Source of the DNA: Phytohabitans maris
Lineage (GTDB): Bacteria; Actinomycetota; Actinomycetes; Mycobacteriales; Micromonosporaceae
Assembly (NCBI RefSeq): GCF_031085175.1
Contig: NZ_JAVHUY010000008.1
Location: 186,001 to 250,000, forward strand
DNA length: 64,000 nt
Direction of reading: 5' to 3'
The notes under the pieces were generated by a model. The model ran no database searches. It saw only the letters and a list, made by a program, of their open reading frames with translations, and was not told the DNA's origin. The translations under genes were made by a program, and so were the position numbers. Positions 1 to 64,000 of this stretch are shown piece by piece; position 1 is the first letter of the stretch, and each line of letters opens with the position of its first letter.

Positions 1-9
1 GTGTGCGCT

Positions 10-837
10 ATGGCCCGACACCAGCGACGACGTGCCGCCGTACGGGTGCCGGTCGCCTCGCATGTCATCGAGCTCGTGCCTGTTTCGACCCGTCCGGGGG
101 CCCGTGTGTTGTACGTCGACGGCGTGGCCCAGTCCTATGTGGACCTGGTCGACCCGACGTACCTGCATTTCGACTACGTACGCCGGATGGCCTCGGTCAT
201 CGACGCGGCGGCGCCCAAGCGGGAGCCGGTAGACGCCCTGCACCTGGGCGGGGGCGGCTTCACGCTGCCGCGTTACCTGGCCGCGACCCGTCCCGACTCG
301 ACCCAGGTCGTGGTGGAGCGCGACGCCGCCCTGCTCGACCTGGTACAGCGCGAGCTCCCGCTGCCCCATGGGGATCTGCGGGTGCGGCTGGCCGATGCCG
401 GAGAGGCGATCGAGGCCGAGCCGGCCGCCGGCTACGACCTGGTGCTCGCCGACGTCTACGAGGCGGCCAAGATGCCGGCACACGTCGCCGGTGTCGAATT
501 CGCGGCGCAGGTGGCGCGGGTGCTGCGGCCCGACGGGCTCTACACCGTCAACCTGACCGATCTGCCCCCGCTGGGCTACTCGCGGGTCCAGGCGGCGACG
601 CTGCGCGCCGTGTTTGCCGACGTCTGCCTGATCGCCGGCCGGGCGATGCTACGCGGCCGGCGGTACGGCAACGTCGTGCTGGCCGCGGCGCGGAAACCCG
701 GCCGGCTGCCGGTGGCCCGTCTGACCACCCGCGCGCTGCGTGACCCGGTCGCCGGCGTCGTGCTGCACGGCGCGGCCCTGGACCGTTTCATCGACGGCGC
801 CCAGCCGCTACACCAGACGACAAGCCCGTCAGGGTAG
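10..837 (+). CDS. Spermidine-synthase-like methyltransferase-fold protein
   Basis: The product is a 275-residue Rossmann-fold protein resembling the spermidine synthase domain found alone or fused to MFS transporters in actinomycetes. Visible landmarks are the N-terminal beta strand region around VDGVAQSYVDL, the glycine-rich nucleotide loop HLGGGGFTLPRY near residue 80, an acidic strand end (VVVERD) after it, and a later LVLADVYE segment that corresponds to the catalytic Asp region. I chose the ATG at position 10 over the GTG at position 1 because the family usually starts just before the basic MARxxRR stretch. The window begins only nine bases upstream, so an operon partner may be missing. 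True polyamine synthesis is not established; many such proteins have unknown substrates. Confidence 0.8.
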   Translation: MARHQRRRAAVRVPVASHVIELVPVSTRPGARVLYVDGVAQSYVDLVDPTYLHFDYVRRMASVIDAAAPKREPVDALHLGGGGFTLPRYLAATRPDSTQVVVERDAALLDLVQRELPLPHGDLRVRLADAGEAIEAEPAAGYDLVLADVYEAAKMPAHVAGVEFAAQVARVLRPDGLYTVNLTDLPPLGYSRVQAATLRAVFADVCLIAGRAMLRGRRYGNVVLAAARKPGRLPVARLTTRALRDPVAGVVLHGAALDRFIDGAQPLHQTTSPSG

Positions 838-912
838 CCGCGCGACAATTACTCGAAGGTAGGCGGGTGGGTTTGGTAGCCCGGCGGGTGAGGGGCGCAT
901 CATGCTGGGGCG

Positions 913-1575
913 GTGACGGAGCGGGGCGTGGTGTTGTGGTTGCCGGGTGGTGGCTGGCGCGGATGGTCGACCGAAGACGGCGCGGCGTTGGCCGGGCACG
1001 GGCTGACGGTGGTGCCGGGCCGCTACCGGCTCAGCCACCAGGCGCCCTGGCCGGCGCAGCTGGCCGACGTACGGGCGGCCGCGCACGAGCCGCTCGCGCG
1101 GGCCCGGAGCGCTGGTGTGCCGTTTCTGGTCGCCGGCGACTCAGCCGGTGGACATCTGGCGTTGCAGCTGGGCCTGCGCGGCGTCGCCGAGCCGGGTGAC
1201 GTCGACGCCGTACTGGCGTTCTGGCCACCGGTCGACCCGCTCGCCGACGACTGGCTCCGCGCGCTGCGGACCACGCGCTCGGGCGACAATCCGTGGCGGG
1301 ATCTGCTCGGCCACGAACCGGCGGCCGGCGATCCGCTGACGGTCGACGCCATCCCGCTGAGCCACGTCGGCAATCAGGTGCCGGTGCTGGTCGTTCACGG
1401 CCTTCACGACACCGCCGTACCGGTCAGCCAGACCGCCGCGCTGGTGTCGGCGTTGCTGCGTGCCGGGCATCCGGTCCACTCGCTGATCACCCACGGCGGT
1501 CACGCTCTGCGACTTGACCGCCCGGACATCGCCGCGGTCGTCGCCGCCTTCCTCGACGCCAACCTGCTCCGCTGA
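913..1575 (+). CDS. Alpha/beta hydrolase, esterase-like
   Basis: This 220-residue protein has the alpha/beta hydrolase layout. An oxyanion-hole-like LPGGGWRGWS lies near residues 10-19. The nucleophile elbow is GDSAGG with Ser about residue 77. A probable acid lies in VVHGLHDTAVP and a catalytic His in THGGHALR near the C terminus. The G-D-S-A-G-G elbow is typical of the hormone-sensitive-lipase and kynurenine-formamidase-like branches, which hydrolyse small esters or amides in the cytoplasm. No signal peptide is seen. It starts at a GTG 75 bases after the upstream gene and ends 32 bases before a convergent hydrolase gene. The substrate is unknown. Confidence 0.82.
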   Translation: MTERGVVLWLPGGGWRGWSTEDGAALAGHGLTVVPGRYRLSHQAPWPAQLADVRAAAHEPLARARSAGVPFLVAGDSAGGHLALQLGLRGVAEPGDVDAVLAFWPPVDPLADDWLRALRTTRSGDNPWRDLLGHEPAAGDPLTVDAIPLSHVGNQVPVLVVHGLHDTAVPVSQTAALVSALLRAGHPVHSLITHGGHALRLDRPDIAAVVAAFLDANLLR

Positions 1576-1606
1576 CCGCCCCCGCAGGAGCCGCGGTGAC
1601 GGGTGG

Positions 1607-2512
1607 CTATTGCGGTCGGTGGCTGGTTCGTCCGCGCAGCCAGGCGAGCAGTGTGTTGGTGTAGTCGGTGCTGATGGATTGGGGTGTGTCGGCGCCGGCG
1701 AGGGTCGGTGCGTGGGTGCAGCCAGCGAGCTGGTGGACGGTCAGGTCGGCGGTGCCGGCGGTGCGTCGCCATACGTCGATGCTCTGCCCGGCGGGGGTCC
1801 ATTCGTCGTTCTCGCCGTAGAACAGCAGCGTCGGGCAGCGTACCTGGGCGATGAACGGCTCCGGGTCGTAGTCCATGTCGTCCCAGGTGCCGGGGTGATC
1901 GTTCAGGTCGCGGGGGACGTAGGCCAGCGGAAACCAGGGCCGGTCGGCGTAGCGGTCGATGACCGCTTGGGCGCTGCGGCGGTCGATGTGCCCGCGGACG
2001 GCACTCTCGAGGGCTTGGCGTAGGTCGGCCAGTCCGGCGAGGTCGGCGTCGCCGTAGCCGTGCAGCCGTAGCTGTTGTGCGGTCCCGTACCGCATCTGGA
2101 CCGCGGGGCTGACCCCACTGGTGCCGATCAGGATGAGGAAGGCGATCAGCTCGGGCCGGCGGGCCGCGACCGCGGTCGCCGGCCAGGTGCCCTGGCTCCA
2201 CCCCCACAGGCCCACCGGGACGCCGTCGATCTCGCGGCGCAGTCGCGTGACGGCCGCGAGGGCGTCGTCTGCCTGGACGGCGAACGGCACGTCGCCGTGC
2301 GTGTGCGGGCGGCGGTCGAAGCGCAGCACCGCCACGCCAGCCTGGGGAAGCTCGCGTGCCAGGTGCGCGTACAGCAATGACGAACGTCGCGGCGCGGCGG
2401 AGCCGTGCAGGACGACCACACCGGCGCGCGCCGGACGCTCGGGCGGTGTGTCCAGCGTGGCGGGCAGCGACACGTCACCGGCGTCGATACTTAGCTCCAC
2501 GCGGCCAGTCAA
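1607..2512 (-). CDS. Alpha/beta hydrolase (dienelactone-hydrolase/peptidase-like)
   Basis: The 301-residue product is an alpha/beta hydrolase of the X-Pro-dipeptidyl-peptidase/dienelactone-hydrolase-like group. It shows a VVVLHGSAAP oxyanion region near residue 33, the nucleophile elbow GWSQG with Ser about residue 106, an acid in YGENDEWTP near residue 225, and a His in AGCTHAP near residue 265. The reading frame opens with TTG at 2512; the GTG three codons further in is an equally reasonable start, since neither has a clear ribosome site. It is convergent with the hydrolase gene ending at 1575. There is no export signal, so cytoplasmic hydrolysis of a small ester or amide is the safest inference. 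Confidence 0.8.
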   Translation of the reverse strand: MTGRVELSIDAGDVSLPATLDTPPERPARAGVVVLHGSAAPRRSSLLYAHLARELPQAGVAVLRFDRRPHTHGDVPFAVQADDALAAVTRLRREIDGVPVGLWGWSQGTWPATAVAARRPELIAFLILIGTSGVSPAVQMRYGTAQQLRLHGYGDADLAGLADLRQALESAVRGHIDRRSAQAVIDRYADRPWFPLAYVPRDLNDHPGTWDDMDYDPEPFIAQVRCPTLLFYGENDEWTPAGQSIDVWRRTAGTADLTVHQLAGCTHAPTLAGADTPQSISTDYTNTLLAWLRGRTSHRPQ

Positions 2513-2723
2513 GCAGACACCGCAACCCGGCCACCTTTACCAAACGCACGCTCATGCCGACGAGGCGGGTGCCGGTTGGGTGGGGCGCGCGGTGAAGAAG
2601 CGGGTGATGTCGCCGGGGCCGCGGTTGACGAACCGCGAGCGGACGTACTCCGATGTGGACGGAAGGTGCGGCGGGCGCTCACCGCGCGGTTGAGCGGTGA
2701 GGCCCGGCTGGCCGCCGGCCGGA

Positions 2724-2880
2724 TCAGGCGGACCGTCGTTTGCGTGCGCGGTGCGCGGTGACCCGGGTGCGGCTGGCGCAGGCGGGGGAGCAGTAGCGGC
2801 GGATCCGCTGTCGTGAGGTGGTGACGAAGACCCGTTCGCATCCGGTTGCGGGGCATCGCGGCGATCCAACTGGTGGCCGC
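2724..2880 (-). pseudogene. CGNR-type zinc-finger regulator, C-terminal relic
   Basis: In one minus-strand frame the segment encodes CPATGCERVF, then a basic stretch, then RRYCSPACASRTR and HRARKR before a TGA at 2724-2726. The spacing C-x4-C then C-x3-C, with flanking Arg/His, is that of the CGNR zinc finger that ends many actinobacterial transcriptional regulators. The diagnostic Cys-Gly-Asn-Arg is changed to Cys-Ala-Ser-Arg. No start codon or N-terminal ABATE-like domain is open in this frame. Neighbouring frames upstream look like shifted remains, so I call it a decayed fragment. The flanking stretches 2513-2723 and 2881-2958 show no gene I can support. Confidence 0.55.
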
Positions 2881-2958
2881 CGCGCTGGGCACGATCACCG
2901 GCCGGCCCCAGCGGGCCGACCCGCTGGACCAGGCCAGGCCGCAGGCCCCGAGTCGTGG

Positions 2959-3630
2959 TCACGGGGAGGCGGAACGGGCGAAGCCCGTCTGGTAGGCGAG
3001 GACGACGAGTTGGGCGCGGTCTCGTACGCCCAGCTTGGCCATGATGCGGTTGACGTGGGTCTTCGCGGTCAGCGGGGAGACGTAGAGGCGTTCGGCGATG
3101 GCGTTGTTGGAGAGCCCGGCGGCGACGAGGGTGAGCACTTCGCGCTCGCGTTCGGTGAGGGCGGCCAGTTCGGCCGGTGCGGTGCCGGTGGCGGGTTCCG
3201 GGCCGGCGAGGTAGCGGGTGATGAGCGCCTTGGTGGCCTTCGGCGACAGCAGTGCCTCGCCGCTGGCGACGACCCGGATCGCGTCGAGCAGGTCGGCCGG
3301 TTCGACTCCTTTGCCGAGGAAGCCGCTGGCCCCGCTGCGCAGGGCCTGGAAGACGTGCTCGTCGGCCTCGAACGTGGTCAGGATCAGCACCCGTACCCCG
3401 GCCAGGGCGTCGTCGGCGGTGATGGCCCGGGTGGCGGCGAGGCCGTCGAGGTCGGGCATGCGGATGTCCATCAGGATGACGTCGGCGCGGGTCTGCCGGG
3501 CCAGCCGCACCGCCTCGTGCCCGTTCGTCGCCTCGCCCACGACATCGAGGTCGGGTGCGTTCTGGATCAGCATGCGAAACCCGGCCCGGATGAGGGCCTG
3601 GTCGTCGGCGAGCAGGACGCGGATGGTCAT
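2959..3630 (-). CDS. NarL/LuxR-type response regulator
   Basis: This 223-residue response regulator has an N-terminal receiver and a C-terminal LuxR-type helix-turn-helix. The receiver shows the acidic pair Asp9/Asp10, the phospho-acceptor Asp55 in ILMDIRMP, a Thr in LILTTFE and the conserved Lys107 in GFLGKG. The DNA-binding domain starts at LTEREREVL near residue 155 and has the typical TAKTHVNRIMAKLG recognition region. Its start codon overlaps the stop of the histidine kinase gene (ATGA at 3627-3630), so the two are translationally coupled. It presumably regulates the ABC exporter genes upstream in the same strand run; that is inferred from context. Confidence 0.93.
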   Translation of the reverse strand: MTIRVLLADDQALIRAGFRMLIQNAPDLDVVGEATNGHEAVRLARQTRADVILMDIRMPDLDGLAATRAITADDALAGVRVLILTTFEADEHVFQALRSGASGFLGKGVEPADLLDAIRVVASGEALLSPKATKALITRYLAGPEPATGTAPAELAALTEREREVLTLVAAGLSNNAIAERLYVSPLTAKTHVNRIMAKLGVRDRAQLVVLAYQTGFARSASP

Positions 3631-4835
3631 CCGGCGGTCTCCATCGCGGCGGGGTGCCCGGCGGCCGGCAGGTCGGGCAGGGGGAGGCGGGCGTCGAGGT
3701 GGAAGGTGCCGTCGGGGTCGGGTCCGGCGTCCAGGCTGCCGCCGGCGGCGTGGGCGCGTTCGCGCATGCCGGTCAGCCCGTTTCCGGTGCCCGTCGCCGC
3801 GGGCGGGCGGGTGCGCACAGCGTTGCGGATCTCGATGCGCAGCACGTCCGGGCGGTAGTCGACCAGCAGCCGGGCCCCGCCGGCGCCGTGCTTGTGGGCG
3901 TTGGTCAGCCCTTCCTGGATGATCCGGTACGCGGCCAGGTCGGTGGCGGTCGGCAGCGGCCGTGGCTGTCCGGCTTGCCGGTGCTGGATGCGCAGCCCGG
4001 CGGCGGTCAGTGTCTCCAGGAGGTGGCCGAGGCGGGACAGGCCGGGGACGGGCTCGGTCGGTTGCGCCTCCTCCCCGGACTGGCGCAGCACGTACAGCAG
4101 GGAGCCGAGCTCGTCCAGGACGGTGCGGCCGGCCTGGCGGATGTGGCCGAGCGCCTCGTCCGCCTGGTCGGGCTGGCTGCGCAGGACGTGGCTGGCCACC
4201 CCGGCCTGGACGTTGATCAAGGCGATGTGGTGGGCGATCACGTCGTGCAGTTCCCGGGCGATGCGCAGGCGCTCCTCGGCGACCCGGCGGCGGGCCTCTT
4301 CCTCCTTGGTCGCCTCGGCGCGGACCGCTCGCTCCTCGGTCGCGGCGAGGTAGTCGCGCCAGGTGCGGACGGTCCCGCCGATGGCGGCGGCCATGCCGGT
4401 CCAGGCGATCGCCCCCAGGCTCTCGGCGCCGGTGACCGAACCGGCCGTGACGGCACTGGTCGCGTACAGGCTGGCGGCCGTGGCGAGGGCGGCGACCACC
4501 GCGACCCGCTGGCTGGCGGTCCGGGTGACGGTGTAGACCGCGATGACCGCGGCGGCCTCGAGCACGGGCGTCCGGTCGCCGGACGCGGCGGTGAGCACGA
4601 TCTGGCCGAGGACGGCGAGCGCCAGCACGGCCAGCGGCGCCCGGCGCCGGGCCAGCAGCAGGACGAACGCGATCCCGGCGGCCACCGCGTCGGCCCCGGT
4701 CGGCTGATGACCGTCGGGGCCGAACCCGAGCACCAGCGGCAGCACGCCGACCCCCGCCACCAGGGTGGCGAGGGCGGCGTCGAGCAGGTACGGGTACTTA
4801 CGGTTCACCCGCCGCAGCCACGCCGGGCCGATCAT
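3627..4835 (-). CDS. Sensor histidine kinase, HisKA_3 type
   Basis: The 402-residue kinase has five or so hydrophobic segments in residues 18-155, then a short coiled coil rich in Glu/Arg, then the HisKA_3 dimerisation helix with the phospho-accepting His197 in ELHDVIAHH. The HATPase_c domain follows, with an N-box-like EGLTNAHKHG near residue 312 and a GNGLTGMRERA glycine loop near 355. This architecture is that of the NarX/DesK-type kinases that pair with LuxR-type regulators, and the cognate regulator follows with a 4-base overlap. It lies 15 bases downstream of the ABC permease gene, suggesting one transcript. The membrane sensor region has no recognisable extracellular domain, so the signal is unknown. 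Confidence 0.92.
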   Translation of the reverse strand: MIGPAWLRRVNRKYPYLLDAALATLVAGVGVLPLVLGFGPDGHQPTGADAVAAGIAFVLLLARRRAPLAVLALAVLGQIVLTAASGDRTPVLEAAAVIAVYTVTRTASQRVAVVAALATAASLYATSAVTAGSVTGAESLGAIAWTGMAAAIGGTVRTWRDYLAATEERAVRAEATKEEEARRRVAEERLRIARELHDVIAHHIALINVQAGVASHVLRSQPDQADEALGHIRQAGRTVLDELGSLLYVLRQSGEEAQPTEPVPGLSRLGHLLETLTAAGLRIQHRQAGQPRPLPTATDLAAYRIIQEGLTNAHKHGAGGARLLVDYRPDVLRIEIRNAVRTRPPAATGTGNGLTGMRERAHAAGGSLDAGPDPDGTFHLDARLPLPDLPAAGHPAAMETAG

Positions 4836-4850
4836 GTACTCACCGTACTG

Positions 4851-5663
4851 TCACGCGTCGCGGCGCTTGAGCAGTACGGCCGCGCCGGCCAGCAGTACGG
4901 CGACGTAGCCGGCGAAGACGGCCAGCCCGGACCAGGCCGACAGCGACGGGCTGGTGGCCTCGACCGCCATGAACGACCCGGCCGCGTTCGAGGGCAGGTA
5001 GGGGGAGATGGTGTCGCCCCAGCTGGCGGGCAGCAGCTGGACGAGACCGGGCAGTACGAAGAGCGCGCCGACCACGGTCGTGATCGCGCCGGCGGTGTTG
5101 CGCAGCAGCGCGCCCACGGCCAGACCGATCAGCCCGGCCCCGGTCAGGTAGACCGCCGCGCCGACGACCGCCCGGAACACCCCGGGATCGGCGAGCGTGA
5201 CGCTGTCGAAGCCGCGGGAGGAGAGGATCGCCTGGCCGGCCAGGAAGGCCACCAGCGACGTGCCGAGCATCAGCACGAAGCTCACCGCGGCGAAGACGGT
5301 CGCCTTGGCCCAGAGCACCGGCAGGCGTGCCGGCACCGCGGCGAGGGTGGCCCGGATCATCCCCGAGGCGTACTCGCCGGTGCTCATCAGCACGCCGAGC
5401 GCGGCGGTGGCGAGCGCGGCGAGCATCGCCCCGGCCAGGCTGATCGAGGCCGGATCGCCGAAGTCGTTCTGGCCGGGCCCGCCGTCCCCGGAGCCGACGA
5501 GGCCGCTGATGAGTGATCCGATCCCGATCGTGAGCAGCGCGGTGATCGCCAACGTGAAGATTGTGGAACGCAGCGACCAGAACTTGATCCACTCCATGCG
5601 CAGTACCCGCGACGGCGTGACCCGCGGGTCGCCCGCGGGGCGGGTGAGGGTGGTGGTGCTCAT
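4851..5663 (-). CDS. ABC exporter permease subunit
   Basis: The 270-residue protein is an ABC-2-type permease with six predicted transmembrane segments: near residues 33-52, 70-95, 115-140, 155-180, 185-205 and 235-258. A cytoplasmic N terminus carries the typical VLRMEWIKFWSLRST amphipathic entry helix. Families of this kind move drugs, lantibiotics or lipids outward with an ATPase partner. Its ATG overlaps the stop of the ATPase gene by 4 bases, the hallmark of a coupled pair. Location between two two-component systems suggests signal-dependent expression. The substrate cannot be told from the sequence. Confidence 0.88.
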   Translation of the reverse strand: MSTTTLTRPAGDPRVTPSRVLRMEWIKFWSLRSTIFTLAITALLTIGIGSLISGLVGSGDGGPGQNDFGDPASISLAGAMLAALATAALGVLMSTGEYASGMIRATLAAVPARLPVLWAKATVFAAVSFVLMLGTSLVAFLAGQAILSSRGFDSVTLADPGVFRAVVGAAVYLTGAGLIGLAVGALLRNTAGAITTVVGALFVLPGLVQLLPASWGDTISPYLPSNAAGSFMAVEATSPSLSAWSGLAVFAGYVAVLLAGAAVLLKRRDA

Positions 5664-6598
5664 CGGTTCGTCCTTCCGGCGGTGGCCAGCGCGTCGGTTG
5701 TGGCGTGGTACTCGACGGCGTCGCGGGTGAGCTCCATGAACGCCTCCTCCAGCGAGGCCTCCCGCGGTGACAGTTCGTGCAGGACCAGGCCGGCGGCGGC
5801 CGCGCGCTCACCGATCCGCGCGGGGTCCAGCCCGGTGACCTCCAGCACGCCCGGTTCGGCGTTGGTGACGGTGACGCCCTCGCCCAGCAGCAGGGCGCGC
5901 AGGCCGGCGGCCTGCGGCGAACGCACCCGTACGCCGCGGCTCGACGCCCGCGCGATGAAGTCGGCGATCGGTCCGGCGGCCAGCAGCCGGCCCCGCCCGA
6001 TCACGATGAGGTCCTCGGCGATCAGCGCCATCTCGCTCATCAGGTGCGAGGAGACGAAAACCGTCCGCCCCTGCCCGGCCAGGCTCTTGAGCAGGTTGCG
6101 GATCCACAGCACGCCTTCGGGGTCCAGCCCGTTGACCGGCTCGTCCAGCATGACGATCCGCGGGTCGCCGAGCAGCGCCGAGGCGATGCCCAGCCGCTGC
6201 CCCATGCCGAGCGAGAACCCGCCGGCCCGCTTGCGGGCCACCTCGCTCAGACCGACCATGTCGATGACGTCGAGCACCCGGCCCTTGCCGATGCCGTTGC
6301 TCGCCGCCAGGGACAGCAGATGGTGGTACGCCGGGCGACCCGGGTGGATCGCCTTCGCCTCCAGCAGCGCCCCGATCTCCCGCAGCGGCGCCTTGAGCTG
6401 GGCGTACGAGCGGCCGTTGACGCGTACCTGCCCCGACGTGGGCCGGTCCAGGCCCATGATCACCCGCATCGTCGTCGACTTGCCCGCCCCGTTGGGGCCG
6501 AGGAAGCCGGTGACCACGCCCGGCCGTACGGCGAAGCTCAACGAGTCGACCGCGAGCTTCTCGCCGTACCGCTTGCTGAGGTCGTTCACCTCGATCAT
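5660..6598 (-). CDS. ABC exporter ATP-binding subunit
   Basis: This 312-residue ATPase has Walker A GPNGAGKST near residue 40, a Q-loop region around GALLEA, a signature FSLGMGQRLG near residue 135, Walker B IVMLDEP and the switch His in VSSHLMSEM. The C-terminal 90 residues form the extra domain seen in bacitracin/daunorubicin-type drug exporters. I set the start at the ATG at 6596-6598 because GGAGGG lies just upstream (6606-6611); the frame stays open to 6661 but those residues do not match the family. It pairs with the overlapping permease gene downstream. Confidence 0.93.
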   Translation of the reverse strand: MIEVNDLSKRYGEKLAVDSLSFAVRPGVVTGFLGPNGAGKSTTMRVIMGLDRPTSGQVRVNGRSYAQLKAPLREIGALLEAKAIHPGRPAYHHLLSLAASNGIGKGRVLDVIDMVGLSEVARKRAGGFSLGMGQRLGIASALLGDPRIVMLDEPVNGLDPEGVLWIRNLLKSLAGQGRTVFVSSHLMSEMALIAEDLIVIGRGRLLAAGPIADFIARASSRGVRVRSPQAAGLRALLLGEGVTVTNAEPGVLEVTGLDPARIGERAAAAGLVLHELSPREASLEEAFMELTRDAVEYHATTDALATAGRTNR

Positions 6599-6684
6599 GT
6601 GCCACCCTCCAGCTGTCTGGCTCGATCGCTCAAGACTCGCCGGAACACCGGGCGGCGACATCGTCCAGCCGCAGACACCGCGGC

Positions 6685-6702
6685 GTACTGCGATCGCGGT
6701 AC
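6685..6702. promoter_or_regulatory. 18-bp near-perfect palindrome before ABC exporter
   Basis: GTACTGCGATCGCGGTAC reads the same on both strands except for one mismatched pair, with GCGATCGC at its centre. It lies in the 108-base gap between the response regulator stop at 6707 and the ATPase start at 6598. It is therefore placed to be either an operator for the exporter genes or part of a transcript end. No U-tract follows, so I lean to an operator. Binding by either response regulator is inference. Confidence 0.4.
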
Positions 6703-6706
6703 ACCC

Positions 6707-7387
6707 CTACGGGGCGTCCGGCGACACCAGGCCGTTCTTGTAGGCCACGACCACGAGCTGCGCCCGGTCACGGGCACCGACCTTGGCCATGGCCCGCTGG
6801 ACGTGGCTGCGTACGGTGAGCACGCTGAGGTGGAGCTCCTTGGCGATCTCGTCGTTGGTCCTGCCGTCGGCAGCCATCCTCATGACCTCGCGTTCGCGGT
6901 CGGTCAGGTCGCGGATCCCCGGCGCGGCGGCCGGCGGTGCGGCGGCGCGTGGTGGCGGGGTGGCGAGGAACTGGGTGATGAGGGCCTTGGTCGCGCCGGG
7001 GGAGAGCAGGCTGTCACCGCTGGCGACGGTACGGATGGCCGCCAGCAGGGCGTCGGTGGTGACGTACTTGCCGAGGAAGCCGCTGGCGCCGGCGCGCAGG
7101 GCGCGGGCGACGTGCTCGTCGTTCTCGAAGGTGGTGAGGATGAGCACCCGGGTGCCGGTCAGGGCGGGGTCGGCGCAGATGGTCTCGGTGGCGGTCAGCC
7201 CGTCGGTGCCGGGCATCCGCAGGTCCATCACGACGACGTCGGGATGGTGCACCCGGGCCAGGGCGATGGCCTGCGCGCCGTCGGCGGCCTCGGCGACCAC
7301 CTCGAGGTCGTCGCAGGAGTCGATGAGCATCTGGAACGTGCCGCGCAGCAGCGCCTGGTCGTCGGCGAGCAGGACCCGGATCGTCAC
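6707..7387 (-). CDS. NarL/LuxR-type response regulator (second copy)
   Basis: The 226-residue regulator is close in sequence to the one at 2959-3630. It has the same VLLADDQAL start, phospho-acceptor Asp55 in VVMDLRMP, LILTTFE, and a Lys in GFLGKY, followed by a LuxR helix-turn-helix from LTDREREVM to GARDRAQL. The GTG start (7385-7387) overlaps the stop of its kinase gene. The recognition helices differ (SVLTVRSHVQRAM here, SPLTAKTHVNRIM there), so the two regulators probably bind different sites. A longer open frame upstream belongs to antisense of the kinase gene and was rejected. Confidence 0.93.
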   Translation of the reverse strand: MTIRVLLADDQALLRGTFQMLIDSCDDLEVVAEAADGAQAIALARVHHPDVVVMDLRMPGTDGLTATETICADPALTGTRVLILTTFENDEHVARALRAGASGFLGKYVTTDALLAAIRTVASGDSLLSPGATKALITQFLATPPPRAAAPPAAAPGIRDLTDREREVMRMAADGRTNDEIAKELHLSVLTVRSHVQRAMAKVGARDRAQLVVVAYKNGLVSPDAP

Positions 7388-8577
7388 AGCGCCGCCTGGG
7401 GTGCCGGGGTATGGGGAGGCAGCGGAAGGGCGGTCACGACCTCGAAACCGGCCGCACCGCTGTCGCTGACCCGCAGGTCGCCGCCGACCGCGTTGGCTCG
7501 TTCCCGCATGCCGATGATGCCGTAGCCGGTCGAGCCGCGGCGTGGTTGCTCGTTGGAGCGCCGGTCGTTGGTGACCGTGATGGTGAGCCTGGTGCCGCCG
7601 TAGCGGAGGCGCAGCGCGGCCGTCGCCGAGGCGGAGTACTTGGTGGCGTTGGTCAGCGCCTCCTGGATGATGCGGTACGCGGTCAGGTCGATCCCGGGCG
7701 GCAGCTCCCGGGGCTCGCCCTCGATCTCGAGGCTGACCGCCAGGCCCGCGGATCCGCAGACCTTCAGCAGGTCCGGGAGCTGGGCCAGCCCCGGCGCCGG
7801 TTCGAGGGTCTCGGCGTCGGAACCGGTCTGGCGCAGGACACCGACGGTGTCGCGCAGTTCGAGCATGACCGAGGAGGTGGTGGCCTTGAGGTCGGTGAGG
7901 ATCTTCTTGGTGAGTGCCGGATCGGACTCCAGCAGGTGGGCCGCCGTGCCGGCCTGCGCGTTGGCCACCGCCATGTGGTGGGCGACGACGTCGTGCAGGT
8001 CGCGGGCGATGCGCATCCGCTCCTGCGTGACCCGCAGCCTGGCCTCCTCCTCGCGGGTCCGCTCGGCGTGCTCGGCACGCGCCTGGACGGCGTCGAGCCA
8101 GGCGTGGCGCAGCCGGATCCTGCTGCCCATCGCCAGCGGGAGCAGTAGCCACAGGGCGGGCCCGATGGCGCGCAGCGCCACCATCTCGTCGAAGTCGACC
8201 CCCACGGCGGTGCCGACGGTGAGCACGGTCGCGACGCCGCCGTACCACCAGGTCGTCCGGGAGTCGGTCGTGGCCGCCAGCCAGTACAGCGCGACCATCA
8301 GCGGGGCGAGCAGCAGCGGGGAGAGGATGAAACCGAGGCTCCCCGTGACGACCGCGCAGACGGTGGCGACCACGACCGTGCCGCGCGGGCGCTCGCGGGC
8401 CTTGAACAGCGCCAGGCAGGCGATCCCGGTCACCACCTCGGCGACCCAGATGTCCTGCGGACGGCTTTCACCCGGGCCGATCAGATTTGCCCCGATCACC
8501 GCCGCACCGAGCAGCGCGAGCACGATGACCGCGTCGGTCAGCCGCGGATGCCGCTCGGCGTACTCCAGGCTGGCCAT
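7384..8577 (-). CDS. Sensor histidine kinase, HisKA_3 type (second copy)
   Basis: This 397-residue kinase has six hydrophobic segments in residues 15-150, a Glu/Arg-rich coiled coil at 165-190, then phospho-accepting His195 in DLHDVVAHH and a C-terminal HATPase_c domain with EALTNATKYS and GYGIIGMRERAN. I placed the start at the ATG at 8575-8577 because it is preceded by GAGGAG at good spacing; the open frame extending to 9780 is antisense to the MMPL gene. It shares design with the kinase at 3627-4835, consistent with an old duplication. The signal sensed is unknown. Confidence 0.92.
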   Translation of the reverse strand: MASLEYAERHPRLTDAVIVLALLGAAVIGANLIGPGESRPQDIWVAEVVTGIACLALFKARERPRGTVVVATVCAVVTGSLGFILSPLLLAPLMVALYWLAATTDSRTTWWYGGVATVLTVGTAVGVDFDEMVALRAIGPALWLLLPLAMGSRIRLRHAWLDAVQARAEHAERTREEEARLRVTQERMRIARDLHDVVAHHMAVANAQAGTAAHLLESDPALTKKILTDLKATTSSVMLELRDTVGVLRQTGSDAETLEPAPGLAQLPDLLKVCGSAGLAVSLEIEGEPRELPPGIDLTAYRIIQEALTNATKYSASATAALRLRYGGTRLTITVTNDRRSNEQPRRGSTGYGIIGMRERANAVGGDLRVSDSGAAGFEVVTALPLPPHTPAPQAAL

Positions 8578-8639
8578 GGCCGCTCCTCCTCGCGCGCTGC
8601 ACCGGCGGTACCGGATCAATTGTCGCCCGGGCGAGGCCG

Positions 8640-10844
8640 TCACGGAGCGCTTGCGGGCACCGGCTCCCGCTCGGGCTCCGGCGCGCCCAGCGGATCCCGC
8701 TCCAGGCTCGCGCCCTCGACGTCGACCCGCGGCAGGATCCTGTCGAGCCACCGTGGCAGCCACCAGGCGCGGTGGTCCAGAAGCGCCATGACGGCCGGGA
8801 CGATGGCCATGCGGACCACGAACGCGTCGAGGAAGACCGCGGCGGCGAGGCTGAAACCGATCATCTTGATGAACGGGTCGTGCTCGGCGATGAACCCGGC
8901 GAAGACGGCCATCATGATCAACGCGGCCGCGGCGACGACGCGGGTGCTGTGCCGGAAGCCGGTTTCGATCGCCTCGCGCGGCTCCTCGCCCCGCACGTAG
9001 TCCTCCCGCATCCGCGACACCAGGAACACCTGGTAGTCCATCGCCAGCCCGAACACGATCCCGATCATGAAGATCGGCACCGCGCTCATGATCGGACCGG
9101 TCTGCTCGACGCCGAGCAGGCCGGCGGCGAACCCCTTCTGGAACACCAGGACCATCGCCCCCAGGGCGGCCAGCGCCGAGAGCAGGAACCCCAGGGCCGC
9201 CTTGACCGGGATCAGGATCGAGCGGAACACCACCAGCAGGAGCAGCACGGCGAGCCCGACCACGGTGGCCAGGTAGGGCACCAGCGAGTCCTGGAGCTTG
9301 CCGGCCAGATCGATGTTGACCGCGGTGGTCCCGGTGACCTGGAACGTCGCGCCCGTGCCGCCGGTGAGCTCGGCCCGCGCGTCGCGCAGGTCGCGCACCA
9401 GGTCCTTGGTCGCCTCGTCGGTGGGGCTGGTGGAGGGGACGACCTCGAAGATCGCGGTGTCTGCGGCGTCGTTGAGGATCGCCGGCGAGACCGATACCAC
9501 CCCGTCGACCCGCGCCATGTGGCCGGCGATGGAGTCGGCCGCGCTCTTCGGGTCGGCCGCGCCCTTGGCGTCGACCACGATCATGAGCGGGCCGTTGAAC
9601 CCGGGCCCGAACGCCTTCGCCAGCGCGTCGTAGGCACGGCGCTGGGTGGTCGAGGTCGGCCTGGACTCGTCCCCCGGCATGCCCAGCCGCAGCGCCGTGG
9701 CCGGGATCGCGAGCGCGCCGAGCAGCGCCACACCCAGGAGCAGGACCGCGACGGGGCGGCGAAGCACCAGCCGCGCCCACCGTGCGCCGCCACGCCCCGC
9801 GGCCTTGCCGGCTCCACCCGCGGTGCGCCGTGCGGAGCGGGTCAGCACCTTGTCGGGCGCGAACCCGAGGACCGCCGGCACCAGGGTGAGCGCGACCAGG
9901 ACAGCCACCACCACCGCCGCGACGGCGGCCAGCCCCATCTTGGTCAGCATCGGGATGCCGATCACCGCCATGCCGGCGAGCGCGATCACGACGGTCAGGC
10001 CGGCGAAGGCCACGGCGGAGCCGGCGGTGCCCACCGCCAGGGAGACCGCCTCGACCGCGGACCGGCCGCGGGCACGTTCCTCGCGGTAGCGGGAGACCAC
10101 GAACAGGGCGTAGTCGATCCCCACCGCGAGGCCCAGCATCATCGCCATGGTGCCGGTGGTCGCGGACAGGCCGAGCGCGTTGCTGACCGCCAGGATCGAC
10201 AGCATGCTCACCGCGACCCCGAGCAGCGCGGTCAGCAGCGGCAGCCCCGCGGCGACCAGGGACCCGAAGGTGACCAGCAGGATCACGGCGGCCAACCCGA
10301 TGGCGATGATCTCGGCGACACCCCCACCGCCGCCGGCCTCCATCGCGCTCCCGCCGGCCTCGACGGTCAGCCCCGCCTTCCTGGCGACGTCGGCAGCGGC
10401 GTCGATCTCCGCGCGGCTGGCCTCGGTGACCCCGCTGGCCTTCACGGTGTACATCACGCTCGCGTACGCCGCCGACCCGTCGCCGCTGACCGCGCCGGCC
10501 TCGAACGGGTCATCCACCATGGCGACCTGACCACCCTCGCCAAGCCGCCGAACCGCCGACTCGATGGCCGACCGGTACGGCGCCGAGGTCACCTGGTCGC
10601 CCCGCGGTGCCACGAACACCACCGTCGCGTCGCCGGCATCGGCCGTGATCCCGGGAAACCGCTCCCGCATCAGGTCGAAGGCGGTCTGCGACTCGATGCC
10701 CGGCACCGAGAAGTCGTCATCGGGAACCGACGCCGCCGTCAGACCCGCGAAGACCGCCCCGGCCAGGACGGCCAGCCACACGACGACCACCGGACCGCGG
10801 CGCCGGAAAGCGAACCGGCCGAGCCGAGCCAAAAACGCTGCCAC
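8640..10844 (-). CDS. MMPL-family RND transporter
   Basis: The 734-residue protein has the duplicated MMPL/RND layout. TM1 lies near residues 17-40, followed by a periplasmic domain of about 140 residues and TM2-6 between about 175 and 330. A second half follows with TM7 near 370, another external domain, and TM8-12 to residue 690. Recognisable motifs are GLAVGIDYALFVVSRYREE in the first half and GLAMDYQVFLVSRMREDY in the second, the proton-relay and GxxxDY motifs of the family. Members export lipids or hydrophobic compounds. It lies 62 bases upstream of the second kinase gene on the same strand and may be part of the same regulatory unit. Confidence 0.93.
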   Translation of the reverse strand: MAAFLARLGRFAFRRRGPVVVVWLAVLAGAVFAGLTAASVPDDDFSVPGIESQTAFDLMRERFPGITADAGDATVVFVAPRGDQVTSAPYRSAIESAVRRLGEGGQVAMVDDPFEAGAVSGDGSAAYASVMYTVKASGVTEASRAEIDAAADVARKAGLTVEAGGSAMEAGGGGGVAEIIAIGLAAVILLVTFGSLVAAGLPLLTALLGVAVSMLSILAVSNALGLSATTGTMAMMLGLAVGIDYALFVVSRYREERARGRSAVEAVSLAVGTAGSAVAFAGLTVVIALAGMAVIGIPMLTKMGLAAVAAVVVAVLVALTLVPAVLGFAPDKVLTRSARRTAGGAGKAAGRGGARWARLVLRRPVAVLLLGVALLGALAIPATALRLGMPGDESRPTSTTQRRAYDALAKAFGPGFNGPLMIVVDAKGAADPKSAADSIAGHMARVDGVVSVSPAILNDAADTAIFEVVPSTSPTDEATKDLVRDLRDARAELTGGTGATFQVTGTTAVNIDLAGKLQDSLVPYLATVVGLAVLLLLVVFRSILIPVKAALGFLLSALAALGAMVLVFQKGFAAGLLGVEQTGPIMSAVPIFMIGIVFGLAMDYQVFLVSRMREDYVRGEEPREAIETGFRHSTRVVAAAALIMMAVFAGFIAEHDPFIKMIGFSLAAAVFLDAFVVRMAIVPAVMALLDHRAWWLPRWLDRILPRVDVEGASLERDPLGAPEPEREPVPASAP

Positions 10845-11001
10845 AGGACGTCTCCATCTGAAGTGTCGGAAGACATCACGATCCCGCCACGGCCGGCGCG
10901 CTGTCGTCCTGCAGGCGGTGACACCTGCCTACTGGATCCGAACCACTTCGTCGCGTCGACGCTCATGCGGTGGCAGTAGCCGGCCGGCGTCGCGCGCGCG
11001 G

Positions 11002-11154
11002 CTACAGCAGGGCGACGCCGGCCAGAAACAGCAACACCACCAGCGCCAGGCCCCTGACGAACAGGAAAGCGGCCGCCGCCGACCGGTCGGCCCGACACGC
11101 CCGCCGCGACCGCGCCTCGCGGACGATGTCGCGCCGGTTGATAGAGGTGCTCAC
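11002..11154 (-). CDS. Small single-pass membrane protein
   Basis: A 50-residue frame opens with GTG at 11152-11154 and ends at TAG 11002-11004. Residues 1-25 are polar and strongly basic (INRRDIVREARSRR). Residues 27-50 form one hydrophobic segment, FLFVRGLALVVLLFLAGVAL. That gives a positive-inside, single-span membrane protein with no exported tail. It lies 157 bases upstream of the MMPL gene on the same strand. I do not recognise a family. The frame is short, so its expression is uncertain; the sharp basic/hydrophobic partition is the main reason to list it. Confidence 0.45.
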   Translation of the reverse strand: MSTSINRRDIVREARSRRACRADRSAAAAFLFVRGLALVVLLFLAGVALL

Positions 11155-11371
11155 GTCTTCACGGTCCGGCGGTCGGCCCGGTCCGGCAACGGGCCCGGGC
11201 AAAAACCTACGCCGTCTTGACGCGTTGTGCGGCGGCTTGCCGCCGCCACCATGCCTCGTTCGCGCTGCCCTCGTCCATGGCGACCATTGTGCAGAAGGCG
11301 GCTCGGGCGCGGGGACGGGCGACCACCGTGCGTCCACGATGGACAGCTTGGCGCGGGCGGTCCCGCGGTGC

Positions 11372-12714
11372 TCAGGCCGTGCCCGGGTCGAGGTCGCGGA
11401 CGAGGATGTCGTCGATCGTCTCCCGGCGCACCAGCACCTTCGCGACTCCATTGTGGACGCCGATCAGGGGCGGCCGGGGCACCAGGTTGTAGTTCGAGGC
11501 GAGCGGCAGGTGGTAGGCGCCCGAGCCGGGCACCGCGAGCAGGTCGCCGGGGCGCAGGTCGCCCGGCAGCGGCGCGTCCCGCACGATGACGTCGCCGGCC
11601 TCGTCGTGCCGGCCGACCACCGTCGTCGGCCGGGTGGTGTCGCGGCTGAGCCGGCCGACCAGGGCGGCGGTGTAGCGGGCGCCGTACATGGCCGGGCGCG
11701 GGTTGTCGCTGAGCCCGCCGTCGACGGCGACGAGCTGGCGCCCGCCGGTGTCCCGGCGCACCGCCAGGACTCGGTACAGCGCGACGCCGGCCCGGGCCAC
11801 GATCGCCCGGCGGGGGTCACGACCAGCCGTGGCACCGGCACCCGGTACCGCTGGCTGGAGATCTGGAGGATGGTGCGCACGCGCGCCGCGAAGGCCGGGA
11901 GCGCGAACTCGGCCTCCGCCTCGGTGCCGGGTACCGCGTGGCCGCCGCCGAGGTTGATCTCGCGCAGCGGTACGCGGTGCGTGGCGGCGAGCGCGACGAG
12001 CTGGTCGATGGCGCGTTCGTAGCCGCCGAAGCGGGTCACCTGCGAGCCCAGGTAGAAGTCGAGGCCGACCAGGTCGAGCGCGGGCTGGTCGGCGATGCGG
12101 CGCAGCATGCCGGCGAGGGAGTCGGCCGGCAGGCCGAAGCGGTCGGTGTCGGGGCCGGCGGGGAGCGCGGCGGCCGGGTCGAGGCCGGGGCGGCCGGGGC
12201 CGGGGAGCACGCGGAGCAGCACCCGCTGGCGGCCCTTGGCGAGCGCGGCGAGGCGGGCGACCTCGGTGGGGGACTCGATGACGACGGTGCCGACGCCGTA
12301 CGCGAGCGCGCGTTCCAGGTCGGTGGGGGTCTTGGCGTCGCCGTGCAGGATGGCGCGGTCGGCGGGGAAGCCGACGGCGGCCGCGGCGGCGAGCTGGCCG
12401 GCCGAGCAGACGCTCAGGCCCAGCCCCTCCTCGGCGACCCACCGCAGCACCGCGCGGCAGGTGAGCGCCTTGGCGGCGTACGCGACGCCGGTCGCGCCGA
12501 ACGCCGCCGTGTACTGCCGGCAGCGCGCCCGGACGTCCTGTTCGTCCAGCACATACAGTGGCGTGCCGAACTGTTCGGCGACGCCGGCCAGGCCGGTGCC
12601 GCCCACCTGGATCTCCCCGTGGCCGCCGCGCGCCGTGGTCGCCGGCCACAGCTGGGCCGGCAGGCTCGGCGGCAGCGACGCCCGCAGCGAGGGGATCACG
12701 TCCAACAAGGTCAT
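11372..12714 (-). pseudogene. lysA: Diaminopimelate-decarboxylase-like gene, frameshifted
   Basis: Two adjoining minus-strand frames together encode a fold-III PLP-dependent decarboxylase of about 450 residues. The N-terminal frame (start ATG 12712-12714, or GTG 12723) carries the PLP lysine region VAYAAKALTCR, HGDAKTP, the glycine loop INLGGGHAVPG, and runs to LVVTP near 11815. The C-terminal frame then supplies RAIVARAGVALYRVL through YNLVPRPP to a stop at 11372. Adding one G after the run of five C at about 11812-11820 restores a continuous family-like TPGRAIVARAG. The usual catalytic CESGD motif reads DEAGD here. It could be a true pseudogene or a sequence error. Confidence 0.75.
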
Positions 12715-12900
12715 GCCCTCCACGGTGCACCCGCCAAGCGCCTCGACCCCGTTTCGCTACGCGATCCCTACGCCCCCGGCCACCGCCCGGCGCCGAAAGG
12801 GCGTACATCGGGACAAAACATGGTGATCACCGGCACGCTTACCGCCGTGGACAGGCGGGTACGGACCTCGTCGAGCAGCACCGGAACGAGAGGGTCCGCC

Positions 12901-13575
12901 ATGCCATCCACCGATCCAGCCGCCTTCCGTGACCGCGCCGAGGCCGGCCATGCGCTCGGCGCCGAGGTCGCCGCCCACCTGGGCCAGGACGGGGTATCGG
13001 GCCGCCCGCTGGTCCTCGCCCTGCCGCGCGGCGGCGTCCCGGTCGGCTACGAGGTCGCCGGCACGATCGGCGGCGACCTGGACGTGGTGGTCGCTCGCAA
13101 GATCGGCATGCCGGGCCGGCCGGAGTTCGGCATCGGCGCCGTCAGCGCGCACGGGCCGCCCATGTTCGGCGCCCACGTACACCAGGTCGACCTGACCGGG
13201 CCGGAGATCACCGCGACGGTCGCCGCGGAGCGGGCCGAGGCACGCCGCCGGCTGCGCCGCTACCGCGGGGACCGGCCGCCTCCGGATGTCGCCGGCCGCA
13301 CCGTGATCGTCGTGGACGACGGCGTCGCCACCGGCGTCACCGCGACGGCCGCGCTGCGCCAGCTGCGGATGCGGAACCCGCGGCGGCTGGTCTTCGCGAC
13401 GCCGGTCTGCGCCGTCGAGACCGGTGTCGCGTTGGGCAAGGAGGCCGACGCCATCGTCTGCCTTCGCGTCCCGACCGACTTCACCGCGGTCGGCGCCTGG
13501 TACGAGGACTACCGCCAGCTCACCGACGAGGACGTGGAGGCGATCCTCGCCGAGGCCTGGAACGAGACCCGTTGA
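12901..13575 (+). CDS. Phosphoribosyltransferase-domain protein
   Basis: This 224-residue protein belongs to the PRTase-like family. The PRPP-binding motif VIVVDDGVATGVTATAAL lies near residue 138, with two acidic residues followed by the Gly/Thr loop. An N-terminal ALPRGGVPVGYEVA near residue 42 is the flexible substrate loop. Stand-alone proteins of this type often sit beside dienelactone hydrolases in actinomycetes and have no fixed nucleobase. I chose the ATG at 12901 with GAGAGGG upstream; the frame is open much further but that is antisense to the decarboxylase. It is convergent with the ABC transporter gene ending at 13607. Confidence 0.85.
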   Translation: MPSTDPAAFRDRAEAGHALGAEVAAHLGQDGVSGRPLVLALPRGGVPVGYEVAGTIGGDLDVVVARKIGMPGRPEFGIGAVSAHGPPMFGAHVHQVDLTGPEITATVAAERAEARRRLRRYRGDRPPPDVAGRTVIVVDDGVATGVTATAALRQLRMRNPRRLVFATPVCAVETGVALGKEADAIVCLRVPTDFTAVGAWYEDYRQLTDEDVEAILAEAWNETR

Positions 13576-13606
13576 GGTCGGCGGGGTCGAGTGGGCACCG
13601 CCGCGT

Positions 13607-15364
13607 TCAGGTGTCGCTACCGCCCGCCGAGACGACCCGCCATCCGGTGGCCGCCTCGCGCCGGCGCCAGAAGTCGGCGAACCGGCCACCGGCGGCCAGC
13701 AGTCCCTCGACGGTGCCGTCCTCCACGACGCGGCCGTCCTCGAGGAACACCACCCGGTCGGCGTGGCGGATGCTGCCGAGGCGGTGGGCGACGACGACCC
13801 GGGTACGGGGCGTGGTGCGGTCGGCGAGGGCCTGGACGACGGCGGCCTCGTTTTCGGTGTCCAGCGCGCTCGTGGCCTCGTCGACGAGCAGGATGGGCGC
13901 CGGCTTGAGCAGTGCCCGGGCGATGCTCACCCGTTGGCGTTCCCCGCCGGACAGGGCGGTGCCGGCTTCGCCGACCGCGGTGCGCTCCCCGTCGGGTAGG
14001 CGGGCGGTGACCTCGTCGACGCGGGCGAGCGCGACCGCGTGCCCGAGGCGGTCTTCGCCGGCGCCGGGGTCACCGGCGAGGACGTTGTCGCGGATGGTGC
14101 CGTCGAACAGGTACGGCTGCTGGAACACCACGCTGACCAGGGCGCGGCGCTCGTCCGGGGCGAGGGCGGCGGTGTCGTCGCCGTCGACGAGGACCCGTCC
14201 GGCGGTCGGTTGGTGCAGACCGGCCAGGAGGGCGAGCAGGGTGCTCTTGCCGGATCCGGAGGGCCCGACGATGGCGGTGGTGGTGCCCGCCTCCAGGGTG
14301 AGGTCGAGCCCGTCGAGCACCTGCGGGCCGTCGTCGGCGTAGCGGAAGGCGACCCGCTCCAGCCGGATCCGCGGCGCGCCGGTCGCCGTGCCCGGCCGCG
14401 CCGACGCTCCGATGGAGACGGTCGGGGCGTCGCGTACCGCGCGGATCCGGCGCAGGGCGGTGGTGGCCGTCTCGATGCCGGGCGTGAGCTCGCCGAGCGC
14501 GGCGAACGCCTCCAGGTAGCGGGCGACGACGACGAGGAGCGCGATCGCCTCGGGCACGCCGAGATCGCCCCGAACGGCGAGTGCCGTGGTCGTACCCGCG
14601 AGCAGCACCAGGGCGGCCTGGCTGGCGAGGCCGAACAGCAGCTGCCCGGGAATTTGCAGCAGCACCAGCCGTACGGTCGCCCCGTGCTGGGCGGCGAGGG
14701 CGGCGCCGACGAGACCGCGGGCCGGTTCGGCGCGCCGGGCGGCGCGCAGCGCCGGTTGGGTACGGGCGAACTCGACGATCCGTTCGGTGAGGGCGGTGTT
14801 GGCGTCCTCGGCGGTCCGGTCGGCGACCCGGCCGATGCGGCGGGTGGTCCAGAACGCCACGAGCAGCACAGGCACGCCGGCGAGGGCGGCGAGGCCGAGC
14901 GGCACGGAGATCGGCAGCAGGGCGAGCCCGATCGCGACGGGCAGCAGCACCGCGCCGGCGACCGGCGTGACGAGGTAGATGACCAGCCCGACGAGATCGG
15001 GTCCGGTGGTCGCGACGGCCTGCCGCGCGGTCGCGGTGTGCGCCGCGGTGAACCAGGTCAGCCGGATCCGGGTGAGCCGGTCGGCGATGCTGTGCTGCCC
15101 GTTGTCCAGCAACGCGAAGCCGAGGTCGAACCCGATCCGCGCGGCGGCCGTGTCGACCGCCCAGCCGGCGGCGGTGACGGCGGCCAGCGCGCCCAGCCAC
15201 GGCCACGCTCCGCCCGGGTCGGGGCCGAACAGGTCGGCGACCAGGGGTACGAGCAGGACCGCGCCGGCGGCCCGCAGCGCCACGCCCAGGACGGTGAGGG
15301 CCGCGTGGCCGGCGGCCAGCCGGCGCCGGTCGGCCGGCAGGAGCTGGAGCAGGGTGCGGATCAC
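13607..15364 (-). CDS. irtB: IrtB-like ABC transporter half (TM-NBD)
   Basis: The 585-residue half transporter has a six-helix ABC transmembrane domain (residues about 20-310) followed by a nucleotide-binding domain. The NBD shows Walker [10 protein letters not shown] near residue 375, a Q-loop in [10 protein letters not shown], the signature LSGGERQR near 475, Walker [13 protein letters not shown] and the His switch VVAHRLGS. Its GTG start (15362-15364) overlaps the stop of the irtA-like gene. In mycobacteria IrtA and IrtB form a heterodimeric, inward-pumping importer of ferric carboxymycobactin at the inner membrane. The paired arrangement here is the same. The transported siderophore is not shown by the window. 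Confidence 0.88.
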
Positions 15365-17931
15365 AGGGTCGCCTCCGCACGCGCGGTGGTGCGGTTCGCG
15401 CCGGCGTCCCACAGCTGCCGGTAGCGGCCGCCGGCGGCGTGGAGCTCGTCGTGGGTACCGGTTTCGGCGACCCGACCGCCGTCGAGCACGACGATCTGGT
15501 CGGCGCCGGTGATCGTGTGCAGGCGATGGGCGATGACCAGGACGGTGCGGCCGGCGGTGAGCCGGTCGAGTGCCCGCTGGACGGCGTACTCCGACTCCGG
15601 GTCGGCGAAGGCGGTGGCCTCGTCGAGCACCAGAACGGCCGGGTCGGCGAGGATCGCGCGGGCGATGGTGAGGCGCTGCCGTTCCCCGCCGGAGAGGGCG
15701 GCGTCCGGCCCGAGGACGGTGTCGTAGCCGCGCGGCAGGCGCAGGATCCGCTCGTGGAGGTACGCGGCCCGCGCCGCGGCCTCCACCCGCTCGCGGCTGG
15801 CGTCGGGGAGGGCGAGCGCGATGTTGTCGTGGACGGTGCCGTGGACGAGCTGGGTCTGCTGGAACACGAACCCGACCCGTGCGTACAGCTCGTCGGCGGT
15901 CAGGTCGCGCACGTCGTGGCCGCCGACGCGGACCGCCCCGGTGTCGACGTCGTGGAAGCGGGCCAGCAGCGCGGCGAGGGTCGACTTGCCCGAGCCGGAC
16001 GGGCCGACCAGCGCGGTGAGCGTGCCCGGCCGCAGCACGATCGAGACGCCGTGGATGACCGGGACACCCGGCCGGTACCCGAAGTCCACCCGGTCGAACA
16101 CGACCGTTCCCGGCGCTTCGGCCGCCGCCGCGGCGGGCCCGGCGCGGACCTGTAGCTCGGACTCGTCGAGCGTGGTCTGGATCCGGCGGGCGGCGAGCAG
16201 GCCGGTGCGCAGCCCGCTGAGCCCGTAGCCGATGCCGAGCAGCCGGGCCCCGAAGGTGGTGCCCAGCAGCAGGAACGGCAGCAGCGACACCGGATCCATC
16301 GCGCCGGAGCTGACCAGCCAGGTACCGAGGAAGGCGATCAGCAGCAGGAATGTGGCCGGTCGGGTGGCCAGGTCCATCAGTGTCTTCTTGCCGGTGAACG
16401 GCCGCTGCCAGTCGTCGAGGAACCCGATGTACTCGTCGAGGCGGGCGCGGAAGGTCGACCCGGCGGCACCGCCGAACACCCGGATCACCGGCTGTCCCTC
16501 CAGATAGCCGGCGGCTTCCCGGTTCATCCGCTCCGACCAGCGCAGCGCCAGGGCGGTGCGGGCGCCGGACTGGACGACCATCACCGTCATCGTCATGACG
16601 TAGACGAGGACCGGCAGGAACAGTGCCAGCGCGATCCGCCAGTCCACGGCGAACAGGTACGCCAGGACGGCGACCGGTGCGACGACGGCCGCGACGGCGT
16701 CGGGGACGGCGTGCGTGACGAGGTAGTGCAGCGCCAGCGTGTCGTCCCGCACGACCTGCTTGACGTGCCCGGAGCCGCGGGCGGTGAACCAGCCCAGCGG
16801 CAGCCGCGCGAGCTTGCCCAGCAGCCGCCGCCGCAGGTCGCGGGCGAACCGGGCGTCGACGGCATGCAGCCAGAGCGTGAGCGCCCCGCCGAGGAGCGTA
16901 CCGGCGCCGACGAGGCCCAGTGCCCAGCCGCCGAGGGTCCACAGTGTGGATTCCGCGGCCCCGGCCAGCATCCGCCGCGCCAGCTCCACCAGGAGTACGA
17001 ACGGGGCGAGCTGGACAAGCGTGACCACGGCCTGTAGCGCGCCGGACAGGATCAGGGTCCGTTTCAGCGGCGCGAGCAACCGGCCCGCGCCCTGGGCCCG
17101 CCACGCCCCGCGCACCGCCGGGCCGGACGGTGCGGCGGCGGCGGGCGCGGGTTCGGGGGCCGCGGCGGGCTCCGGCTCGGGCGTGCCGCGCCGCTTGCCG
17201 AACGCGCGGCCGTAGTACCAGTACGCCTGGGCGTACAGCTCGGACTTCGGAAACCCGAACTCGTCGCGCAGGCGGGTGCGCAGGTGTTTGAGGGAACCCG
17301 ACTCCGGGCCGGCCCACGCGTACCAGTCCGACCAGTCCCGGGCTTCGATCGCGGCCGCGAGGGACGCCGGCCCCTGCCGAGGTACCCAGTGGATCCGCGC
17401 CCGTGGATGCGGTGTCAGCGGGACGAGCGGGTCGGCGTCGTCGTGCTGCTCGAGATAGACCTCGACCGGCACGTCCACCGGGACGGCGGCGAGGATGGAG
17501 TTGACGGCCGGGATCGAGGCGGAGTCGCCGATCAGCAGGTACCCGGCCGGCGGCTCCTCGGGCACGTCGAACTTCGACGAACCGAGCGAGGTCGCCATGA
17601 TGGTCCAGCCCGGCTCGACACGTTTGGCCCACAGCGAGGCCGGGCCGGCCGGCTCGTGCAGCACCATGTCGATGGTGAACTCGCCGGTGGTCTCGTCGGC
17701 CGAGGAGATCGTGTACGCCCGCTGGTGCTCGCTCTCCCCGCCGTCCGGGTCCGGAAACCAGAACCGCAGCCACGCCGTCGGTACGGCCACGGCGTCCTGG
17801 AACAGTGTCGCGGAGGTCAGCCGCACCCGCACGAAGTGCGGCGCGAGCGACTCCTTGCCGACCACGGTGACCTCGTGGTCGCGGGCGCCGTAGCTCCGGA
17901 TGACCACTCCGCTGAATCCGCGCTTGGCCAT
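15361..17931 (-). CDS. irtA: IrtA-like siderophore importer with N-terminal reductase domain
   Basis: This 856-residue protein has three parts. Residues 1-245 are a siderophore-interacting FAD-binding domain with HQRAYTISS near residue 88 and a [12 protein letters not shown] strand near 150. An Ala/Pro/Glu-rich linker spans about 252-280. The rest is an ABC exporter-fold half: TM domain about 300-585, then Walker [10 protein letters not shown], signature LSGGERQR, Walker [11 protein letters not shown] and HRLHT. This order is that of mycobacterial IrtA, where the N-terminal domain reduces ferric siderophore after uptake. It follows the TetR stop with no gap and overlaps the irtB-like gene, so the three are one operon. 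Confidence 0.9.
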
Positions 17932-18693
17932 CTATGACTCCTTCTCGATCGCGAGATCCTCGGCGGCGAGGTCTTTTTCGGTGGTGGCGAGGTCTTTCTC
18001 CGTGGTGGCGAGGTCCGCGACGATGTCGGCGACCGGGCGGCCGGGCGGGGCCACGCCGAGCAGGCCCCGGATCGCGCCGGTCAGCACCAGCCGCACGTAC
18101 TCCGCTCGCGGCACCCGCGGCAGCGCGGCGTGCGCCGGGGCGAGGCGGTCGTCGACGTCGAGGCCCGCGGTCGCGGCCCGGCGCTCGCGGTCGAGCCCGC
18201 CGGCATCTTCGCGCTCCACCGCGACGCTCTGCTCCTCCGACGCCGCCATCGCGATGGTCAGCGACGCGACCGCGCCGCTGACCACGACGGCCGCGTCCGG
18301 CGCGTAGCCGCGCCGCGCGAGCGCCTCGACCTCCGCGGTCAGCACCCGCCGGCCGGCCTCGCCGCGCGGGAACAGCACCTGCATGTACCGGGCCATCCCC
18401 GGACGGGTGAGGGTGAACGCCCGCAGCTGCAGCGCGAACGACAGCAGATGCGGCTCGATGCCGTGCCGCGGATCGTCCCGCAGGACCAGCTCGGCCAGGA
18501 CGCTCTCCCCGACCAGCCGCTCCAGCCCCCACCGCCCGTCGACGTGGCGGTACAGCGCGGCCGCGGTGACGCCGAGCTCGGCGGCGACCGCCTTCACGCT
18601 CAGCGCGCCCATGCCCAGGGCCCGACCGACCCGGACGATGTCGTCCGTGCTGATGCGCGGCGCGCGCCCGCCGGCGTGGGCCCTGCCAGGCAC
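17932..18693 (-). CDS. TetR-family regulator of the irtAB-like operon
   Basis: The 253-residue protein has an N-terminal helix-turn-helix (VKAVAAELGVTAAALYRHVDG, residues about 33-53) and a TetR_C-type ligand domain. It is the first gene of the irtAB-like operon. The GTG start at 18691-18693 lies about 8 bases from a large inverted repeat, so autoregulation is likely. Oddly, the last 28 residues repeat the heptad DLATTEK and end in a charged AEDLAIEKES tail, encoded by tandem 21-bp DNA repeats. The normal TetR core ends before this tail. Iron or siderophore sensing is inferred from context only. Confidence 0.85.
   Translation of the reverse strand: MPGRAHAGGRAPRISTDDIVRVGRALGMGALSVKAVAAELGVTAAALYRHVDGRWGLERLVGESVLAELVLRDDPRHGIEPHLLSFALQLRAFTLTRPGMARYMQVLFPRGEAGRRVLTAEVEALARRGYAPDAAVVVSGAVASLTIAMAASEEQSVAVEREDAGGLDRERRAATAGLDVDDRLAPAHAALPRVPRAEYVRLVLTGAIRGLLGVAPPGRPVADIVADLATTEKDLATTEKDLAAEDLAIEKES
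17965..18016. repeat. Tandem 21-bp repeat inside the TetR gene
   Basis: Units at 17965-17985 and 17986-18006 are 21 bases each and differ at two positions; a third partial unit begins at 18007. In the minus-strand reading frame each unit encodes the heptad DLATTEK, so repeat-number change would add or remove seven residues without a frameshift. The repeat lies in the 3' end of the regulator gene. Confidence 0.8.
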
Positions 18694-18706
18694 CGTCGCT
18701 CACTCC

Positions 18707-18753
18707 CGAGTGAAGTTATAGGGGGTAACAAAGGGTACCCTAACTTCCACTCG
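18707..18753. promoter_or_regulatory. Long inverted repeat, candidate operator of irtAB-like operon
   Basis: Arms CGAGTGAAGTTA (18707-18718) and TAACTTCCACTCG (18741-18753) are complementary apart from one bulged base. Inside lies a second small palindrome, AGGGTACCCT (18732-18741). The site is immediately upstream of the TetR start codon. The inner sequence plus TTAG on the minus strand resembles half of a DtxR/IdeR iron box but is not a full match. The site could bind the TetR protein, an iron repressor, or both. Confidence 0.6.
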
Positions 18754-18828
18754 GTCGATCGGTCAACGGCTTTCCCGGGCCGGGCGCTTCGCCTTCGGAA
18801 GGTGCGGCGAGCACAGGGAAGAGACGCG

Positions 18829-18845
18829 GGGCCGGACACCGGCCC
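18829..18845 (-). terminator. GC hairpin after the PQQ dehydrogenase gene
   Basis: GGGCCGG and CCGGCCC flank a 3-base loop, 12 bases past the stop codon of the minus-strand gene ending at 18857. There is no U-tract, as is common for actinomycete hairpin terminators. Confidence 0.45.
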
Positions 18846-18856
18846 GGGTCAGGCGG

Positions 18857-19954
18857 TCAGGGGGTTACCCGCAGGATCATGTCGTAGTCGGGGGCGGCGT
18901 GGCCGTTGGTCAGTACCCACAGCGAGCCGTCCGGGGCCGGCGTGACCTGCCGCAGTCGGCCGTACTTCCCGGTCAGCAGCTGCTCCGCCGACGAGCCGTC
19001 GGTGTTGATCCGGTAGAGCCGCTCCCCGCGCAGGCAGGCGATCCAGATCCGGCCGTCGTGGTAGGCGATCCCGCTGGGTGAGGCGTCGGCCGGCTTCCAC
19101 GTCGCGATCGGGTCGGTGAACTCCGGTTCCCCGCCGGTGCCCTCCACCTCCGGCCAGCCGTAGTTGGCGCCGGGCTCGATCCGGTCGAGCTCGTCGAGCT
19201 TGTGGTGGCCGAAGTCGGAGGCGTAGAGCTGGCCGGTCTCGTCCCAGGCGATTCCCTGCGGGTCGCGCAGCCCCCAGCTGTACACCGGTGAGCCGTCGAT
19301 CGGGTTGCCCGGTGCGGGTTTCCCGTCCGGTGTGACCCGGAGGATCTTGCCGCCCAGGTCGTTGCGATCCTGGGCCTTGGGACGGTCGTCGGCCTCGCCG
19401 GTGGTCACGTAGAGCATGCCGTCCGGACCGAACCTGATCCGCCCTCCATTGTGGATTTCGCCCGGGGTGATGCCGGTCAGGATCGGCTCGAGCGGGGCCG
19501 GCGAGTCCAGCCGTAGCCGGCTGACCCGGTCGTCCCGCTCGGTGGTGTGGAAGATGTAGATCCAGCCGTCCCGCTGATAGGTGGGGGAGACCGCGACCCC
19601 CTGCAGCCCGCCCTGGACCGGATGGGCGATCTCGGTGATGGTCCGGACCTCGGTGACCTGCCCGTCCGCGGTGACCCTCCGTAGGCGGCCGCTCTCCCGC
19701 TCGGTGACCACCGCCGACCCGTCCGGCAGGAAAGCCAGGTCGAACGGCATGCGCAGCCCGCGCGCGATCGGCTCCACGGCCGCCGGCTCCACGACCGGGG
19801 CGTCACGCACGGTCGGGCGGGCCCACCAGCCGTAGAAGGAACCGTAGGAGTAGATCCCGACGGCGGTCGCCGCGACCGCCACCACCAGCAGACCGGTCAA
19901 GCCGAACACGAGGATCCGCCGCCACCGCACGCGGTGATCATAAACGTCCTCCAC
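18857..19954 (-). CDS. Membrane-anchored PQQ-dependent sugar dehydrogenase-like protein
   Basis: The 365-residue protein starts with a basic stretch and one hydrophobic anchor (about residues 13-35), then a six-bladed beta-propeller of the glucose/sorbosone dehydrogenase family. Family marks visible are ARGLRMPFDLAFLPDG, GLQGVAVSPTY, the HNGGRIRFGPDGMLYV strand with its active-site His region, GDLGGK-like DLGGKILRV, WGLRDPQGIAWD and ANYGWPEVEG. Such proteins oxidise aldoses outside the membrane with PQQ or act as lectin-like binders. The start is uncertain: GTG 19954 gives the longest frame, while GTG 19930 lies closer to the anchor and has GGAGGA upstream, though 16 bases away. Confidence 0.85.
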   Translation of the reverse strand: MEDVYDHRVRWRRILVFGLTGLLVVAVAATAVGIYSYGSFYGWWARPTVRDAPVVEPAAVEPIARGLRMPFDLAFLPDGSAVVTERESGRLRRVTADGQVTEVRTITEIAHPVQGGLQGVAVSPTYQRDGWIYIFHTTERDDRVSRLRLDSPAPLEPILTGITPGEIHNGGRIRFGPDGMLYVTTGEADDRPKAQDRNDLGGKILRVTPDGKPAPGNPIDGSPVYSWGLRDPQGIAWDETGQLYASDFGHHKLDELDRIEPGANYGWPEVEGTGGEPEFTDPIATWKPADASPSGIAYHDGRIWIACLRGERLYRINTDGSSAEQLLTGKYGRLRQVTPAPDGSLWVLTNGHAAPDYDMILRVTP

Positions 19955-20156
19955 GCGCCCTTGGGATCGACGACCATCGTTGAGATAGGGCGTGGCGTCG
20001 CCGCCTCCGGGCCCCGGGCCAGGCGGATCTTCGGGCCGCTGGCCGCCGTCGACGTGACGTTCGTCCGTCGGTCATGTCGACGCCGCCACGAAACCCGCAA
20101 GAGTTCACCGGCGCTCGCCGGCCCGCCTCCGCCGGCGGGTGGGGGCGGTCGAGGTG

Positions 20157-20178
20157 CTGTACCTACTGGTATGTACAG
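20157..20178. promoter_or_regulatory. 22-bp palindromic operator of the TetR-gap unit
   Basis: CTGTACCTACTGGTATGTACAG is a near-perfect palindrome with one mismatched pair and a 2-base centre. It overlaps the first in-frame ATG (20171) and ends 8 bases before the preferred ATG (20186) of the TetR gene. This is where an autoregulatory TetR operator is expected. Confidence 0.65.
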
Positions 20179-20185
20179 TGAGGCG

Positions 20186-21795
<1,610 letters not shown>

Positions 21796-21932
21796 CGCCC
21801 GGACCACGCCCGCGCCGGATCGCACCCGCGCGCGGATGTTGGCCGCCGGGCTGCCCGTGCGTGCTGGGCTACGCCGACTTCGAGGCACAGAACCTTCGGT
21901 GGCACGGGCGGGAGGTGTGGGCGGTGCACGGT

Positions 21933-22673
21933 TCAGCCGGCCACCGGCGCCGGCGTGTGTACGGCGGGCGGCGCCTGGTCCAACGCCCGCCGGCGCACGC
22001 CGCGGACGAGCAGGTAGCCGACCATCCAGAACTCGCCGACGGAGGCGGGGTACGCGAGTGCCTCGGCGACGACGTGCGCGTCCGGGGCGAGGTACCGGAC
22101 GAACGCGCTGAGCACGTACCCGACACCGCCACCGACGAGGATCCAGCCCAGGACGCGGGGCATCCAGCCGGACCGCAGCACGCACCAGCCCATGGGGATG
22201 AGCCACAGGCCGAAGAAGAGTGCCCCGACGCCCCACAGGCCGTTGCTGACCAGGTACAGGACCTGGACGTTCGCGGCCGCGTCGCCGACCGGGTCGACCG
22301 ATACCTCGACCGCCGTGGCCAGCAGGGCCGCGCTCACCAGGCCCACGACCGAGTTGACCAGGCCGAACGCGGCGATCCCGCTCGCGGCGAAGGAGTCCAC
22401 GCCGCGAAACAGGCGATAGAACCAGACGGCGGCGAGGGTCTGGGTGACGACCATGCCCAGCTCGAAGGCGACGCCGGCGCGGGCGAGCGACTCGTGCGCG
22501 ACCAGGTTGGCCAGCGTCGCCTGGGCGTCGTCGGCGGCGAAGAGCCGCGGGCGGATGATCAGGAACCCGAGTACGCCGGTGATGGCGACGCCCAGGTAGA
22601 ACAGCCCGGTCACGCGGGCGGTACGAGTCAGCGCGTGCTCTCGATCGGAGCGGGGGCGTGGAGGGGTTCGCAT
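21933..22673 (-). CDS. DUF4386 family membrane protein
   Basis: This 246-residue integral membrane protein begins RTPPRPRSDRE and then has six to seven hydrophobic segments, with the DUF4386 pattern RTARVTGLFYLGVAITGVLG near residue 20 and GWMPRVLGWILVGGGVGYV near 180. The ATG at 22671-22673 has AAGGAG seven bases upstream and is preferred over the open frame to 22748. Function of the family is unknown; members are common next to regulators in actinomycetes. Two further DUF4386-type genes lie at 40415-41868. Confidence 0.85.
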   Translation of the reverse strand: MRTPPRPRSDREHALTRTARVTGLFYLGVAITGVLGFLIIRPRLFAADDAQATLANLVAHESLARAGVAFELGMVVTQTLAAVWFYRLFRGVDSFAASGIAAFGLVNSVVGLVSAALLATAVEVSVDPVGDAAANVQVLYLVSNGLWGVGALFFGLWLIPMGWCVLRSGWMPRVLGWILVGGGVGYVLSAFVRYLAPDAHVVAEALAYPASVGEFWMVGYLLVRGVRRRALDQAPPAVHTPAPVAG

Positions 22674-22715
22674 GAGCTCTCCTTGATTCGAATGCCTGGG
22701 ACCATGTACAGAAAA

Positions 22716-22757
22716 CTTGACATGTCGAAGGTAAAACAGCCCCGACATGGTGTCAAG
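22716..22757 (-). promoter_or_regulatory. Promoter with inverted repeat for the DUF4386 gene
   Basis: On the minus strand TTGACA (22751-22756) is 17 bases from TACCTT (22728-22733), a good vegetative promoter. The inverted repeat CTTGACATGTCG (22716-22727) with CGACATGGTGTCAAG (22743-22757) frames the same region, so a repressor or activator site overlaps the -35 box. Confidence 0.5.
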
Positions 22758-22881
22758 AATCCTTAACTCGACCTGGGGTTGGCTCGTACACCGCGATCGG
22801 CCAGACGCGGACGGCGGCCGGCGCGCTGCCGGCGCCGCATCCTCGCTACGCTCAACGGCGGGCAGCGAGAGGAGCGGGTCA

Positions 22882-23283
22882 ATGAGCGGTGTCGGGAGTC
22901 TGAGTGGCGTCGCGCTCGAGTGTCCCGATCCCGCCGCGCTCGCCGACTTCTACAGCCGGGTCACCGGCTGGCCGATCGTGTACGCCGACCCGGACTGGTA
23001 CTCCGTCGGCGAGAGCCAGGACGCTGACCTGCACCTGTCGTTTCAACGGGCGCCCGGCTACCAGCCACCGACCTGGCCCGACCCGGCCTCGTCGATGCAG
23101 CTTCACCTCCACTTCCGGGTCGACGACCTGGACGCGGCGGAAAACGCGGTCCTCGCCCTGGGCGCCGCCCGGCTTGACCACCAAGCGAGCCCGACCCGGC
23201 ACCGGGTCTTCGCCGACCCGGCGGGCCACCCGTTCTGCCTGTGTCCCCGGCCGGGTCGGACCTCCGTCGAGTCCGCCGGGTAG
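22882..23283 (+). CDS. VOC (glyoxalase-fold) protein
   Basis: The 133-residue protein is a single-subunit VOC family member. It has LSGVALECPDPAALADFYSR at the N terminus, a repeated second half starting MQLHLHFRVDDLDAAE near residue 73, and the C-terminal VFADPAGHPFCLCP. This is the actinobacterial VOC group often annotated glyoxalase or bleomycin-resistance-like; the metal ligand pattern is incomplete and substrate cannot be assigned. ATG 22882 is preceded by GAGAGGAG. The gene is transcribed away from the DUF4386 gene. Confidence 0.85.
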   Translation: MSGVGSLSGVALECPDPAALADFYSRVTGWPIVYADPDWYSVGESQDADLHLSFQRAPGYQPPTWPDPASSMQLHLHFRVDDLDAAENAVLALGAARLDHQASPTRHRVFADPAGHPFCLCPRPGRTSVESAG

Positions 23284-23384
23284 ATCCGGACGGTCCGGCT
23301 GCCGGCCCCCGGCCGGGCGCCCCTTCCGGATACCGCTGGCCGCGCACGGCAAGCCGCACCCGTGAGGTGGTCCCGGTGCCCCGG

Positions 23385-24248
23385 TTACGGGCGCAGGTCG
23401 GTCCTGGCGTCGCCGGTGGCCGGATCGTAGGGGTAGGAGAGGTGCTGGTGGGTCATCAGCCAGGCGCCGTCTCCGCGCTGGAAGACGCGGGTTCCGCGGG
23501 ACCAGCTCTCCACGGCCTGGCCGTCGGCGGGTTCGACCCGGATGTGGTTGAGGCCCCAGGCGACGGCGAGATCGCCGTCGACCAGGATTCTCAGGTCGGG
23601 AACGGTCCAGGTGACGGTGCCGTCGCCGGCCGCGTCGAGTCCGGCCGCGCAGACTTCGCGGACGGCTCGGATGCCGACGTGCCGCAGCGGCTGGTCGTGT
23701 TCGTACGAGACGACGTCGTCGGCGATGGGGGCCATCAGGCCGTCGAGGTCCTTGGCGGCGGTGCTGTCGAACCAGCGCTGGTGCAGCCGGCGCAGGTCCC
23801 GCTCGGCGGCGGTGCGGTCCCGGTCGGGCGCGGGCCGCGCCGCGGTGGCGGCGTCGGCGAGCGGGAAGGAGTGGTGCTCGTGGACGACGACCCACCGGCC
23901 GTCCCGCTTGCGCAGACCCAACGTCAGCCGCAGTCGGTTGCCGGGATCGTCGGCGAGGTCCCGCTCGGTGCCGCAGCGCAGCAGGGCGTACGCGAACGCG
24001 ACGTCGTCACCGGCGGTGACGTCCAGCGACTCGATCTCGAACACGGCGCCCCGCGCCTGCCACTGGAAGAACGGCGGCCAGGTCTCGCGGTAGGCGTCCA
24101 GGCCACGCACCCCCTGATGCGGTGGCGGCACGTCGAACATCACGATGTCCTCGGCGTGGTCGGCGAGCACCGCGGTGAGATCGCCGCGGTGGACCGCCCG
24201 CGCCCAGCGTTCGATCAGGGTGCGGATCTGCTCCTCGTCGGTACCCAT
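23385..24248 (-). CDS. Tandem SnoaL/NTF2-like protein
   Basis: The 287-residue protein contains two SnoaL-like (NTF2 fold) domains. Domain one covers residues about 5-128, with IRTLIERWARAVHRGD, then the strand YRETWPPFFQWQ and WVVVHEHHSFPL. Domain two covers about 140-280, with LRRLHQRWFDSTAAKD and WLMTHQHLSYPY. The repeat of ALIERWxxAxxxxD and VHEHxS/THQHxS at the domain ends supports an internal duplication. Such domains act as small-molecule isomerases, cyclases or binders. It lies 39 bases downstream of the sigma-factor gene on the same strand, whose product also ends in a SnoaL domain. Confidence 0.85.
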   Translation of the reverse strand: MGTDEEQIRTLIERWARAVHRGDLTAVLADHAEDIVMFDVPPPHQGVRGLDAYRETWPPFFQWQARGAVFEIESLDVTAGDDVAFAYALLRCGTERDLADDPGNRLRLTLGLRKRDGRWVVVHEHHSFPLADAATAARPAPDRDRTAAERDLRRLHQRWFDSTAAKDLDGLMAPIADDVVSYEHDQPLRHVGIRAVREVCAAGLDAAGDGTVTWTVPDLRILVDGDLAVAWGLNHIRVEPADGQAVESWSRGTRVFQRGDGAWLMTHQHLSYPYDPATGDARTDLRP

Positions 24249-24287
24249 GGTCTGCTCCGTCCTCGTTGGTTGACGTGTCCGTCAGGA

Positions 24288-25310
24288 CTACAACCCGGGC
24301 CGGTCCGCAAACTCATCGCGAGTCAGGCGGTCCGGCAGGCCGAAGGCCGGGAAGTCGGCGTCCAGGAACGAGACCACCTCGGCCACCTGCCGCCCGCGCA
24401 GCGCCAGCAGGTCCAGGCCGGCCGGGACGTACGCGCCCCGCTGGTCGCTCCACAGGTACGTGCCGAACGCGAGCTGGCCGTTCGCCCGCGCGGGCAGGAA
24501 CCGCCAGCGATGCCGCGGCACCGCGTCGACCAGGAACCCGCGGATGTCCGCCCGGCCGGCGTACCAGGTCGTCAGCGGCGGCATCGAGTACCGCGCGTCC
24601 TTCGCCAGCATCGCCACGATGGCGTCGACGTCGCCCGCCTCCCACGCCGCCATGTACCGCCGGGCCAACTCCCGTTGTGCCGCGTCGCCGAGCGTCCTGA
24701 GGGTCTGCCGCTGGCTGGGGTCCGGGCACAGTTCGGCGACCGCCTTGCGGGCCCGCTGCAGAGCGCTGTTGACCGCGGCGGCCGTGGTGTCCAACACGTC
24801 GGCGACCTCGCCGGCGGCGTACCCGAGCACGTCGCGCAGCAGCAGCACCGCCCGCTGCGACGCCGACAGGTGCTGCAGGGCGGCGACGAACGCCAACTCC
24901 ACGCTCTCCCGCGCGACGGCGCGGGCTTCCGGGCTCAACCGCTCGGTCCAGCCCATCAGCTGATCCGGGTACGGCTCCAGCCACGCCGCCTCGGCCAGCG
25001 GCGCCCCCGCCGGGCTCAGGTCGGTGGGCAGCTCCCGCCGCCCCCGCCGCTCGATGATCGTCAACGACCGGTTCGTGGCGATCTTGTACAGCCACGGCCG
25101 GATCGACCCGTGATCCTCGAACCGCTCCAGGCCACGCCACGCCCGGTCCAGGGTCTCCTGCACCGCGTCCTCCGCGTCGTGCGTCGACCCCAGCATCCGG
25201 TAGCAGTGCGCGCGTAGCTCGTCCCGCAGCGGCCCCACCAGACGGCCGAACGCGTCGCCGTCACCCGCCCGCGCCGCCACCAACAACCGCGCCGCGGCAG
25301 ACTCGCCCAT
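24288..25310 (-). CDS. Sigma-70 factor with C-terminal SnoaL domain (TIGR02960-like)
   Basis: The 340-residue protein is an RNA polymerase sigma factor of the SigX5/TIGR02960 kind. Region 2 shows [19 protein letters not shown] and [13 protein letters not shown] in residues about 28-85. Region 4 shows [34 protein letters not shown] near 155-195. The remaining 120 residues are a SnoaL-like domain ([19 protein letters not shown] to the C terminus). Family members regulate their activity through this domain rather than a separate anti-sigma factor. I chose ATG 25310 by family alignment; upstream in-frame ATGs lack ribosome sites. The downstream tandem-SnoaL gene is a likely operon partner. Confidence 0.88.
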
Positions 25311-25384
25311 CCGATTCGAACCGCCCCCGCGGCCGCCGGCATAGCCCATCACCGCGAGGCTACGCCACACACCCCGGCTCCGCG

Positions 25385-25922
25385 GCGGAGGGCTTCGCCG
25401 CGGCCACCATCGAGCTCCCCGGGAGCGGTGACCGGCCCCGCTGCGCCGCCGCCGACCAGGCCCGCGCCGACCTGCGCGGGGCGCTGGCGGCCGGTGAGCC
25501 GGTCGACGACGAGATCGTGGACCGGCTCGTGCTCCCGCTGGTCGACACGGCGGTCCCGGAGTGGCGGGCCACCCTGGACGCCCTCCTTTCGCTGCCCGGG
25601 ATCGGCGGCCCGGTCGGGTACGCGGGAGGGGTGATCGCCATCGGCATCCGGCTGGCGGTGGTCGAGCCGCGCGTCTCGGCCGCCCTCCTGTTCGCCGGGA
25701 GTTTCGTGCCCCGTGCCCTGTTCGAGGAGGCCCGGCAGGTCACCATTCCGCTGCACGTTGCAGTGGGACGACGAGGGAAACGACCGGCAGCTGGCCCTGG
25801 ACCTGTTCGACGCCTTCGGCTCCACGGAGAAGACGCTGCACGCCAACATGGGCGGGCACACCGGCGTCCCGTGGTTCGAGGGGGACGCCGGAAACCGGTT
25901 CTTCGCCCGACACCTGACGTGA
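25385..25922 (+). pseudogene. Alpha/beta hydrolase relic, paralogue of the gene at 45773
   Basis: Two plus-strand frames match the hydrolase at 45773-46504 in order. The first covers [17 protein letters not shown], then [24 protein letters not shown] and VTIPLHV. A shift near 25757-25762 leads into LQWDDEGNDRQLALDLFDAFGS and TEKTLHAN, ending FFARHLT at 25922. The intact gene has GFAVAAVDVPNHGDRPR and LVQWDDE, SLALFDAFGS, AEKTLHAN and FFTRHLD at the same places. The N-terminal 65 or so residues, including the oxyanion loop, are missing, and the serine elbow (GYWGVSLG in the intact copy) reads [10 protein letters not shown]. It is therefore a dead copy. Confidence 0.8.
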
Positions 25923-26010
25923 GGCCGGCGCGAGGTCGGCCGGACCACCAGTCCACCCACCCGTGCGGCGGCTCGTCGCTGTTGGCCGGTTGGAGGCGGG
26001 GGAGCGGGGC

Positions 26011-26856
26011 GTGGTGGAATCCGAGGTTGTGGACGACAGCACGCTGGTGGAGCTCGGCGAGCGGCTGGTGTCGGTCGGCGGGGTGGTGGCGGTCGTGCTT
26101 GGCGGTAGCCGCGCCCGCGGCACCCACCGCCCCGATTCGGATTTCGACCTGGGTCTGTACTACCGCGGCGCGCTCGACGTGGCGGCGTTGCGGGAGCTGG
26201 CGGGGCGGGTGGCCGACGAGCCGGTCGAGGTGACGGCGCCGGGCGGTTGGGGACCGTGGGTCGACGGCGGCGGCTGGCTGACTGTCCAGGGTCGGCGGGT
26301 GGACTGGATCTACCGCGATGTCGACCGGGTGCACCGGGTGTGGGACGACTGCCGGGCCGGCCGCTACGAGGTCGGGTTCCAGGTTGGCCATCCGCTGGGC
26401 TTCTACTCGCATGCCTACGCCGGGGAGGTGGCATTGTGCCGGGTGCTCGCCGACCCCAGCGGGGAGGTCGCCGACCTGCGGGCGCAGACCCGGCGGTACC
26501 CGGCGGCGCTGGGGGAGGCGCTCGTGGACGGGTTGTGGGAGGCGGACTTCGCGCTGCGGCTGGCCCGCTACGGCGCGGACGGCGCCGACCCGACATACGC
26601 GGCCGGGTGCCTGTTTCGCGCTGTGGGCGTGGCCTGCCACGCGCTGCACGGCCGGGCCCGTCGATGGCTGATCAACGAGAAAGGCATGGTGGCATCGGCG
26701 GCCGGGCTGCCGATCGCACCACCGGGCTTCGCCGAAGGTGTCCAGAGGCTGCTCGGCGAGATCGGGCAGTCGCCACCGCGGATCACCCAGACGACCTCGC
26801 AGGCACACACAATGCTGGCTGGAGTGCGCGCCGCCCTCGCCCATCCTCCGCGGTGA
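26011..26856 (+). CDS. Nucleotidyltransferase-domain protein
   Basis: The 281-residue protein begins with a minimal nucleotidyltransferase core: VVLGGSRARGTHRPDSDFDLGLYY near residues 30-53, the G-S-x-A-x-G...S-D-x-D signature, and a third acidic strand VDWIYRDVDRV near 105. The C-terminal half is helical and resembles the substrate-recognition part of aminoglycoside-type and DUF4037-like enzymes. Family members transfer AMP or another nucleotide to small molecules or tRNA-like substrates. I chose GTG 26011, which has GGAG six bases upstream, over the open frame to 25963. The gene stands alone and the acceptor substrate is unknown. Confidence 0.82.
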   Translation: MVESEVVDDSTLVELGERLVSVGGVVAVVLGGSRARGTHRPDSDFDLGLYYRGALDVAALRELAGRVADEPVEVTAPGGWGPWVDGGGWLTVQGRRVDWIYRDVDRVHRVWDDCRAGRYEVGFQVGHPLGFYSHAYAGEVALCRVLADPSGEVADLRAQTRRYPAALGEALVDGLWEADFALRLARYGADGADPTYAAGCLFRAVGVACHALHGRARRWLINEKGMVASAAGLPIAPPGFAEGVQRLLGEIGQSPPRITQTTSQAHTMLAGVRAALAHPPR

Positions 26857-26924
26857 CGCGGCTGTCACACCCCGAGGAGAACTCGCCACGCCCCCTCCTG
26901 AGCACGAGCCTCGTGCGGGACGCG

Positions 26925-27476
26925 CTACGCGGGACGCCCGTCGGCGAGCCACCGGGCGAGGCCGCGCAGCCCGACCGCCCACCGCCCGAGGTCGGTGACC
27001 TCCGCGTGCTCGGTGACGACGGTGAGCAACTCGGCCACCGCCTCGTCCGGCCGCTGGGCGTCGTTGAGGGTCAGGGCGCGGAAGACGCGGACGGAATCGG
27101 AGCCGGGGAACTGGCCGCGGGCGCGGTCGAGCACCGCCAGGGACTCGTCCAGCTCGCCGAGCCACCGCAGCGTGCTGGCGTACTGGCACAGGCACCGGCG
27201 CAGCACGTCGCCGTCCAGGCCGAGGGCGAGCGCCCGCTCGTAGTAGCCGCGGGCGGTCTCTTCCTGGCCCGCGGTGTCGTAGGCCCCGCCCACCTCGTAC
27301 AGCACGACGGGATGGTCTGGGTGCTCGGCGAGCAGCGCCTGGAAGTAGGCGATCGTCGGCGCCATGTCGGCCCGGTCGCGCTGGTCGTAGCCGCGCTGGA
27401 TCGCCTCGGCCAGTTCGGGCGTCACGTCGGTCGCCACCGCGGCAACCCCCTGCCACGATCCGGAAGATCGATTCAC
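26925..27476 (-). CDS. Tetratricopeptide repeat protein
   Basis: The 183-residue protein is built of helix pairs with TPR character. Segments such as PVVLYEVGGAYDTAGQEETARGYYERALAL and ASTLRWLGELDESLAVLDRARGQFP carry the W/L-G-Y-A-F-P spacing of TPR units, about three in residues 35-150. No enzymatic motif or signal peptide is present, so a cytoplasmic protein-protein adaptor is the natural inference. It is convergent with the nucleotidyltransferase gene and faces a 700-base non-coding stretch upstream. Confidence 0.75.
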   Translation of the reverse strand: MNRSSGSWQGVAAVATDVTPELAEAIQRGYDQRDRADMAPTIAYFQALLAEHPDHPVVLYEVGGAYDTAGQEETARGYYERALALGLDGDVLRRCLCQYASTLRWLGELDESLAVLDRARGQFPGSDSVRVFRALTLNDAQRPDEAVAELLTVVTEHAEVTDLGRWAVGLRGLARWLADGRPA

Positions 27477-27539
27477 CCTACCGCAGCCCCGTCCGCGGTC
27501 CGCGGATCGTGGAGAGCTACCCGCACCAAACCCCGATTC

Positions 27540-27576
27540 GGGCTACCGCGACGTCCGCGGTGGTCCGGACCGTTGC
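27540..27576. repeat. 37-bp dispersed repeat, copy 1
   Basis: It begins GGGCTACCGCGACGT and ends GGTCCGGACCGTTGC, and matches 30046-30082 at 34 of 37 positions. The 3' half contains the perfect palindrome GGTCCGGACC. Both copies are outside genes. Confidence 0.75.
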
Positions 27577-27604
27577 TCCCGCGGCCTCACCCTCCGCGGG
27601 CCGC

Positions 27605-27652
27605 GATCGTGGTACTCCGGTGCCCCTCCGAGGGCACCTAGATACCACGATC
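27605..27652. repeat. 48-bp two-storey palindrome, copy 1
   Basis: Outer arms GATCGTGGTA and TACCACGATC enclose inner arms GGTGCCC and GGGCACC around a 6-base loop. The same outer arms, length and inner GTGCCC/GGGCAC stem recur at 59306-59353, where the spacer bases differ but pairing is kept. Confidence 0.85.
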
Positions 27653-28020
27653 TCAACGCCCGCCCGGTGCTCGTCGGCCAGACCGACCGGGAGGAGGGTG
27701 ACCAGCGGTGGAGGGTCAGGCCGCCGGAGCGACGGTCCGGACCCTATCTCGCTCGTCCTGATTTTGATCAAGGCCATCGATCACCGGCCTCACCCTCCGC
27801 GACCGGCGATCTCACCCCGGCCCCTGCGGGGAGCCGGCGGCCGTGCGTCCACGGCACCTCTCCACCCCGGCCGCGGCCGGAGGTGGACGTGTGTGTGCGG
27901 GAAGCTCTCGACCTGCCCCGTCTGTGCGTGCGGCCCATGGCTTACCGCGCATGCGCCGCGCCGGTGAGCGCGGCTTCGGCGCTGGGGTGGGCTTGTGTCG
28001 CGGGTCCGGCAGCGGAGGCC

Positions 28021-28062
28021 GGGGCTTTCGGCGAGCGCCAAGCTCGCCGCCGAAAGCACCCC
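28021..28062. repeat. Long GC hairpin in non-coding DNA
   Basis: GCTTTCGGCGAGC (28024-28036) pairs with GCTCGCCGCCGAAAGC (28042-28057) with a bulge, across a 5-base loop; flanking GGGG and CCCC can extend it. The strand and function are unclear. It lies between two divergently read TPR genes. Confidence 0.5.
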
Positions 28063-28181
28063 AAGAAACGCTCCGCTGCGCTCCACGTTTCCCCGGGGAC
28101 CCCGCGCATGCGGTCTACAGCCGGCGGCGTGGACCGGGGCAAGAATCCAAAAGCTGGACGCGCCGCCCGACCCCGGAGGCT

Positions 28182-28643
28182 CTACTCGGCGGTCAGCTGC
28201 CGCGCCAGCCGATCCAGGCCGTCCTTGATCAGCTGCCCGTACCCGTCATCGCCAAGCGCGCCGATCCCCGCCCGCGCCCGTTGGAGGTGCTCCCGGGCCC
28301 GGCCGAGATCACCGAGCTTGCGGTAGCAGTCGGCCAGGTTGAGGTGCAACGACGGATACAGGCCGGACACGGACAGCGTCACCCCCGCTTGTGCCACCCG
28401 GTCGTCGGTGAGCAGGTCGGCCGCCGCCAGGGCGCGCTGATCCCAGATCAGCTCCTGGTGGACGTCGTCCTGTACATCAGCCATCGAGTGCGCGAGCACG
28501 CAGACGTGCAGCGGATCCCCCTGCTCTCCGCCGATCTCCTCCCAGATCCGCGCGAACACGTCGCGAGCGGCGTCACGCTGGCCCTGACCATGGTGCAGCT
28601 CGACCCCCTGGCCGATGCGAGCGACCGTTGGATCGGTGATCAT
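28182..28643 (-). CDS. TPR-like protein of unknown function
   Basis: The 153-residue protein begins MITDPTVARIGQGVELHHGQG and continues with helical repeats such as RDVFARIWEEIGGEQGDPLHVCVLAHSMAD and LYPSLHLNLADCYRKLGDLGRAREHLQRA, the latter a clear TPR unit near residues 98-130. Similar short proteins are widespread in actinomycetes and have no assigned role. There is no signal peptide. It begins at ATG 28641-28643 and has no same-strand neighbour close enough to form an operon. Confidence 0.7.
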   Translation of the reverse strand: MITDPTVARIGQGVELHHGQGQRDAARDVFARIWEEIGGEQGDPLHVCVLAHSMADVQDDVHQELIWDQRALAAADLLTDDRVAQAGVTLSVSGLYPSLHLNLADCYRKLGDLGRAREHLQRARAGIGALGDDGYGQLIKDGLDRLARQLTAE

Positions 28644-28857
28644 CGACGGGCTCCCTCTGCTCGACTCGCCACGACGGCATCATTCAACCGCAGAACCGGG
28701 ACCAGCCGCGCGCGGCCCGTGGCGGGACGGCGCCGTCCACGGAAGCCGATGTGGAGCGCGCCGCCGGCATCGTGCGGACCTGGCTGGCGCGAAACCCGTC
28801 CCGGACGAGGGGGCGGCGGGGCGACGTCGAGGCGATGCTCGCCGGCCGTCGCGCCGA

Positions 28858-29037
28858 TCAGTCGTGTGGCGGGCCCGCCGCGCGGTGGTGTCCGACCCGT
28901 TCCTGCTCGGCGGCGTAGGCGGCGTTCAGCCGATCGAGGGGTCCCGGGCCGTCGTGCGGCTTGGGCGGGGCGTCCAGGTGGCGCACCCGAAGCTCGTCCA
29001 TGAGCTCCTCGATGAACGTCGGGCCCGCATCGCGCAT
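28858..29037 (-). CDS. Possible small protein, unrecognised
   Basis: A 59-residue frame from ATG 29035-29037 reads MRDAGPTFIEELMDELRVRH and continues with an acidic and His-rich end. Its residue mix is protein-like rather than the Arg/Pro pattern of shadow frames, and the first 20 residues would form an amphipathic helix. I do not recognise a family and no ribosome site is clear. It may be the tail of a decayed gene, because the open frame extends upstream to 29151 without a better start. Confidence 0.3.
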   Translation of the reverse strand: MRDAGPTFIEELMDELRVRHLDAPPKPHDGPGPLDRLNAAYAAEQERVGHHRAAGPPHD

Positions 29038-29059
29038 GAACCGCTGACGCCCCCAATAT

Positions 29060-29082
29060 AGTGGTTGCAGAACGCAACCACT
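29060..29082. promoter_or_regulatory. Perfect 9-bp inverted repeat, operator-like
   Basis: AGTGGTTGC and GCAACCACT flank AGAAC. Palindromes of this size and spacing are typical for dimeric MarR- or TetR-type regulators. It is 111 bases upstream of the MBL-fold hydrolase gene and next to gene fragments; no regulator gene is adjacent. Confidence 0.5.
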
Positions 29083-29193
29083 GGGCGATGACCGCGACCG
29101 GCCGATCGCGCTCGCCCTGCTCGAGCGGCGGTCGTTCGAGCGGGGCGGCACGACGCACCGTTACGCCATCCGCGACGTGAAGGAGGCGAGCCC

Positions 29194-30030
29194 GTGCTGA
29201 CCCGGGTCGCGGACGGTGTGCTGGTCCACCAGAGCGAGTTCGTCCAGAGCAACGCCGTCGTCGTGCAGGGCCGCGCCGGCGTGTTGCTCGTCGACCCCGG
29301 GGTCCGGGAGCACGAGATGGCCTGCCTCGCGAACGACCTGTCCCGTGCGGGCCAGACCGTCGTGGCCGGCTTCTCGACGCATCCGGACTGGGATCACCTC
29401 CTCTGGCACGCCGAGCTCGGCGCGGCCCCCCGGTACGGCACCGCCCGCTGCGCGGCCGCTGTCCGCGACGAGCTGTCCGACCCGGGTGCCAAGGCCCGCA
29501 TCACAGAGCACCTGGCCGAAACGGAGATCGCCGATCAGGTGCCGCTGGACCTGTACGGCCTCGTCACCGCCCTGCCCGCCGGGACGGCGCGGATTCCCTG
29601 GGACGGCCCTGGGGTCCGGATCATCGAGCATCAAGCGCACGCACCGGGCCATGCGGCGCTGTTCGTCGAGGATCGCGGCGTCCTCGTCGCCGGCGACATG
29701 CTCTCCGACGTCCTGGTTCCGATGCTCGACCTGAACGACACCGCCGACCCGATCGAGGACTACCTCGCGGCGCTGCGGCTGCTGGAGGCCGTGGCGGGCG
29801 AGGTCGACGTCCTCGTCCCCGGCCACGGGTCGGTCGGCGCGGCTGATCAGGTACCCGCGCGGATCGAGCGGGATCGGGCGTACGTGCTCGCCTTGCGCGA
29901 GGGCGAGGTCCCCAGTGACCCGCGGATCGGCCCATCGGCCAAGCCCGGCTGGGAGTGGGTGAGCGATGTGCACGACGGGCAAGCTCAGCGCCTGGCCGAA
30001 AGGGACGAACGCGGCGGCACTCGCCGGTGA
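29194..30030 (+). CDS. MBL-fold metallo-hydrolase
   Basis: The 278-residue protein is a metallo-beta-lactamase-fold hydrolase. It has LLVDPGVREHE near residue 31, the metal motif STHPDWDHLLWH near residue 61 (a His-x-Asp-x-Asp-His variant in which the second His is Asp), HAPGHAALFVEDRGVLVAGDMLSD near 150 carrying His and the bridging Asp, and VPGHGSVG near 208. It starts at GTG 29194, preceded by GGAGGCGAG. The altered first motif is seen in non-lactamase subgroups. Likely a cytoplasmic hydrolase of a small ester or thioester; the substrate is unknown. Confidence 0.85.
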   Translation: MLTRVADGVLVHQSEFVQSNAVVVQGRAGVLLVDPGVREHEMACLANDLSRAGQTVVAGFSTHPDWDHLLWHAELGAAPRYGTARCAAAVRDELSDPGAKARITEHLAETEIADQVPLDLYGLVTALPAGTARIPWDGPGVRIIEHQAHAPGHAALFVEDRGVLVAGDMLSDVLVPMLDLNDTADPIEDYLAALRLLEAVAGEVDVLVPGHGSVGAADQVPARIERDRAYVLALREGEVPSDPRIGPSAKPGWEWVSDVHDGQAQRLAERDERGGTRR

Positions 30031-30045
30031 AGCATTCCAAGGGAT

Positions 30046-30082
30046 GGGCTACCGCGACGTTCGTCGTGGTCCGGACCGTTGC
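30046..30082. repeat. 37-bp dispersed repeat, copy 2
   Basis: It matches 27540-27576 at 34 of 37 positions, including the GGTCCGGACC palindrome. It lies 16 bases past the stop codon of the MBL gene. Confidence 0.75.
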
Positions 30083-30298
30083 GCGGGGCCATCGCGACCG
30101 CTCGCAGTGGGCAAGGTCCCCGACATCGCCCACTGCCGCGCCGTCCGGCCTCGCCATGACCGCCGCCGGATCGACGGCGGCCCGCGGGCGCCGCCATCTG
30201 CGATCTTGACAGATCCTTGACCGCCCCGGGCGACCATGATCCTTGTCGCGTTCCTCGCGACAGCGGGTATCTGTCGGTTATCGGAAAGGTGTGGATCG

Positions 30299-30601
30299 AT
30301 GAGAGTAAACGTGGGTCGTCGCGTCGGTGCGGGTCTTGGCGTGGTGGCGGGCGCCGCGGCGTTGGTCGCCCTGGCGGCGGCACCGGCGGCCGCGAGCCCG
30401 CTGTTCGACGGCGGCGGCCGCGGTCCGACCGCGGAGGTCGCCGTCCAGAGCGCCTTCTGGGACGCGCAGATCACCGCGCAGTCCGTCGGCTTCTACGGCG
30501 AGTGCGCGATCGTCGGTACGCCGGCCATTTTCGAGACCTTCAACGACCCGAACTTCGGGCACGTCTTCCGGGCCCAGCTCACCATCTCCTGCCAGCGGTA
30601 A
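30299..30601 (+). CDS. Small secreted protein
   Basis: This 100-residue protein has a classical signal peptide: MRVNVGRRVG, then the hydrophobic AGLGVVAGAAALVALAAAP and a cleavage region PAAAS-PLFD near residue 33. The mature 67 residues contain two Cys (YGECAIVG and TISCQR) that could form a disulfide, and aromatic-rich strands. ATG 30299 has a GAAAGGTG ribosome site. I do not recognise a family; short secreted beta proteins of this type are common in streptomycetes and relatives. It ends 15 bases before the convergent LysR gene. Confidence 0.72.
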   Translation: MRVNVGRRVGAGLGVVAGAAALVALAAAPAAASPLFDGGGRGPTAEVAVQSAFWDAQITAQSVGFYGECAIVGTPAIFETFNDPNFGHVFRAQLTISCQR

Positions 30602-30615
30602 CCCGCCGCGGGCCG

Positions 30616-31530
30616 TCACGCCGTACGGGCGGGCAGCGGCTGTCGGGCGTGCTCGCGCAGGTGTCGCAGCACCTGGAGTACGGCGGGCAGCACCCGCGCC
30701 TGGCGGCGGTGCAGTGCGGTCATGGTGACGACGGTGCTGTCGCCGGCCAGTGGCCGGGTGACGATCAGCCCGGCCCGTTCGAGCGGGTCGCCGAGCACGC
30801 TGTAGTCGGGCAGGACGGTGAGGCCGATGCCTTCGGCGACCATCATCTTGCCCATCTCGGCGCCGTCGGTGGAGTGCCACGCGGCGGGCAGGTCGGAGCC
30901 GAAGAGCCGGTGGGCGAAGCGGTACATGAGGTAGCCGGAGCGCATCGCGACGAAGCGTTCCGCGCGTAGGTCGTCGGCCGAGATGGTCGCCTGGGCGGCC
31001 AAGCGGTGCCCGGCCGGCAGGACGGCCGCGGGGCGGCCCACGAGCAGGGGAGTGGGTTCGAGGTCGGGTGGTACGTCGTCGCCGTCGAGCAGGTTGACCA
31101 GGCCGAGATCCAGGGTGCCTTCGGCCAGCGACACCTGGATCTCGTCCTGTTGCAGGTTGCGGATCTCGACGGCGGCGCGGCCGTTTCCGGCCTGGAAGGC
31201 GCGCACGGCGGGTAGCACGAGCGAGGCGGTGCCCGCGTTGACGGTGCCGATGCGCAGCAACCGCCGGGTGGCCAGCTGGTCGCCGGCGGCGGCCTTGAGC
31301 CGGTCGACCGACTCCAGTACGTCGACGATCGGCTGGAGCAGCTCGCGGCCGGCGAGGCTGATCCGCGCGCCGGAGCGGTGCCGGTCGAGCAGGGTCACCC
31401 CGAGCTCCCGTTCGAGCTTGCGGATGGCCTCGCTGATGGCCGGCTGGGAGACGTGCAGCTGCTCGCTGGCCCGGCGCAGCGAGCCGTAGCGGGTCACGGC
31501 GGCGAGGTACTCGAGCTGCTCTATGCGCAT
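30616..31530 (-). CDS. LysR-type regulator of sulfonate genes
   Basis: The 304-residue protein has the LysR helix-turn-helix at residues 1-60 (MRIEQLEYLAAVTRYGSLRR, then LHVSQPAISEAIRKLERELG) and a periplasmic-binding-like effector domain behind it. ATG 31530 fits the family start; the longer open frame to 31650 does not. It is divergent from the leader peptide and the sfnB-ssuDE operon, and a palindrome with the T-N11-A LysR shape lies 89 bases upstream. Cbl/CysB-type LysR proteins activate sulfonate genes when sulfate or cysteine is scarce, so the same role here is a reasonable inference. Confidence 0.88.
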   Translation of the reverse strand: MRIEQLEYLAAVTRYGSLRRASEQLHVSQPAISEAIRKLERELGVTLLDRHRSGARISLAGRELLQPIVDVLESVDRLKAAAGDQLATRRLLRIGTVNAGTASLVLPAVRAFQAGNGRAAVEIRNLQQDEIQVSLAEGTLDLGLVNLLDGDDVPPDLEPTPLLVGRPAAVLPAGHRLAAQATISADDLRAERFVAMRSGYLMYRFAHRLFGSDLPAAWHSTDGAEMGKMMVAEGIGLTVLPDYSVLGDPLERAGLIVTRPLAGDSTVVTMTALHRRQARVLPAVLQVLRHLREHARQPLPARTA

Positions 31531-31618
31531 GGCGCACTCCCGTGGGTGATCGGGTCTGGCGTCCGGGTGATCGGCAACACCTTCCACGAGACGGCTTGCG
31601 CGACAATTACCTACTAAG

Positions 31619-31635
31619 CCTATAGTGCTTATAGG
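31619..31635. promoter_or_regulatory. LysR-type binding site
   Basis: CCTATA and TATAGG flank GTGCT, giving the T-N11-A pattern of LysR operators, in the divergent region between the LysR gene and the leader ORF. It also supplies the AT-rich patch expected at a promoter. Confidence 0.55.
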
Positions 31636-31639
31636 GAAT

Positions 31640-31690
31640 CTGTCGATCACCCTGGTCTGCCGATCAGCCCGATCTGCCGATCACCCCGAC
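31640..31690. repeat. Three tandem 17-bp repeats
   Basis: Units at 31640-31656, 31657-31673 and 31674-31690 share the core CTGyCGATCAsCC. They lie between the LysR site and the leader peptide, so in the 5' untranslated region of the sulfonate operon or overlapping its promoter. Confidence 0.75.
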
Positions 31691-31730
31691 CCTGTGGCCG
31701 GTTCGGCCCGTGACGTGCGAGGAGGTGCCG

Positions 31731-31796
31731 ATGATCGAGCCGGGTCTCGTCTGCCGTCGGCACGTCGACCTCCGGCGCACCGCCAGCTGTCGGTGA
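31731..31796 (+). CDS. Cys-containing leader peptide of the sulfonate operon
   Basis: A 21-residue frame (ATG 31731, TGA 31794-31796) has GGAGG at ideal spacing. It reads MIEPGLVCRRHVDL and ends RRTASCR. The core LVxRRHVDLxR...xCR followed by a stop is the pattern of actinobacterial putative leader peptides found before cysteine, sulfate and sulfonate genes. There, ribosome progress through C-terminal Cys codons is thought to report cysteine supply. A GC hairpin begins 6 bases after the stop, as expected for attenuation. The downstream operon encodes organosulfur use. Recognition is by pattern; regulation is inferred. Confidence 0.82.
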   Translation: MIEPGLVCRRHVDLRRTASCR

Positions 31797-31802
31797 GCTG
31801 AC

Positions 31803-31820
31803 GCGGGCCGGTCCGCCCGC
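31803..31820 (+). promoter_or_regulatory. Attenuator-like hairpin after the leader peptide
   Basis: GCGGGC and GCCCGC flank CGGTCC, starting 6 bases beyond the leader stop codon. A ribosome stalled on the terminal Cys-Arg codons would mask this stem. No U-tract follows, so Rho or translational coupling could be involved instead. Confidence 0.45.
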
Positions 31821-31866
31821 GCGCGGCTCCGCACACCCACTGCCCGCTACCGCGGCGCCTCCGCGC

Positions 31867-31974
31867 GCCCGTCGACGCCCGGAGCAGTGCCCGTCAACCC
31901 CCGGAGCAGTCCCGTCAACGCCCGCAGTGGCGCCCGTCAAGCCTGGAGTGGCGCCCGTGAACGCCTGGAGCACC
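31867..31974. repeat. Five degenerate tandem 21-22-bp repeats
   Basis: Units start at 31867, 31889, 31911, 31932 and 31953, each built on GCCCGTCAACGCCyGGAGyr. They lie between the leader hairpin and the deletion-scar pseudogene, and may have helped or resulted from the rearrangement there. Confidence 0.75.
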
Positions 31975-31979
31975 TGCCC

Positions 31980-32510
31980 GTGACCGCCAAGAAACGCCTC
32001 ATCCTCTTCCGCGGGTCGGCGGCGACCGCGATCCGGGAGGGGCTGCGGATCCCCGACAACGACCCCGCGTCGGTGGTACCGGCGATGGCCGCGGTGACGA
32101 AGCACCTGATGGCCGACGAGTACCTCGACGTGCTCTACAAGCTCTGGGAAGGCTCGTGGGACGACGACGCGATCCTCGCCGACCGGGACGGCAAGGTCTT
32201 CGCCGACCCGGCCAAGATCCGTCCGATCCACCACAAAGGACGGTGGTTCCAGGTCGAAGGGCCGGTGGCGCGTCTTCGACCCCGAGCCCAGGTGCTCGAC
32301 CTGCTCACCGACCTGCAGGACGAGCTCGGCGTGAGCTACCTGTTCATATCCCACGACCTGGGGGTGATCCACCACATGAGCGACCGGATCCTGGTCATGA
32401 AGGATGGCAAGGTGGTCGAGGAGGGCACCGCCGCCGACGTCTTCGAACGGCCCCGGCACCCGTACACGCGGCGGCTGCTCACCGCGGTGCCGCGGCTGGG
32501 GTCGGCGTGA
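31980..32510 (+). pseudogene. Deletion scar: flavin monooxygenase joined to ABC ATPase end
   Basis: One open frame strings together three unrelated pieces. RIPDNDPASVVPAMAAVTKHL is the early core of a DmoA/NtaA/SfnG-type flavin monooxygenase. It jumps straight to ADEYLDVLYKLWEGSWDDD and HKGRWFQVEGP, skipping about 70 residues that should lie between. Then, near 32262-32285, it switches to the C-terminal part of a dipeptide/nickel-type ABC ATPase (AQVLDLLTDLQDELG, LFISHDLGVIHHM, HPYTRRLLTAVP), lacking Walker A and signature. The genes once between them, probably permeases and a binding protein, are gone. The frame's stop overlaps the sfnB start (GTGA), so it may still be translated and couple sfnB. 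Confidence 0.82.
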
Positions 32511-33694
32511 GCGGCGTACCCGTGCTCGGGCCGGCCGAGGCGGTCGCGGTCGCCGCCGACCTCGCCGCCACCTTCGCCCGGGACGCCGCCGACCGCGACA
32601 CCAAACGCGTCCTGCCGCTGGTCGAGCTGGACCAGCTCAGCGAGTCGGGGCTGCTGGCGATCACCGTCCCGGCGCGGTTCGGCGGCGCCGACCTGCCGGT
32701 GGCGACCGTCGTCGAGGTGTTCCGGCTGCTCTCGACCGGCGACCCCAACATCGGCCAGATCCCGCACAGCCACTTCGTCTACGTCAACCAGCTGCGCCTG
32801 CGCGGCACCGACGCCCAGCGGAAGCTGCTCTTCGGCGAGGTGCTGGCCGGCCGCCGCTTCGGCAACGCCCAGTCGGAGGCGAACACCCGGCACGGGCGCG
32901 ACGTCAGGACCACGCTGACCGCCGACGGCCCGGGACACTGGCGGCTCAACGGCCGCAAGTTCTACGCCACCGGCGCGCTGCTGGCCCACCGGATCCCGGT
33001 GCTGGCCCACCGGGGCGACGGCGGCCCGCTGCACGTCGCCTGGGTGGACCGGCACGCCGAGGGCGTCGAGGTCGTCGACGACTGGAACGCACTGGGCCAG
33101 CGCACCACCGCCAGCGGCTCGGTGGTGCTGACCGACGTGGCCGTACCCGACGACCTCGTCACGCCGTACGCGGTCACCTTCGACGGGCCGCAGACCTACG
33201 GCGCGTACGCGCAGGCGCTGCACGCGGCGATCGACGCCGGCATCGCCCGCGCGGCCCTGACCGACGCGGCCGCGTTCGTCCGCGAGAAGAGCCGGCCGTA
33301 CCCGGACGCGCAGGTGGAGCGAGCCGCCGACGATCCCCTCGTGGTGCACGCCCTCGGCCAGATCGAGCTGTCGGTGCGGGCGGCCGAGGCACTGCTGGCC
33401 GAGGCGGCCCGGGCCGTCGACGCGGCCAACGCCGACCTGACCGCGTCCGCCGCGGCGCACGCCTCCCTCGCCGTCTGCGCCGCCCGGGCGGCCACCACAC
33501 ACGCGGCCCTCGAAGCGAGCGGCCGGCTCTTCGAGGTGGCCGGCACCCGGTCGGCCGCCGGCGGGCTCGGCCTCGACCGGCACTGGCGCAACGCGCGCAC
33601 CCACACCCTCCACGACCCCGCCGCGTGGAAGGTCCAGCACCTCGGCCGCTGGGCCGCCGACGGCACCCCGCCCCCCAACCACGGACAGGTGTGA
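32507..33694 (+). CDS. sfnB: SfnB-type acyl-CoA-dehydrogenase-like oxidoreductase
   Basis: The 395-residue flavoprotein is of the acyl-CoA dehydrogenase superfamily, sulfur-acquisition SfnB branch. It shows an all-helical N domain with VPARFGGADLP, the beta domain containing RFGNAQSEANTRHG and LNGRKFYATGALLAHRIPVLA near residues 125-165, and a C-terminal four-helix bundle ending LDRHWRNARTHTLHDPAAWK. SfnB-like enzymes work with flavin monooxygenases in desulfurisation of sulfones and related compounds. GTG 32507 overlaps the pseudogene's stop; ssuD begins 4 bases after its own stop. The operon context supports organosulfur use. Confidence 0.88.
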   Translation: MSGVPVLGPAEAVAVAADLAATFARDAADRDTKRVLPLVELDQLSESGLLAITVPARFGGADLPVATVVEVFRLLSTGDPNIGQIPHSHFVYVNQLRLRGTDAQRKLLFGEVLAGRRFGNAQSEANTRHGRDVRTTLTADGPGHWRLNGRKFYATGALLAHRIPVLAHRGDGGPLHVAWVDRHAEGVEVVDDWNALGQRTTASGSVVLTDVAVPDDLVTPYAVTFDGPQTYGAYAQALHAAIDAGIARAALTDAAAFVREKSRPYPDAQVERAADDPLVVHALGQIELSVRAAEALLAEAARAVDAANADLTASAAAHASLAVCAARAATTHAALEASGRLFEVAGTRSAAGGLGLDRHWRNARTHTLHDPAAWKVQHLGRWAADGTPPPNHGQV

Positions 33695-33697
33695 GCC

Positions 33698-34858
33698 ATG
33701 ACCGACCTGAAGTTCCACTGGTTCCTCCCCACGAACGGCGGCGACGGCCGGCAGATCGTCGGCGGCGGCCACGGCACACCCGCCGGCTCGGGCGGGCGCC
33801 CCGCCTCCGTCGCGTACCTCGGGCAGATCGCCCGCTCGGCCGAGCAGCTCGGTTTCGAAGCGGCCCTGACCCCGACCGGCGCCTGGTGCGAGGACGCCTG
33901 GATCACCACCGCGATGCTGAGCGGCGTCTCCGAGCGGTTGAAGTTCCTCGTCGCGTTCCGGCCCGGGCTCGTCTCGCCGTTCCTGGCCGCCCAGATGGCC
34001 GGTACCTTCCAGAACCTGTCCGGCGGCCGGCTGCTGCTCAACGTGGTCACCGGGGGAGAGAGCCACGAGCAGCGGATGTACGGCGACTTCCTGGACAAGG
34101 ACGCCCGCTACGAGCGCACCGGGGAGTTCCTCGACATCGTCCGCGCGTTGTGGTCCGGCAAGCCCGTCGACGTCGAGGGCCACCATTTCCGCCTCGCCGA
34201 CGCGGTCCTCTCCCAACTGCCCGACCCGGTCCCGCTCGTCTACTTCGGAGGGTCGTCGCCGGCGGCCCTCGACGTGGCGGCCCGGCACGTCGACGTCTAC
34301 CTCACCTGGGGCGAACCGCCGGCCGCCGTCGCGGAGAAGGTACGCCGCGTGCGCGAACTCGCCGAGCGGCGGGGCCGGAGCGTCGCCTTCGGGCTGCGGG
34401 TGCACACCATCGCCCGGGACAGCGCGGAGCAGGCCTGGGCCGAGGCCGACCGGCTGCTGGCCGGCATCTCCGAGGACCAGATCCGCCAGGTCCAGGCCGG
34501 CCTGCGGCGCAGCGAGTCCGAAGGCCAGCGCCGGATGCTCGCCCTCAACGGCGGTACCAAGGACGGGCTGGAGATCCACCCGAACCTGTGGGCCGGTGTC
34601 GGGCTGGTCCGCGGCGGCGCCGGCACCGCGCTCGTCGGCAGCCACCAGCAGGTCGCCGACCTGATCGAGCAGTACGTCGACGCGGGCATCACCGAGTTCG
34701 TGCTCTCCGGCTACCCGCACCTGGAGGAGGCGTACCGGTTCGGCGAAGGGGTGCTGCCCGAGCTGTCCCGCCGCGGGCTCTGGCGCCATCCGGCCCCCGG
34801 CCGCCGGTTGGCCCCGGCCGTACCCTTCGGCGCGCCGGCCCCGGCGGTGGCGCGATGA
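33698..34858 (+). CDS. ssuD: FMNH2-dependent alkanesulfonate monooxygenase
   Basis: The 386-residue protein is a luciferase-like monooxygenase close to SsuD. It begins LKFHWFLPTNGG, and shows LGFEAALTPTGAWCEDAW near residue 48, AFRPGLVSPFLAAQMAGTFQ near 88, LLNVVTGGESHEQRMYGDFLDKDARY near 115 and VYFGGSSPAALDVAA near 183. In E. coli SsuD the equivalent Cys54, His228, Arg297 regions form the active site, and Cys is present here in GAWCEDAW. It cleaves the C-S bond of alkanesulfonates with FMNH2 and O2, giving sulfite and an aldehyde. It overlaps the flavin reductase gene that supplies FMNH2. Confidence 0.93.
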   Translation: MTDLKFHWFLPTNGGDGRQIVGGGHGTPAGSGGRPASVAYLGQIARSAEQLGFEAALTPTGAWCEDAWITTAMLSGVSERLKFLVAFRPGLVSPFLAAQMAGTFQNLSGGRLLLNVVTGGESHEQRMYGDFLDKDARYERTGEFLDIVRALWSGKPVDVEGHHFRLADAVLSQLPDPVPLVYFGGSSPAALDVAARHVDVYLTWGEPPAAVAEKVRRVRELAERRGRSVAFGLRVHTIARDSAEQAWAEADRLLAGISEDQIRQVQAGLRRSESEGQRRMLALNGGTKDGLEIHPNLWAGVGLVRGGAGTALVGSHQQVADLIEQYVDAGITEFVLSGYPHLEEAYRFGEGVLPELSRRGLWRHPAPGRRLAPAVPFGAPAPAVAR

Positions 34859-35370
34859 GCGCGCGGATCGCGGTCGTGGTCGGCAACCCCCGGCCGGCCA
34901 GCCGCACCCTCGCGGCCGCGGCGTACGTCGCCCGGCAGCTCGCCGGGCGCGAGCCGGACCTCACCGTCGACCTGGCCACCCTGGGCCCGGCGCTGCTGGA
35001 CTGGGACGACCCGGGCGTGGCCCACCTGGTGGCCGAGGTCGGCGCGGCGGACCTGGTCGTGGTGGCCAGCCCGACCTACAAGGGCACCTACACCGGCCTG
35101 CTCAAGCTCTTCCTCGACCGGTTCGCCGGCGGTACGGGCCTGCGCGGCCTGGCCGTGCCGCTGCTGCTCGGCGCGGCACCGCACCATCACCTGGCCGCGG
35201 AGCTCACGCTGCGACCCGTGCTCACCGAGATCGGCGCGACGGTCCCCGGGCGCGGCCTGTTCGTGATCGACCGGCAGCACGACGACCCCGCCGCCTACGC
35301 CGACTGGCTGGCGGCCACCGGGCCGGTCGTCGCGGCCTTCCTACGGATCCGGGAGGAGGCGGCCACGTGA
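34855..35370 (+). CDS. ssuE: NADPH-dependent FMN reductase, SsuE/MsuE type
   Basis: The 171-residue flavodoxin-like protein begins RIAVVVGNPRPASRT, the phosphate-binding loop of the NADPH:FMN reductase family. It continues with LVVVASPTYKGTYTGLLKLFLDRF near residue 62, the conserved SPTYKG-TG-LK motif of SsuE, and LLLGAAPHHHLAAELTLRPVL near 100. It would reduce FMN for transfer to SsuD. The ATG overlaps the ssuD stop (ATGA) and its own stop overlaps the next GTG, so translation is chained. Regulation is shared with the operon led by the Cys leader peptide. Confidence 0.93.
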   Translation: MSARIAVVVGNPRPASRTLAAAAYVARQLAGREPDLTVDLATLGPALLDWDDPGVAHLVAEVGAADLVVVASPTYKGTYTGLLKLFLDRFAGGTGLRGLAVPLLLGAAPHHHLAAELTLRPVLTEIGATVPGRGLFVIDRQHDDPAAYADWLAATGPVVAAFLRIREEAAT

Positions 35371-35873
35371 CCACCCTGCGTACCAACCAGGACCTCGACC
35401 CCCACCGGCTGCGCGAGGTGTTCGGCATCTTCCCCAGCGGGGTGGTCGCGGTCGCCGCCCTCGTCGACGGCGCGCCCGTCGGCCTGGCCGCCAGCTCGTT
35501 CACGTCGGTGAGCCTCGACCCGCCACTGGTGTCGTTCTCCATCGCCAACGCGTCGAAGACCTGGCCGGACCTGCGGCGCGCGGCGCATCTGGGGGTCACG
35601 ATCCTGGCCGACCACCACTCCACCGTGGCCCGCCAGCTGGCCGGCGCCGTCAGCCAGCGGTTCGACGGACTGACCGTCACCGCGACGGCCGAGGGGGCGG
35701 TCACCCTCGACGACGGACTCGCCCATTTCGACACCACCATCTACCGCGAGGTACCCGCCGGCGACCACACGATCGTCCTGCTGCGCCTGCACGCGGTCCG
35801 CCCCGCCGGGCTGAGCGACCCGTCGCCGCTGGTCTTCCACCGCAGCCGGTTCGGCCGGCTCCAGCCCGGCTGA
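35367..35873 (+). CDS. Flavin reductase family (FMN-binding split barrel) protein
   Basis: This 168-residue protein is a split-barrel flavin reductase. It has LREVFGIFPSGVVAVAALVDG near residue 14, LAASSFTSVSLDPPLVSF near 38, the LGVTILADHHSTVARQLAG segment near 76, FDTTIYREVPAGDHTIVLLRL near 120 and PLVFHRSRFGRL at the end. It is the HpaC/SnaC-like type that reduces FMN or FAD with NAD(P)H for a partner monooxygenase. With ssuE directly upstream the operon has two unrelated flavin reductases, possibly for SsuD and for the lost second monooxygenase. Its GTG overlaps the ssuE stop. Confidence 0.9.
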   Translation: MTTLRTNQDLDPHRLREVFGIFPSGVVAVAALVDGAPVGLAASSFTSVSLDPPLVSFSIANASKTWPDLRRAAHLGVTILADHHSTVARQLAGAVSQRFDGLTVTATAEGAVTLDDGLAHFDTTIYREVPAGDHTIVLLRLHAVRPAGLSDPSPLVFHRSRFGRLQPG

Positions 35874-35877
35874 CGCC

Positions 35878-35906
35878 GGCGCGCCGTCCACCGTGGACGG
35901 CGCGCC
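35878..35906. terminator. Bidirectional terminator hairpin
   Basis: GGCGCGCCGTCCAC and GTGGACGGCGCGCC are perfect 14-base arms around a single central base, 4 bases after the flavin reductase stop and 15 bases before the convergent CPBP gene end. The position fits a shared terminator. Confidence 0.7.
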
Positions 35907-35921
35907 GTGCGCCTTCGAGCG

Positions 35922-36374
35922 TTACGGCACGAGGCCGAGGATCAGGGCGATGGTGCCGATCGTGGCCATGAGCAGGGCGGTGCCGGCGTGCATGCCGATC
36001 GACAGCCGGATGTCGTGCTTGCGCCAGACCAGCCAGACCGCCGGAAACATGAAGATCACCTTCGACAGTACCGTCCACGGCGCCCAGAAGTGGTACACCG
36101 AGAACAGCACCGTGTTGAGCACGGGCGCCCTCCAGCGCAGGTGGGAGATGCGGGGGAGGAGGAATCCGCGGAAGTAGAGCTCCTCGACGAGGGGGAGGGC
36201 GAACCCGGTCAGCGGAAGGCAGATCAGCATCGTGACGACCAGGCGCGAGTGTGCGTACCCGTCGAGGTAGGTGGTGGCGCTGCCGCCCGCACCCTCGAAG
36301 GGGATCCACGTGAAGAACGTGTCGAAGACGAGGTTGTCCAGTGGGGTGAGGGCGAGCGACACCACCGCCCGCAA
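35922..36374 (-). CDS. CPBP-family intramembrane protease, short form
   Basis: The 150-residue membrane protein has the CPBP (Abi/CAAX-protease) signature. LPLVEELYFRGFLLPRI (residues about 59-75) carries the Glu-Glu-x3-Arg motif. FSVYHFW near 92 supplies the first conserved His and MHAGTALL near 128 the second. Four hydrophobic segments are visible. Family members are usually 220-300 residues, so about 80 N-terminal residues with two helices seem missing. The frame opens at a TTG after an in-frame TGA near 36396. It may be an N-terminally truncated remnant or start at an unseen codon. Confidence 0.65.
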   Translation of the reverse strand: MRAVVSLALTPLDNLVFDTFFTWIPFEGAGGSATTYLDGYAHSRLVVTMLICLPLTGFALPLVEELYFRGFLLPRISHLRWRAPVLNTVLFSVYHFWAPWTVLSKVIFMFPAVWLVWRKHDIRLSIGMHAGTALLMATIGTIALILGLVP

Positions 36375-36425
36375 GAGTCGGCGCGCCGCCAGTCACGGCC
36401 CTGTCACGCCACTGACGCGGCAGTG

Positions 36426-37142
36426 CTAGGCGGCGGCCGGTACGCCGAGGCGGTCGAGCAGGTGCCGGCGCAGCGTGCCGAAGCCGGGGTCGTCCGGCGC
36501 CCTCGGGTGGGCCAGCGGCACCGGCGCGTCGTCGACGATCCGGCCGCCGTCCAGGACGAGGGTCCGGTCGGCGAGCAGCAGCGCCTCCTCGACGTCGTGG
36601 GTCACGAGCAGCGCGGCGAAGCCGTGCTCGGCGCGCAGCCGCCCGAACAGCGCCTGCATCCGCAGCCGGGTCAGCGCGTCCAGGCTGCCGAAGGGCTCGT
36701 CGAGCAGCAGCAGGTCCGGTTCGCGGACGAGCGCGCGGGCGACCGCGACCCGCTGGGACTGCCCGCCGGACAGCTCGGCCGGCCAGGCCCGCTCGCGGCC
36801 GGCCAGGCCCACCTCGGCCAGCGCCGCGGCGGTGCGGCGCCGCACGTCCGGGCCGGCCACACCGAGCGCCACGTTGTCGGAGACCCGCTTCCACGGCAGC
36901 AGGCGGTGCTCCTGGAAGACGACCGCCAGGCTGCCGCGCACCCGCCAGTCACCGGTCGCGTCCGGGTCGAGGCCGGCGAGTATCCGCAGCAGGGTGGTCT
37001 TGCCCGAGCCGCTGCCGCCGAGCAGGGCGACCACCTCGCCGGCGCCGATCGTGAGGTCGACGCCGTCCAGGACCGCCGTCTCCCCGAAGGCGCGCCGCAC
37101 CGCGGTGGCGGTGACTACGTCGCCCGCAGGCCGCGTCGCCAT
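36426..37142 (-). CDS. ssuB: Sulfonate ABC importer ATP-binding protein
   Basis: This 238-residue ATPase has Walker A LLGGSGSGKTT near residue 41, a Q-loop in AVVFQEHRLLPWKRV near 74 (the LLPW motif typical of nitrate/sulfonate/taurine ATPases), signature LSGGQSQRVAVARAL near 122, Walker B LLLLDEPFGSLDALT and the switch His in LLVTHDVEEALLL. It is the last gene of the minus-strand ssuA-ssuC-ssuB operon and overlaps ssuC by 28 bases. It powers import of aliphatic sulfonates for the plus-strand SsuD enzyme. Confidence 0.92.
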   Translation of the reverse strand: MATRPAGDVVTATAVRRAFGETAVLDGVDLTIGAGEVVALLGGSGSGKTTLLRILAGLDPDATGDWRVRGSLAVVFQEHRLLPWKRVSDNVALGVAGPDVRRRTAAALAEVGLAGRERAWPAELSGGQSQRVAVARALVREPDLLLLDEPFGSLDALTRLRMQALFGRLRAEHGFAALLVTHDVEEALLLADRTLVLDGGRIVDDAPVPLAHPRAPDDPGFGTLRRHLLDRLGVPAAA

Positions 37143-37945
37143 GTCAGCGCCCTCCTTTCCGCGATCCGGAGTACGAGGTCGGAGAGCAGGCCGAGCAGGG
37201 CGTAGACGAACAGACCCACGAGCACCACGTCGGTCTGGCTGAACTCGCGGGCCTCCATCATCAGGAAGCCGATGCCGCTCTGCGTGGCGACCGTCTCGCC
37301 GACCACCAGGCTCAGCCACGCGGCGCCGGTCGCCAGGCGCAGGCCGAGGAAGAGCGACGGCAGCGCGCCGGGCAGGATGACGTGGCGGATCCGGGCCAGC
37401 GCGCCGAGCCCGCAGGTGCGTGCGGCCTCGACGAGCCGCTCGTCGATGTCGCGGATGCCGGCGTAGAGGTTGAAGTACATCGGGAAGAAGACGCCCAGGC
37501 TCACCAGCGTGATCTTCAGCTCCTCGCCGATGCCGACCCAGATGATCAGCAGCGGTACCAGCGCGAGGTGGGGCAGCATCCGGGCCATCTGCACCGGCGG
37601 GTCCACCAGGTCGTCGCCGATCCGCAGCAGGCCGGCGACCGAGCCGAGCACCAGCGCCAGGCCGGCGCCGATGGCGAGGCCGGCGCCGGCGCGGGTCAGC
37701 GAGTCGAGCAGGTGGGTGGCGAGCGTGCCGTCCGCGGCGAGCCGCCAGCCGGTGCGCAACACCTGGCTGGGCGGGGAGAGCTTCTCCTCGGGCAGCACGC
37801 CGGTACGCGAGGAGATCTCCCAGAGCGCGACCAGCGCGACGGGCGTGGCGGCGCGCTGCCACCGCCAGCGCCGGGCCGTCCTGGGTGCCCGCGCGGGCGC
37901 CTTCCGGGTGGTGGCCGGGGGGCGTGGGGTCACCGCGGTCGTCAT
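37115..37945 (-). CDS. ssuC: Sulfonate ABC importer permease
   Basis: The 276-residue permease has a long basic, Pro-rich N terminus, then six transmembrane segments between residues 32 and 265. The cytoplasmic EAA-type loop reads EAARTCGLGALARIRHVILPGALP near residue 172 and is followed by GLRLATGAAWLSLVVGE, both characteristic of the SsuC/TauC/NrtB family. Its ATG overlaps the stop of the binding-protein gene by 4 bases. It forms the membrane channel with SsuB. The gene order SBP-permease-ATPase is intact, unlike the lost transporter genes at the scar near 32270. Confidence 0.93.
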   Translation of the reverse strand: MTTAVTPRPPATTRKAPARAPRTARRWRWQRAATPVALVALWEISSRTGVLPEEKLSPPSQVLRTGWRLAADGTLATHLLDSLTRAGAGLAIGAGLALVLGSVAGLLRIGDDLVDPPVQMARMLPHLALVPLLIIWVGIGEELKITLVSLGVFFPMYFNLYAGIRDIDERLVEAARTCGLGALARIRHVILPGALPSLFLGLRLATGAAWLSLVVGETVATQSGIGFLMMEAREFSQTDVVLVGLFVYALLGLLSDLVLRIAERRALTWRRGLRAT

Positions 37946-38901
37946 GTGAAGACCTCGGTGAACCGGGTGTCGACGCGGGCCTTGATGTCGATCGGCTCGG
38001 GGATGAGCTTCAGCTCGGCGAAGCCGTCGGCGATCGCCTGCAGCTCGTCGCCGATGGCCGGCGTGACCGGGGCGAGCGGCTTGGCGCTGCGGTCCAGGGA
38101 GCGCTTGGCCACGTCCTCGGGGATCTTCAGCTCCGGCGCGAGGACGCGGGCCCGCTCGTCGGGGTTCGCGATGCCCCACTCGGTGGTGGTGTCGAGCCTG
38201 GTGAGCAGGTCACGCACCTGGTCGGCCTTCTTCTCGACGGCTTCGGGCGCGGCGAGGATGTACTCGCGGTTGCCGGCCAGCCCGGTCGCGTCGGCGAGTA
38301 TCTTGACGCCGGGCCGCTCGGCCAGGGCGAAGTACGGGTCCCAGATGACCCAGGCGTCGACCTGCCCGGAGTCGAAGGCGGGCCGCCCCTCGGCGGGCTT
38401 GAGGTACTTGACGGTGATGTCCGCCAGGGTCATGTTGTTGGCCCGCAGCAGCTTGACCAGCAGCCAGTGCACGTTGGAGCCCTTGTTCAACGCGACCGTC
38501 CGGCCCTTGAGGTCGGCGAAGGTCGTGAACCCGCTGCTCTCCTTGACCAGCACGGCCTCGCCCTGCGGCACCTCGTCCGAGGTCGCCACGATCTTGAACT
38601 GGATCTTGCCGGCGGCGGCGAAGATGGGCGGCGCCTCGCCGGTCTCGCCGATGTCGATCGACCCCGCCTTGAGCGCCTCGGTGAGGGCCGGCCCGCTCTC
38701 GAACAGCGACCAGGTCACGCCGGGCGCCTCGTTGCGGGCCTTGAGCAGGCTCAAGCTGCCGTAACGCTGGTAGCCGACGCGCAGCGGGGCCGCCTCGCCA
38801 CCGGAGGCGTCGTCGCCACATCCGGCGAGCACACCCGCGGCGGCGATCAGGAGGGCGCCGAGAGCGGCCTGGAGACGGCGGCGACGCGCTGATCTTCCCA
38901 T
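37942..38901 (-). CDS. ssuA: Sulfonate-binding lipoprotein
   Basis: The 319-residue protein starts with a lipoprotein signal: basic MGRSARRRR, a hydrophobic core and the lipobox VLAGC with Cys near residue 28. The mature part is a type-II periplasmic binding protein of the SsuA/NrtA group, with LRVGYQRYGSLSLLKAR, ALKAGSIDIGETGEAPPIFA, DLKGRTVALNKGSNVHWLLVK near 133 and VDAWVIWDPYFA near 180. It would capture sulfonates outside the cell and hand them to SsuC. It is the first gene of its operon and has a palindrome with a CATAG/CTATG core just upstream, but no clear ribosome site. Confidence 0.92.
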   Translation of the reverse strand: MGRSARRRRLQAALGALLIAAAGVLAGCGDDASGGEAAPLRVGYQRYGSLSLLKARNEAPGVTWSLFESGPALTEALKAGSIDIGETGEAPPIFAAAGKIQFKIVATSDEVPQGEAVLVKESSGFTTFADLKGRTVALNKGSNVHWLLVKLLRANNMTLADITVKYLKPAEGRPAFDSGQVDAWVIWDPYFALAERPGVKILADATGLAGNREYILAAPEAVEKKADQVRDLLTRLDTTTEWGIANPDERARVLAPELKIPEDVAKRSLDRSAKPLAPVTPAIGDELQAIADGFAELKLIPEPIDIKARVDTRFTEVFT

Positions 38902-38906
38902 GGCCA

Positions 38907-38926
38907 CATAGTCTATTGAATCTATG
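38907..38926. promoter_or_regulatory. CATAG-N10-CTATG palindrome upstream of ssuA
   Basis: CATAG (38907-38911) and CTATG (38922-38926) are spaced by 10 bases in the only AT-rich patch upstream of ssuA, starting 6 bases before the ATG. It shares the CTAT half with the LysR-type site at 31619-31635, so one regulator could control both halves of the sulfonate system. Confidence 0.45.
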
Positions 38927-39096
38927 GGTTTAGTGGGAAGGCCCCGCGGGCGGCTGGTCGAGGCGTTCCATGGCGGCCGGCGACCACCAGGCCCGCGTCC
39001 CGTGCACGGCAACGACGGACCCGGACTGACCGGCCGCGCGGCCGACGGCACCTCCGGCGGGGGTTTGGACGGGTTTGTCGCGGGAAACCGGCGGCC

Positions 39097-40284
39097 GTGG
39101 CGCGGGCGCGGTCGGGGTGGGTCCTGCGCGGTCGCGGCGATCCACGCCGGATCTCCTACCTGGAACTCCTCTTCGACCTGGGCCTCATCGTCGCCCTCAC
39201 CCGGCTGTCCAGTCGGCTGACCGGCGATCTCGGCTGGAACCACGCGCTGGAGACCGTGGTCCTGCTCGCCGCGATCTGGTGGGTCTGGACGGTGACCGCG
39301 TACACCACCAACTGGTACGACCCGGGCCTGCCGCTGGTCCAGTTGATCGTGCTCGGTGTCATGTTCGGCGGACTGCTGATGTCGCTGGCCGTCAGCAGCG
39401 CCTTCGAGGGGCCCAACGGGTTCGCCTTCGCCGCCGCGTACGTGGGCCTGCATCTCTATCGCGGGCTCATCCTCGTCGCCGCCCTGCGGGGGCACGCGCT
39501 GCGCAGGCGGCCCATGCGCGTGCTCGTCTGGTTCTGCCTGACCGGCGTGCTGTGGCTGGTCGGCGCGTTCCTGCCCGGCCCGGCGAGGCTGGTGCTCTGG
39601 GCGGTGGCGGTCACGACGGACTTCGCGGTCGGCCTCTTCGGCTATCCGCTGCCCCGGCTGGGTCGGTCGAGCGCCGAGGAGCTGCGGGTCGGGGGCGAGC
39701 ACCTGTCAGAACGCTACCGGCAGATGTTCATCGTCACCCTGGGCGAGATCATCCTGGTCGGGGTCCGGCTGTACGGAGACCCGCCATTCGTGTCGCTGCG
39801 GACCGCGGGGGTGGTCCTGCTGTTCGTCCTGACCGTGACGATGTGGCGGACCTACATCGTCTACGTCGCCAGCCATCTCGCCATCGGAATCGACGAGGCC
39901 ACCAATCCCGGCCGGATCGGGCTGGTCGCGGCGTACGCGCATCTGGTGATGGTGGCCGGCGTGGTCCTCGTCGCGGCCGGCGGTGACATCGTCGCCCGAG
40001 ATCCCAGCGGCCCGGCCCATCCGGCGGCACTCGCCGTCGTGGTCGCCGGGCCGGTGGTGTTCCTCGCCGGCCGCGCGGCGTACGCACTGGTGGTGTTACG
40101 GGCGATGCTGTGGCGGCTGCCCATCGGCGTCGTCGTCCTGTCAGTCGCCGGCCCGATGGCCCGAGGGCTGCCGGCGATCGCGGTCGCCGCGGTCATGACC
40201 GCCGGGATGATGGCGATCGCCTTCGTCCCACACTGCGGGCGGCCGGTGTACCGCACCCGCTGGAACATCCGTACCCGCTGGTGA
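39097..40284 (+). CDS. LtrA-family (low temperature requirement A) membrane protein
   Basis: The 395-residue protein is a polytopic member of the bacterial LtrA family. It starts with a basic region, then SYLELLFDLGLIVALTRLS near residue 20, the ELFFDLxxVxAL-type signature, and about 11-12 hydrophobic segments. Also visible are WWVWTVTAYTTNWYDP near residue 60 and ERYRQMFIVTLGEIILVGV near 206, the conserved E-R-x4-I-x2-L-G-E-x-I-L motif. The biochemical role of the family is unknown; the name comes from a Listeria mutant that grows poorly in the cold. It is divergent from ssuA and starts at GTG 39097. Confidence 0.9.
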   Translation: MARARSGWVLRGRGDPRRISYLELLFDLGLIVALTRLSSRLTGDLGWNHALETVVLLAAIWWVWTVTAYTTNWYDPGLPLVQLIVLGVMFGGLLMSLAVSSAFEGPNGFAFAAAYVGLHLYRGLILVAALRGHALRRRPMRVLVWFCLTGVLWLVGAFLPGPARLVLWAVAVTTDFAVGLFGYPLPRLGRSSAEELRVGGEHLSERYRQMFIVTLGEIILVGVRLYGDPPFVSLRTAGVVLLFVLTVTMWRTYIVYVASHLAIGIDEATNPGRIGLVAAYAHLVMVAGVVLVAAGGDIVARDPSGPAHPAALAVVVAGPVVFLAGRAAYALVVLRAMLWRLPIGVVVLSVAGPMARGLPAIAVAAVMTAGMMAIAFVPHCGRPVYRTRWNIRTRW

Positions 40285-40414
40285 CGCGCACCGCGCGGCC
40301 GCGGCCCGACCAGACCAAGCGCTGGAAGTACGGTCTCCTTCCCCTACTATGGGCCGGCTCCGCTCGGGCCCATGTTCCGATGTGCCGCCACCGCCCTCGC
40401 CGCATGCTCGTGTC

Positions 40415-41170
40415 ATGGCGATCGACAAATCCCAACGTACGGCGGCGCGGGTCGCGGGATTCGTTTTGCTGCTCCTGATGGCGGCCGCGTTCTTTTCCCA
40501 GGCTTATGTCCCCTCGCACATCATCGTGGTCGACGACGTCGCGGCGACGGCGCACAACATCGTGGCGTCCGAACAGCTGTTTCGGATCGGCATCGCCGCC
40601 GACATCCTCATCTTCGCCGGCGACATCGTGATGGCCGTCGCCTTCTACGTGTTGCTCAGGCCGGTGAGTCCGGGCCTCGCCATGCTCGCACTGCTGTGGA
40701 GGACGGCGCAGTCGACCATCATGGCCATGAACGGGCTCAGCTTTCTCATGGCGTCGTCGGTCCTCAGTGGTTCCGGCGACCTGCGGGCGCTCAACGGGGA
40801 CCAGCTCCAGGAATTGGCGAACACGTACGTGGGCGCGCATACCGCCGGCTTCAACCTCGGGCTGATATTCCTCGCGCTCGGAAACGGTGTCTTCGCCTAT
40901 CTGCTGTTCACGTCGAACTATGTGCCCCGCGCACTTGCCGCGTGGGGTGTCTTCGCATACGTCGTGATGGCGGTAGGCAACCTCGCCGTCATCGTATCCG
41001 GCGCCGAGAACAGTGCCGGGGGAGTGATGGTTCATTACCTACCGGCCTTCTTCTTCGAGGTGATCGGCGGCGGATGGCTGCTGTTCAAGGGAGTACGGGC
41101 ACCGCGGCGGCCGAGCCCGCCCCCGTACGCGGACGAACCCGCCGGCGCGACCCGCGACGGGTCGGCATGA
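40415..41170 (+). CDS. DUF4386 family membrane protein
   Basis: This 251-residue protein has about seven transmembrane segments. DUF4386 marks are QRTAARVAGFVLLLLMAAAF near residue 7, FRIGIAADILIFAGDIVMAVAFYVLL near 56 and YVPRALAAWGVFAYVVMAVGN near 168. The C-terminal 30 residues are polar and Pro-rich. Its stop overlaps a possible ATG of the next gene, suggesting a two-gene operon of related membrane proteins. No function is known. Confidence 0.85.
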   Translation: MAIDKSQRTAARVAGFVLLLLMAAAFFSQAYVPSHIIVVDDVAATAHNIVASEQLFRIGIAADILIFAGDIVMAVAFYVLLRPVSPGLAMLALLWRTAQSTIMAMNGLSFLMASSVLSGSGDLRALNGDQLQELANTYVGAHTAGFNLGLIFLALGNGVFAYLLFTSNYVPRALAAWGVFAYVVMAVGNLAVIVSGAENSAGGVMVHYLPAFFFEVIGGGWLLFKGVRAPRRPSPPPYADEPAGATRDGSA

Positions 41171-41196
41171 GCCCGGCACGACCGAACGGAGTTCCG

Positions 41197-41868
41197 ATGA
41201 CCCCCCTGCGTAGGACCGCGCTCGTCGCGGGCGTGCTCTACCTGCTCACCTTCGCCTCGATCCCCACCCTCGCCCTCTACGGTCCGGTGCGCGAACCGGA
41301 CTACATCGCCGGCCCGGGCCCGGACACCGGCGTGATCTGGGGCGGCGTCCTGGAGATGATCGTGGCCCTCGCCTGCATCGGCACGGCCGTCGTGCTCTAT
41401 CCGGTGCTCAAGCGACACGACGAAGGCCTCGCGTTGGGCTTCGTCGGCGTACGGGTCCTGGAGGCCGCCACCATCGTCGCCGGCATCGTGACGTTGATGT
41501 CGGTGGTGACCCTGCGGCAGGCCGGCGTCGGACCGGAAGGGCTGGTCACCGGCCAGGCACTGATCGCCCTGCGGGACTGGACGTTCCTCCTCGGACAGGG
41601 CTTCCTCCCCGCCGTGAACGCCCTGCTCCTGGGCACCGCGCTGTACCGGTCCCGCCTCGTGCCGCGGGTCCTTCCCCTGCTCGGGCTCGCCGGTGTGCCG
41701 CTGCTGGTCACCTCCGCCGCCGCCACGATGTTCGGCCTCTGGGACCAGGTCTCGCCGGCGTCCGCGCTGCTGACCGTCCCGATCGCGCTGTGGGAGGTCT
41801 CCCTCGGCGTCTACCTCGTGGTCAACGGCTTCAAGCCCGCGCCCATCGCCACCGCCGCGGCCGCTTAG
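41197..41868 (+). CDS. DUF4386-like membrane protein
   Basis: The 223-residue protein begins MTPLRRTALVAGVLYLLTFA, the same RTA-x2-AG-x-LYL opening as other DUF4386 members. It has about six hydrophobic segments, including RLVPRVLPLLGLAGVPLLV near 152. I preferred ATG 41197, which has an ACGGAG ribosome site, over ATG 41167, which overlaps the previous stop and adds ten unlike residues. It pairs with the gene at 40415, probably as two related subunits or sequential duplicates. The role is unknown. Confidence 0.8.
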   Translation: MTPLRRTALVAGVLYLLTFASIPTLALYGPVREPDYIAGPGPDTGVIWGGVLEMIVALACIGTAVVLYPVLKRHDEGLALGFVGVRVLEAATIVAGIVTLMSVVTLRQAGVGPEGLVTGQALIALRDWTFLLGQGFLPAVNALLLGTALYRSRLVPRVLPLLGLAGVPLLVTSAAATMFGLWDQVSPASALLTVPIALWEVSLGVYLVVNGFKPAPIATAAAA

Positions 41869-41907
41869 CGTCCTGGGCACCGCGGGCGCCGCCGCTGGTC
41901 GATGGAA

Positions 41908-41942
41908 GAGCCCGGTCGATCGCTTGTGGATCGACCGGGCTC
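41908..41942. terminator. Bidirectional terminator hairpin
   Basis: GAGCCCGGTCGATC and GATCGACCGGGCTC are perfect 14-base arms around a 7-base loop, midway between the convergent DUF4386-like gene and katG. Confidence 0.75.
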
Positions 41943-41958
41943 GGCGGCTGGAGCGGGA

Positions 41959-44691
<2,733 letters not shown>

Positions 44692-44701
44692 TCAACGTAA
44701 C

Positions 44702-44723
44702 ACTTATCTGGAAGCGTTCAAGT
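44702..44723. promoter_or_regulatory. Candidate FurA operator of furA-katG
   Basis: ACTTATCTGGAAGCGTTCAAGT has complementary ends (ACTT/AAGT) and inner GAA/TTC pairing, is AT-rich compared with its surroundings and lies just upstream of furA. Placement fits autoregulation; the consensus match is by eye. Confidence 0.5.
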
Positions 44724-44768
44724 TTGTATCGACAGGTTCGGTGCCTCCACTTTCTGCCAATCTCTGGT

Positions 44769-44789
44769 TGTTGCACCTGATAGGCAACA
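44769..44789. promoter_or_regulatory. Nur-box-like palindrome before sodF
   Basis: TGTTGC and GCAACA flank ACCTGATAG. The TTGC-N9-GCAA spacing is that of the streptomycete Nur box (tTGCaa-N5-ttGCAa). It lies 90 bases upstream of the sodF start, where nickel-bound Nur represses sodF in Streptomyces. A Nur gene is not in this window. Confidence 0.6.
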
Positions 44790-44878
44790 GTGCCGTAGGA
44801 TGGCGCACATGGAGCCAGGCGGCGACTGCCGATGGTTTCTGGCCAGGCCCTCCCGATCGAATCGAGGTAACCCGCGCC

Positions 44879-45493
44879 GTGAGCGTGTATTCGCTGCCCG
44901 ATCTGCCGTACGACTACGCGGCGTTGGAGCCGCACATCAACGGTCAGATCCTGGAGCTGCATCACGACAAGCACCACGCCGCCTACGTCAAGGGGGCCAA
45001 CGACACCCTCGACCGGCTCGCCGAGGCGCGGGACAAGGGCGACTTCAGCTCGATCGTGGGGCTGGAGAAGACCCTCGCCTTCAACGTCTCCGGGCACGTG
45101 TTGCACACCCTGTACTGGCAGAACATGTCGCCGGACGGCGGCGAACGGCCCGACGGCGAGCTGGCCGAGGCGATCGTGGAGCACTTCGGTTCGTTCGAGG
45201 CGTTCCACGGCCAGATGTCCGCCGCCACCACGCTGGTGCAGGGCTCCGGGTGGGGTGTGCTGTCGTACGAGCCGGCGTCGCGGCGGCTGATCGTGGAGCA
45301 GGTCTACGACCACCACGGCAACGTGGGCGTCGGGTCGGTGCCGCTGCTGGCGTTCGACGCCTGGGAGCACGCGTACTACTTGCAGTACCGCAATGTGCGG
45401 CCGGACTTCGTCAAGGCGATGTGGGAGGTCGTCAACTGGCCCGACGTCGCCGCCCGGTACGCCGCCGCCGTGGCCGGCACGCCCGCCGGGTGA
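44879..45493 (+). CDS. sodF: Fe/Mn superoxide dismutase, SodF type
   Basis: The 204-residue enzyme closely follows the streptomycete SodF pattern ([19 protein letters not shown] at the start). Metal ligands are visible as His28 in [11 protein letters not shown], His in LHTLYWQNM near residue 80, and Asp/His in [12 protein letters not shown] near 163. It converts superoxide to peroxide in the cytoplasm and works upstream of KatG, which is divergent. GTG 44879 has GAGG ten bases before it. The stop codon overlaps a small ORF start (GTGA). The upstream Nur-box-like site suggests nickel-dependent repression, typical when a nickel SOD is also encoded in the genome. Confidence 0.94.
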
Positions 45494-45642
45494 CGCCCAC
45501 CGGTCCGGAGGCGGCGATCGCCGCCGTGCTGCCGGCCGCGCTGGAGCTGACCACCGCGTACGCGGCCGCGGGCGACGACCCGAGCCTGTACTGGCAGACC
45601 ATGCGGCGGGTGCTCGGCGAGTCGATGGGTGGGCCTTCGTGA
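45490..45642 (+). CDS. 50-residue ORF translationally coupled to sodF
   Basis: A GTG at 45490 overlaps the sodF stop by the GTGA arrangement, and the frame ends at TGA 45640-45642. The product starts [20 protein letters not shown] and continues with [21 protein letters not shown]. It is predicted to be two short helices joined by a GDDPS turn. The residue mix, aromatic YW and third-base GC pattern look coding. I do not recognise a family. Coupling to sodF suggests co-production with the dismutase, for example as an accessory or stability factor; that role is inference. Confidence 0.6.
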
Positions 45643-45772
45643 TAGGTTCGGCGTCGCCGTGTGTGGCCGCGACCGAGGAGGTGAGACCGATCAACGCTGT
45701 GACAGGTCGGGGCTCCCTCCCTCGCATGGCCTAGGGAGCGCCCGCAAAAGGCATCCCGAAAGGCTCGACGCT

Positions 45773-46504
45773 ATGCGCTTCACCTCCCAGACGTCGTCCG
45801 GCGGCGTCCGCGAACAGCTCTTCGCCCTCGGCGAGATTCCCGGCGTGCTGTGGACGCCGGACGGGGCCACCGACAGCCGTCCGCTGATCCTGATGGGACA
45901 CGGCGGCGGGCAGCACAAGAAGGCCCCTGGCATGGTGGCCCGCGCGCGCCGCTTCGTGACCGAGTGCGGCTTCGCGGTGGCGGCCGTCGACGTCCCCAAC
46001 CACGGCGACCGGCCCAGGGACGAGGAGTACGACCGGATCGCGACCGAAAACCAGGAGCGCGTGGACGCCGGCGAGGAGTTGGCTCCGCTGATCGCTTCCT
46101 TCCAGGCGCTCGTGGCCCGCCGGACCGTACCGGAATGGCAGGCGGTCCTGGACGCGGTCCAGGGCCTCGACCACGTCGGCGCCGGCCCGGTCGGCTACTG
46201 GGGTGTGTCGCTGGGCTGCGGGCTCGGCGTTCCGTTCGTCGCCGCCGAGTCCCGGGTCCGCGCGGCGGTGCTGGGCCTGGGCGGGGCGCTGGCGTCGGCC
46301 GAGGACGCCGCCCGGGTCACCGTTCCGGTGGAGTTCCTGGTGCAGTGGGACGACGAACGGGTGCCGCGCGCCCAGAGCCTGGCGCTGTTCGACGCCTTCG
46401 GCTCGGCCGAGAAGACGCTGCACGCCAACCCCGGCAAGCACGCGGAGATCCCGGCGTTCGAGCTGGACAGCACGGTGCGGTTCTTCACCCGGCACCTGGA
46501 CTGA
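45773..46504 (+). CDS. Alpha/beta hydrolase (dienelactone-hydrolase-like)
   Basis: This 243-residue protein has the oxyanion region ILMGHGGGQHKKAPG near residue 38, the nucleophile elbow GYWGVSLGCG near 137, an acid in LVQWDDERVP near 188 and a His in NPGKHAEIP near 221. The middle region DVPNHGDRPRDEEYDR is shared with a dead copy at 25385-25922. Family members are cytoplasmic hydrolases of small esters or lactones. ATG 45773 has AAAGG ten bases upstream. It ends 59 bases before a convergent SulP gene, with no hairpin I could define between them. Confidence 0.83.
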   Translation: MRFTSQTSSGGVREQLFALGEIPGVLWTPDGATDSRPLILMGHGGGQHKKAPGMVARARRFVTECGFAVAAVDVPNHGDRPRDEEYDRIATENQERVDAGEELAPLIASFQALVARRTVPEWQAVLDAVQGLDHVGAGPVGYWGVSLGCGLGVPFVAAESRVRAAVLGLGGALASAEDAARVTVPVEFLVQWDDERVPRAQSLALFDAFGSAEKTLHANPGKHAEIPAFELDSTVRFFTRHLD

Positions 46505-46563
46505 TACCCCCGGCCGCGACGTACCCCGCCCTCCCAGACCGCCACCCCGAGTCCGAAAGCTCT

Positions 46564-48237
46564 TTAGGCGCGGTGCCGGCGCCACTCCTGGTAGGCCTCG
46601 ACGGCGGTGGGCAGGGTGGGGAAGATGCGCTCCGCGCCGATCGCGGCGGTCAGGCCGAACCGGTCCAGGTCGTCGCGGAGGTCCTGCTTGACGCGGGCGA
46701 GCGCGAAGACGATGCCCCGCTCGGCCAGTTCGGCGCGGAGCTGCTCCATCGCGTCCAGGGCGGTGCTGTCGACCTCGACGTTGGCCTCGGCGTTGAGCAC
46801 GAACCAGGCGACCTTCCGGTCCTGGCCGTGGACGGCGGCGAGCGCGCGGCGGCGGAAGTCGTCGGCGTTGGCGAAGAAGAGCGGGGAGTCGTAGCGGTAG
46901 ACGACCAGGCCCGGCACGGTCGTCGCTTGTGGATAGTCGTCGACGTCGTGCATGCCGGCCAGGCCCGGTACGAAGCCCTGCACCGCGTCGTGCGGGCGGG
47001 CCACCCGGTGTAGCGTCTCGGCGACCGAGAGGCCGACGGCGACGAGGATGCCGTAAAGGATGTCGAAGAGCAGCACACCGGCGCAGGCGGCCAGCGCGAG
47101 GGCGAGTTCGGTGCGGCGGAAGGCGGCCAGGCGGCGGAAGCCGTGCACGTCGATGAGGCGGACGGCGGCGTACACGATGATCGCGCCGAGCGCGGCGGTG
47201 GGAAAGCGCTCCAGCAGCGGGCCGAGCAGGAGCAGCACGCCGACGACGGTGACCAGGGCGACGAGCGAGTACGCCTGGGTGCGGCTGCCGGCGGCGGCGC
47301 CCAGCGCGGTGCGGCTCCCGCTGCTGCTGATCGGAAAGCCGCGCAGCAGCCCGGCGCCGACGTTGGCCGTGCCGAGGGCGAGCAGCTCCTGGTTGGCGTC
47401 GATCCGGTAGCCGTCCCGGTCGGCGAACGAGCGGGCGGTGAGCACGGTGTCGGTGTACCCGACGACGAGCACGCCGACCGCGGGCAGCACCAGGCCGGAG
47501 AGGTCGTGGAGGTCGGGCAGGACCGGCGTGGGCAGCCCGGCCGGCACCGCCCCGACGACGCCGATCCCGTGCGCCTCCAGGTCGAAGAGGGCGACCGCGG
47601 CGGTGGCGAGCAGCACGGCCAGCAACGGCCCGGGCAGTCCGGGCCGCCGCCACTGGACGACGAAGAGGAAGGCCAGCACGACGACCGCGAAGAGCAGCGT
47701 CCCCGCCTGCGCGCCGCCCATCCCGCGGGCGAACGAGACGACCTGGCCGAAGAACGTGGCACCCTCCACGGAGACGCCGGTCAGCTTGCCGAGCTGCCCG
47801 GCCATCATGATGAGCGCGACACCGGCCATGTACCCGACGAGGATCGGCCGGGAGAGCAGGTCGGCGAGGAAACCCAGCCGGGCGGCGTACGCGACCAGGG
47901 CCAGCCCGCCGACGACCACGGCGAGGGCGGCGGCGAGCGTCGCGTACCGCCCGGGGTCGCCGGCCGCGAGGGGCGCCACGGCGGTCGCGGTCATCAGCGC
48001 GGTCGTCGACTCGGGCCCGATCGACAGGTGCCGGGACGAGCCGAGCAGCGCGTACACGGCGAGCGGCACGAGGGTCGCCCACAGCCCGGTGACCGGCGGC
48101 AGCCCGGCCAGCCCCGCGTACGCCATCACCTGCGGTACCAGGTAGGCGGCCACGGTCGCCCCGGCCAGCAGGTCGCCGCGGAGCCACGCGCGCCGGTAGC
48201 CGCGGATCCACGCCAGACCGGGCAGTACCTTGATCAC
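46564..48237 (-). CDS. SulP-family anion transporter with STAS domain
   Basis: The 557-residue transporter has 11-14 membrane segments in residues 15-395. SulP marks are GDLLAGATVAAYLVPQVMAYA and AGLPPVTGLWATLVPL near the N terminus, RHLSIGPESTTALM near residue 67 and GFPISSSGSRTALG near 300, then GAIIVYAAVRLID. The cytoplasmic STAS domain covers about residues 430-557 (VVYRYDSPLFFANADDFRRR, VDSTALDAMEQL). Substrates in the family are sulfate, bicarbonate or dicarboxylates. I chose GTG 48237; upstream codons lie in the next gene's promoter. With the sulfonate island nearby sulfate is tempting, but the carbonic-anhydrase-linked bicarbonate role is equally possible. Confidence 0.9.
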   Translation of the reverse strand: MIKVLPGLAWIRGYRRAWLRGDLLAGATVAAYLVPQVMAYAGLAGLPPVTGLWATLVPLAVYALLGSSRHLSIGPESTTALMTATAVAPLAAGDPGRYATLAAALAVVVGGLALVAYAARLGFLADLLSRPILVGYMAGVALIMMAGQLGKLTGVSVEGATFFGQVVSFARGMGGAQAGTLLFAVVVLAFLFVVQWRRPGLPGPLLAVLLATAAVALFDLEAHGIGVVGAVPAGLPTPVLPDLHDLSGLVLPAVGVLVVGYTDTVLTARSFADRDGYRIDANQELLALGTANVGAGLLRGFPISSSGSRTALGAAAGSRTQAYSLVALVTVVGVLLLLGPLLERFPTAALGAIIVYAAVRLIDVHGFRRLAAFRRTELALALAACAGVLLFDILYGILVAVGLSVAETLHRVARPHDAVQGFVPGLAGMHDVDDYPQATTVPGLVVYRYDSPLFFANADDFRRRALAAVHGQDRKVAWFVLNAEANVEVDSTALDAMEQLRAELAERGIVFALARVKQDLRDDLDRFGLTAAIGAERIFPTLPTAVEAYQEWRRHRA

Positions 48238-48292
48238 GCGAGCATCGTCGCACCGCGGCCGTGAGCGCGTGCGCGCCGATACGATTCCTGCC

Positions 48293-48781
48293 ATGCCTGA
48301 CGCTGTGTGGCCGACCGTTCACCCGCGCCCGACCTCGAGCCGGAACGGCTTCGGGCGCGAGCTGAAGGGCCACACCCGGACGGACCGGGGCGGTGGCCAC
48401 TTCGCCACCTGCTGGGTGGTCGCCTTCGGCCTGCCCATCGTCCCGGTCTCCCGGTACTACCTGCGGGAGGACCGCGCCGCCCGGCGCCACCGGATCGAGG
48501 GCGAGTCGCGGCCGCGCGCGGCGGAGGTCGCGCGGACGTACGCGTTCTGCTGGCTGCTGGTGCCGGCGGTCGTGGTCGCGCCGCTGCTCGTCCTGCTCTC
48601 CCAGGCCGACCGGATCGGCGACGAGGCGTCGACCGGGTCGAAGCTGGCGTTCGCCGGTGTGTTCCTGGCGGTCCTGGGCGGCTCGATCGCCGCGGTCACC
48701 GCGCTGCTGGCCCTCTACCGGGCGCGGTGGGCGCCGGTCCGGGAGGCCGTGTGGGTGGAGGCGCCGGCTACGGAGCGGTGA
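48293..48781 (+). CDS. Two-helix membrane protein, unknown
   Basis: The 162-residue protein starts with a polar 35-residue segment, then TCWVVAFGLPIVPVSRYYLRE (a reentrant-like hydrophobic patch near residue 39), a basic stretch, and two transmembrane segments near residues 84-103 and 121-145. The C terminus is polar. I do not recognise a family with confidence. Its 3' end overlaps the convergent coiled-coil gene by 14 bases (48768-48781), so expression of the two may interfere. It is divergent from the SulP gene. Confidence 0.65.
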   Translation: MPDAVWPTVHPRPTSSRNGFGRELKGHTRTDRGGGHFATCWVVAFGLPIVPVSRYYLREDRAARRHRIEGESRPRAAEVARTYAFCWLLVPAVVVAPLLVLLSQADRIGDEASTGSKLAFAGVFLAVLGGSIAAVTALLALYRARWAPVREAVWVEAPATER

Positions 48782-50519
48782 GCGACGACTTGACCGCGGC
48801 CAGGTCGTCGGTGGCGCGCTTGGCGGCGGCGGCCAGGCGGTCGCGCAGGCCGTCGAGCTCGCCGGTGGCCCGCTCGGCCCGCTCCCGCGCGCCGGCCAGG
48901 GCGGCGGCGTGCCGTTCGTGGCGGTCGGTGCGGCGCTGGGCCTCCCCGCGCCAGCGGACGGCGGCGGCGAGCAGCAGCCCGGCGCCGGCGAGCGTGGCGA
49001 TCACCGCGAGGGCGTTCGGCCAGCCGATCAGCGACAGGCAGAGCAGCGCGCCGCCAGCGGCCAGGGCGACCGTGGCCTTGGTGGGGACCGGTTCGTCGGT
49101 GTACCGCGCGTCGATCCTGGCCTGCACCGCGTCGAGGCCCTCCGGCGGGGCGCCGGCGTGGACCCGGACCGGCAGGTGCTCCACGGAGGTGGTCGCCGCG
49201 CGGGGCGGGTCGGTGGCGGCGTCGCCGGCCAGCCGCTCCGCGCCGGTCAGCAGCCAGCGGGCGCCGGCCGTGCGGGCGGCCCGGGCCAGCGGCGTGCCGT
49301 CCGGCGTGAACGCGTCGGCCAGCAGCAGCTCCAGCGCGGTGCCGGCCGGGGCGGCCCACTGCTCGTCCGCCGTGTACTGCCTGCCCTCGATCACCGCGCG
49401 CAGCTCGGCCGCCCGGCCCAGCAGCGGCGCCTCCTCGGCCGACCCCTCGTCCACCAGGGCCCGCAGCAGCCCGGCGAGCGGGTCGGCGTCGGCGGGCGCG
49501 GGCTCGGCCGGCGGCCGGGCGCAGAGCTCGCGCAGCACGGCCAGCCGGGCGCCGGCGGCGAGCGCGGCCTCGGCGTCCGCGACCGGCTCCAGGATGGACT
49601 GTGGCCGAGGGACGATGCCGGGCAGCGCGTCGATCCGGGCCCGCCACGCCTCGGCCGCCGCCTTCTCCCGCTCCGGGTCGAGGGCGTCGACCAGCGCGGC
49701 CAGCCGCTGGTCCAGCAGCGCCCGCCCCTGCGCCCCGAACCGGCCCAGCGCCGCCTCGGTCCACAGTGTACGGACGGCGCGGCTGACCGGACCCTCGACG
49801 GGGAGCGGGCCGAGCGCCTCCGGCAGCCACCGCGCGCCCAGGTCGGCGCGGCCGTCGACCGCGGCGGTGAGCGTGAGCAGCAGCGCGGTCCGCACCGGGT
49901 CCCGCTCGACGGCGAGGGCGAGCGCCGCGTCCGCGTCCCCGCCGCCCGGCGGCGCGCTCCGCACCCCGTCGTGCTCGTCGCGCTCGCCGCGCGGAAGCGT
50001 CGCGTCGAGGGGAAGGGCCGTGCCGTGCTCGTCGCGCGGAAGCGTCGCGGCGCGCCCGCCGCCGGGAGGCGCCTCGCCGTGGGGAAACGTCGCGTCCGCG
50101 GCGCCGAGCAGCGCGACGAGCGCGGTGGTGGCCGGGGCGAGCCAGTAGCCGGGCACGTCGGCGAAGTCCGCCGGCGGCGGCCGCTCGCCCTGGCTGACGG
50201 CGGCGATCACCTGGCGGGTGCGGTGCCGCACCAGCGCCGGCGGGTCGAACATGGCCAGCGTCATCCGCAGGTCGCTCAGCTCCACGAACGCGTCGAACGC
50301 GCGGGTGAGCCGGTCCAGCCGCATCTCCACCGAGCCCTGCAGCTTGCTCAGCTCGGAACGGAGCCGGCTGCTCTCCCGCTGCTGGCTGTAGAGCGAGGAG
50401 CTCAGCGAGGAGACCTCGTCACCCAGCTCGCGGATGGCCCGCTGCTGCCGGTAGTCCTGCCAGTTGTCGGACACCAACCAGTCCGTGAAGGCGCTCCCGT
50501 CGGTCACGGCGATCACCAT
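48768..50519 (-). CDS. Large coiled-coil membrane-associated protein, unknown
   Basis: The 583-residue protein starts near ATG 50517-50519. Residues about 14-75 form a coiled coil (RAIRELGDEVSSLSSSLYSQ and following heptads). An Ala/Leu-rich helical region with a Gly/Arg/Pro-rich insert of short repeats (GEAPPGGGRAATLPR then ALPLDATLPRGERDEHD) spans about 125-200. Two hydrophobic segments (AAGGALLCLSLIGWPNALAV and the next 20 residues) lie near 478-515, and a second coiled coil ends the protein. No catalytic motif is seen. The layout suggests a scaffold or sensor at the membrane. It has no clear Shine-Dalgarno site. Confidence 0.65.
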   Translation of the reverse strand: MVIAVTDGSAFTDWLVSDNWQDYRQQRAIRELGDEVSSLSSSLYSQQRESSRLRSELSKLQGSVEMRLDRLTRAFDAFVELSDLRMTLAMFDPPALVRHRTRQVIAAVSQGERPPPADFADVPGYWLAPATTALVALLGAADATFPHGEAPPGGGRAATLPRDEHGTALPLDATLPRGERDEHDGVRSAPPGGGDADAALALAVERDPVRTALLLTLTAAVDGRADLGARWLPEALGPLPVEGPVSRAVRTLWTEAALGRFGAQGRALLDQRLAALVDALDPEREKAAAEAWRARIDALPGIVPRPQSILEPVADAEAALAAGARLAVLRELCARPPAEPAPADADPLAGLLRALVDEGSAEEAPLLGRAAELRAVIEGRQYTADEQWAAPAGTALELLLADAFTPDGTPLARAARTAGARWLLTGAERLAGDAATDPPRAATTSVEHLPVRVHAGAPPEGLDAVQARIDARYTDEPVPTKATVALAAGGALLCLSLIGWPNALAVIATLAGAGLLLAAAVRWRGEAQRRTDRHERHAAALAGARERAERATGELDGLRDRLAAAAKRATDDLAAVKSSLTAP

Positions 50520-50570
50520 AGGAGGCCCTGTCCAGCCTGGGCACACCCGGCCGCCGGGCCGCCGCACCCC

Positions 50571-50626
50571 GGTGATCGAGGCTCCCGTCAAGTCGTTCTA
50601 GCAACTTGACGGGAGCCTCGATCACC
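50571..50626 (-). terminator. Perfect 23-bp-arm hairpin after the CapA gene
   Basis: Arms 50571-50593 and 50604-50626 (GGTGATCGAGGCTCCCGTCA... and complement) are perfectly complementary with a 10-base loop. It starts 18 bases past the CapA stop and 52 bases before the coiled-coil gene start on the same strand. It should end CapA transcription and isolate the next gene. Confidence 0.75.
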
Positions 50627-50643
50627 CGTGACCCGAAGGTCGG

Positions 50644-51810
50644 CTAGTCGGTGGCGGGGCGGTCGGCGATGTGGAGGCCGGCGGAGGCGGCGCCGCGCAT
50701 GTTCACGTACCCGCTGATCCGCTTGTGGATGCGGCCGTAGTCGGCCGCGCGGGGGCCGCCGCCGGTCCGGGCCGTGGCGAGGTCGACCAGGCGGGCCTTC
50801 GGGTGGTAGTCCATGAAGATCGGCCGTACCTCGACGCCGGTCACCCGCCAGCTGCGCGGTGCCACCTCGGCGAACGTGAAGGTGGGCAGGACCGAGTCGG
50901 CGGTGTTCTCCGGGGAGCCGTCCTGGAAGCGGACCAGCAGGTTGCCGAGGCCGTAGGCGACCCACTTGTCGCCGATCTTCTCGAACGGCTGCACCACGTG
51001 GGCGTGCATCCCGATGATCAGGTCGACGTCCGGGCTGGCCAGCAGTTGGCCGGCGAGCCCGACCTGGCCGACGTCGGCCTCGTTCTGGTACTCGGTGCCC
51101 CAGTGCAGGGAGACGATGACGATCTCCGCGCCGGCGGCCCGGGCCCGTTTCGCCTCGGCGAGGATGGCCTTCGGGTCGATCAGGTTGGCGATCCAGGCCT
51201 GCCCCGGTGGGCGGTCGATGCCGTTGAAGCTGAACGTGTACGACAGCTGCGCCACCGTGACCCCGCGCACGTCGAAGACGTTCGGGGTGGCGGCCTCCTT
51301 GGCCGAGCGGGCCGAGCCGGTGTGCCGCAGCCTCACCCGGTCGAGGTGGTCGAGGGTGCGGGTGACGCCGGCCGGGCCGTAGTCGAGCGTGTGGTTGGAG
51401 GCGGTGGAGCAGGTGTCGAAGCCGGTGCGCGCGGCCGCGTCGGCGAGCTGCACCGGCGAGTTGAAGATCGGGAAGCCGGTGAACGGCCCCCGCTCCGGCC
51501 CGAGCGGCTGCTCGACGTGGCAGACGGCGACGTCCGCGGCCTGGATGGCCGGCACGATCGCCGCCATGATCGGCCCGAAGTCGTACCCGGGCTCGCCGGC
51601 CGCCCGCGCGTCGGCCTGGGCCTGCGCGACGAGCTCCGGCTGCACGAAGAGGTCGCCGGCCGCCGCCACGGTCAGCGTCGTGGGCCGCGCCGGCGACGGG
51701 GACACCGTGGGCGTCGCCGGGCCGGCCGCGTCGTTCTCGTCGTCGTCACCGCAGGCGGGGAGGAGCAGGACTAGCGCGATGGAAACGATCATCAAAGATC
51801 TATCTCGCAT
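50644..51810 (-). CDS. CapA-family metallophosphatase-like lipoprotein
   Basis: The 388-residue protein begins MRDRSLMIVSIALVLLLPAC, a lipoprotein signal with the lipobox Cys at residue 20, followed by an acidic and Pro/Thr-rich tether to about residue 50. The rest is a CapA (PGA_cap) domain: VAAAGDLFVQPEL, ADVAVCHVEQPLG, FDTCSTASNHTLDYG near residue 130, VIVSLHWGTEYQNE near 230 and IIGMHAHVVQPFE near 262, the Asp/Asn/His set of calcineurin-like metal sites. CapA proteins act in poly-gamma-glutamate handling in Bacillus, but in actinomycetes their role is open. The upstream open frame to 51867 is not used. Confidence 0.87.
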   Translation of the reverse strand: MRDRSLMIVSIALVLLLPACGDDDENDAAGPATPTVSPSPARPTTLTVAAAGDLFVQPELVAQAQADARAAGEPGYDFGPIMAAIVPAIQAADVAVCHVEQPLGPERGPFTGFPIFNSPVQLADAAARTGFDTCSTASNHTLDYGPAGVTRTLDHLDRVRLRHTGSARSAKEAATPNVFDVRGVTVAQLSYTFSFNGIDRPPGQAWIANLIDPKAILAEAKRARAAGAEIVIVSLHWGTEYQNEADVGQVGLAGQLLASPDVDLIIGMHAHVVQPFEKIGDKWVAYGLGNLLVRFQDGSPENTADSVLPTFTFAEVAPRSWRVTGVEVRPIFMDYHPKARLVDLATARTGGGPRAADYGRIHKRISGYVNMRGAASAGLHIADRPATD

Positions 51811-51870
51811 ATCTGGCATTCTGGACGCAGATGTGGGCGTCCAGGGACCAGATCGGCGAAAGCGCATCCC

Positions 51871-52559
51871 TCAGCCGGGCCGCCCGAGCGGCGCGCCACG
51901 CACCCGGCCGGCGACGGTGAGGTCCACGACCCGGCGACTCCACGGCCGTACCCGGATCGTGACGGTGTCGCCGTCGCGGCACCGGTCCGCCCACTCGCTG
52001 GGCAGCCCCCCGGCGGTGGTCCGGTCGCCGGTGCCGTCGTCCACGGCCAGGTAGTGCAGCCAGGGCCGGCCCGTCGTCGCCCCGCGCCTCGGAGAGCCAC
52101 ACCTGCGGCCAGAGCACCTCGCCGGTCACGGTGCGCTCGGTGGCCAGACCGGACGCGGACGCGGTGCCACGTGCCGCCGTACGACGACGAGACCAGCTCG
52201 CGGTCGCCTATGCCCAGGTCGAGGAGGGCGCTGCTCAGGTGGGTGGCGCCGGCCGCCGCGCCGTACGCGAGGCAGTCGCGACGCCGCCGTTCTCGGCCGC
52301 GCCGCTCCACACTCCATAGTGGAACGCCGCGGCGCCGGTCCCGACCGCGGCGAGGTCGGCCAGGGCGACCAGCACGGCGACCACGGCCGGCCCGAAGCGC
52401 CGCCGGGACAGCCCCCGCCGCCCGGGCGTCCGCGACGACCTCGGCGCGCAGCCGCTTGTTCCACGACCTGGCCAGCGACTGGTCGCGGAACGTCAGCGCG
52501 GTCAGCGGTACCACGCCGCCGACGGCGAGGCGGTACTCGCGCGGCGGCACGACGGGCAC
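51871..52559 (-). pseudogene. Multiply frameshifted membrane protein (DUF3592-like)
   Basis: Protein-like segments follow one another in different minus-strand frames. They are YRLAVGGVVPLTALTFRDQS; then FGPAVVAVLVALADLAAVG with FHYGVWSGAAENGG; then GATHLSSALLDLGIGDRELV; then VTGEVLWPQVWLSEARGDDG; then RPWLHYLAVDDGTGDRTTAG through VTIRVRPWSRRVVDLTVAG to a TGA at 51871-51873. At least four shifts are needed to read it through. The order (anchor, extracellular part, beta-rich end with a Trp-Leu-His-Tyr strand) is like small actinomycete DUF3592-type proteins, but the family is uncertain. Clearly not functional as written. Confidence 0.65.
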
Positions 52560-52952
52560 GACGTTCTACTCGTTCGGCCTGCCGTCGACGTCGCCCCCGA
52601 CGACCCCACCCACGACCCTGCCGACCACGCCACCCACCAGCGCGCCGCCCGGGGCTTGTAGTACCACGTACCGGATCGTCAGCCAGTGGCCGGGCGGCTT
52701 CCAGGGCGAGGTGACCGTCCGGGCCGGCACCGCCGCGCTCAACGGCTGGACCGTCGGCTGGTCGTTCGCGGACGGCCAGCGGATCACCCAGATCTGGAGC
52801 GGCACCGCGACCTCCGACGGGGCGAACGTGTCGGTGCGCGACGCCGGCTACAACGGCGGGTGCCGGCCGGCGGCAGCACCACGTTCGGCTTCCTGGCGAG
52901 CTGGACCGGCGCCGACGCGGTACCCGCCGCGATCACCTGCACCAGCCCGTAG
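52559..52952 (+). pseudogene. CBM2 cellulose-binding module relic
   Basis: A Pro/Thr linker (STSPPTTPPTTLPTTPPTSA) leads into a CBM2 module: CSTTYRIVSQWPGGFQGEVTV, LNGWTVGWSFADGQRITQIW, ATSDGANVSVRDAGYNGG. A shift near 52858 then leads to VPAGGSTTFGFLASWTG and ITCTSP, ending at TAG 52950-52952. The conserved Trp residues of the binding face (QWPGGF, GWTVGW, SWTG) are present. No catalytic domain, signal peptide or start codon lies upstream, where the sequence is instead the opposite-strand pseudogene. This is the torn-off end of a secreted glycoside hydrolase or lytic oxidase. Confidence 0.8.
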
Positions 52953-52960
52953 GCCGGCCG

Positions 52961-52988
52961 CCGGGAGGGTCCGCGCGGGCCCTCCCGG
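52961..52988. terminator. GC-rich convergent terminator hairpin
   Basis: CCGGGAGGG and CCCTCCCGG form 9-base arms around a GC-rich 10-base loop. It lies 8 bases after the CBM2 relic stop and 6 bases before the end of the ion-transporter gene. Confidence 0.65.
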
Positions 52989-52994
52989 CACCGG

Positions 52995-54293
52995 TCAGCT
53001 GAACGCGAAGTAGCGCAGCCACAGGTACGGCACCGCCAGCGCGACCGTCACCGCCGTGACGACCAGGCCGTACCGGGTGAACTGCCAGAACGTGATCGGC
53101 CGGCCGGAGCGCTCGGCGAGGCCGAGGACCACCACGTTGGCCGAGGCGCCGATCGCGGTCGCGTTGCCGCCGAGGTCGGCGCCGAGCGCGAGCGCCCACC
53201 ACAGCACGTGCGAACCGCTGGTGCCCCCCTCGGCCCGCACCATGTCCGCGACCACCGGGCTCATCGTCGCCACGTACGGGATGTTGTCGACGACGGCGGA
53301 GAGCACCGCCGAGCCCCACAGCAGCAGCATCGAGGCGAGGAAGAGCCGGCCGCCGGTGGCGTCCGTGGCGGCCCCGGCGATCTGCTCGATCACGCCCGTG
53401 TTGACCAGCGCGCCGACCATGACGAACAGGCCGGCGAAGAAGACCAGCGTCGGCCACTCCACGTCCCTGGCCGCCTCGCCGGCGTCCATCCTGGAGAGCG
53501 CGAGCAGCGCGAGGCCGCCCACGATCGCGACCACCGAGGGCTCCAGGTGCAGCACGGTGTGCAGGACGAACGCGGCGGTCACCAGCACCAGGACCACGCC
53601 GCTGAGCACCAGCAGCCGGCCGTCCTGGATGGCGTCCCGCTCGCGCAGCAGCGCGATCTGGGCGGCCCGCTCCGGGTCGTACCGGAACGCCGACCGGAAC
53701 AGCACCCGGCACAGCCCCAGGAACACCACCACCAGCAGCGCGACGAACGGCGCGAGGTGGAACAGGAAGTCGTTGTAGGACAGGCCGCCGCGGCTGGCGA
53801 TGATGATGTTCGGCGGGTCACCGACCAGAGTGGACGTTCCGCCGATGTTCGAGGCCATGACCTCCGCGATCAGGAACGGCGCCACCGGCACGTCCAGCCG
53901 CTCGCAGACCAGGAACGTCACCGGCGCGACCAGCAGCACGGTGGTCACGTTGTCCAGGAACGCCGACGCGACCGCGGTCACCAGCACCAGCAGGACCATC
54001 ACCCGGAACGGCCGCCCGCCGGCGCGCTTGGTGGCCCAGATCGCCACGTACTCGAACGCACCGGTGCGCTTGAGGACCGCGACGATCAGCATCATCCCGA
54101 CCAGCAGGAAGATGACGTTCCAGTCGATGCCCGCCGTCTCGGAGAAGAACGCGTGCTCGGCGTCGGTCGCGCCGACCAGCAGCATGACCACGGCGCCGCC
54201 GAGCGCGGCGGCGACCCGGTGGACCTTCTCGGTGGCGATGAGGACGTAGGCGATGGCGAAGACGGCGACGGCGACCCAGCCGGATCCGCTCAC
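52995..54293 (-). CDS. ArsB/NhaD-type (ion transporter superfamily) permease
   Basis: The 432-residue permease has 11-12 membrane segments. Ion-transporter marks are DWNVIFLLVGMMLIVAVLKRTG near residue 58, SAFLDNVTTVLLVAPVTFLV near 112, AEVMASNIGGTSTLVGDPPNI near 145, and in the second half SAVVDNIPYVATMSPVVADM near 330 with LGADLGGNATAIGASAN near 370. These paired D-N-x-T/P and G-G-x-x-T/A-x-x-G motifs are those of the P-protein/ArsB/NhaD group, which move arsenite, protons/Na+, or organic anions. GTG 54293 overlaps the stop of the CBS gene, so the CBS protein probably regulates or assists it. Confidence 0.9.
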   Translation of the reverse strand: MSGSGWVAVAVFAIAYVLIATEKVHRVAAALGGAVVMLLVGATDAEHAFFSETAGIDWNVIFLLVGMMLIVAVLKRTGAFEYVAIWATKRAGGRPFRVMVLLVLVTAVASAFLDNVTTVLLVAPVTFLVCERLDVPVAPFLIAEVMASNIGGTSTLVGDPPNIIIASRGGLSYNDFLFHLAPFVALLVVVFLGLCRVLFRSAFRYDPERAAQIALLRERDAIQDGRLLVLSGVVLVLVTAAFVLHTVLHLEPSVVAIVGGLALLALSRMDAGEAARDVEWPTLVFFAGLFVMVGALVNTGVIEQIAGAATDATGGRLFLASMLLLWGSAVLSAVVDNIPYVATMSPVVADMVRAEGGTSGSHVLWWALALGADLGGNATAIGASANVVVLGLAERSGRPITFWQFTRYGLVVTAVTVALAVPYLWLRYFAFS

Positions 54294-54736
54294 GTACCCA
54301 GCATCCGGTCCAGCAGGGCGTCCAGCGTGATCGCGCCGAGCATCGGCTGGCGCTTGCCGGCGACGGCGACGAGCGGGCTGCGGCTGGCGGCCATGACCGC
54401 GGCGACCTCCAGGACGGTGGCCTCCGGGTCCACGACCGGCAGCTCGCGGTGGGTGCGGGGGAGCAGCTCGGCCACTGTGCGGTCGCCGACCCCGCGCAGG
54501 AACACGTCCGCGGCGCCCTCGTCGATGACCCGGGCCAGCGCCGGGTCGTCCTGGCAGTAGGAGGGAATCGCGAGCCGGAGCACCTGCGTGCCGGGCAGCA
54601 CGGTGAGCGGCCGGCCGTCGGCGTCGACCACGATCAGGCCCGGCAGGTTTTGCCCGGCCAGCAGCCGGGCCGCCGCCAGCGCCGGCGTCTCCTGCCGGAC
54701 GGTGGGGAACGCCGTGGCGAGATCTCGGGCACGCAC
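54290..54736 (-). CDS. CBS-domain protein coupled to the ion transporter
   Basis: This 148-residue protein contains a pair of CBS motifs. The first is about residues 3-60 (TAFPTVRQETPALAAARLLAG then GLIVVDADGRPLTVL). The second is about 85-146 (TVAELLPRTHRELPVVDPEAT then SRSPLVAVAGKRQPMLGAIT). CBS pairs bind adenine nucleotides and regulate partner transporters or enzymes. I chose GTG 54736, preceded by GGAGGAGG at six bases, over the open frame to 54799. It is the first gene of a two-gene operon. A nucleotide-gated control of the transporter is an inference from the coupling. Confidence 0.87.
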   Translation of the reverse strand: MRARDLATAFPTVRQETPALAAARLLAGQNLPGLIVVDADGRPLTVLPGTQVLRLAIPSYCQDDPALARVIDEGAADVFLRGVGDRTVAELLPRTHRELPVVDPEATVLEVAAVMAASRSPLVAVAGKRQPMLGAITLDALLDRMLGT

Positions 54737-54840
54737 GGGAACCTCCTCCGCGTCGGCGCCGTCGATCCGGCCGCCGACCAGCCTTAGCCTGCCGCACACC
54801 TTACCCGCTCGGCCCGGTCCGGCTCTGCCATGATCGGACG

Positions 54841-55229
54841 GTGCGCGCGTTCGTCCTGACCGGCCCGGGCCGGTACACGGTGGACGACGTGCCGCCCCCG
54901 GAGCCGGCGCCGGGGGAGGTGGTCGTCGACGTCGAGCGGGTCGGGGTGTGCGGCACCGACGTGGAGTTCTTCACCGGCGAGATGGCGTACCTCACGTCGA
55001 CACCCGCGCGCTGGTCCTCAAGGACGTCACCGCGGTCGGCGTCCTCTCCGCCTCGCCGGCGCTGGACGCCACGATCGCCGCGTACGCCAGCGGGGCGGTC
55101 GACCCGCGGCCGCTCGTCGCCGCGACCGTCGGGCTCGACGGCGTCGGCCCGGTCCTGGCCGGGCAGCGCCCCGCCGGCGCCGGTCCGGCCCCCAAGATCC
55201 ACGTGGACCCGCGCATGCCACCCGCGTGA
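54841..55229 (+). pseudogene. Zinc alcohol dehydrogenase, core deleted
   Basis: The first frame reads MRAFVLTGPGRYTVDDVPPP and then EVVVDVERVGVCGTDVEFFTGE, the N-terminal GroES-like part of a zinc-dependent dehydrogenase with its catalytic Cys (GVCGTD). Near 54990 it breaks, and another frame continues ALVLKDVTAVGVLSASPALD and DPRPLVAATVGLDGV, ending KIHVDPRMPPA at 55229; this is the extreme C-terminal end of the same family. About 200 residues, including the whole NAD-binding Rossmann domain, are missing. An internal deletion with a frame change is the simplest reading. Confidence 0.8.
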
Positions 55230-55272
55230 CGAGTGTGTCCGCGGGTTTGCCGCGCCCGTGCCGGGTTACATT

Positions 55273-55310
55273 TTCCGGTGCACGCGGTTGGTTCCGGTGC
55301 ACGTGGTTCG
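55273..55310. repeat. Tandem 19-bp direct repeat before the RsbW-like gene
   Basis: Units 55273-55291 and 55292-55310 share TTCCGGTGCACGyGGTTsG with two differences. Each contains the palindrome GTGCAC. The second ends 7 bases before the ATG at 55318, so it covers the usual ribosome-site position and may be a regulatory site for transcription or translation. Confidence 0.7.
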
Positions 55311-55317
55311 TACGGGG

Positions 55318-55776
55318 ATGGGAGAGGTCGTGGTGGTCGGTCGGCATCCGGACGACCGTCTGGCCCGTTCCCCCGTCCTGCTGCGGACCTCGTTCGCCGA
55401 GGGTGAGCTGCCCGCCGTCCGCCGCCGGCTCGAGCAGGTCGCCCGCGGCTGCGGCCTGACGCCCGACGAGGCGTACGACTGGGTGATCGCGGTCAACGAG
55501 CTGATGGCCAACGCGATCCGCCACGGCGGCGGCGCGGGCGCGCTGCGGGTCTGGCGCGACGGCGACCTGTACTGCGAGGTCGGCGACCGGGGCACGGGCT
55601 TTGCCGCCGGGCCGTACCTGGCGCCGCGGGCCCGCCCGATGCCGTCCCCGCACGGCGGCATGGGGCTCTGGATCGCCCAGCGGATGACCGGCGAGATGTG
55701 GATCGAAAGCGGCCCGTCCGGCACCGTCGTACGCATCCGGACCCCGCTGCCGGCGCCGGAGCGGCCGTTCGCCTGA
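55318..55776 (+). CDS. RsbW-type ATP-binding anti-sigma/serine kinase-like protein
   Basis: The 152-residue protein is a stand-alone HATPase_c domain of the anti-sigma kinase type. It has the N-box VIAVNELMANAIRHGG with Asn60 and His69, the G1 box EVGDRGTGF with Asp90, and the G2 box HGGMGLWIAQRM near residue 112. Such proteins in streptomycetes bind and phosphorylate anti-anti-sigma factors or hold sigma factors. ATG 55318 lacks a purine-rich ribosome site; tandem repeats sit there instead. No sigma or anti-anti-sigma partner is adjacent. Confidence 0.85.
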   Translation: MGEVVVVGRHPDDRLARSPVLLRTSFAEGELPAVRRRLEQVARGCGLTPDEAYDWVIAVNELMANAIRHGGGAGALRVWRDGDLYCEVGDRGTGFAAGPYLAPRARPMPSPHGGMGLWIAQRMTGEMWIESGPSGTVVRIRTPLPAPERPFA

Positions 55777-55807
55777 CCCCGGCCCGCGCGGGTGCGATGG
55801 TGTGATC

Positions 55808-56782
55808 ATGGAGGTCGGGTCGCTCCCGCTGCTGCGCCCGATGCTGGCCACGCTGGGTGAGCTGCCGGCCGGCGGCGGCTGGGGGTACGAGTTCAAGTGG
55901 GACGGGGTCCGGGCCATCGTCTACGTCGAGCGCGGCGAGGTGCGGGTGCTTTCCCGCAACGACCGCGACGTGGCCGCCAGCTATCCGGAGCTGCGCGCCC
56001 TGCCGAGGCTGCTGCCGGCCGGGCCGGTGGTGCTGGACGGCGAGATCGTGACGCTGGACGGGGCGGGAGCGCCGAGCTTCGCCCGGTTGCAGCAGCGGAT
56101 GCACGTGCGTGAGCCGACGCCCGCGCTGCTCAAGCGGGTGCCGGTCCACCTGTACGCCTTCGACGTGCTGCACCTGGGCGGCCGGTCGACGGTGAAGCGG
56201 CCGTACCGGGAGCGGCGTGAGCTGCTGGACGGGCTGGGGTTGCGGGACGATCCGGTGCGTACGCCGCCGTGCTGGGCCGACGACCGGGGCGGGGACCTGA
56301 TGGCGGCCGCGGCGGAGCAGGGGCTGGAAGGGGTGGTGGCCAAGCGGCTCGATTCGCCGTACCAGCCGGGCGTCCGCTCCCGCCTGTGGATCAAGACGCC
56401 GCGCAACGCCACGAGGGAGGTGATCGTCTGCGGCTGGACGCCGGGCTCCGGGCGGCGTTCGGGGATCATCGGCGCGCTGCTGCTCGGCGCGTACGACGAG
56501 GCGGGGCGGCTGGTCTACATCGGCAAGGTGGGTACCGGTTTCACCAACCGGATGCTGGTCGAGCTCGGCGAGCGGCTCGGGCCGTTGCGCCGGGCGGACC
56601 CGCCGTTCGACGGGCCGGTGCCCCGCCCGGACGCGCGCGAGGCGACCTGGGTGCAGCCGCGGCTGGTCGGCGACGTCGAGTACCGCACGGTCAGCCCCGA
56701 CCGCCGGCTGCGCCACCCGTCCTGGCGCGGCCTGCGCGCCGACAAGCAACCCCGGGAGGTGGCGGCCGCCGCCCCGTCCTGA
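55808..56782 (+). CDS. ATP-dependent DNA ligase (LigC/LigD-ligase type)
   Basis: This 324-residue enzyme has the adenylation motif EFKWDGVRAI with nucleophile Lys30, motif III LYAFDVLHLGG near residue 118, VLDGEIV near 79, EGVVAKRLDSPYQPG near 177 and the motif V segment LWIKTP near 196. The OB-fold follows with GALLLGAYDEAGRLVYIGKVGTGF. It seals nicks using ATP and matches the ligase module of LigD. Polymerase and nuclease modules are absent and no Ku gene lies in the window, so a stand-alone repair ligase is likely. ATG 55808 is preferred; GTG 55802 is two codons upstream. Confidence 0.92.
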   Translation: MEVGSLPLLRPMLATLGELPAGGGWGYEFKWDGVRAIVYVERGEVRVLSRNDRDVAASYPELRALPRLLPAGPVVLDGEIVTLDGAGAPSFARLQQRMHVREPTPALLKRVPVHLYAFDVLHLGGRSTVKRPYRERRELLDGLGLRDDPVRTPPCWADDRGGDLMAAAAEQGLEGVVAKRLDSPYQPGVRSRLWIKTPRNATREVIVCGWTPGSGRRSGIIGALLLGAYDEAGRLVYIGKVGTGFTNRMLVELGERLGPLRRADPPFDGPVPRPDAREATWVQPRLVGDVEYRTVSPDRRLRHPSWRGLRADKQPREVAAAAPS

Positions 56783-56787
56783 GCCGG

Positions 56788-57123
56788 CTACCCGGCGAAC
56801 CGCGCCGCCAGGTCGCGGTGGTGCCGCGCGGCCTCGGCGGCCCGGTCGGGGGTGACGACCGAGCCGGCCATCCGGCCCAGCCCTTCGAGCTCGTCGGCGA
56901 AGCGCAGGTGCTCGCGGTGGGCGTGCTCCCGGCAGGCCAGGCAGGTGACGCTCTCCGGGCGCGGGGAGGTCATCGCGTACGGCACCCGCCGCCCGCAGCC
57001 GGTGGTGACCGTGCTCGGCGCGTCGGCCACGAGGCCGAACGTCGAGGCGAGCAGGTTGCGCACCGCCGCGTCGGCGCGCACGACCCGGCGCTCGACGTGG
57101 ATGTGCGGATCGCCCTCGTCCAT
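56788..57123 (-). CDS. Cys-containing zinc-ribbon-like small protein
   Basis: The 111-residue protein contains one Cys in VTTGCGRRVPYAMTS and a pair in VTCLACREHAHREH, followed by a helix. The C-x-many-CxxC arrangement with neighbouring His (EHAHREH) resembles small actinobacterial zinc-binding proteins used for contacts with DNA or protein. No enzymatic motif is visible and I do not recognise a named family. It is convergent with the DNA ligase gene, only 5 bases apart, and shares a strand with the downstream-starting MarR gene 61 bases away. Confidence 0.65.
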   Translation of the reverse strand: MDEGDPHIHVERRVVRADAAVRNLLASTFGLVADAPSTVTTGCGRRVPYAMTSPRPESVTCLACREHAHREHLRFADELEGLGRMAGSVVTPDRAAEAARHHRDLAARFAG

Positions 57124-57184
57124 CGGCCTCGCTCCCGGCGCAGGGGGTGAGACCCCAGTGTCGCACCGGGGCGCCGGGCGGCCG

Positions 57185-57676
57185 CTACCTCGGCAGGACG
57201 CCCCGCTCGGCGGCGTGCCGCACGAAGTCGTCGACCATCCGGTTGAAGAGCGTGGCGAGCTGGGCCCGCTCCTGCGGCGTCCAGTCGGACAGGGCCTGCA
57301 GGATCGACTGGCAGCCGACGCCGAGGATCCGGTCGACGCCCTCGCGGCCGGCGGCGGTCAGGCGGATCCGGTACGCCCGGCGGTCGGCCGGGTCGGGCAC
57401 CCGCTCGACGTAGCCGATGCTCTCCAGCCGCTGCACCTGCCGGGTGACGTGCGGCGCCTCGACCGCGAGCCGGGCGGCGACGTCGCCGGGGCGCTGCGGC
57501 CCGGCCTCGGCGAGCAGGCGCAGGATCGGGACGGCCGCGCGGTCGATCGGCACGCCAGCCTCGGTCGCGATCTGGTGGTGCTGCCGGGCCCGGCTCAGCA
57601 GGTGGCTGATCCGGGACAGCCCGCGCTCGATCTCCACCACGTCGGGTGGGACCTGGGCGCGTACGTCAGCCGGCAT
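57185..57676 (-). CDS. MarR-family regulator
   Basis: This 163-residue protein is a MarR-type winged-helix regulator. Residues about 50-105 hold the DNA-binding region LLAEAGPQRPGDVAARLAVEAP, HVTRQVQRLESIGYVERVPDP and the wing DRRAYRIRLTAAGREG. Long helices at both ends form the dimer interface. ATG 57676 lies 50 bases from the start of a divergent MFS exporter gene with an AT-rich palindrome between. This arrangement is typical of drug-responsive repressors that control their neighbour. Confidence 0.9.
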   Translation of the reverse strand: MPADVRAQVPPDVVEIERGLSRISHLLSRARQHHQIATEAGVPIDRAAVPILRLLAEAGPQRPGDVAARLAVEAPHVTRQVQRLESIGYVERVPDPADRRAYRIRLTAAGREGVDRILGVGCQSILQALSDWTPQERAQLATLFNRMVDDFVRHAAERGVLPR

Positions 57677-57696
57677 GTGATCTAACCTACGTGGCG

Positions 57697-57709
57697 TTAC
57701 TTAAGTTAA
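57697..57709. promoter_or_regulatory. AT-rich palindrome between MarR and MFS genes
   Basis: TTACTTAAGTTAA contains the perfect palindrome ACTTAAGT (57699-57706) and stands out in GC-rich DNA. It is placed between the divergent starts and is a likely MarR operator and promoter region. Confidence 0.55.
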
Positions 57710-57726
57710 GCAAATATTGTCTGCGT

Positions 57727-59223
57727 GTGGTTAACGAGCACACACGAGCGGCCTCCGGAGGCCTGACCCTGTTGGCGCTGGCCGTCGCCGGCCTGGTGGT
57801 GTCGCTGCAGCAGACCCTGGTCCTGCCGCTGCTGCCCCGGCTGATGCGCGAGCTGGACGCCTCGGTAACGGCCGTCACCTGGGTCTTCACCGTCACGCTG
57901 CTGGCCGGCGCGGTCGCCACGCCGCTGCTGTCCCGGTTCGGCGACATGTACGGCAAGAAGAAGATGATCATCGTGGCCATGGTGACGCTGGTCGCCGGCT
58001 CGGTCGTCTGCGCGCTCTCCACCTCGCTCGGCGTGCTGATCGCCGGCCGCGCGCTGCAGGGCGTCTCCGCGGCGCTGATCCCGCTCGCGATCGGCACGAT
58101 CCGGGACGCCTTCCCGCGCGAACGGGTGATGTCGGCGATCGGCATCGTCTCGGCCACCATGGGCGTCGGCGGCACCGTCGGCATGCTGGTCACCGGCGTC
58201 GTCGCGCAGCACACCGAGAGCTACCGCCCGATCTTCTGGATCGGCACCGCCGCCGGCGCGCTCGGCCTGGTCCTGGTCGCCACCTTCACGCCGGACGTCG
58301 GCACCCGCGCCGGCGGCCGCCCCGACGTGCTCGGCGCGCTCGTGCTCGCGGTGTGGCTGGTCTGCCTGCTGCTGGGCATCAGCGAGGGCGGCTCGTGGGG
58401 CTGGGGCTCCGGCCGCACCATCGGCCTCTTCGCCGCCGCCGCGGTGCTGTGCGCACTGTGGGTGCTGATCGAGCTGCGCGTGCGCGAGCCGCTGGTGCGG
58501 ATGGGGCTGCTCGTCGGGCCCCGCTCGCTCACCGCCAACCTCGCCTCGCTGCTGCTCGGCTTCGCCATGTTCGGCGGCTTCACCCTGATCTCCAACTTCG
58601 TGCAGACCCCGAGAGACCAGATCGGGTACGGGCTGAGCGGCTCGGTGCTCGACGTCGGCCTGTACCTGCTGCCCAGCACGGTCGGCATGCTGCTGTTCTC
58701 CACGCTCGCCGGCCGGTTCGAGCGGCGCCTCGGCACGGCGTACACGCTGGCGATCGGCGCGCTCCTCGTGGCGGCCAGCTTCGTCTACCTGTCACTCGCC
58801 AACGGCCACGTGTACGACGTGCTGATCTACAGCGGCGTGATGGGCTCCGGCATCGGCATGGGGTACGCGGCGCTGGGCACGCTCGCCGTCCAGCACGTGC
58901 CGATGAGCCAGAGCGGCATCGCCAGCGGCATCAACACCCTGGTCCGCACCGTCGGCGGCAGCATCTCCGGCGCGGTGACCGCCTCGCTGCTCACCAGCCA
59001 CGTCATCGCCGGCACGCAGGTGCCGAGCCTGGACGGGTACACGCTCTCGTTCGTCGTGGTCGCGGTCGGCGGCGCGGTGGCCGCGGCGGTCGCGCTGGTC
59101 CACGGCCTGGCCTACAAGCACGACCGCGCGCACGAGCGCCCGGTCTCCGACTTCGACACCTCGGCCAACGCCGAACTGGCCGCGGTCGCCGGCGACTACG
59201 GCGACATTCCCACCCGCCGCTAG
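57727..59223 (+). CDS. MFS drug exporter, DHA2-type
   Basis: The 498-residue transporter has 14 predicted membrane segments. Visible marks are the TM1 motif SLQQTLVLPLLPRLMRELDA, motif A between TM2 and TM3 (LLSRFGDMYGKKKMI), the arginine in AGRALQGVSAALIPLAIG and the antiporter motif C region MGVGGTVGMLVTGVVA near residue 140. It matches the EmrB/QacA drug:H+ antiporter group. GTG 57727 is 50 bases from the divergent MarR gene, which likely represses it. The exported compound is unknown. Confidence 0.92.
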   Translation: MVNEHTRAASGGLTLLALAVAGLVVSLQQTLVLPLLPRLMRELDASVTAVTWVFTVTLLAGAVATPLLSRFGDMYGKKKMIIVAMVTLVAGSVVCALSTSLGVLIAGRALQGVSAALIPLAIGTIRDAFPRERVMSAIGIVSATMGVGGTVGMLVTGVVAQHTESYRPIFWIGTAAGALGLVLVATFTPDVGTRAGGRPDVLGALVLAVWLVCLLLGISEGGSWGWGSGRTIGLFAAAAVLCALWVLIELRVREPLVRMGLLVGPRSLTANLASLLLGFAMFGGFTLISNFVQTPRDQIGYGLSGSVLDVGLYLLPSTVGMLLFSTLAGRFERRLGTAYTLAIGALLVAASFVYLSLANGHVYDVLIYSGVMGSGIGMGYAALGTLAVQHVPMSQSGIASGINTLVRTVGGSISGAVTASLLTSHVIAGTQVPSLDGYTLSFVVVAVGGAVAAAVALVHGLAYKHDRAHERPVSDFDTSANAELAAVAGDYGDIPTRR

Positions 59224-59305
59224 CCCGGACCTGCCGCGGCGTCCGCGGTTGGCATTCTGCCCCGGTCCGCGGCGGGTCGGGGTTCGACGTCGGGTCGCGG
59301 AGTCA

Positions 59306-59353
59306 GATCGTGGTATCTGGGTGCCCCCGGAGGGGCACTGGAATACCACGATC
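59306..59353. repeat. 48-bp two-storey palindrome, copy 2
   Basis: Outer arms GATCGTGGTAT and ATACCACGATC (11 bases) enclose inner arms GTGCCCC and GGGGCAC around CGGA. Length and both stems match copy 1 at 27605-27652. It lies in the gap between convergent genes ending at 59223 and 59415. Confidence 0.85.
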
Positions 59354-59414
59354 ACTGGCTGGAGTCGGGTTCGAGGCCGGGCCGCCGGACGCCGGACCAC
59401 GATTCCGCAGGTCG

Positions 59415-59747
59415 CTAGAGCGTGGCGAGGAAGCCGCCGGCGACGACGAGCGGGAGGGTGACGAACAGGAAGACGCCCACGCCGGTCAGGACGCGGCCGC
59501 CGTCGTCGGCGGGTCCGCGCTCCGGGCCCCGCCCGAACCAGGCGAAGGCGTCCGCGCTGCCCATCTGGGTGAAGCCGAGCCCGCCCGACACCGCCACCAG
59601 GGCGCCGGCGCCGACCAGGCAGATCCCGAGCCGCGAGACGAACGTGCCGTCGCCGACCGCGACCCAGATGCCCGCGACGACCGCCGCGACCGCCGCCGCG
59701 ATCACCACCAGCACGAGTGCTTCGAGGAGACCTTTCAAGGCCGTCAT
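59415..59747 (-). CDS. Small membrane protein, unknown
   Basis: The 110-residue protein has three hydrophobic segments: LVLVVIAAAVAAVVAGIWVA (near residues 11-30), LGICLVGAGALVAVSGGLGF (near 40-59) and VGVFLFVTLPLVVAGGFL (near 89-107). A polar loop FGRGPERGPADDGG separates the last two. It starts at ATG 59745-59747. No family is recognised. It is a stand-alone gene between a repeat and a divergent amine oxidase gene. Confidence 0.65.
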   Translation of the reverse strand: MTALKGLLEALVLVVIAAAVAAVVAGIWVAVGDGTFVSRLGICLVGAGALVAVSGGLGFTQMGSADAFAWFGRGPERGPADDGGRVLTGVGVFLFVTLPLVVAGGFLATL

Positions 59748-59892
59748 GGTCCCACGCTAGAGACCCCTGTCCATGCCGATCACGAGCCGCCCGCGATCGT
59801 CCGCGGCGAGCGGACGTCTATCCGGCGTCTATCCCTCGCCCACACGCTGGGTGACGGCCGTCCGCGGGGGACGGCGAGGGGGAGGCACCACA

Positions 59893-61500
59893 ATGCGTTC
59901 GAGGGGGTACGGCGCGCACCGCGGGGGCGGTCACGCCGACGACGGATGGGAGCACCACCTGCGGCTCGGGCACGAGCTGGCCGCGACCGGGCCGGACGGG
60001 GCGGACCGGCGACGGCGGTACCTGGAGGCGCTGCTCGGTGACGGACCGTCACTGACGGGGCGGCCGGCGCGGGTGCTGGTGCTCGGTGCCGGGATCGCCG
60101 GGCTCTGCGCCGCGTACGCGCTGCGCCGCGCCGGCCACGAGGTGCGCGTCCTGGAGGCGGACCCGGACCGGATCGGCGGGCGGCTGGCCGCGGCCCCGCG
60201 CGGCCCGTTCCGCGACCCGCTGCTGCACGCGCAGGCGGCCGGAGTGTCCATACCGGACACCCACCCGCTGACACTGTCCCTCGTGGACGGGCTCGGGCTG
60301 CGCCGCCGCCCCGCCGCCCCGCCCGCCGTCCCCACCGGGTACACGGCGGTGGACCTGCTCGACGCGGTGCTGGAGACCGTGCGCGACTACCACACCGTGG
60401 ACACGCCGGACGGCCGGGTGCTGGGCTGGGCGCGGCTGCTGCACGACCTGGACCACCTGTCGCTGGGGCGGTTCCTGACCGAGTGGGCCGGCCTCGACAC
60501 GGCGGCGGTCACCGCGATCGGCCGGCTGGAGCACGCCGGGTACCGGATGCCGATGTCCTTCGTGGACTTCTACCTGCACCACCTGCACGCCGGCCCGCGC
60601 GCGGCGCGCTGGGAGATCGAGGGCGGGAGCTGGCGGCTGCCGTACGCGTTCGGCCCGCTGCTCGACGACGTGGTCAGCCTGGACCGGCGGGTGACCCGGA
60701 TCGAGTGGTACGACCCGACCCGCCCCGGCGCCGCCCACCAACACGTCCGCGCCGAGGGGCCGCACGTGTGGGTGGAGACGCTCTCCGGCCGCGGGCGCCG
60801 CCAGGGGTACCTGGCCGACGCGGCGATCGTGACGCTGCCGTTCGCGGCGCTGCGCCAGGTCCGGATCGAACCGTCGCTGCCGGCCGCCAAGCGCCGCGCG
60901 GTCATGGCGCTGCGGTACGAGCCGGTGACCACCGTGCGGCTGGAGTTCGACCGGCGCTGGTGGGAGTTCACCGAGGACCGGTGGCGGCGCGAGCTGGACG
61001 CGCTCGCCCCCGGCCTGTACGACCGGTACGCCGGGGCGCCGGCGCGGCCGGTGACGCCGGCCGGCGGCACCAACCGACTCCCCGCGTTCCCCGCCGGGCC
61101 GGTGCCGGGCAGCGCGGGCGGCGTGGTGCTGGCCAGCCACGCCCGGGCCGGCGGCGCGGTGCGGTGGGAGGCGATGAAGCCCGACGACCGGTACGCGCGG
61201 GCGCTGCGCGGGCTGCAGGAGGTCTACGGCGGCCGGATCGAGGCGTTCTTCACCGGGCGCGGCGCCACCGGCAGCTGGACCGCCGGGGAGGCCGTCCTCG
61301 CGCCCGGCCAGCTGACCGCCCACCACCTGCCCGCCGTCGCACCGGCCGGCACGCTGCACTTCGCCGGCGAGCACACCTCGCTCCGGCCCTCGTCCGTCGA
61401 GGGAGCGGTCGAGTCCGGGGTGCGGGCCGCGCTCGCCGTCCACGACCAGCACCAGCCGGCACCCACCCGCGAGCCGGTCCGCTGCGGCGCGCGGCGCTGA
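59893..61500 (+). CDS. FAD-dependent amine oxidase
   Basis: The 535-residue flavoprotein has the dinucleotide-binding motif VLVLGAGIAGLCAAYALRRAG near residue 61 with the following acidic strand end VLEADPDRIGGRL, as in monoamine and L-amino-acid oxidases. The substrate domain contains HVWVETL and AAIVTLPFAALRQV near 320. The FAD-closing C-terminal motif is TLHFAGEHTS near 490, then SVEGAVESGVRAA. ATG 59893 has GGAGG upstream at 8 bases. No signal peptide is present, so a cytoplasmic oxidase is likely. The substrate amine is unknown. Confidence 0.88.
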   Translation: MRSRGYGAHRGGGHADDGWEHHLRLGHELAATGPDGADRRRRYLEALLGDGPSLTGRPARVLVLGAGIAGLCAAYALRRAGHEVRVLEADPDRIGGRLAAAPRGPFRDPLLHAQAAGVSIPDTHPLTLSLVDGLGLRRRPAAPPAVPTGYTAVDLLDAVLETVRDYHTVDTPDGRVLGWARLLHDLDHLSLGRFLTEWAGLDTAAVTAIGRLEHAGYRMPMSFVDFYLHHLHAGPRAARWEIEGGSWRLPYAFGPLLDDVVSLDRRVTRIEWYDPTRPGAAHQHVRAEGPHVWVETLSGRGRRQGYLADAAIVTLPFAALRQVRIEPSLPAAKRRAVMALRYEPVTTVRLEFDRRWWEFTEDRWRRELDALAPGLYDRYAGAPARPVTPAGGTNRLPAFPAGPVPGSAGGVVLASHARAGGAVRWEAMKPDDRYARALRGLQEVYGGRIEAFFTGRGATGSWTAGEAVLAPGQLTAHHLPAVAPAGTLHFAGEHTSLRPSSVEGAVESGVRAALAVHDQHQPAPTREPVRCGARR

Positions 61501-61539
61501 ACGCCTGCGCACACCGGTGCCGCGGGGCAGGATGGCGGC

Positions 61540-62463
61540 ATGGGCAAGGCGGCGTACACGATCGGCCTGGTGGTCCACCCGACCCGGCCGGTGCGCGACT
61601 CGGTGCAGGTCATCGCCGGGTTCGCGGACCGGTACGGGGGCCGGGTGCTGGCCCGGGAGGCGGACGGCGAGCGGGTCGGGCCGGGGGTGCGGACGGTCCC
61701 CGCGGACGGGTTCGCCGACGCCCTCGACGCGCTGGTCAGCCTCGGCGGCGACGGCACGATGCTGGGCGCGATGCGGCTGCTCGTCGGCCGGCGCACCCCG
61801 ATCCTCGGGGTCAACCACGGCAACCTCGGCTTCCTCGTCGAGGTCCCGCCCGCCGGCCTGGCGGCGGCACTGGACCGCATGGTCGCCGGCGACTACGGGC
61901 TGGAGCCGCACAGCTGCCTCGACGTGGCGGCCGGCGAGCGGTCGTTCACCGCGTTCAACGACGTGGTGGTGACCGCGCCGGAACGGCTCGGGTCCGCGGT
62001 CGTCGACCTGTTCGTCAACGGCGCCGCGCACGGCTACTACCGGGGCGACGCGGTCGTCGCCTGCACCCCGATCGGGTCGACCGCCTACAACTACGCCGCC
62101 GGCGGCCCGGTCATCTCACCCTCCACGCCGTCGATCGCGCTGACCCCGGTGGCGCCGATGTCGGGGATCAGCCGCTCGGTGGTCTTCGGCGACAGCGACG
62201 AGGTCGAGCTGCGCAACCCGGGCGACGGCGCCGCGCTCCGCTTCACCGTCGACGGGACCGCGCCCGAGCCGCTCGACGCGGGCGCCGCCCTCCACCTGCG
62301 GCTGCGGCCGGAGGCGGTCCACATCGTACGGTTCGACCCGGATCGCCACCAGCGGCGCAACCGGGTCAAGCTCAGCCTCCTCGACCTGCCGCTCCGCCCC
62401 GACCAGCTGCTCGAGCTGGTCCCGCCCCAGCTGCGCGAACGCGCCGAACACCTGCGCGGCTGA
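61540..62463 (+). CDS. nadK: NAD kinase
   Basis: This 307-residue enzyme carries the NAD kinase signature LVSLGGDGTMLGA with GGDGT at residues 69-73 and catalytic Asp71, then GVNHGNLGFLVEV near 91, the NE/D-like FNDVVVT region near 138, and the substrate loop CTPIGSTAYNYAAGGPV near 177. It phosphorylates NAD to NADP with ATP or polyphosphate in the cytoplasm. It lies 39 bases after the amine oxidase gene on the same strand and may share its transcript. It may be the second, non-housekeeping NAD kinase, since the usual actinobacterial nadK sits beside recN and tlyA. Confidence 0.92.
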   Translation: MGKAAYTIGLVVHPTRPVRDSVQVIAGFADRYGGRVLAREADGERVGPGVRTVPADGFADALDALVSLGGDGTMLGAMRLLVGRRTPILGVNHGNLGFLVEVPPAGLAAALDRMVAGDYGLEPHSCLDVAAGERSFTAFNDVVVTAPERLGSAVVDLFVNGAAHGYYRGDAVVACTPIGSTAYNYAAGGPVISPSTPSIALTPVAPMSGISRSVVFGDSDEVELRNPGDGAALRFTVDGTAPEPLDAGAALHLRLRPEAVHIVRFDPDRHQRRNRVKLSLLDLPLRPDQLLELVPPQLRERAEHLRG

Positions 62464-62513
62464 CCCCGCCGCGGCGGCGTCTATCCGGTGGCGATCGGTT
62501 GTCGACGCGGCTG

Positions 62514-63170
62514 GTGCTTGCTGGACGGGTGGAAGCCGTCGGGGTCGCGGTGCTCGCCGGCGACCAGCTCACTCGGGACGGGGTCGTGGCCGGCCTCGCG
62601 TCCCAACCCGCCGTCGAGGTGTACCTCGGCGAGCGCCAGCGCTCGGCCCGGGTGCTGCTCGCCGTCGCGGACCAGGTGACCGACGAGGTGCTCGGGGGGA
62701 TCGAGCGCTTCGGCCGGGCCGCCCGGCAGCGCGACCCGGCCGTCGTCCTGGTCGCCAACGAGCTGCGCGAGTACCACGTGCTGCGCGCGGTCGAGCTCGG
62801 CCTGGCCGGGCTGCTGCACCGCCGGGACGCCGGGTTCGAGCAGATCGCGCGGGCCGTCGTCGCCGCGGCGTCCGGCCGGGCCGAGCTGCCCGCGGCGGTC
62901 ACCCGCCGCCTGCTGGAGCAGATGCGCGCGGTACAGCGGGACGTGCTCGGCCCGCGCGGCCTGACCGTCAGCGGCTTCACCGACCGGGAACTGGAGGTGC
63001 TGCGCCTGCTCGCGGAAGGGCTGGACACCGGCGAGGTGGCGCTGAAGCTGAACTACTCGCAGCGCACCGTCAAGAACATCATCTACGGCGTGATGACCCG
63101 CTTCGGGCTGCGCAACCGCACCCACGCGGTCGCGTACGCGATCCGGACCGGGGCCCTGCGGCCCTCCTGA
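62514..63170 (+). CDS. LuxR-family regulator with degenerate receiver
   Basis: The protein (about 218 residues) has an N-terminal receiver-like fold starting VGVAVLAGDQLTRDGVVAGL, but the phospho-acceptor DxRMP motif is absent; the matching strand reads RVLLAVADQVT. The C terminus is a LuxR helix-turn-helix from FTDRELEVLRLLAEGLDTGE to YSQRTVKNIIYGVMTRFGLR. It is therefore probably phosphorylation-independent. The start is uncertain: GTG 62514 and GTG 62529 are both plausible, and neither has a clear ribosome site. It follows nadK by about 50 bases. Target genes are unknown, with the SARP gene downstream a candidate. Confidence 0.83.
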   Translation: MLAGRVEAVGVAVLAGDQLTRDGVVAGLASQPAVEVYLGERQRSARVLLAVADQVTDEVLGGIERFGRAARQRDPAVVLVANELREYHVLRAVELGLAGLLHRRDAGFEQIARAVVAAASGRAELPAAVTRRLLEQMRAVQRDVLGPRGLTVSGFTDRELEVLRLLAEGLDTGEVALKLNYSQRTVKNIIYGVMTRFGLRNRTHAVAYAIRTGALRPS

Positions 63171-63342
63171 CCGTCCACAGTGCCCTCGGGTACGGGGATC
63201 GATGACCTTCGGGGCAGATCGGGGCGCTGGGTGTACCCGGGCGGGGGTGCTCGGGGTAGCATGGCGGGCCTCCGGACCTGGACGCGCGGGGGCGTCCTGG
63301 CGTGCCCGGAGCTTCACGGCGGATGCATTCGGGGGGGAATGC

Positions 63343-64000
63343 GTGGACGACCGTTTGTGGTTCACCCTGCTCGGGCCCGTGACAGCCCGCCGTGGGCCTG
63401 CGGAGCTGGAGCTCGGCTCGCCCCAGCAGCGGGCGGTGCTCGCCGCGCTGCTGTTGCAGGCCGGCGTGCCCGTCTCCATCCAGCAGCTGATGGAGACGCT
63501 CTGGGACGACGGCGCGCCCCGGTCGGCGGAGGCGACGATCCGGACGTACGTGTACCGGCTGCGCCGCGTCCTCACGCCGGACGGCGCCGCGCCGCCGGTG
63601 ATCCGGTCGGCCGGCGCCGGATACCTGGTCGACGTGCGGCCGGAGGAGCTCGACCTGGCGACGTTCCGGCAGCTGGTCGGCGCCGCGGAGGCGGCCCGGC
63701 GGGAGGCCGACACCACCGGCGCGGCCGACCTGCTGCGCCGCGGCCTCGCCCTGTGGAACGGCGAGCCCCTCGCCGGCCTGCCCGGCCAGCCGATGGAGCG
63801 GTACCGGGCCAACCTCGCCAAGCTCCGGCTGAACGCGCTGGAGGCCCTGCTCGCCGCCGAGATCGACCTGGGGGCGTACGTCTCGGCCGGTGACCAGCTC
63901 GCCTCGCTGGTCGCCGAGCACCCGCTCGACGAGCGGTTCCGCCGGCTGCTGATGCTCGCGCTGTGGCGTTCCGGGCAGCAGGCCGAGGCACTCGCCGTGT
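63343..64000 (+). CDS. SARP/AfsR-type transcriptional activator, cut by window end
   Basis: The frame opens at GTG 63343 with GGGGGGG upstream and is still open at the last base. The first 100 residues are an OmpR-like winged helix of the SARP type: WFTLLGPVTARRGP, SPQQRAVLAALLLQAG, LWDDGAPRSAEATIRTYVYR and SAGAGYLVDV. From about residue 105 the bacterial transcriptional activator (BTAD) domain follows, with FRQLVGAAEAARRE, LWNGEPLAGLPG and HPLDERFRRLLMLALWRSG. Such regulators switch on antibiotic or stress gene sets. Whether an NB-ARC ATPase follows, as in AfsR, cannot be seen. Confidence 0.88.
   Translation, partial: MDDRLWFTLLGPVTARRGPAELELGSPQQRAVLAALLLQAGVPVSIQQLMETLWDDGAPRSAEATIRTYVYRLRRVLTPDGAAPPVIRSAGAGYLVDVRPEELDLATFRQLVGAAEAARREADTTGAADLLRRGLALWNGEPLAGLPGQPMERYRANLAKLRLNALEALLAAEIDLGAYVSAGDQLASLVAEHPLDERFRRLLMLALWRSGQQAEALAV

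Follow-up and report, generated by a model that had tools for sequence, protein, structure and literature searches.

A putative NF042934-family leader peptide ahead of a sulfonate-sulfur operon, and a constrained UGU codon among its relatives

Polycysteine leader ORFs of mycobacteria were reportedly the subject of work by Canestrari in 2020. Such leaders (NF042936) resemble the ORF described here in having a related core and a sulfur context; they differ from it in their Cys run and in being leaderless, whereas the present ORF has no such run and is led by a Shine-Dalgarno sequence with a 5' UTR. Seliverstov et al. 2005 (PMC1262725) describe cysteine leader peptides in Mycobacterium, Propionibacterium and Bifidobacterium and suggest Rho weakly; these too are short ORFs with Cys codons that precede cys genes without a terminator, but they have Cys runs, which lie near the stop. 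A third relative is NF042934, a widespread and little-studied family found before many kinds of sulfur genes. We report that an ORF in a 64-kb stretch of Phytohabitans maris DNA (the window) is a putative cis-acting leader peptide of this actinobacterial family at the head of a sulfonate-sulfur operon. It shares with NF042934 the core, the length and the placement ahead of sulfur genes, and differs in lacking Leu16-Cys17 and in its longer distance to the first intact gene.

The leader ORF and a damaged operon

The leader ORF comprises 21 codons, with ATG at 31731 and TGA at 31794-31796 (Table 1). A sequence-only reading had described an ORF of this length with an ideal GGAGG site, an LVxRRHVDLxR core and a Cys-Arg-stop end, and all of this was found, the ending being Cys(TGT)-Arg(CGG)-stop. 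The peptide scores 29.0 bits against NF042934 ('putative leader peptide', cis_reg_atten), whose curated cut-off is 27, and the match spans model positions 2-17 of 19; when the genome was scanned with the same model it scored 26.7 bits, or 27.2 with in-frame neighbours included. A control scan of 14 well-known genomes gave weak matches (E <= 10) in 10 and none above the cut-off, and we take the window leader to be more than a chance match. The kinship with actinobacterial leader peptides known ahead of sulfur genes, proposed in the same reading, is borne out by the NF042934 score and by the sulfur contexts of the family. Against NF042936 (leader_Ms4527A) the score is 21.8 bits, below the cut-off of 45. 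The two Cys codons are separate and form no run, as had been noted, and this is ordinary here: 37 of 99 distinct family cores, counted from core position 1 to the stop, contain a single Cys.

The window core, LVCRRHVDLRRTASCR, carries R4, D8 and R11. It has no UGU-encoded Cys17, since the stop TGA sits at core codon 17 and the last UGU is codon 15; there are 6 nt fewer between R11 and the stop than in relatives, so that Leu16-Cys17 is absent. The window leader is a genuine if somewhat degraded member of an established leader family, and with two residues missing between R11 and the end the copy may be impaired, weakly responsive or unresponsive.

Table 1. Features of the leader region and operon in the window
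Feature	Position	Strand	Remarks
LysR-family regulator gene, divergent	30619-31533	-	305 aa; stop 30616-30618; Pfam HTH_1 and LysR_substrate
Imperfect dyad CTACTAAGC / GCTTATAG around TATAGT (31621-31626)	31611-31634	+	read by eye
Shine-Dalgarno AGGAGG of leader	31720-31725	+	5 nt ahead of ATG
Leader peptide ORF (putative)	31731-31796	+	MIEPGLVCRRHVDLRRTASCR, then stop; NF042934 match and same-place leaders in G004 and G005
Last C-terminal Cys codon, TGT	31788-31790	+	core codon 15; TGT of relatives is core codon 17
C-rich, G-poor stretch, candidate Rho-loading region	31797-31916	+	base composition; Rho loading predicted
GC hairpin CGCGGGC-CGGTCC-GCCCGCG	31802-31821	+	7 bp (31802-31808 / 31815-31821)
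Imperfect repeats (GCCCGTcaACgCC...), period about 22 nt	31867-31988	+	five 13-nt copies; between leader and next ORF
Chimeric remnant ORF	31980-32510	+	NtaA/DmoA-type monooxygenase pieces and DppF-like ATPase C-terminus
sfnB (SfnB family sulfur acquisition oxidoreductase)	32507-33694	+	TIGR04022, 499.6 bits; cut-off 430.9
ssuD-like alkanesulfonate monooxygenase	33698-34858	+	TIGR03565, 436.8 bits; below cut-off 518.2
ssuE-like NADPH FMN reductase	34855-35370	+	TIGR03567, 79.8 bits; below cut-off 164.05
Flavin reductase-like protein	35367-35873	+	Pfam Flavin_Reduct above its cut-off

The leader precedes sulfur-metabolism genes on the same strand with a remnant ORF in between. The sequence-only reading had placed sfnB immediately next, which did not hold, as the chimeric ORF intervenes and sfnB, the first intact gene, starts 710 nt beyond the leader stop. 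Its naming of sfnB, ssuD and ssuE stands in full for sfnB, which exceeds its cut-off; the other two are ssuD-like and ssuE-like, falling below their curated cut-offs, and the latter matches Pfam FMN_red above that model's own threshold. The frame of the remnant is open from 31887 with a likely GTG start at 31980, and its TGA overlaps the GTG start of sfnB. It joins three monooxygenase fragments and one piece of 28 nt to the last 75 aa of a DppF-like ATPase.

A fuller form of the operon is present in three genomes of the same genus (G003, G004 and G005) and in one of another genus (G029), in the order NtaA/DmoA-type monooxygenase, about 5.7 kb of further genes up to the DppF-like ATPase, sfnB, ssuD and flavin reductase; an ssuE match was found among these only in G004 and G029. 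Relative to G004, the window shows deletions of 174 nt, 180 nt and then about 5.6 kb, about 6.0 kb in total, and 31866-31950, which takes in part of the repeat region, has no counterpart in G004. The remnant arose either by successive deletions, selected for coupling to sfnB, or through an assembly fault. A search of the rest of the genome for an unbroken version of this monooxygenase gave a best intact match of 49% identity.

The LysR gene adjoins the operon in all four of these genomes as well, with 88-95% identity. Both CCTACTAA and TATAGT are present again in G003, G004 and G005 and are degenerate in G029, and the dyad around TATAGT is likely to comprise a promoter -10 element and a regulator site. 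A consensus promoter scan of 31500-32600 returned none.

Leaders occur at the same place in G004 (MNGLALVTRRHIDLLRTASGLCR, then stop; 29.8 bits) and G005 (MSELALVSRRHVDLLRTASCLCR, then stop; 34.3 bits), and none was found there in G003 or G029, though the promoter-like site is present. This absence, together with the window copy being two codons shorter than those of G005 and G004 and the first genes behind it being a chimera, would fit a copy in decay that regulates nothing, irrespective of how the rest of the family behaves. We regard such decay as a distinct, if somewhat improbable, explanation of the window copy: its strong Shine-Dalgarno sequence, open frame and core are all intact, and in alignment with G005 the leader (31720-31811, 83%) is the only island between the promoter region (31500-31648) and the first gene, making it the best-kept stretch of that interval.

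A leader family with constrained residues and one constrained codon

Matches of the NF042934 type were found in all six genomes of the genus (E <= 0.05) and leaders in 140 of 150 genomes drawn from the family to which the window belongs (E <= 0.01). At E <= 0.001 they were found in 125 of 151 genomes of a mycobacteria-like family, in 147 of 147 of a Streptomyces-like order (both clade labels presumed) and in at least 28 of 396 genomes of a phylum sample, a lower bound with 22 candidates scored per genome. Of 200 leaders from a profile search of fetched loci, two below 20 bits were dropped and 198 kept; with repeats of one nucleotide core also dropped, there remained 156 different nucleotide cores, and the different 18-aa cores numbered 99; both counts include one false positive (L085) inside an NAD synthase gene, and the leaders counted are not independent, many being near relatives.

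The next genes fall into 29 clusters, one of them a false positive; the clusters rest on automatic choice of the next ORF, which is wrong in some cases (L029, for example). Most of the cluster representatives are genes of sulfur metabolism: rhodanese, sulfite reductase, monooxygenase, cysteine dioxygenase, sulfatase, cysteine synthase, TauE, ThiS-like, FMN reductase and NMT1-type binding proteins. Non-sulfur next genes also occur, namely zinc carboxypeptidase (8 leaders), a dicarboxylate symporter, a ROK protein and several unassigned proteins.

Some individual leaders deserve mention. The eight before the zinc carboxypeptidase-like gene (L219:3-1460, minus strand, and kin), which is not an obvious sulfur gene, have the form LTKRGHIDLLRVASAAC.... 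Eight others (L122 and kin), of the form LWRRVHMDL...CVC, precede cysteine dioxygenase, an enzyme that degrades cysteine, for which induction by low cysteine would be odd. In the genome of the window itself, a second leader (L027, C9:66877-66933; MGTLLTKRRAVDLCRVATCLCRPVI, then stop) precedes a rhodanese gene with Cys17 written TGT; its start codon lies near a -10-like TAAGCT, so that it is perhaps leaderless, and an inverted repeat across its stop is followed by GGTTTTGC. A third (L030, C30:4764-4817, minus strand; LTSRRHVDYGRVRSAICRAH, then stop) belongs to the sulfite reductase cluster and has kin in each of the other five genomes of the genus. L029 (C89:55790-55846) is a leader-like MPSTVFLTSRRAIDFGRVASGLCP, ending in a stop, that lies past a ATTCCTAC/GTAGGAAT dyad and has no clear same-strand gene behind it, and L033 (C4:148767-148820, minus strand) is a weak leader-like ORF, LTRRRAVDHGRLAASLCTG and stop, of 26 bits, in a DUF4395 cluster with Cys17 as TGT.

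Among the 156 leaders, R4 and R11 are kept in 156, D8 in 155, Cys17 in 149 and Leu1 in 147; the invariance of R4, D8 and R11 is partly a matter of selection, because the search profile favours such residues, and seven further leaders have Asp rather than R at position 4. At R4 the constraint lies on the peptide, since the residue is written with six codons (CGG 60, CGC 41, AGG 26, CGA 14, CGT 14, AGA 1; n=156). The segment RRHVDL as spelt in the sequence-only reading is not invariant: of the 156 leaders, 91 have H at position 6, 61 have A there and 4 have T, while position 5 is R in 117. Its letters turned up in the literature searched in one, unrelated, paper. A role of the core GACCTCC as an anti-Shine-Dalgarno element was also considered, and dropped because CCTCC is present in only 26 of 156 cores.

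Codon 17 is TGT in 146 of the 156 nucleotide cores, TGC in 3 and another codon in 7. Cys codons elsewhere in the same leaders number 52 TGT and 180 TGC (12 TGT and 67 TGC at position 10; 19 and 48 at position 15), those of nearby genes 229 TGT and 1295 TGC (TGT 15%) and those of the window genes 22 and 110. The search profile favours R4, D8, R11 and C17 as amino acids and does not favour UGU over UGC, and TGT at 17 is present in 26 of 27 next-gene clusters with Cys17. In a hold-out set of another 100 nucleotide cores (79 at the amino-acid level, 72 of these new), drawn from the high-scoring matches listed for two clades, one already a source of discovery leaders, codon 17 was TGT in 96, TGC in 3 and AGC in 1. 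The base after UGU shows a pyrimidine bias, with C 113, T 28, A 4 and G 1 in the 146 leaders with TGT at 17 and C 61, T 20, A 12 and G 3 in the hold-out. The strict UGU indicates that one cysteine codon matters as well as the conserved segment. The literature searched, with Canestrari 2020 and D'Halluin 2023 outside its scope, yielded no evident description of UGU choice in such leaders, and the codon-plus-peptide design appears to be unreported there.

One branch keeps the segment and lacks this codon. An unassigned gene was found in 22 of 61 Streptomyces-like genomes (E <= 1e-50), and at 19 of these 22 loci a leader stands with the core kept and no Cys at 17, the codon being AGC in 6, AGT in 6, GGC in 3, TGA in 2, ATG in 1 and CAT in 1; 15 of the 19 have Cys at 13 instead and three have no Cys in core 1-17. 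Nine other leaders at these loci, of which one had been counted before and one scores 17 bits, all have Cys17 as TGT. With 19 leaders before one gene family lacking Cys17, cysteine cannot be the whole story, and judging from this branch a leader can dispense with its cysteine part and still retain the peptide part. The earlier suggestion that stalling may depend on the RRHVDL segment itself survives in one half, the segment being conserved in the family apart from its Cys codons (R4, D8 and R11) and retained in this branch, and fails in the other, the most constrained feature being a Cys codon, UGU at core codon 17.

Were the leaders plain codon-counting cysteine attenuators, the Cys codons alone would matter and the other conserved residues would reflect common descent or RNA needs. 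The occurrence of Cys17 always as the slow type of codon, the poly-Cys members in mycobacteria-like genomes and the leaders with Cys runs and no terminators in Mycobacterium and others (PMC1262725) are all consistent with this, but R4 and R11 are constant across the 156 leaders while their codons vary, and the Cys17-less subfamily retains the same segment; we think this explanation unlikely.

RNA behind the leader stop

The GC hairpin that the sequence-only reading had placed 6 bases past the stop exists, its first base being the 6th after it. It pairs likewise in G004 and G005, with one pair changed on both sides (C-G to G-C). Its fold is no more stable than expected by chance (z = -0.02 for 31770-31860 and +2.07 for 31710-31990), and as a family trait it was not borne out: a hairpin of at least 7 bp starting no more than 12 nt past the stop is present in 13 of 156 leaders, against 13, 5, 6 and 8 of 156 at four downstream control places and 38 and 8 at two upstream ones. 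A post-stop fold common to the family was likewise rejected (mean z = -0.22 for 50-nt windows at the stop, 156 leaders); in the rhodanese group (56 leaders) a fold across the stop has a mean z of -1.35. No Rfam family reached its gathering score anywhere within the 64-kb window.

The base composition behind the stop does set the leaders apart. Over the first 60 nt, C minus G averages +0.139 in the family, with C exceeding G in 141 of 156, as against +0.029 and 153 of 285 in the flanks of genes with no leader ahead (Mann-Whitney p about 1e-19) and +0.019 past gene stops. The hold-out gave +0.177, with C exceeding G in 95 of 100, and the window has +0.17 (+0.167) over its first 60 nt and +0.18 over the next 60. 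Such a bias is the appearance that a Rho-loading region would be expected to have, and is no proof of Rho.

Two other ways of reading the RNA behind the leader can be weighed against these data. In translational attenuation, which PMC13236596 states for M. smegmatis cysteine genes with reference to Canestrari 2020, the ribosome-binding site of the next gene is buried in RNA structure until a stalled ribosome opens it. When codon 17 was masked in a folding model, Shine-Dalgarno accessibility did rise, from 0.05 to 0.25 for the 8 leaders before cysteine dioxygenase, where the site is strongly paired, and from 0.27 to 0.36 for the 13 of the monooxygenase group; across the 135 of 156 leaders modelled, however, the mean moved only from 0.30 to 0.33 (23 leaders up and 5 down by over 0.1), the window value dropped from 0.35 to 0.18, and no post-stop fold stands out in the family, all of which leaves this mechanism quite unlikely. 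Attenuation by an intrinsic terminator, at which the earlier mention of the hairpin hinted, is highly improbable: the 7-bp hairpin with its two-sided change is shared by the window, G004 and G005, but it has no U-run behind it in the window, a consensus scan of 31500-32600 found no terminator-like site and thus no classical intrinsic terminator before the first gene, U-rich runs within 80 nt past the stop occur in 6 of 156 leaders, and the hairpin is not enriched.

A proposed arrest at UGU and its significance

The explanation that we favour, tentatively and at slightly less than an even chance for the proposal as a whole, is a cysteine-responsive arrest at UGU, aided by the nascent peptide, that keeps Rho off the transcript. 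From the sequence patterns we infer the arrest, its trigger, the tunnel contacts and the part of Rho. Transcription would start about 90 nt upstream, from a promoter beside the LysR gene, and the leader would then be translated. When charged Cys-tRNA is scarce, the ribosome would arrest with residue 16 in the P site and the wobble-read UGU of codon 17 in the A site, while R4, D8 and R11, at -12, -8 and -5 in the tunnel, would strengthen the arrest. The arrested ribosome would abut the RNA, rich in C and poor in G, that begins with the stop codon, Rho loading would be barred and the sulfur genes would be transcribed; with plentiful cysteine, the ribosome would finish and leave, and Rho would stop transcription. 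The window copy is a derived member, ahead of a damaged first gene. Weighing against the proposal are the missing Cys17 of this copy and the absence of a leader, despite a promoter-like site, from two (G003 and G029) of the five genomes that carry the operon.

A similar layout is known from TnaC, for which PMC8429421 gives Trp12, Asp16, Ile19 and Pro24 as critical residues, with Pro24 in the P site, and a rut site directly behind tnaC that is masked by the stalled ribosome. There Trp12, Asp16 and Ile19 lie at -12, -8 and -5 from the P site, as R4, D8 and R11 would here, and an arrest near the stop has a rut region right behind it; the comparison is one of working only. No sequence relation is claimed, the inducer of TnaC is free tryptophan, and TnaC arrests at its stop codon whereas the leader here is proposed to arrest at UGU. 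Because the residues differ, equal offsets do not prove like contacts.

A wider claim, which is possible but doubtful, is that the leaders are two-part sensors in which the peptide sets the place of arrest and UGU is kept for dependence on Cys-tRNA, with Rho reading the outcome for a large part of the actinobacterial sulfur regulon. UGU would be preferred to UGC since wobble reading would tie the pause most closely to Cys-tRNA, and a sulfur-containing A37 modification of tRNA-Cys might perhaps be sensed as well. Attenuation of trp in E. coli responds to loss of a related tRNA modification. The Cys17-less subfamily, for its part, would keep the peptide arrest and answer another signal.

A near-invariant synonymous codon that is position-specific and replicated in the hold-out marks the exact codon to change, just as the offsets of R4, D8 and R11 mark the exact residues, and the window copy offers a natural two-residue variant beside intact relatives. 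If the proposal is true, codon sensing and nascent-peptide sensing would be joined in one leader, and a single small module would account for the way cysteine controls many sulfur operons in bacteria that produce antibiotics.
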